Source of the DNA: Solirubrobacterales bacterium
Lineage (GTDB): Bacteria; Actinomycetota; Thermoleophilia; Solirubrobacterales; Solirubrobacteraceae
Length of the DNA stretch: 13,128 nt
Assembly: GCA_013695395.1 (NCBI GenBank)
Contig: JACDAP010000140.1
Span: 1-13,128 of the forward strand
Direction of reading: 5' to 3'
The notes under the pieces: generated by a model
Databases searched by the model: none
What the model saw: only the letters and a program-made list of their open reading frames with translations
What the model was told of the DNA's origin: nothing
Position numbers and translations under genes: made by a program
Shown: piece by piece, positions 1 to 13,128 of the stretch
Numbering within the stretch: position 1 is the stretch's first letter
Layout: each line of letters begins with the position of its first letter

Positions 1-74
1 TCGGACAAGCGATCGCCGCCTGGCTCTAGGTAGGGTCCGCCCGTGCCACGTCCCAGCCTGCCGGGCGTTCCGAC

Positions 75-947
75 GTGATCGCGCTCGAGCTCGACGACCT
101 CCGCGGGAGCTTCGGCTTCGGGGTGGCCGGGAACTTCGCGGGCCACCTCGAGCAGGCGGGGGAGGCGGGGGACTTCGTCGCGGTGGAGGCGGCCGCGCAG
201 GCGCCGAAGGGGATCTTCCCGTTCTACGCGCCGGGGTCGGGGACGTTCCTCGAGACGTTCCCGGTCGCGAGCGGGCGGCTCGAGAAGCCCGAATCCGACG
301 GACCCGTGAACCTGCAGATCGAGCCGGAGGTCGCGCTGCTCTGCCGCGTCGAGTACGACACCGCCGGGACCGTGAGCGCACTGCTGCCCCGCGCGGTCGC
401 GGCCTTCAACGACTGCTCCATCCGCCGAGAGGGCGCGGCCAAGATCAGCCACAAGAAGAACTGGGGCGCGGCCTCGAAGGGCTTGGCCACCCGCGCCTTC
501 CCGGTCGAGGAGCTCGCCGCCGACACCGCGACGCTGCGCCTCGCCTGCTTCCTGCGCCGCGACGGGGAGACGCACGCCTACGGGATCGACAGCGCGGTCC
601 TCGGCTACTCCTACTACGGCGAGCAGCTGCTCGACTGGATGGTCGACCGGCTCCGGGAGCAGCGCAGCGCGGACGGCACGCCGCTTGAGGACGTGGGCGC
701 GCTCCTGCTCGGCGCGGGGTGCCCGGCCGAGGTAGTCGTGGGCATCGGCGCCACTCGCTACACCGAGCTCGGCGCCTTCACCTATCTGGACGTCGGCGAC
801 ACGTCGGTCGTGGTGCTCTACGACGCGGCCGCCGCTGATCCGGAGCACGTCGCCGCGACGGTCGCCGACGGCCGGGAGGACGAGCTCGCCGCCGCCTCCG
901 TGCTGCGCCAGGTCGTCGTGGCGGGAGCTCCGGCGCCGCGGCTCTGA
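75..947 (+). CDS. DUF5718 family protein, function unknown
   Basis: A 290-residue soluble protein with a GTG start (bases 75-77) and a TGA stop. The pattern fits my memory of the DUF5718 family: an N-terminal GFGVAGNFAGHLEQ block (residues 14-27), APKGIFPFY (43-51), NLQIEPEVALLC (79-90), FNDCSIR (111-117), KKNWGAASKG (127-136), DSAVLGYSYY (172-181) and GATRYT near 225-230. The IEPEVAL and KNWG blocks are loosely reminiscent of the fumarylacetoacetate-hydrolase fold, but I see no proven catalytic site and claim no reaction. No signal peptide or membrane segment is visible. The last 40 or so residues are Ala/Asp/Val-rich and low in recognisable motifs. No strong Shine-Dalgarno sequence precedes the GTG, and no better in-frame start is evident. 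It converges on katG, so it is not in the furA-katG transcript. Family assignment is fairly confident; function is unknown. Confidence 0.8.
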   Translation: MIALELDDLRGSFGFGVAGNFAGHLEQAGEAGDFVAVEAAAQAPKGIFPFYAPGSGTFLETFPVASGRLEKPESDGPVNLQIEPEVALLCRVEYDTAGTVSALLPRAVAAFNDCSIRREGAAKISHKKNWGAASKGLATRAFPVEELAADTATLRLACFLRRDGETHAYGIDSAVLGYSYYGEQLLDWMVDRLREQRSADGTPLEDVGALLLGAGCPAEVVVGIGATRYTELGAFTYLDVGDTSVVVLYDAAAADPEHVAATVADGREDELAAASVLRQVVVAGAPAPRL

Positions 948-970
948 GCTCGGACGGCAGCCGCGAGCGG

Positions 971-993
971 CGTCGTGCGTGGAGCCCACGACG
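971..993 (+). terminator. Hairpin after the DUF5718 gene, possible terminator
   Basis: CGTCGTG (971-977) and CACGACG (987-993) form a 7-bp perfect inverted repeat with a 9-nt loop, starting 23 nt after the TGA at 947. No T-run follows, as is common in high-GC actinobacteria. The terminator role is inferred from position only. Confidence 0.35.
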
Positions 994-1009
994 AGGACGA
1001 CGAGGTCGG

Positions 1010-1045
1010 GTCGGGGTCGGCCACCGTCTCCGGCGCCGCCCCGAC
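1010..1045 (-). terminator. Hairpin after katG, possible terminator
   Basis: GTCGGGGTCGGC (1010-1021) pairs with GCCGCCCCGAC (1035-1045). Eleven pairs form if one T (1017) is bulged, with a 13-nt loop. The structure begins 8 nt beyond the katG stop on the minus strand, so it is well placed to end the katG transcript. It has no T-run. With the 971-993 hairpin it fills the 106-bp convergent gap. Confidence 0.4.
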
Positions 1046-1053
1046 CCTCCCGC

Positions 1054-3754
<2,701 letters not shown>

Positions 3755-3756
3755 AG

Positions 3757-3773
3757 TCTGGAGTGATTCCAGA
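3757..3773 (-). promoter_or_regulatory. Candidate FurA operator/promoter palindrome
   Basis: TCTGGAGTGATTCCAGA is a 6-5-6 inverted repeat (arms 3757-3762 and 3768-3773), ending 2 bp before the furA ATG. It is more AT-rich than its surroundings and lies where a furA promoter should be. On the minus strand a TACTCT hexamer (3776-3771) overlaps one arm and could act as a -10 box, giving a very short or absent leader. Fur-family regulators bind dyads of this kind, and autoregulation is usual for furA-katG. That FurA binds here is inference. Confidence 0.5.
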
Positions 3774-3897
3774 GTACGGTTTCCGCCGGCAAGCTCGCGC
3801 CCCGTCCGGTGAACGACCGGGTGGGCGGGACCTGCAGCTCGATGTCGGCGCACGGGTCGGCATGGGTATGGGCTGGCGGATGCGAGCGGGCGGATAG

Positions 3898-5160
3898 ATG
3901 GCGGATCTCGGACTCCTGGCGGCGGTGCTCTTCGCCTACGGCCTGCTCTCGCGACGGCTCGACAGCCTCGCGGTGACCGCCCCGATGGTGTTCGTCGGCG
4001 CGGGCATCGTGCTCGGCCCCGGCGTGCTCGGCCTGACCCGGATCGAGCTGACCGGTGAGACCGGGCTGCTCGTGGCGGAGATCGCCCTGGTGATCGTGCT
4101 CTTCGCCGACGCCGCCCGGCTCGACCTCCGTGTCCTGCGCGGGGACAGCAACCTGCCCGCCCGGCTGCTCGGAGTCGGCATGCCCCTGACGATCGGGTTG
4201 GGGGTCCTCAGCGGTGCTCTGCTGCTCGAGCGGATCGAACTGTGGGAGGCCGCCATCATCGCGGCGGTGCTGGCCCCGACCGACGCCGCGCTCGGCCAGG
4301 TCGTGGTCTCGAGCCCCGGCGTCCCGCAACGCGTCCGCCAGGCGCTGAACGTCGAGAGCGGGCTCAACGACGGCCTCTCGATCCCCTTCCTGTTCCTGTT
4401 CGTCGGGCTCGCCGTCGCCGGAGCGGAGGTGACTGCGACCGGCTGGGTGGCCTTCGCCGGCGCGCAGATCGGGTTCGGGGCGGGCGTGGGTGCGCTCGTC
4501 GGCCTCGTCGGCGGGGCGCTGTACCGGCGGGCCGTCGAAACGAAGATGATGACCGGGACCTTCGAGCAGCTTGCGATGGTCGCCCTGGCCGTGGGGACGT
4601 GGGCGCTGGCCGAGAGCGTCGGCGGCAACGGCTTCATCGGCGCGTTCGTCGCCGGCCTGGTCACCGGGCGGATCGTCCCGAGTTGCGGCGAGCAGATCCT
4701 CGACTTCGTCCTGGACGAGGGTCAGCTCATCACCCTCTCGGTCTTCTTCATCTTCGGGGCCAGCGCGATCGGCTTCCTCGAGGCGGCTGACTGGACGGTG
4801 CTGATCTACGGATTCGCCAGCCTGACGGTCGTGCGGATGCTGCCGGTCGCGATCGCCCTGATCGGCACCGGGCTGCGCGTGAGCACGGTCAGCTTCCTCG
4901 CCTGGTTCGGCCCCCGTGGCCTCGCGTCGATCATCCTGGCGCTGGTGGTCGTCGAGGAGGAGCCCGACCTGCCGGCCCTCGACGTGGTGCTCGCCGCGAT
5001 GACCGTCACCGTCCTTGCGAGCATCGTCCTCCACGGGCTGACCGCACGCCCGCTGGTGCGGGCCTACACGAGGCGGATCGAGGCCCAGCCGGGGGCCGGG
5101 GCTGAACGCGAGACGGTTCTCGATCTGCCTATCCGGGGAAGGGCGAGCACGTCGACATGA
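3898..5160 (+). CDS. CPA1-family cation/proton antiporter (Na+/H+ or K+/H+ type)
   Basis: A 420-residue polytopic membrane protein made almost wholly of hydrophobic segments (roughly 12 from residue 5 to 380) with a short hydrophilic C-tail. Diagnostic CPA1/NhaP-like motifs are LGPGVLGL (39-46), LFADAARLDL (68-77), APTDAALG (126-133), ESGLNDGLSIP (153-163, with the ion-binding N157-D158 pair) and GPRGLASI (338-345). It should exchange a monovalent cation for protons across the plasma membrane, serving pH and salt homeostasis; the ion cannot be read from sequence. No large regulatory RCK/TrkA-C domain follows, unlike some relatives. The ATG comes immediately after an in-frame TAG (3895-3897), so this is the earliest possible start in this frame. 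The Shine-Dalgarno is poor (GGGCGGA). That TAG also ends a possible 11-codon leader ORF. The gene diverges from furA and converges on the acyltransferase. Confidence 0.92.
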   Translation: MADLGLLAAVLFAYGLLSRRLDSLAVTAPMVFVGAGIVLGPGVLGLTRIELTGETGLLVAEIALVIVLFADAARLDLRVLRGDSNLPARLLGVGMPLTIGLGVLSGALLLERIELWEAAIIAAVLAPTDAALGQVVVSSPGVPQRVRQALNVESGLNDGLSIPFLFLFVGLAVAGAEVTATGWVAFAGAQIGFGAGVGALVGLVGGALYRRAVETKMMTGTFEQLAMVALAVGTWALAESVGGNGFIGAFVAGLVTGRIVPSCGEQILDFVLDEGQLITLSVFFIFGASAIGFLEAADWTVLIYGFASLTVVRMLPVAIALIGTGLRVSTVSFLAWFGPRGLASIILALVVVEEEPDLPALDVVLAAMTVTVLASIVLHGLTARPLVRAYTRRIEAQPGAGAERETVLDLPIRGRASTST

Positions 5161-5185
5161 CGGTGCACGGCCGCGCCACGAGCGC

Positions 5186-5218
5186 GGGACGGACCTCTGA
5201 GAACGTGCGGTCCGTCCC
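5186..5218. terminator. Strong hairpin between convergent genes, likely bidirectional terminator
   Basis: GGGACGGACC (5186-5195) and GGTCCGTCCC (5209-5218) are a perfect 10-bp inverted repeat with a 13-nt loop. It sits in the 85-bp gap between the antiporter stop (5160) and the acyltransferase stop (5246). A C-run rather than a T-run follows on the plus strand. Position and perfect pairing support a terminator usable from both sides. Confidence 0.6.
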
Positions 5219-5245
5219 CCGGGTCGCGGCCGCCTCGGGATGTCC

Positions 5246-5950
5246 CTACGCATCGCCGAGCCCGGCGTAGCGTGCGCGGACCCGGTCGAAGATGGTCTGC
5301 GCCGCCTCGCGTGCTTGCTCGCGTGAGGGTTCCTCGACCCGGTCGAGGGTGAGCGGCGCGCCGTAGCTCACGCGGATCTGCGGGAAGCGCCCGCGACGCC
5401 AGCCGCGCACGTCCAGCGAGCCGTGGATCGCGGCGGGAACGACGGGCGCGCCGGACTGGAGCGCGAGCCGCCCGATGCCGGAGCGCGGCTCGCCAAGCCC
5501 GCCGCTGCGCGAGCGCCCGCCTTCGGCGTACATGCCGACGCAGCCGCCGGCGGCCAGCAGCATCCGTGCGGTCGCGAACGCCTCCTCGTCCTGGTGGCCG
5601 CGGCGGACCGGGAAATGCCCCGCGTTCTGGAAGACGTACGAGAGCACCGGGTTGTTCCCGAAGAACGAGGACTTCGACATGAACCGGATCTCCCGCTGCA
5701 GCCTGGCGCCGACGAAGAAGTGGTCCATGTTCGAGAAGTGGTTCGGCGCGAGGATCACGGGCCCGTCGGCGGGGACGTGCTCGAGTCCGTCGACCCGCAT
5801 CCGGTAGAGGCCGAGCGCGACCGGCGTGGCGAAGATGCGGGCGGCGGTGTAGGTCCAGCCGGGCTCGTGGCTGCGGGCGTGGGCGTGGAAGGGCGCCATC
5901 GCCTCCGCGGGGCGCTCGTCGCGGTAGACCTGCGGGCGGATGTCGGGCAT
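5246..5950 (-). CDS. PlsC-like 1-acyl-glycerol-3-phosphate acyltransferase
   Basis: A 234-residue member of the lysophosphatidate acyltransferase family, which transfers an acyl group to the sn-2 position of lysophosphatidic acid in membrane phospholipid synthesis. The family's four blocks occur in order: the catalytic H-x4-D motif in NHFSNMDHFF (H71, D76), FPVRRG (113-118), EGGRSRSG (143-150, in place of the common EGTRS) and VVPAAIHG (170-177). A weakly hydrophobic stretch near 36-48 could sit on the membrane. The exact acceptor cannot be assigned, because family members also act on other lysophospholipids. The ATG start is well supported by AGGAGAGG (5966-5959) 8 nt upstream. It follows the LVIVD gene by 45 bp on the same strand, with a 7-bp hairpin directly before its ribosome binding site. 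Confidence 0.9.
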   Translation of the reverse strand: MPDIRPQVYRDERPAEAMAPFHAHARSHEPGWTYTAARIFATPVALGLYRMRVDGLEHVPADGPVILAPNHFSNMDHFFVGARLQREIRFMSKSSFFGNNPVLSYVFQNAGHFPVRRGHQDEEAFATARMLLAAGGCVGMYAEGGRSRSGGLGEPRSGIGRLALQSGAPVVPAAIHGSLDVRGWRRGRFPQIRVSYGAPLTLDRVEEPSREQAREAAQTIFDRVRARYAGLGDA

Positions 5951-5968
5951 GGCGCGAGCCTCTCCTAT

Positions 5969-5989
5969 CCGCGTGGCACTGTCACGCGG
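5969..5989 (-). other. Intergenic hairpin before the acyltransferase ribosome binding site
   Basis: CCGCGTG (5969-5975) and CACGCGG (5983-5989) form a 7-bp perfect stem with a 7-nt loop. On the minus strand it begins 6 nt after the LVIVD gene stop codon and ends 2 nt before the AGGAGAGG of the acyltransferase gene. It could be a weak terminator, an mRNA stability element or chance; there is no T-run. Confidence 0.35.
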
Positions 5990-5995
5990 CGCGGC

Positions 5996-7738
5996 TCAGG
6001 CGGTGCGGCCGCGGCAGGTCTTGAAGCGCCGGATCTGCGTCACCGTGCGACCGCTCCGCGTCTGTCCCCGGACCTTCACGGTCACGGTACGCGCGGGTCG
6101 GCCGCGCAGGTCGATCCGGGCGGTGAGGCGACCCTTGCTCCGGCGCACAGCCGCGCGCTTGCCGAGGTAGCGGACGGTGGCGCGGCGCATCGCCCGCGGC
6201 AGGCGGATCGTGAACCGGCGCTTGGAGATGCACCGCGCCGTCTCGCGCTCCGGCCAGGCCGCCTCGTCGAGATGGAGCACGTAGAGGCCGGAGGTCGCGT
6301 CGGTGTACCAGACGTCGCGACGAGCGACGTCGAAGGCGGGCTGGGAGAACGCGAAGTTCCCTTCCTGGCCGGGGGCGGCTCCCTCCTTCGGCGGAGCGAC
6401 GAAGTAGGCCGATTCGCGCGGATTCGCCGGATCGCGAATGTCGAACACGCGCAGCCCGGAGTTGAGGAAGGAACAGGCGACGATCGTCGGCTCCTCCTGA
6501 GTCGGCGCCGCGCAGTAGTGGGCGCCGTAGCCGAGCGCCTTGTTCGGGACGGGGAACGGGTCGCCGTTCACCTGGCGGTGGACCTCGGGCATGTTGACCT
6601 CGAGGCGCAGGTCGGAGGCGATCCGCGGGCGGGCGGGATCGGTGATGTCGATCAGCCGGGCCGCGCCGGCCTTGTCGTCGAGGGTGAGCGGGTTGAAGCG
6701 GAACGCGAACTCGTCGAACTCGAGCAGGAAGGGCTTCCCGCCGAGCGTCAGCGGCACGGTGTTCTGCGGGATCGAGACGCTCTCCCAGGTGCTGCGGCTG
6801 ATCTGGCGGACCTGTGGGGCGGGCCTCCGGTCCTGGATCTCGGAGACGTCGAGGATTCCGAGGTTCCCGTTGATCGTGTCGGTCTGGTACATCGTCCTGC
6901 CGTCGTCCGAGAAGTTCAGCCCGTGGGAGTAGAAGTTGCCTTCCCAGACGACGTAGGGGAACCTCGGATCGCGCACGTCGTAGGCGGTGATCCTTCCCAC
7001 CCCGCCCGCGACCCAGAACGTGTTGCCGTCGGGGGAGAAGCCGCTCTCGTGGCCGAAGATCGACAGGGAGATCGACTGGAGGACCGGGCGGCGGCAGTCG
7101 GCGCTCACGTCGTAGACGTCGAGCGTGCCGGGGGCGGTCAGCGCGGTGCCGGTCGCGGCGCCGAGCAGGCCGCGCTTCGCGTTGAGGTTCAGGGACTCGT
7201 GCGGCGAGAGCATCCCGGGGGTGAGCAGCGTGTCGGTGCGGACCGGCTTGGTCGGGTCGCTCATGTCGAGGACGACGACGCCCTGCGTGGGGGCGGCGGC
7301 GAGGCTGACGAGGTTGGCCGGGGAGCCGAGGGAGGAGTCGTAATAGGCGCAGACGCGGCCGGCGCGATCCTCGTAGCGCCAGACGCGGAAGCCGCCCGGT
7401 GTGTCGAAGCGCCCCGTCACCGTCGTGTTGCAGGTCCAGCCGCGGTCGGCCTGCTCGCTGGCCACCGCCTCCGCGGAGACGCGGCCCTGGATCGGATCCT
7501 CGAGCGGCTCGGAGCCCGGGCCGCACCGCGCCTCGGGGACGGGCGCGAGCTTCGGATGCGGGATGAGCGCGGCCGGGGCGGTGGGGAGGAACTGGCCGCC
7601 GGTGAGCGCGAGCGCCGCCTCGAGGTCGTTGGCGGGGAGCGTGGGGCCGGTGAGCTGCGCGCTCGCCGGTGCGACCGCGATGAGCAGCAGCGCTGCTGAG
7701 AGCGCCGCCGCCTGCCCGGTTCGCCGCCCCCGCGTCAT
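5996..7738 (-). CDS. Secreted LVIVD-repeat (beta-propeller-like) protein
   Basis: A 580-residue exported protein. The ATG at 7738 is preferred over an upstream ATG at 7828 because it puts a clean Sec signal peptide at the N-terminus: basic MTRGRRTG, hydrophobic AAALSAALLLIAVA, then ASA before Q28. The mature part has LVIVD-type blade strands, seen as GVVVLDMSDPTKPVRTDTL (153-171), LDVYDV, GRITAYDVRDPRFP, GNLGILDVSEI, AARLIDITDPARPRIASDL (359-377) and SGLRVFDIRDPANPRESAYF (427-446), interspersed with propeller-like FSPDGNTFWVAG and FSDDGRTMYQTD. Residues 503-575 form a separate basic tail bounded by C503 and C575 (RRFTIRLP, RIDLRGRP, RSGRTVTQ). I associate this tail with secreted Thermoleophilia proteins. 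No catalytic motif is visible. A binding or cell-surface role is likely but unproven. A paired palindrome lies 49 bp upstream, and the acyltransferase gene follows 45 bp downstream. Confidence 0.85.
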   Translation of the reverse strand: MTRGRRTGQAAALSAALLLIAVAPASAQLTGPTLPANDLEAALALTGGQFLPTAPAALIPHPKLAPVPEARCGPGSEPLEDPIQGRVSAEAVASEQADRGWTCNTTVTGRFDTPGGFRVWRYEDRAGRVCAYYDSSLGSPANLVSLAAAPTQGVVVLDMSDPTKPVRTDTLLTPGMLSPHESLNLNAKRGLLGAATGTALTAPGTLDVYDVSADCRRPVLQSISLSIFGHESGFSPDGNTFWVAGGVGRITAYDVRDPRFPYVVWEGNFYSHGLNFSDDGRTMYQTDTINGNLGILDVSEIQDRRPAPQVRQISRSTWESVSIPQNTVPLTLGGKPFLLEFDEFAFRFNPLTLDDKAGAARLIDITDPARPRIASDLRLEVNMPEVHRQVNGDPFPVPNKALGYGAHYCAAPTQEEPTIVACSFLNSGLRVFDIRDPANPRESAYFVAPPKEGAAPGQEGNFAFSQPAFDVARRDVWYTDATSGLYVLHLDEAAWPERETARCISKRRFTIRLPRAMRRATVRYLGKRAAVRRSKGRLTARIDLRGRPARTVTVKVRGQTRSGRTVTQIRRFKTCRGRTA

Positions 7739-7787
7739 TCCGTTAGCCCTACCACGCGGCGAGCTCGCTCGGCAAGGAACGCACCAC

Positions 7788-7839
7788 GACAGCGGGCGTG
7801 GAATCGTGTCGTGTGCACCCGTTTCCACGCCGGGAGTTC
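7788..7839. repeat. Paired palindromic repeat, locus 1, unit 1
   Basis: A 52-bp unit starting GACAGCGGGCGTG and ending CGCCGGGAGTTC. Its core (7795-7831) is two 15-nt arms around a 7-nt loop, and GGCGTGGAATCGTGT pairs at 13 of 15 positions with ACCCGTTTCCACGCC. By hand comparison it matches the first unit at the other locus (11067-11118) at 44 of 52 positions, with most differences in the loop and inner stem. It lies between two same-strand genes and overlaps neither. Confidence 0.9.
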
Positions 7840-7847
7840 AACGCGCG

Positions 7848-7899
7848 AACAGCGGGCGTGCAAACGCGTCCCCTGCACCCCGTTCCACGCCCGGAGTTC
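7848..7899. repeat. Paired palindromic repeat, locus 1, unit 2
   Basis: The second 52-bp unit, exactly 60 bp after the first, with an 8-bp spacer (7840-7847). It starts AACAGCGGGCGTG and ends CACGCCCGGAGTTC, with its core at 7855-7891. Its arms pair less well than those of the other units (GGCGTGCAAACGCGT against ACCCCGTTCCACGCC). It begins 15 nt beyond the aldo/keto reductase stop codon on the minus strand, so it could also help end that transcript. Confidence 0.9.
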
Positions 7900-7914
7900 C
7901 AGCGTGGGGGAGGC

Positions 7915-8973
7915 TCAGGCCAGCCCGCTCGGGCGCCTGCGCCGCGCGGCCTCCTCGGTGAAGACCGAGCCGTAGAGCGCGTCGTCCTGGCCGAGGGTGA
8001 CCCCGGGCGGGACGATCACGTCGATCCTGTCGAGCACGTCCTTCGACAGCACGACGTCGCCGGCGCCGAGCTGGGACTCCAGCTGCTCCATCGTGCGTGG
8101 GCCGATGATCGGCGCGGTGATCGCGGGATGGGCGAGCGTGAAGGCCAGGGCCATATGGATGAGTGAGATGCCCGCCTCCTCGGCGAGCTGCGCGAGCGCG
8201 TCGGCGGCCTCGAGCTTGTCCGCGTTCGCGCCTGAGTCCTTCTCCATCCGACCGCCCGTCATCGAGGCCCGGTGGCTCTCCGGCGCCTCCTGCCCCTTGC
8301 GGTAGCGGCCGGTCAGCCAGCCGCCGGCGAGCGGGCTCCAGGGGATGACGCCCATGCCGAAGTCCGCGCAGACGGGGAGCACGTCGCGCTCGATCTCGCG
8401 CGTGAGGATCGAGTAGGGAGGCTGCTCGGTGACGTAGCGGCCGAGCATCCGCTTCTCGCTCGTCCAGTGCGCGCGGACGATCTCGTGGGCGGGAAACGTC
8501 GAGCAGCCGAAGGCGCGGATCTTCCCGGCCCGCTGAAGGTCGGTGAGGACGCCGAGCGTCTCCTCGTGGTCGGTGTCCGGCTCGTGACGATGCATCTGGT
8601 AGAGGTCGATCCAGTCGGTCTGCAGGCGCTCCAGCGAGCTCTCGACCTCCTTGGTGATCCATCGGCGCGAGTTGCCGCGGCGGTTCGTGCCCCCGTCCTT
8701 CTCTCCCATCTGGCCGTGCGCCTTGGTCGCGAGGATCACCTCGTCGCGGCGGGCGCCCGTCAGGGCCTTGCCGAGGATCTCCTCCGACTCGCCCTGCGCA
8801 TAGATGTCCGCGGTGTCGACGAAGTTGATCCCCGCGTCGAGCGCCGCGTGGATGATCCGAACCGACTCGTCGTGGTCCTTCTCACCCCAGGCGCCGAACA
8901 TCATCGTCCCGAGGCAGAGGGTGCTCACGGACATGCCGGTGCGGCCGAGATCTCGCTGTTCCATGCTCGCCAT
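7915..8973 (-). CDS. Aldo/keto reductase family oxidoreductase
   Basis: A 352-residue cytoplasmic NADPH-dependent carbonyl reductase of the (beta/alpha)8-barrel aldo/keto reductase superfamily. The catalytic tetrad is complete: D53 and Y58 in FVDTADIY, K84 in ATKAHG and H128 in LYQMHRHEPD. PWSPLAGGWLTGR (211-223) and PIIGPRTMEQLESQL (288-302) are the usual C-terminal cofactor-binding blocks. The sequence resembles YdjG/Tas-like and mycothiol-era actinobacterial reductases, but the substrate cannot be inferred. The frame is open up to 8997. The ATG at 8973 and the ATG at 8964 (three codons later) are both plausible: AGGAG ends 2 nt before the first and 11 nt before the second. It follows the kinase-fusion gene by about 33 bp on the same strand, suggesting co-transcription. 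A paired palindrome lies just past its stop. Confidence 0.92.
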   Translation of the reverse strand: MASMEQRDLGRTGMSVSTLCLGTMMFGAWGEKDHDESVRIIHAALDAGINFVDTADIYAQGESEEILGKALTGARRDEVILATKAHGQMGEKDGGTNRRGNSRRWITKEVESSLERLQTDWIDLYQMHRHEPDTDHEETLGVLTDLQRAGKIRAFGCSTFPAHEIVRAHWTSEKRMLGRYVTEQPPYSILTREIERDVLPVCADFGMGVIPWSPLAGGWLTGRYRKGQEAPESHRASMTGGRMEKDSGANADKLEAADALAQLAEEAGISLIHMALAFTLAHPAITAPIIGPRTMEQLESQLGAGDVVLSKDVLDRIDVIVPPGVTLGQDDALYGSVFTEEAARRRRPSGLA

Positions 8974-9006
8974 GTCTCCTGACCGCGAGAGCGGCAAACG
9001 CTCAGC

Positions 9007-10995
9007 TCACCCCGGCACGCCCTGGTTGCGGTTCCACTCGATCCAGCCGCAGCCCGCGCGCCCGTCGGCCGCGGTGACCTTGCACATCGCGCGAGGGAAG
9101 TGCGAGACGCGGCCGTCGGGAGCCTCGAGGCGGATCGCACCGAAGGCCACCGGCTCGATCCTGAGCTCGAGCGGTCCCGGCTCGCTCACGGTGCTCGCGC
9201 TCGTGATGAGCCCGTCGGCGGCCACCTCCTCGCTCGCGTGCAGTGAAGTGAGCTCGGTGACCTCGCCGTCCTTCTGCACGTAGCCGACGCCGTAGCCCGG
9301 CATCGACGGCACCGCGACCGCGTGGGTGTGCGTGCCGTCCTCGAGGTGCAGTCCGTTCCACATCCAGTCGGTCGCGAACCAGTCCCGTGCGCCCCAGGAG
9401 TGGTCGCGCTGGCCCGGGCCCGCGAAGGCGATCTCCTCGTCGCCGATCCGGAGGCTCCCGGTGACCCGGCAGGGGATCTCGTAGCGGGTCGCCTGGCGCC
9501 ACTGGTAGGGGACGCCGACCGTCTCCCACACGAGGTCGAGCGCGATCTCGACGGGTGCGCCCGATTCGCCGCGGAGCGGTGCCGCGGGGTCCTCGTGGGC
9601 CTGCGCGGTGCCGGTGACCACGACGCGGAAGCGCTCGAGCGGTACCTCGCAGTGCTGCTCGACGCGCAGCCCCTCGACGGCGATCATCTGCGTGTCGTCC
9701 TCGACCGCGGGTAGCGGCGCGGCGGCGTCGACGAGCATGATCGACGGGCGGCCGGGGCCGGTGACGCAGGTGCTCAGCAGCGCCGCGTCGCGGTTCGGCA
9801 TGCGACCCAGGCGGTGGTAGAGGCCGACGCCCCCGTCGTCGCTGATCGCGTCGAAGTACCAGCTCTCGTTCCACGTGTCCTCGCCGCCGGGCGCGTGGCG
9901 GCCTTCGTCCTCCGGATCGGGGCGCAGCGCGGTCGGCTTGTCCGCCGGGTCGGGGAGCAGGGTGAGCGCGTCGAGGTCGAGCACCTGCTGGGCGTGGCGG
10001 CCGAGGACCGCCATGAACATGTCGTCGCCCCGGTCGGTCCGCTCGACGACCATCGCGGCGACGATCGCCATGAGGATCCCGCCGAAGCACTGGCGGCGGT
10101 ACTCCTCCCAGGCGAGCTCGTAGGAGACCGAGTGGACGCCCTGGGCGACGACCTCGTCGTGCCAGAGGCGGACGAGCTCCTCCTCGTGCGCGCGACGCTC
10201 CTCGGGCGAGAAGGAGCTGCCGACGAAGTAGGCGAGGTCGGCGAGCGCGGGGCCCCAGGAGACCGTCTGCCAGTCGACGACGCGGCAGTCGGCCTGGCCG
10301 TCCTCGAAGAGGAGGTTGTCGAGCCGGTAGTCGCCGTGGATGAGGCCGAGCGGCGGGCGGCGGTCGGCCACCCAGGCGTCGAGCACCGCGACGAACGTGC
10401 GGCAGACCTCCGCGTGCTCGGGCGCGACCCGATCGCCGTAACGCTCGAGGAAGCCGGGCAGGAGCGCCGTGGTGAGCGCCTGGTCGAGCGGATTGGGGAG
10501 GTTGAGGAAGCTCTCGCTGCCCACGTGCAGGTCCCCGAGTACGGGCGCCTGGATGCGGGCCAGTGCCCGGACGGCGCTGCGGGCCTGCTCGATGCTCGCG
10601 CCCGCGATCTGGTCACCCTGCGCGGCGCCGGCGATGTCCTCGAGCACGAGCGTGAACCAGCCCTCCGCCTCGTCGTAGGCGGCGTGCAGGCAGCCGACGA
10701 GTGGGGCGCCGATCCGGGGGGCGAGGTGCTCGTAGAAGGCGACCTCCCGCCGGTAGGCGCCCATGCCGACCCCGGTGCCGCGGCTGTTCTCGTCGGTCGA
10801 GGCGAGCTTCACCACCACGCTCTCCGGCTGCGCACCGTCGGCGAAGCGGACCCGGTGGTTCTGGCTCATCTGCCCGGTCCCGATCGCCTGGATCGAGGCC
10901 ACCTGCGCTCCGGGGCGGTCGAGCACCGCGGCGAAGTACTCCGGGGTCAGGTCGGCGACGGTCGCGGCGACGGGGGCGGGGCGGGTGTTCGACAT
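9007..10995 (-). CDS. APH/CHK-like kinase fused to a CrtC/AttH-like (DUF7064/7065-type) domain
   Basis: A 662-residue two-part protein. Residues 1-345 have the aminoglycoside-phosphotransferase/choline-kinase-like fold: lysine K63 in VVVKLAS, E84 in YRREVAFYEH, the hinge LVLEDI (116-121), the catalytic loop LIHGDYRLDNLLF (218-230, D222 and N227) and the Mg-binding VVDWQTVSWGPALADLAYFVG (239-259, D241). All kinase residues are present, so it should be active on a small molecule rather than a protein. Residues about 372-662 resemble the hydroxyneurosporene-synthase/AttH-like lipocalin-type domains now split as DUF7065 and DUF7064: TWNESWYFD (374-382) and GPGQRDHSWGARDW (526-539). The linker (346-371) is Pro/Asp-rich. 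No signal peptide is seen. The ATG start lacks a clear Shine-Dalgarno; the N-terminus VADLTPEYFAAVL is typical of such kinases, which supports it. The aldo/keto reductase gene follows closely. The substrate is unknown; antibiotic resistance should not be assumed. Confidence 0.85.
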   Translation of the reverse strand: MSNTRPAPVAATVADLTPEYFAAVLDRPGAQVASIQAIGTGQMSQNHRVRFADGAQPESVVVKLASTDENSRGTGVGMGAYRREVAFYEHLAPRIGAPLVGCLHAAYDEAEGWFTLVLEDIAGAAQGDQIAGASIEQARSAVRALARIQAPVLGDLHVGSESFLNLPNPLDQALTTALLPGFLERYGDRVAPEHAEVCRTFVAVLDAWVADRRPPLGLIHGDYRLDNLLFEDGQADCRVVDWQTVSWGPALADLAYFVGSSFSPEERRAHEEELVRLWHDEVVAQGVHSVSYELAWEEYRRQCFGGILMAIVAAMVVERTDRGDDMFMAVLGRHAQQVLDLDALTLLPDPADKPTALRPDPEDEGRHAPGGEDTWNESWYFDAISDDGGVGLYHRLGRMPNRDAALLSTCVTGPGRPSIMLVDAAAPLPAVEDDTQMIAVEGLRVEQHCEVPLERFRVVVTGTAQAHEDPAAPLRGESGAPVEIALDLVWETVGVPYQWRQATRYEIPCRVTGSLRIGDEEIAFAGPGQRDHSWGARDWFATDWMWNGLHLEDGTHTHAVAVPSMPGYGVGYVQKDGEVTELTSLHASEEVAADGLITSASTVSEPGPLELRIEPVAFGAIRLEAPDGRVSHFPRAMCKVTAADGRAGCGWIEWNRNQGVPG

Positions 10996-11066
10996 GCCCG
11001 AGTCTGTTCCACCGGGGTCTCACCGCGCAAGGAGGAGGTGGCGTGCGGGGGGCGGTGGGCGGGAAC

Positions 11067-11118
11067 GACAGCGGGCGTGAGAACGTGCCATCAGCACCCG
11101 TTTGCACGCCGGGAGTTC
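11067..11118. repeat. Paired palindromic repeat, locus 2, unit 1
   Basis: A 52-bp unit of the same family as at 7788, starting GACAGCGGGCGTG and ending CACGCCGGGAGTTC, with its core at 11074-11110 and a 7-nt loop. It shares GCCGGGAG near its right end with the first unit at locus 1. It lies 71 bp upstream of the kinase-fusion start. Confidence 0.9.
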
Positions 11119-11126
11119 GCCGTCCT

Positions 11127-11178
11127 CACAGCCGGCGTGGAAACGTGTCGCCAGTACCCGTTTCCACGCCCGGAGTTC
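11127..11178. repeat. Paired palindromic repeat, locus 2, unit 2
   Basis: A 52-bp unit starting CACAGCCGGCGTG and ending CACGCCCGGAGTTC, 60 bp after its partner with an 8-bp spacer (11119-11126). This is the best-paired copy: GGCGTGGAAACGTGT pairs with ACCCGTTTCCACGCC at 14 of 15 positions (core 11134-11170). It shares GCCCGGAG with the second unit at locus 1. Confidence 0.9.
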
Positions 11179-11240
11179 GCGGCGACGCCGTGCGTCGCTC
11201 CGATCCATGCGTGCGGCGGTACCCCATCCGTTGCTGCCGA

Positions 11241-11255
11241 TCCATTCCGAATGGA
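11241..11255. promoter_or_regulatory. TCCATTC-c-GAATGGA palindrome downstream of the exporter gene
   Basis: A perfect 7-bp dyad around one base, AT-richer than its surroundings, 22 nt past the exporter stop on the minus strand. CCGATCCAT occurs at 11237-11245, overlapping the left arm, and again at 11200-11208. It could be an operator or a short terminator-like hairpin, but a 1-nt loop is too tight for an RNA hairpin unless the inner pairs open. The rest of 11179-11277 shows nothing recognisable. Confidence 0.3.
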
Positions 11256-11277
11256 GCGATTGAGCGCGGCGGACCCG

Positions 11278-12033
11278 TCAGCGCAGCACCTGGACGATCG
11301 CGACCAGGCCGACGACGACCACGGCCGCGCGCAGGGCGGTGGGCGAGAGGCGCTGCCCGATGCGAGCGCCCAGCAGGCCACCCGCGGTCGCGCCGACCGC
11401 GATCAGCAGCGCGGCGAGCGGCTGCACGTCGGCGACGAGCAGGAAGACGATCGCCGCCGTCCCGTTCGCGGTCCCCGCCAGCAGGTTGCGCAGCGCGTTG
11501 ACCCGCTGGAGGTCCTCCGGCAGCGCGGTCCCGAGCAGGGCGAACAGCAGAACGCCCTGCGCGGCGCCGAAGTAGCCGCCGTAGACGCCCGTCAGGCCGA
11601 CGCCGCCGCGGAGCGCGCGGCCGTCGGGCGTGGTGCCCGCGGCAGACCGCCGCTCGAGGATCGCCCGGGAGATCCGCGGCTGGAAGGCGACGAGCACGAG
11701 CGCGACCGCGATGAGCACCGGGACGATCACCCGGAACACGCTCGCGGGAAGCTCGAGCAGCAGGATCGAGCCGACGAGCGCGCCCATCGCGCTGAAGGCG
11801 GCGAAGCCGAGCGCCCAGCGCCAGTGGCCGCGCAGCCGCTTCCGGTATCCGTAGACCGCAGCGACCGAGCCCGGCACGAGCCCGACCGTGTTCGTCACGT
11901 TCGCGACCACCGGTGCGTACCCGAGCGAGAGCAGCACCGGGAAGGTGATGAGCGTCCCCGAGCCGATGACGCCGTTGATCGTCCCGGCGGCCAGGCCCGC
12001 GGCGAGCACGTAGATCGCCTCCAGCGTCGTCAC
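11278..12033 (-). CDS. TSUP family (TauE/SafE-like) membrane exporter/permease
   Basis: A 251-residue integral membrane protein of the TauE/SafE/TSUP family, which moves sulfite, sulfoacetate or other sulfur-containing organic anions across the plasma membrane. It has the internal duplication of the family: [22 protein letters not shown] (17-38) followed by [15 protein letters not shown] (42-56), echoed by [20 protein letters not shown] (149-168) followed by [20 protein letters not shown] (175-194). About eight hydrophobic segments are visible, with a polar central loop (118-142). The frame is open up to 12111, but that start would overlap the divergent helicase gene. The GTG at 12033 gives [13 protein letters not shown], a normal TSUP N-terminus, with AGGA about 9 nt upstream. 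No sulfur-metabolism gene is adjacent, so the substrate is open. Confidence 0.88.
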
Positions 12034-12082
12034 CGGGGGAGTCCTAGCAGCAGCCCGCCCGGCTAGCGTGAGCGCACGACCG
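12034..12082. promoter_or_regulatory. Shared divergent promoter space
   Basis: Only 49 bp separate the exporter GTG (minus strand) from the helicase ATG (plus strand), or 34 bp if the helicase uses the in-frame GTG at 12068. Promoters for both genes must overlap each other or lie inside the neighbouring coding sequence. A weak CTAGC/GCTAG dyad (12044-12048, 12062-12066) is present. No convincing -10/-35 pair is seen. Confidence 0.3.
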
Positions 12083-13128
12083 ATGAGCCTCCTCGCCGCC
12101 CTTCCCCTCACCCCCGGCGCCGACGAGCTCTACGAGGCGTTCACCGGATGGGCGCAGGAGCAGGGCACGACGCTCTACGCCCACCAGGAGGAGGCGGCGA
12201 TCGAGCTCTTCAGCGGCAACAACCTCGTGCTCGCCACGCCGACCGGCTCGGGCAAGTCCCTGGTCGCGGTGGCCGCCCACTTCGCCGCGCTGGCCGAGGA
12301 CCGCACGACGTTCTACACGGCGCCGATCAAGGCGCTCGTGAGCGAGAAGTTCTTCGCGCTGTGCCGGGACTTCGGTGCCGAGAACGTCGGGATGCTCACC
12401 GGGGACGCGTCGGTCAACCCGGACGCGCCGATCATCTGCTGCACCGCCGAGGTGCTCGCGAACATCGCGCTGCGCGAGGGGCCGGGCGCGGACGTCGGCC
12501 AGGTCGTCATGGACGAGTTCCACTACTACGCCGACGGGCAGCGCGGCTGGGCCTGGCAGGTGCCGCTGCTCTGCCTCCCGAACGCCCAGTTCGTGCTCAT
12601 GTCCGCGACGCTCGGCGACGTGACGAAGATCGCCGAGGACCTCACCGTGCGGACCGGGCGGGAGACCGCGGTGATCGCGGGGATCGAGCGTCCGGTGCCG
12701 CTCACCCACGCCTGGTCGCTCCAGCCGCTGCACGAGCTGCTCGAGGAGCTCGTCGAGCAGGACCGGGCTCCGATCTACGTCGTCCACTTCACCCAGGCCT
12801 CGGCGCTCGAGCGCGCGCAGTCGCTGCTCTCCGCGAAGCTCTGCACGCGCGAGGAGCGCGACGCGATCGCCGAGGAGATCGGGGCCTTCCGGTTCACCGC
12901 GGGCTTCGGGCGCGTGCTCTCCAAGCTCGTCCGCGGCGGAATCGGAGTCCACCACGCGGGGATGCTCCCGCGCTACCGACGCCTCGTCGAGCAGCTCGCC
13001 CAGGCCGGGCTGCTCAAGGTGATCTGCGGCACCGACACGCTCGGCGTCGGCATCAACGTCCCGATCCGCACCGTGGTCTTCACCGCGCTGGCGAAGTTCG
13101 ACGGCACCCGGACGCGGCTGCTGAAGGT
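12083..13128 (+). CDS. DExH-box superfamily 2 helicase, Ski2-like (DUF3516-type), 3' end missing
   Basis: The first 348 codons of an ATP-dependent nucleic-acid helicase; the frame is open at the window edge. The core motifs are in order: Q-like AHQEEAA (33-39), Walker [10 protein letters not shown] (51-59), [12 protein letters not shown] (79-90, motif Ia), LTGDASVN (105-112), [10 protein letters not shown] (119-128), motif II MDEFHYY (143-149, a DEFH variant of DExH), motif III LMSATLG (172-178), VVHFTQAS (233-240, motif IV region), [11 protein letters not shown] (289-299) and motif [19 protein letters not shown] (316-333). The Ski2-type VHHAG and the DEFHYY box match, as I recall, the actinobacterial helicases whose C-terminus carries DUF3516; that part lies beyond the window. 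Start: the ATG at 12083 or the in-frame GTG at 12068 (five codons longer); neither has a strong Shine-Dalgarno. A role in RNA turnover or DNA repair cannot be distinguished from sequence. Confidence 0.9.

Follow-up and report, generated by a model that had tools for sequence, protein, structure and literature searches.

Tandem palindrome pairs with a 60-bp period, probably REP/BIME-like interspersed repeats, in a Thermoleophilia genome

Three described systems come closest to the paired palindromes reported here. REP/BIME elements are short intergenic palindromes, present in tens of copies and often arranged as dimers, and REPs between convergent genes are mostly found no more than 20 bp from gene 3′ ends. 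In REP dimers, spacers that are similar in length but differ in sequence have been described before (PMC3733652), which makes the present elements less novel. In Pseudomonas REPINs, a variable middle whose length is constant sits between two inverted 16-mers of high conservation, and the whole forms one hairpin; preferred distances are 71 and 110 bp, and ordered tandem REPIN clusters occur (PMC3116915). In tandem hairpin (cluster) terminators, adjacent hairpins that have no U-tract follow stop codons (PMC8355165). These comparisons draw on PMC2817692, PMC8266576, PMC3116915, PMC3733652, PMC8355165, and PMC6006769. A literature search by title and abstract, with few subscription papers covered, returned no description of the elements themselves.

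The window, the whole 13,128-bp stretch that was analyzed, is one entire contig of genome G000 (3.25 Mb, 637 contigs, 87% complete) and contains two dimers of a sequence family designated family 1. Dimer A (7788..7899, +) is formed by two palindromic units with a 60-bp period: unit 1 (7788..7839, +) with half-sites at 7790 (+) and 7822 (−), and unit 2 (7848..7899, +) with half-sites at 7850 (+) and 7882 (−), separated by the unconserved AACGCGCG (7840..7847). On one side of it lies a gene of unknown family (5996-7738, −) and on the other an aldo/keto reductase gene (7915-8973, −), whose stop (3′ end) is 15 bp away. Dimer B (11067..11178, +) also has two palindromic units and a 60-bp period, with unit 1 at 11067..11118 (+; half-sites at 11069 (+) and 11101 (−)), unit 2 at 11127..11178 (+; half-sites at 11129 (+) and 11161 (−)), and the unconserved GCCGTCCT between them (11119..11126). 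Its neighbors are a gene encoding APH and DUF7064/7065 domains (9007-10995, −) and a TauE-family gene (11278-12033, −), with the stop (3′ end) of the TauE-family gene 99 bp away. Tandem palindrome pairs of this kind were absent from 200 randomized windows, compared with two in the real window. Elsewhere in the window (1054-3736), a catalase-peroxidase-like peroxidase-family gene and the gene for a Fur-family regulator are neighbors in the same orientation.

A preliminary description of this DNA had reported the four palindromes and the 60-bp period of both pairs, and the coordinates and period were confirmed. The finer anatomy needed revision. Paired arms are shorter than the 15-nt arms and 7-nt loop originally claimed: GGCGTGGAA(ACG) pairs with (CGT)TTCCACGCC over 9-12 bp around a middle of 13-19 nt, and u2 and u3 contain mismatches. 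The ends given as ACAGC (left) and GGAGTTC (right) are present in all four window units, but across the genome they are not constant: both are variants of a single flank, C(A/T)(G/C)C, and each variant is possible on each side. Pairwise identity among the four 52-bp units measured 76.9-84.6%, a range that extends below the 81-85% or so estimated from pairs compared by hand. Over all copies, the conserved unit is ~49 bp and the unconserved spacer ~11 bp, in place of the 52-bp unit and 8-bp spacer first described.

A search of G000 by pattern (≤3 mismatches) and profile, followed by reading of the contigs, identified at least 24 full family-1 units at 14 sites, with copies on 12 contigs including the window's. 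A second profile recovered the same 24 units; because 150 of more than 2,000 candidates were scored per profile scan, the unit counts are lower bounds. The half-sites of family 1 are CWSCSGGCGTGGAA, inverted and flanking a middle segment, and a 15-bp half-site profile placed them on a lattice of 0 (+), 32 (−), 60 (+), and 92 (−). All 10 intervals between full units in G000 are 60 bp. The same is true of the six full intervals in G005, a second species with at least 16 units at 10 sites. Partners that have decayed to one half-site keep the register at six sites (two on C84 and one on C398 in G000; C373, C98, and C202 in G005). Three consecutive family-1 units occur on C103 of G005, a lone unit occurs on C44 of the same genome, and contig ends truncate the sites on C633 (G000) and C45 (G005). 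Elements often lie within ~400 bp of contig ends (G000 C633; G005 C156, C98, C105, C260, C45, and C373), and assembly breaks may therefore conceal further copies.

The distribution of family 1 is narrow. Among seven other genomes of the genus, it was found only in G005. The pattern matched two of 61 genomes (G000 and 60 relatives), and these were G000 and G005, members of one genus. The exact-arm pattern matched the same two among 399 genomes of the class, with a reversed control giving one match in each of two others. Profile matches in four of the eight genus genomes comprised G000, G005, and weak strays in G002 and G006; the latter are single matches (E 0.007) with one half-site and none, respectively, and were taken as chance. 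A search of genome contigs returned 18 stretches, six of them from G005; none of the other 12 has a second unit or more than one palindrome in register. One of these searches' observations, an Acidimicrobiales MAG sequence (L106:3230-3266), is a single perfect GGCGTGGAAGCGGT/ACCGCTTCCACGCC hairpin with the second unit absent. The G005 copies have their own middle segments, which indicates that amplification of family 1 took place separately in the two lines. An origin from phages or plasmids was considered and rejected: the arm pattern has no exact match in viral contigs, and no match was found for dimer A among plasmids or for dimer B among phages.

A second family emerged at the 3′ end of mdh: the pair there belongs to family 1 in G005 but has different arms in G000, and G003 has no pair of either kind. 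Family-2 half-sites are GSTGAGNRYGGAT, inverted around a middle segment, and exist in two arm versions, GAGNGCGGAT and GAGNATGGAT. The arm pattern identified 40 exact units in G000 and none in seven other genus genomes, with one stray apiece in four of 41 genomes. Scoring 150 of 6,952 candidates with a family-2 profile gave at least 57 full and two partial units in G000; among these scored candidates, at least 33 sites contain a full unit, as 22 pairs, one triplet, and 10 singles. A match at C568:4069 had been excluded as chance before pairs were counted. The 24 family-2 intervals among the scored candidates are 60 bp in 18 cases and 59, 61, and 62 bp in two cases each. Full reading of 17 pairs showed that the two 59-bp and the two 61-bp intervals coincide with 1-nt changes in a unit or spacer, and that the spacer is exactly 11 bp in 14. 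Weak matches to the family-2 model occurred at 10 places in G003, G005, and G007, and the two read in G007 are lone hairpins. Both families have a unit of ~49 bp and a spacer of ~11 bp that lacks conserved sequence, and 34 of their 40 pooled full-unit intervals are exactly 60 bp. The proposal that pair geometry is conserved and spacer sequence is not was thereby upheld, across the genome as well as in another species and another sequence family.

Tandem hairpin pairs were surveyed by a de novo scan that sampled G000 (199 kb), G005 (177 kb), G003 (353 kb), and G007 (400 kb). It returned 15, 12, 5, and 32 match clusters, respectively, whereas a single shuffled control per sample gave 0, 2, 1, and 3. 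These numbers are not frequencies, because the G000 and G005 samples were picked mostly for holding elements, one G000 site was counted twice in a shifted register, and many G003 and G007 matches resemble repetitive coding sequence. The same scan of 16 arbitrary G000 contigs (C1-C16) found zero pairs. A tandem palindrome pair with unrelated arms, CGCGAGGGGGCCGATG, was observed in G005 (L240:8775, contig C11; unit 49 bp, period 72 bp), and pairs with further unrelated arms were observed in G007, which belongs to the genus but has neither of the two families, at L181:8496 (55 bp), L186:3154 (68 bp), and L187:13977 (62 bp). Given these other periods, the 60-bp step belongs to the two families and not to the genus.

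Across both families, 49 sites were placed relative to genes called with the analysis's own codon-usage caller: two are inside called genes, nine are at contig ends, and 38 have both neighbors. The elements are therefore interspersed palindromic repeats and chiefly intergenic, as in REP/BIME systems. Seventeen of the 38 two-neighbor sites are convergent, 19 co-directional, and two divergent, compared with 14, 58, and 39, respectively, among 111 background gene pairs that have no site and a gap of at least 60 bp (Fisher P = 1e-4 for the convergent excess and 2.4e-4 for the divergent deficit). Gene ends beside sites are 3′ in 61 cases (median distance 25 bp) and 5′ in 27. The genome scan that the preliminary description proposed as a check thus yields many more than four copies, with near-constant spacing and intergenic bias, so the outcome named there as refuting did not arise. 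No function was common to the 20 neighbor proteins scanned; neighbors include transketolase, a fumarase-type lyase, GreA, malate dehydrogenase, release factor 1, a P450, and glycosyltransferases. With units in either orientation and two of 49 sites in called genes, a coding repeat (60 bp being 20 codons) was rejected. Above the gathering score, Rfam models matched nothing in the window; they gave two matches in 13 element-bearing contigs, both riboswitches clear of the elements (c-di-AMP, L266:5738-5901 (−); ZTP, L089:3630-3713 (+)).

The orthologous regions point to sites that are specific to a lineage, the pattern that a mobile repeat would give. None of 16 such regions (eight in G003, six in G005, and two in G000) contains a family-1 half-site of at least 12 bits. 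Clean gaps were found for C139, whose entire element, flanked by a convergent gene pair, is missing from G003, and for C496, where the element is absent from G003 and G005; alignment is poorer in the remaining regions. The two species each have an element beside one and the same gene at C525/C103, but on opposite sides. At L083:919-1030 (contig C496 of G000), CGATCCTCG replaces the usual flank at both outer ends as a 9-bp direct repeat. Sequences of 8-9 bp common to both ends were found in two of 15 dimers, one of low complexity (C260), and no shared flank signal was detected across 39 sites. Target-site duplication, a feature of classical MITEs and IS remnants, is inconsistent among the dimers compared, and this may count against a mobile reading.

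The relationship between partners differs among groups. A unit's nearest relative is its own partner in one of 20 cases for G000 family 1, nine of 30 for family 2, and five of eight for G005, and three family-2 pairs are identical across 43 bp. Since the own partner is nearest in one of 20 and the spacing is exact, spacing in G000 family 1 outlasts sequence divergence. For family-2 and G005 partners, in-place copying is likely, judging from the sequences. Dimers matched better in collinear order in 30 of 43 non-independent comparisons for G000 family 1 and in 27 of 61 for family 2, so whole-dimer copying is not established. Spacers resemble their own outer flank weakly more than the flanks of other sites (mean best identity 0.48 versus 0.41; 31 pairs), an excess that none of 2,000 permutations reached, although few sites drive it and local base composition is uncontrolled. 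Some pairs may derive from a 60-bp tandem duplication.

A rival reading takes the pairs for RNA hairpins at gene 3′ ends, tandem terminators or mRNA-end stabilizers that are retained for what they do as RNA; the sites do lie close to 3′ ends and between genes that converge. The four window units and two dimers fold better as RNA than shuffled sequences (z −1.9 to −4.7), and U-tract-free tandem hairpins have been reported as terminators, including two after M. smegmatis gyrA (PMC8355165). Furthermore, five family-2 sites overlap a gene 3′ end by 5 bp, and their coordinates indicate that GSTGAG of the unit can provide the TGA stop. However, the T-run of intrinsic terminators is absent, with TTTT within 20 nt outside the pairs at 0 of 28 family-1 and 0 of 34 family-2 ends. 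Pairing is present, but its maintenance by compensatory change, as in REPINs, was not seen within subfamilies: left and right halves showed no significant covariation, variable stem positions changed without significant compensation, and covariation appeared only where one family-2 arm version replaces the other. Terminators need no common sequence, whereas here sequence families recur at unrelated genes, and two of the 38 sites separate divergent genes. The tandem RNA hairpin, raised in the preliminary description, is therefore supported by folding and not by covariation; it is doubtful and is not favored. Four-half-site arrays for a DNA-binding protein (an operator or a nucleoid-structuring site), with 28/32/28-bp steps set by the complex, would account for the fixed lattice, the unconserved spacer, the independence of left and right half-site variants, and the register kept by the remaining half-sites at decayed sites. 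This explanation is nevertheless unlikely: sites are not retained at orthologous genes, neighbors lack a common function, divergent promoters are avoided, and the middle segment, which a half-site model does not need, is conserved too.

The behavior and placement of the elements are also those of ordinary REPs (PMC3733652), which are moved by a RAYT (TnpA-REP), and conserved stem mismatches are found in E. coli REPs as well (PMC8266576). Mismatches above expectation occur here at position 7 of G005 family 1 (paired 0.07 versus 0.47), at positions 4 and 5 of G000 family 1, and at some middle-segment positions in both families (~75 positions tested, uncorrected); the pattern fits inherited-element asymmetry, a protein half-site, and a mismatch-conserving hairpin alike. 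The sole Y1 protein among the eight genus genomes is encoded by G005, a family-1 carrier (L285:1468-2139, contig C208), matches the NF047646 REP-associated tyrosine transposase model at 82.2 bits (cutoff 80), and has 2116 homologues at E ≤ 0.001 in a protein search. Yet this RAYT sits between GAAAGGGG..CCCCTTTC hairpins, upstream and at its 3′ end (L286:5690-5724 and 6485-6505), which are unrelated to family 1, and its 14.7-kb contig has no family-1 half-site of at least 11 bits; a RAYT flanked by its cognate repeat was thus not found in these genomes, whose incompleteness limits the comparison. G000 has more copies, yet no Y1 transposase was found in it, and because the genome is 87% complete the gene could be missing from the assembly. 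The REP tags are scarce as well, with GTAG near 0 of 83 family-1 and 1 of 84 family-2 ends and CGTC near five of 83 and four of 84. Ordinary RAYT-mobilized REPs are thus very improbable. The resemblance to REP/BIME elements suggested in the preliminary description persists in behavior (interspersed, lineage-specific, near 3′ ends and between convergent genes), and the suggested TnpA-REP mobilization is not supported by these genomes.

Two families, a half-site lattice, spacers without conservation, empty orthologous places, and a 3′-end bias were all observed, and together they argue that these are probably REP/BIME-like, non-autonomous, interspersed repeats, mostly paired, whose movement we infer. 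The elements behave like REPs, and any membership in the REP class would be by behavior. The usual element is a tandem of two ~49-bp units, each an imperfect palindrome, separated by ~11 bp of unconserved sequence. Copies would have been inserted in intergenic DNA near gene 3′ ends by a trans-acting enzyme, and the spacing would be kept through recognition of the pair itself, or of the geometry of its two palindromes, by that enzyme or by a bound protein; some partners in family 2 and G005 look homogenized or duplicated in place. Conservation of the step points to a role for the 60-bp pair geometry in the elements. Pairing is not strict, as shown by the 10 single sites of 33 in family 2 and the lone unit on C44, and the spacing is not absolute, with six of 24 family-2 intervals at 59, 61, or 62 bp. 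A more specific mobile system, guided by geometry more than by sequence, in which two imperfect ~49-bp palindromes 60 bp apart are the substrate in both families and the enzyme is not a RAYT, is offered tentatively and at low probability.

In this Thermoleophilia lineage, REP-like elements would therefore exist in a genome, G000, where no Y1 transposase was found. The tandem pair is the normal form, and families with different arms have one spacing over an unconserved spacer, which raises the question of whether 60 bp is measured by a mobilizer or by a bound protein. The set of elements is real, specific to its lineage, and unusually strict in pair geometry, and its spread would be that of a mobile repeat. 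In REPINs (PMC3116915), compensatory changes are frequent, REP ends carry tags, and RAYTs adjoin the clusters; tandem REPIN clusters include near-identical flanks, whereas here spacers are unconserved and variable stem positions do not covary. Tandem hairpin terminators are defined by structure and position and not by a common repeated sequence or a constant 60-bp step. Relative to REP/BIME elements, the units are nearly symmetric, so a head-to-tail comparison with REP dimers is only loose. The elements lack the GTAG/CGTC tag, and the unit is ~49 bp, compared with 20-50 nt including the tag for REPs in the sources consulted. They differ further from REP/BIME elements in that one spacing is common to two sequence families.
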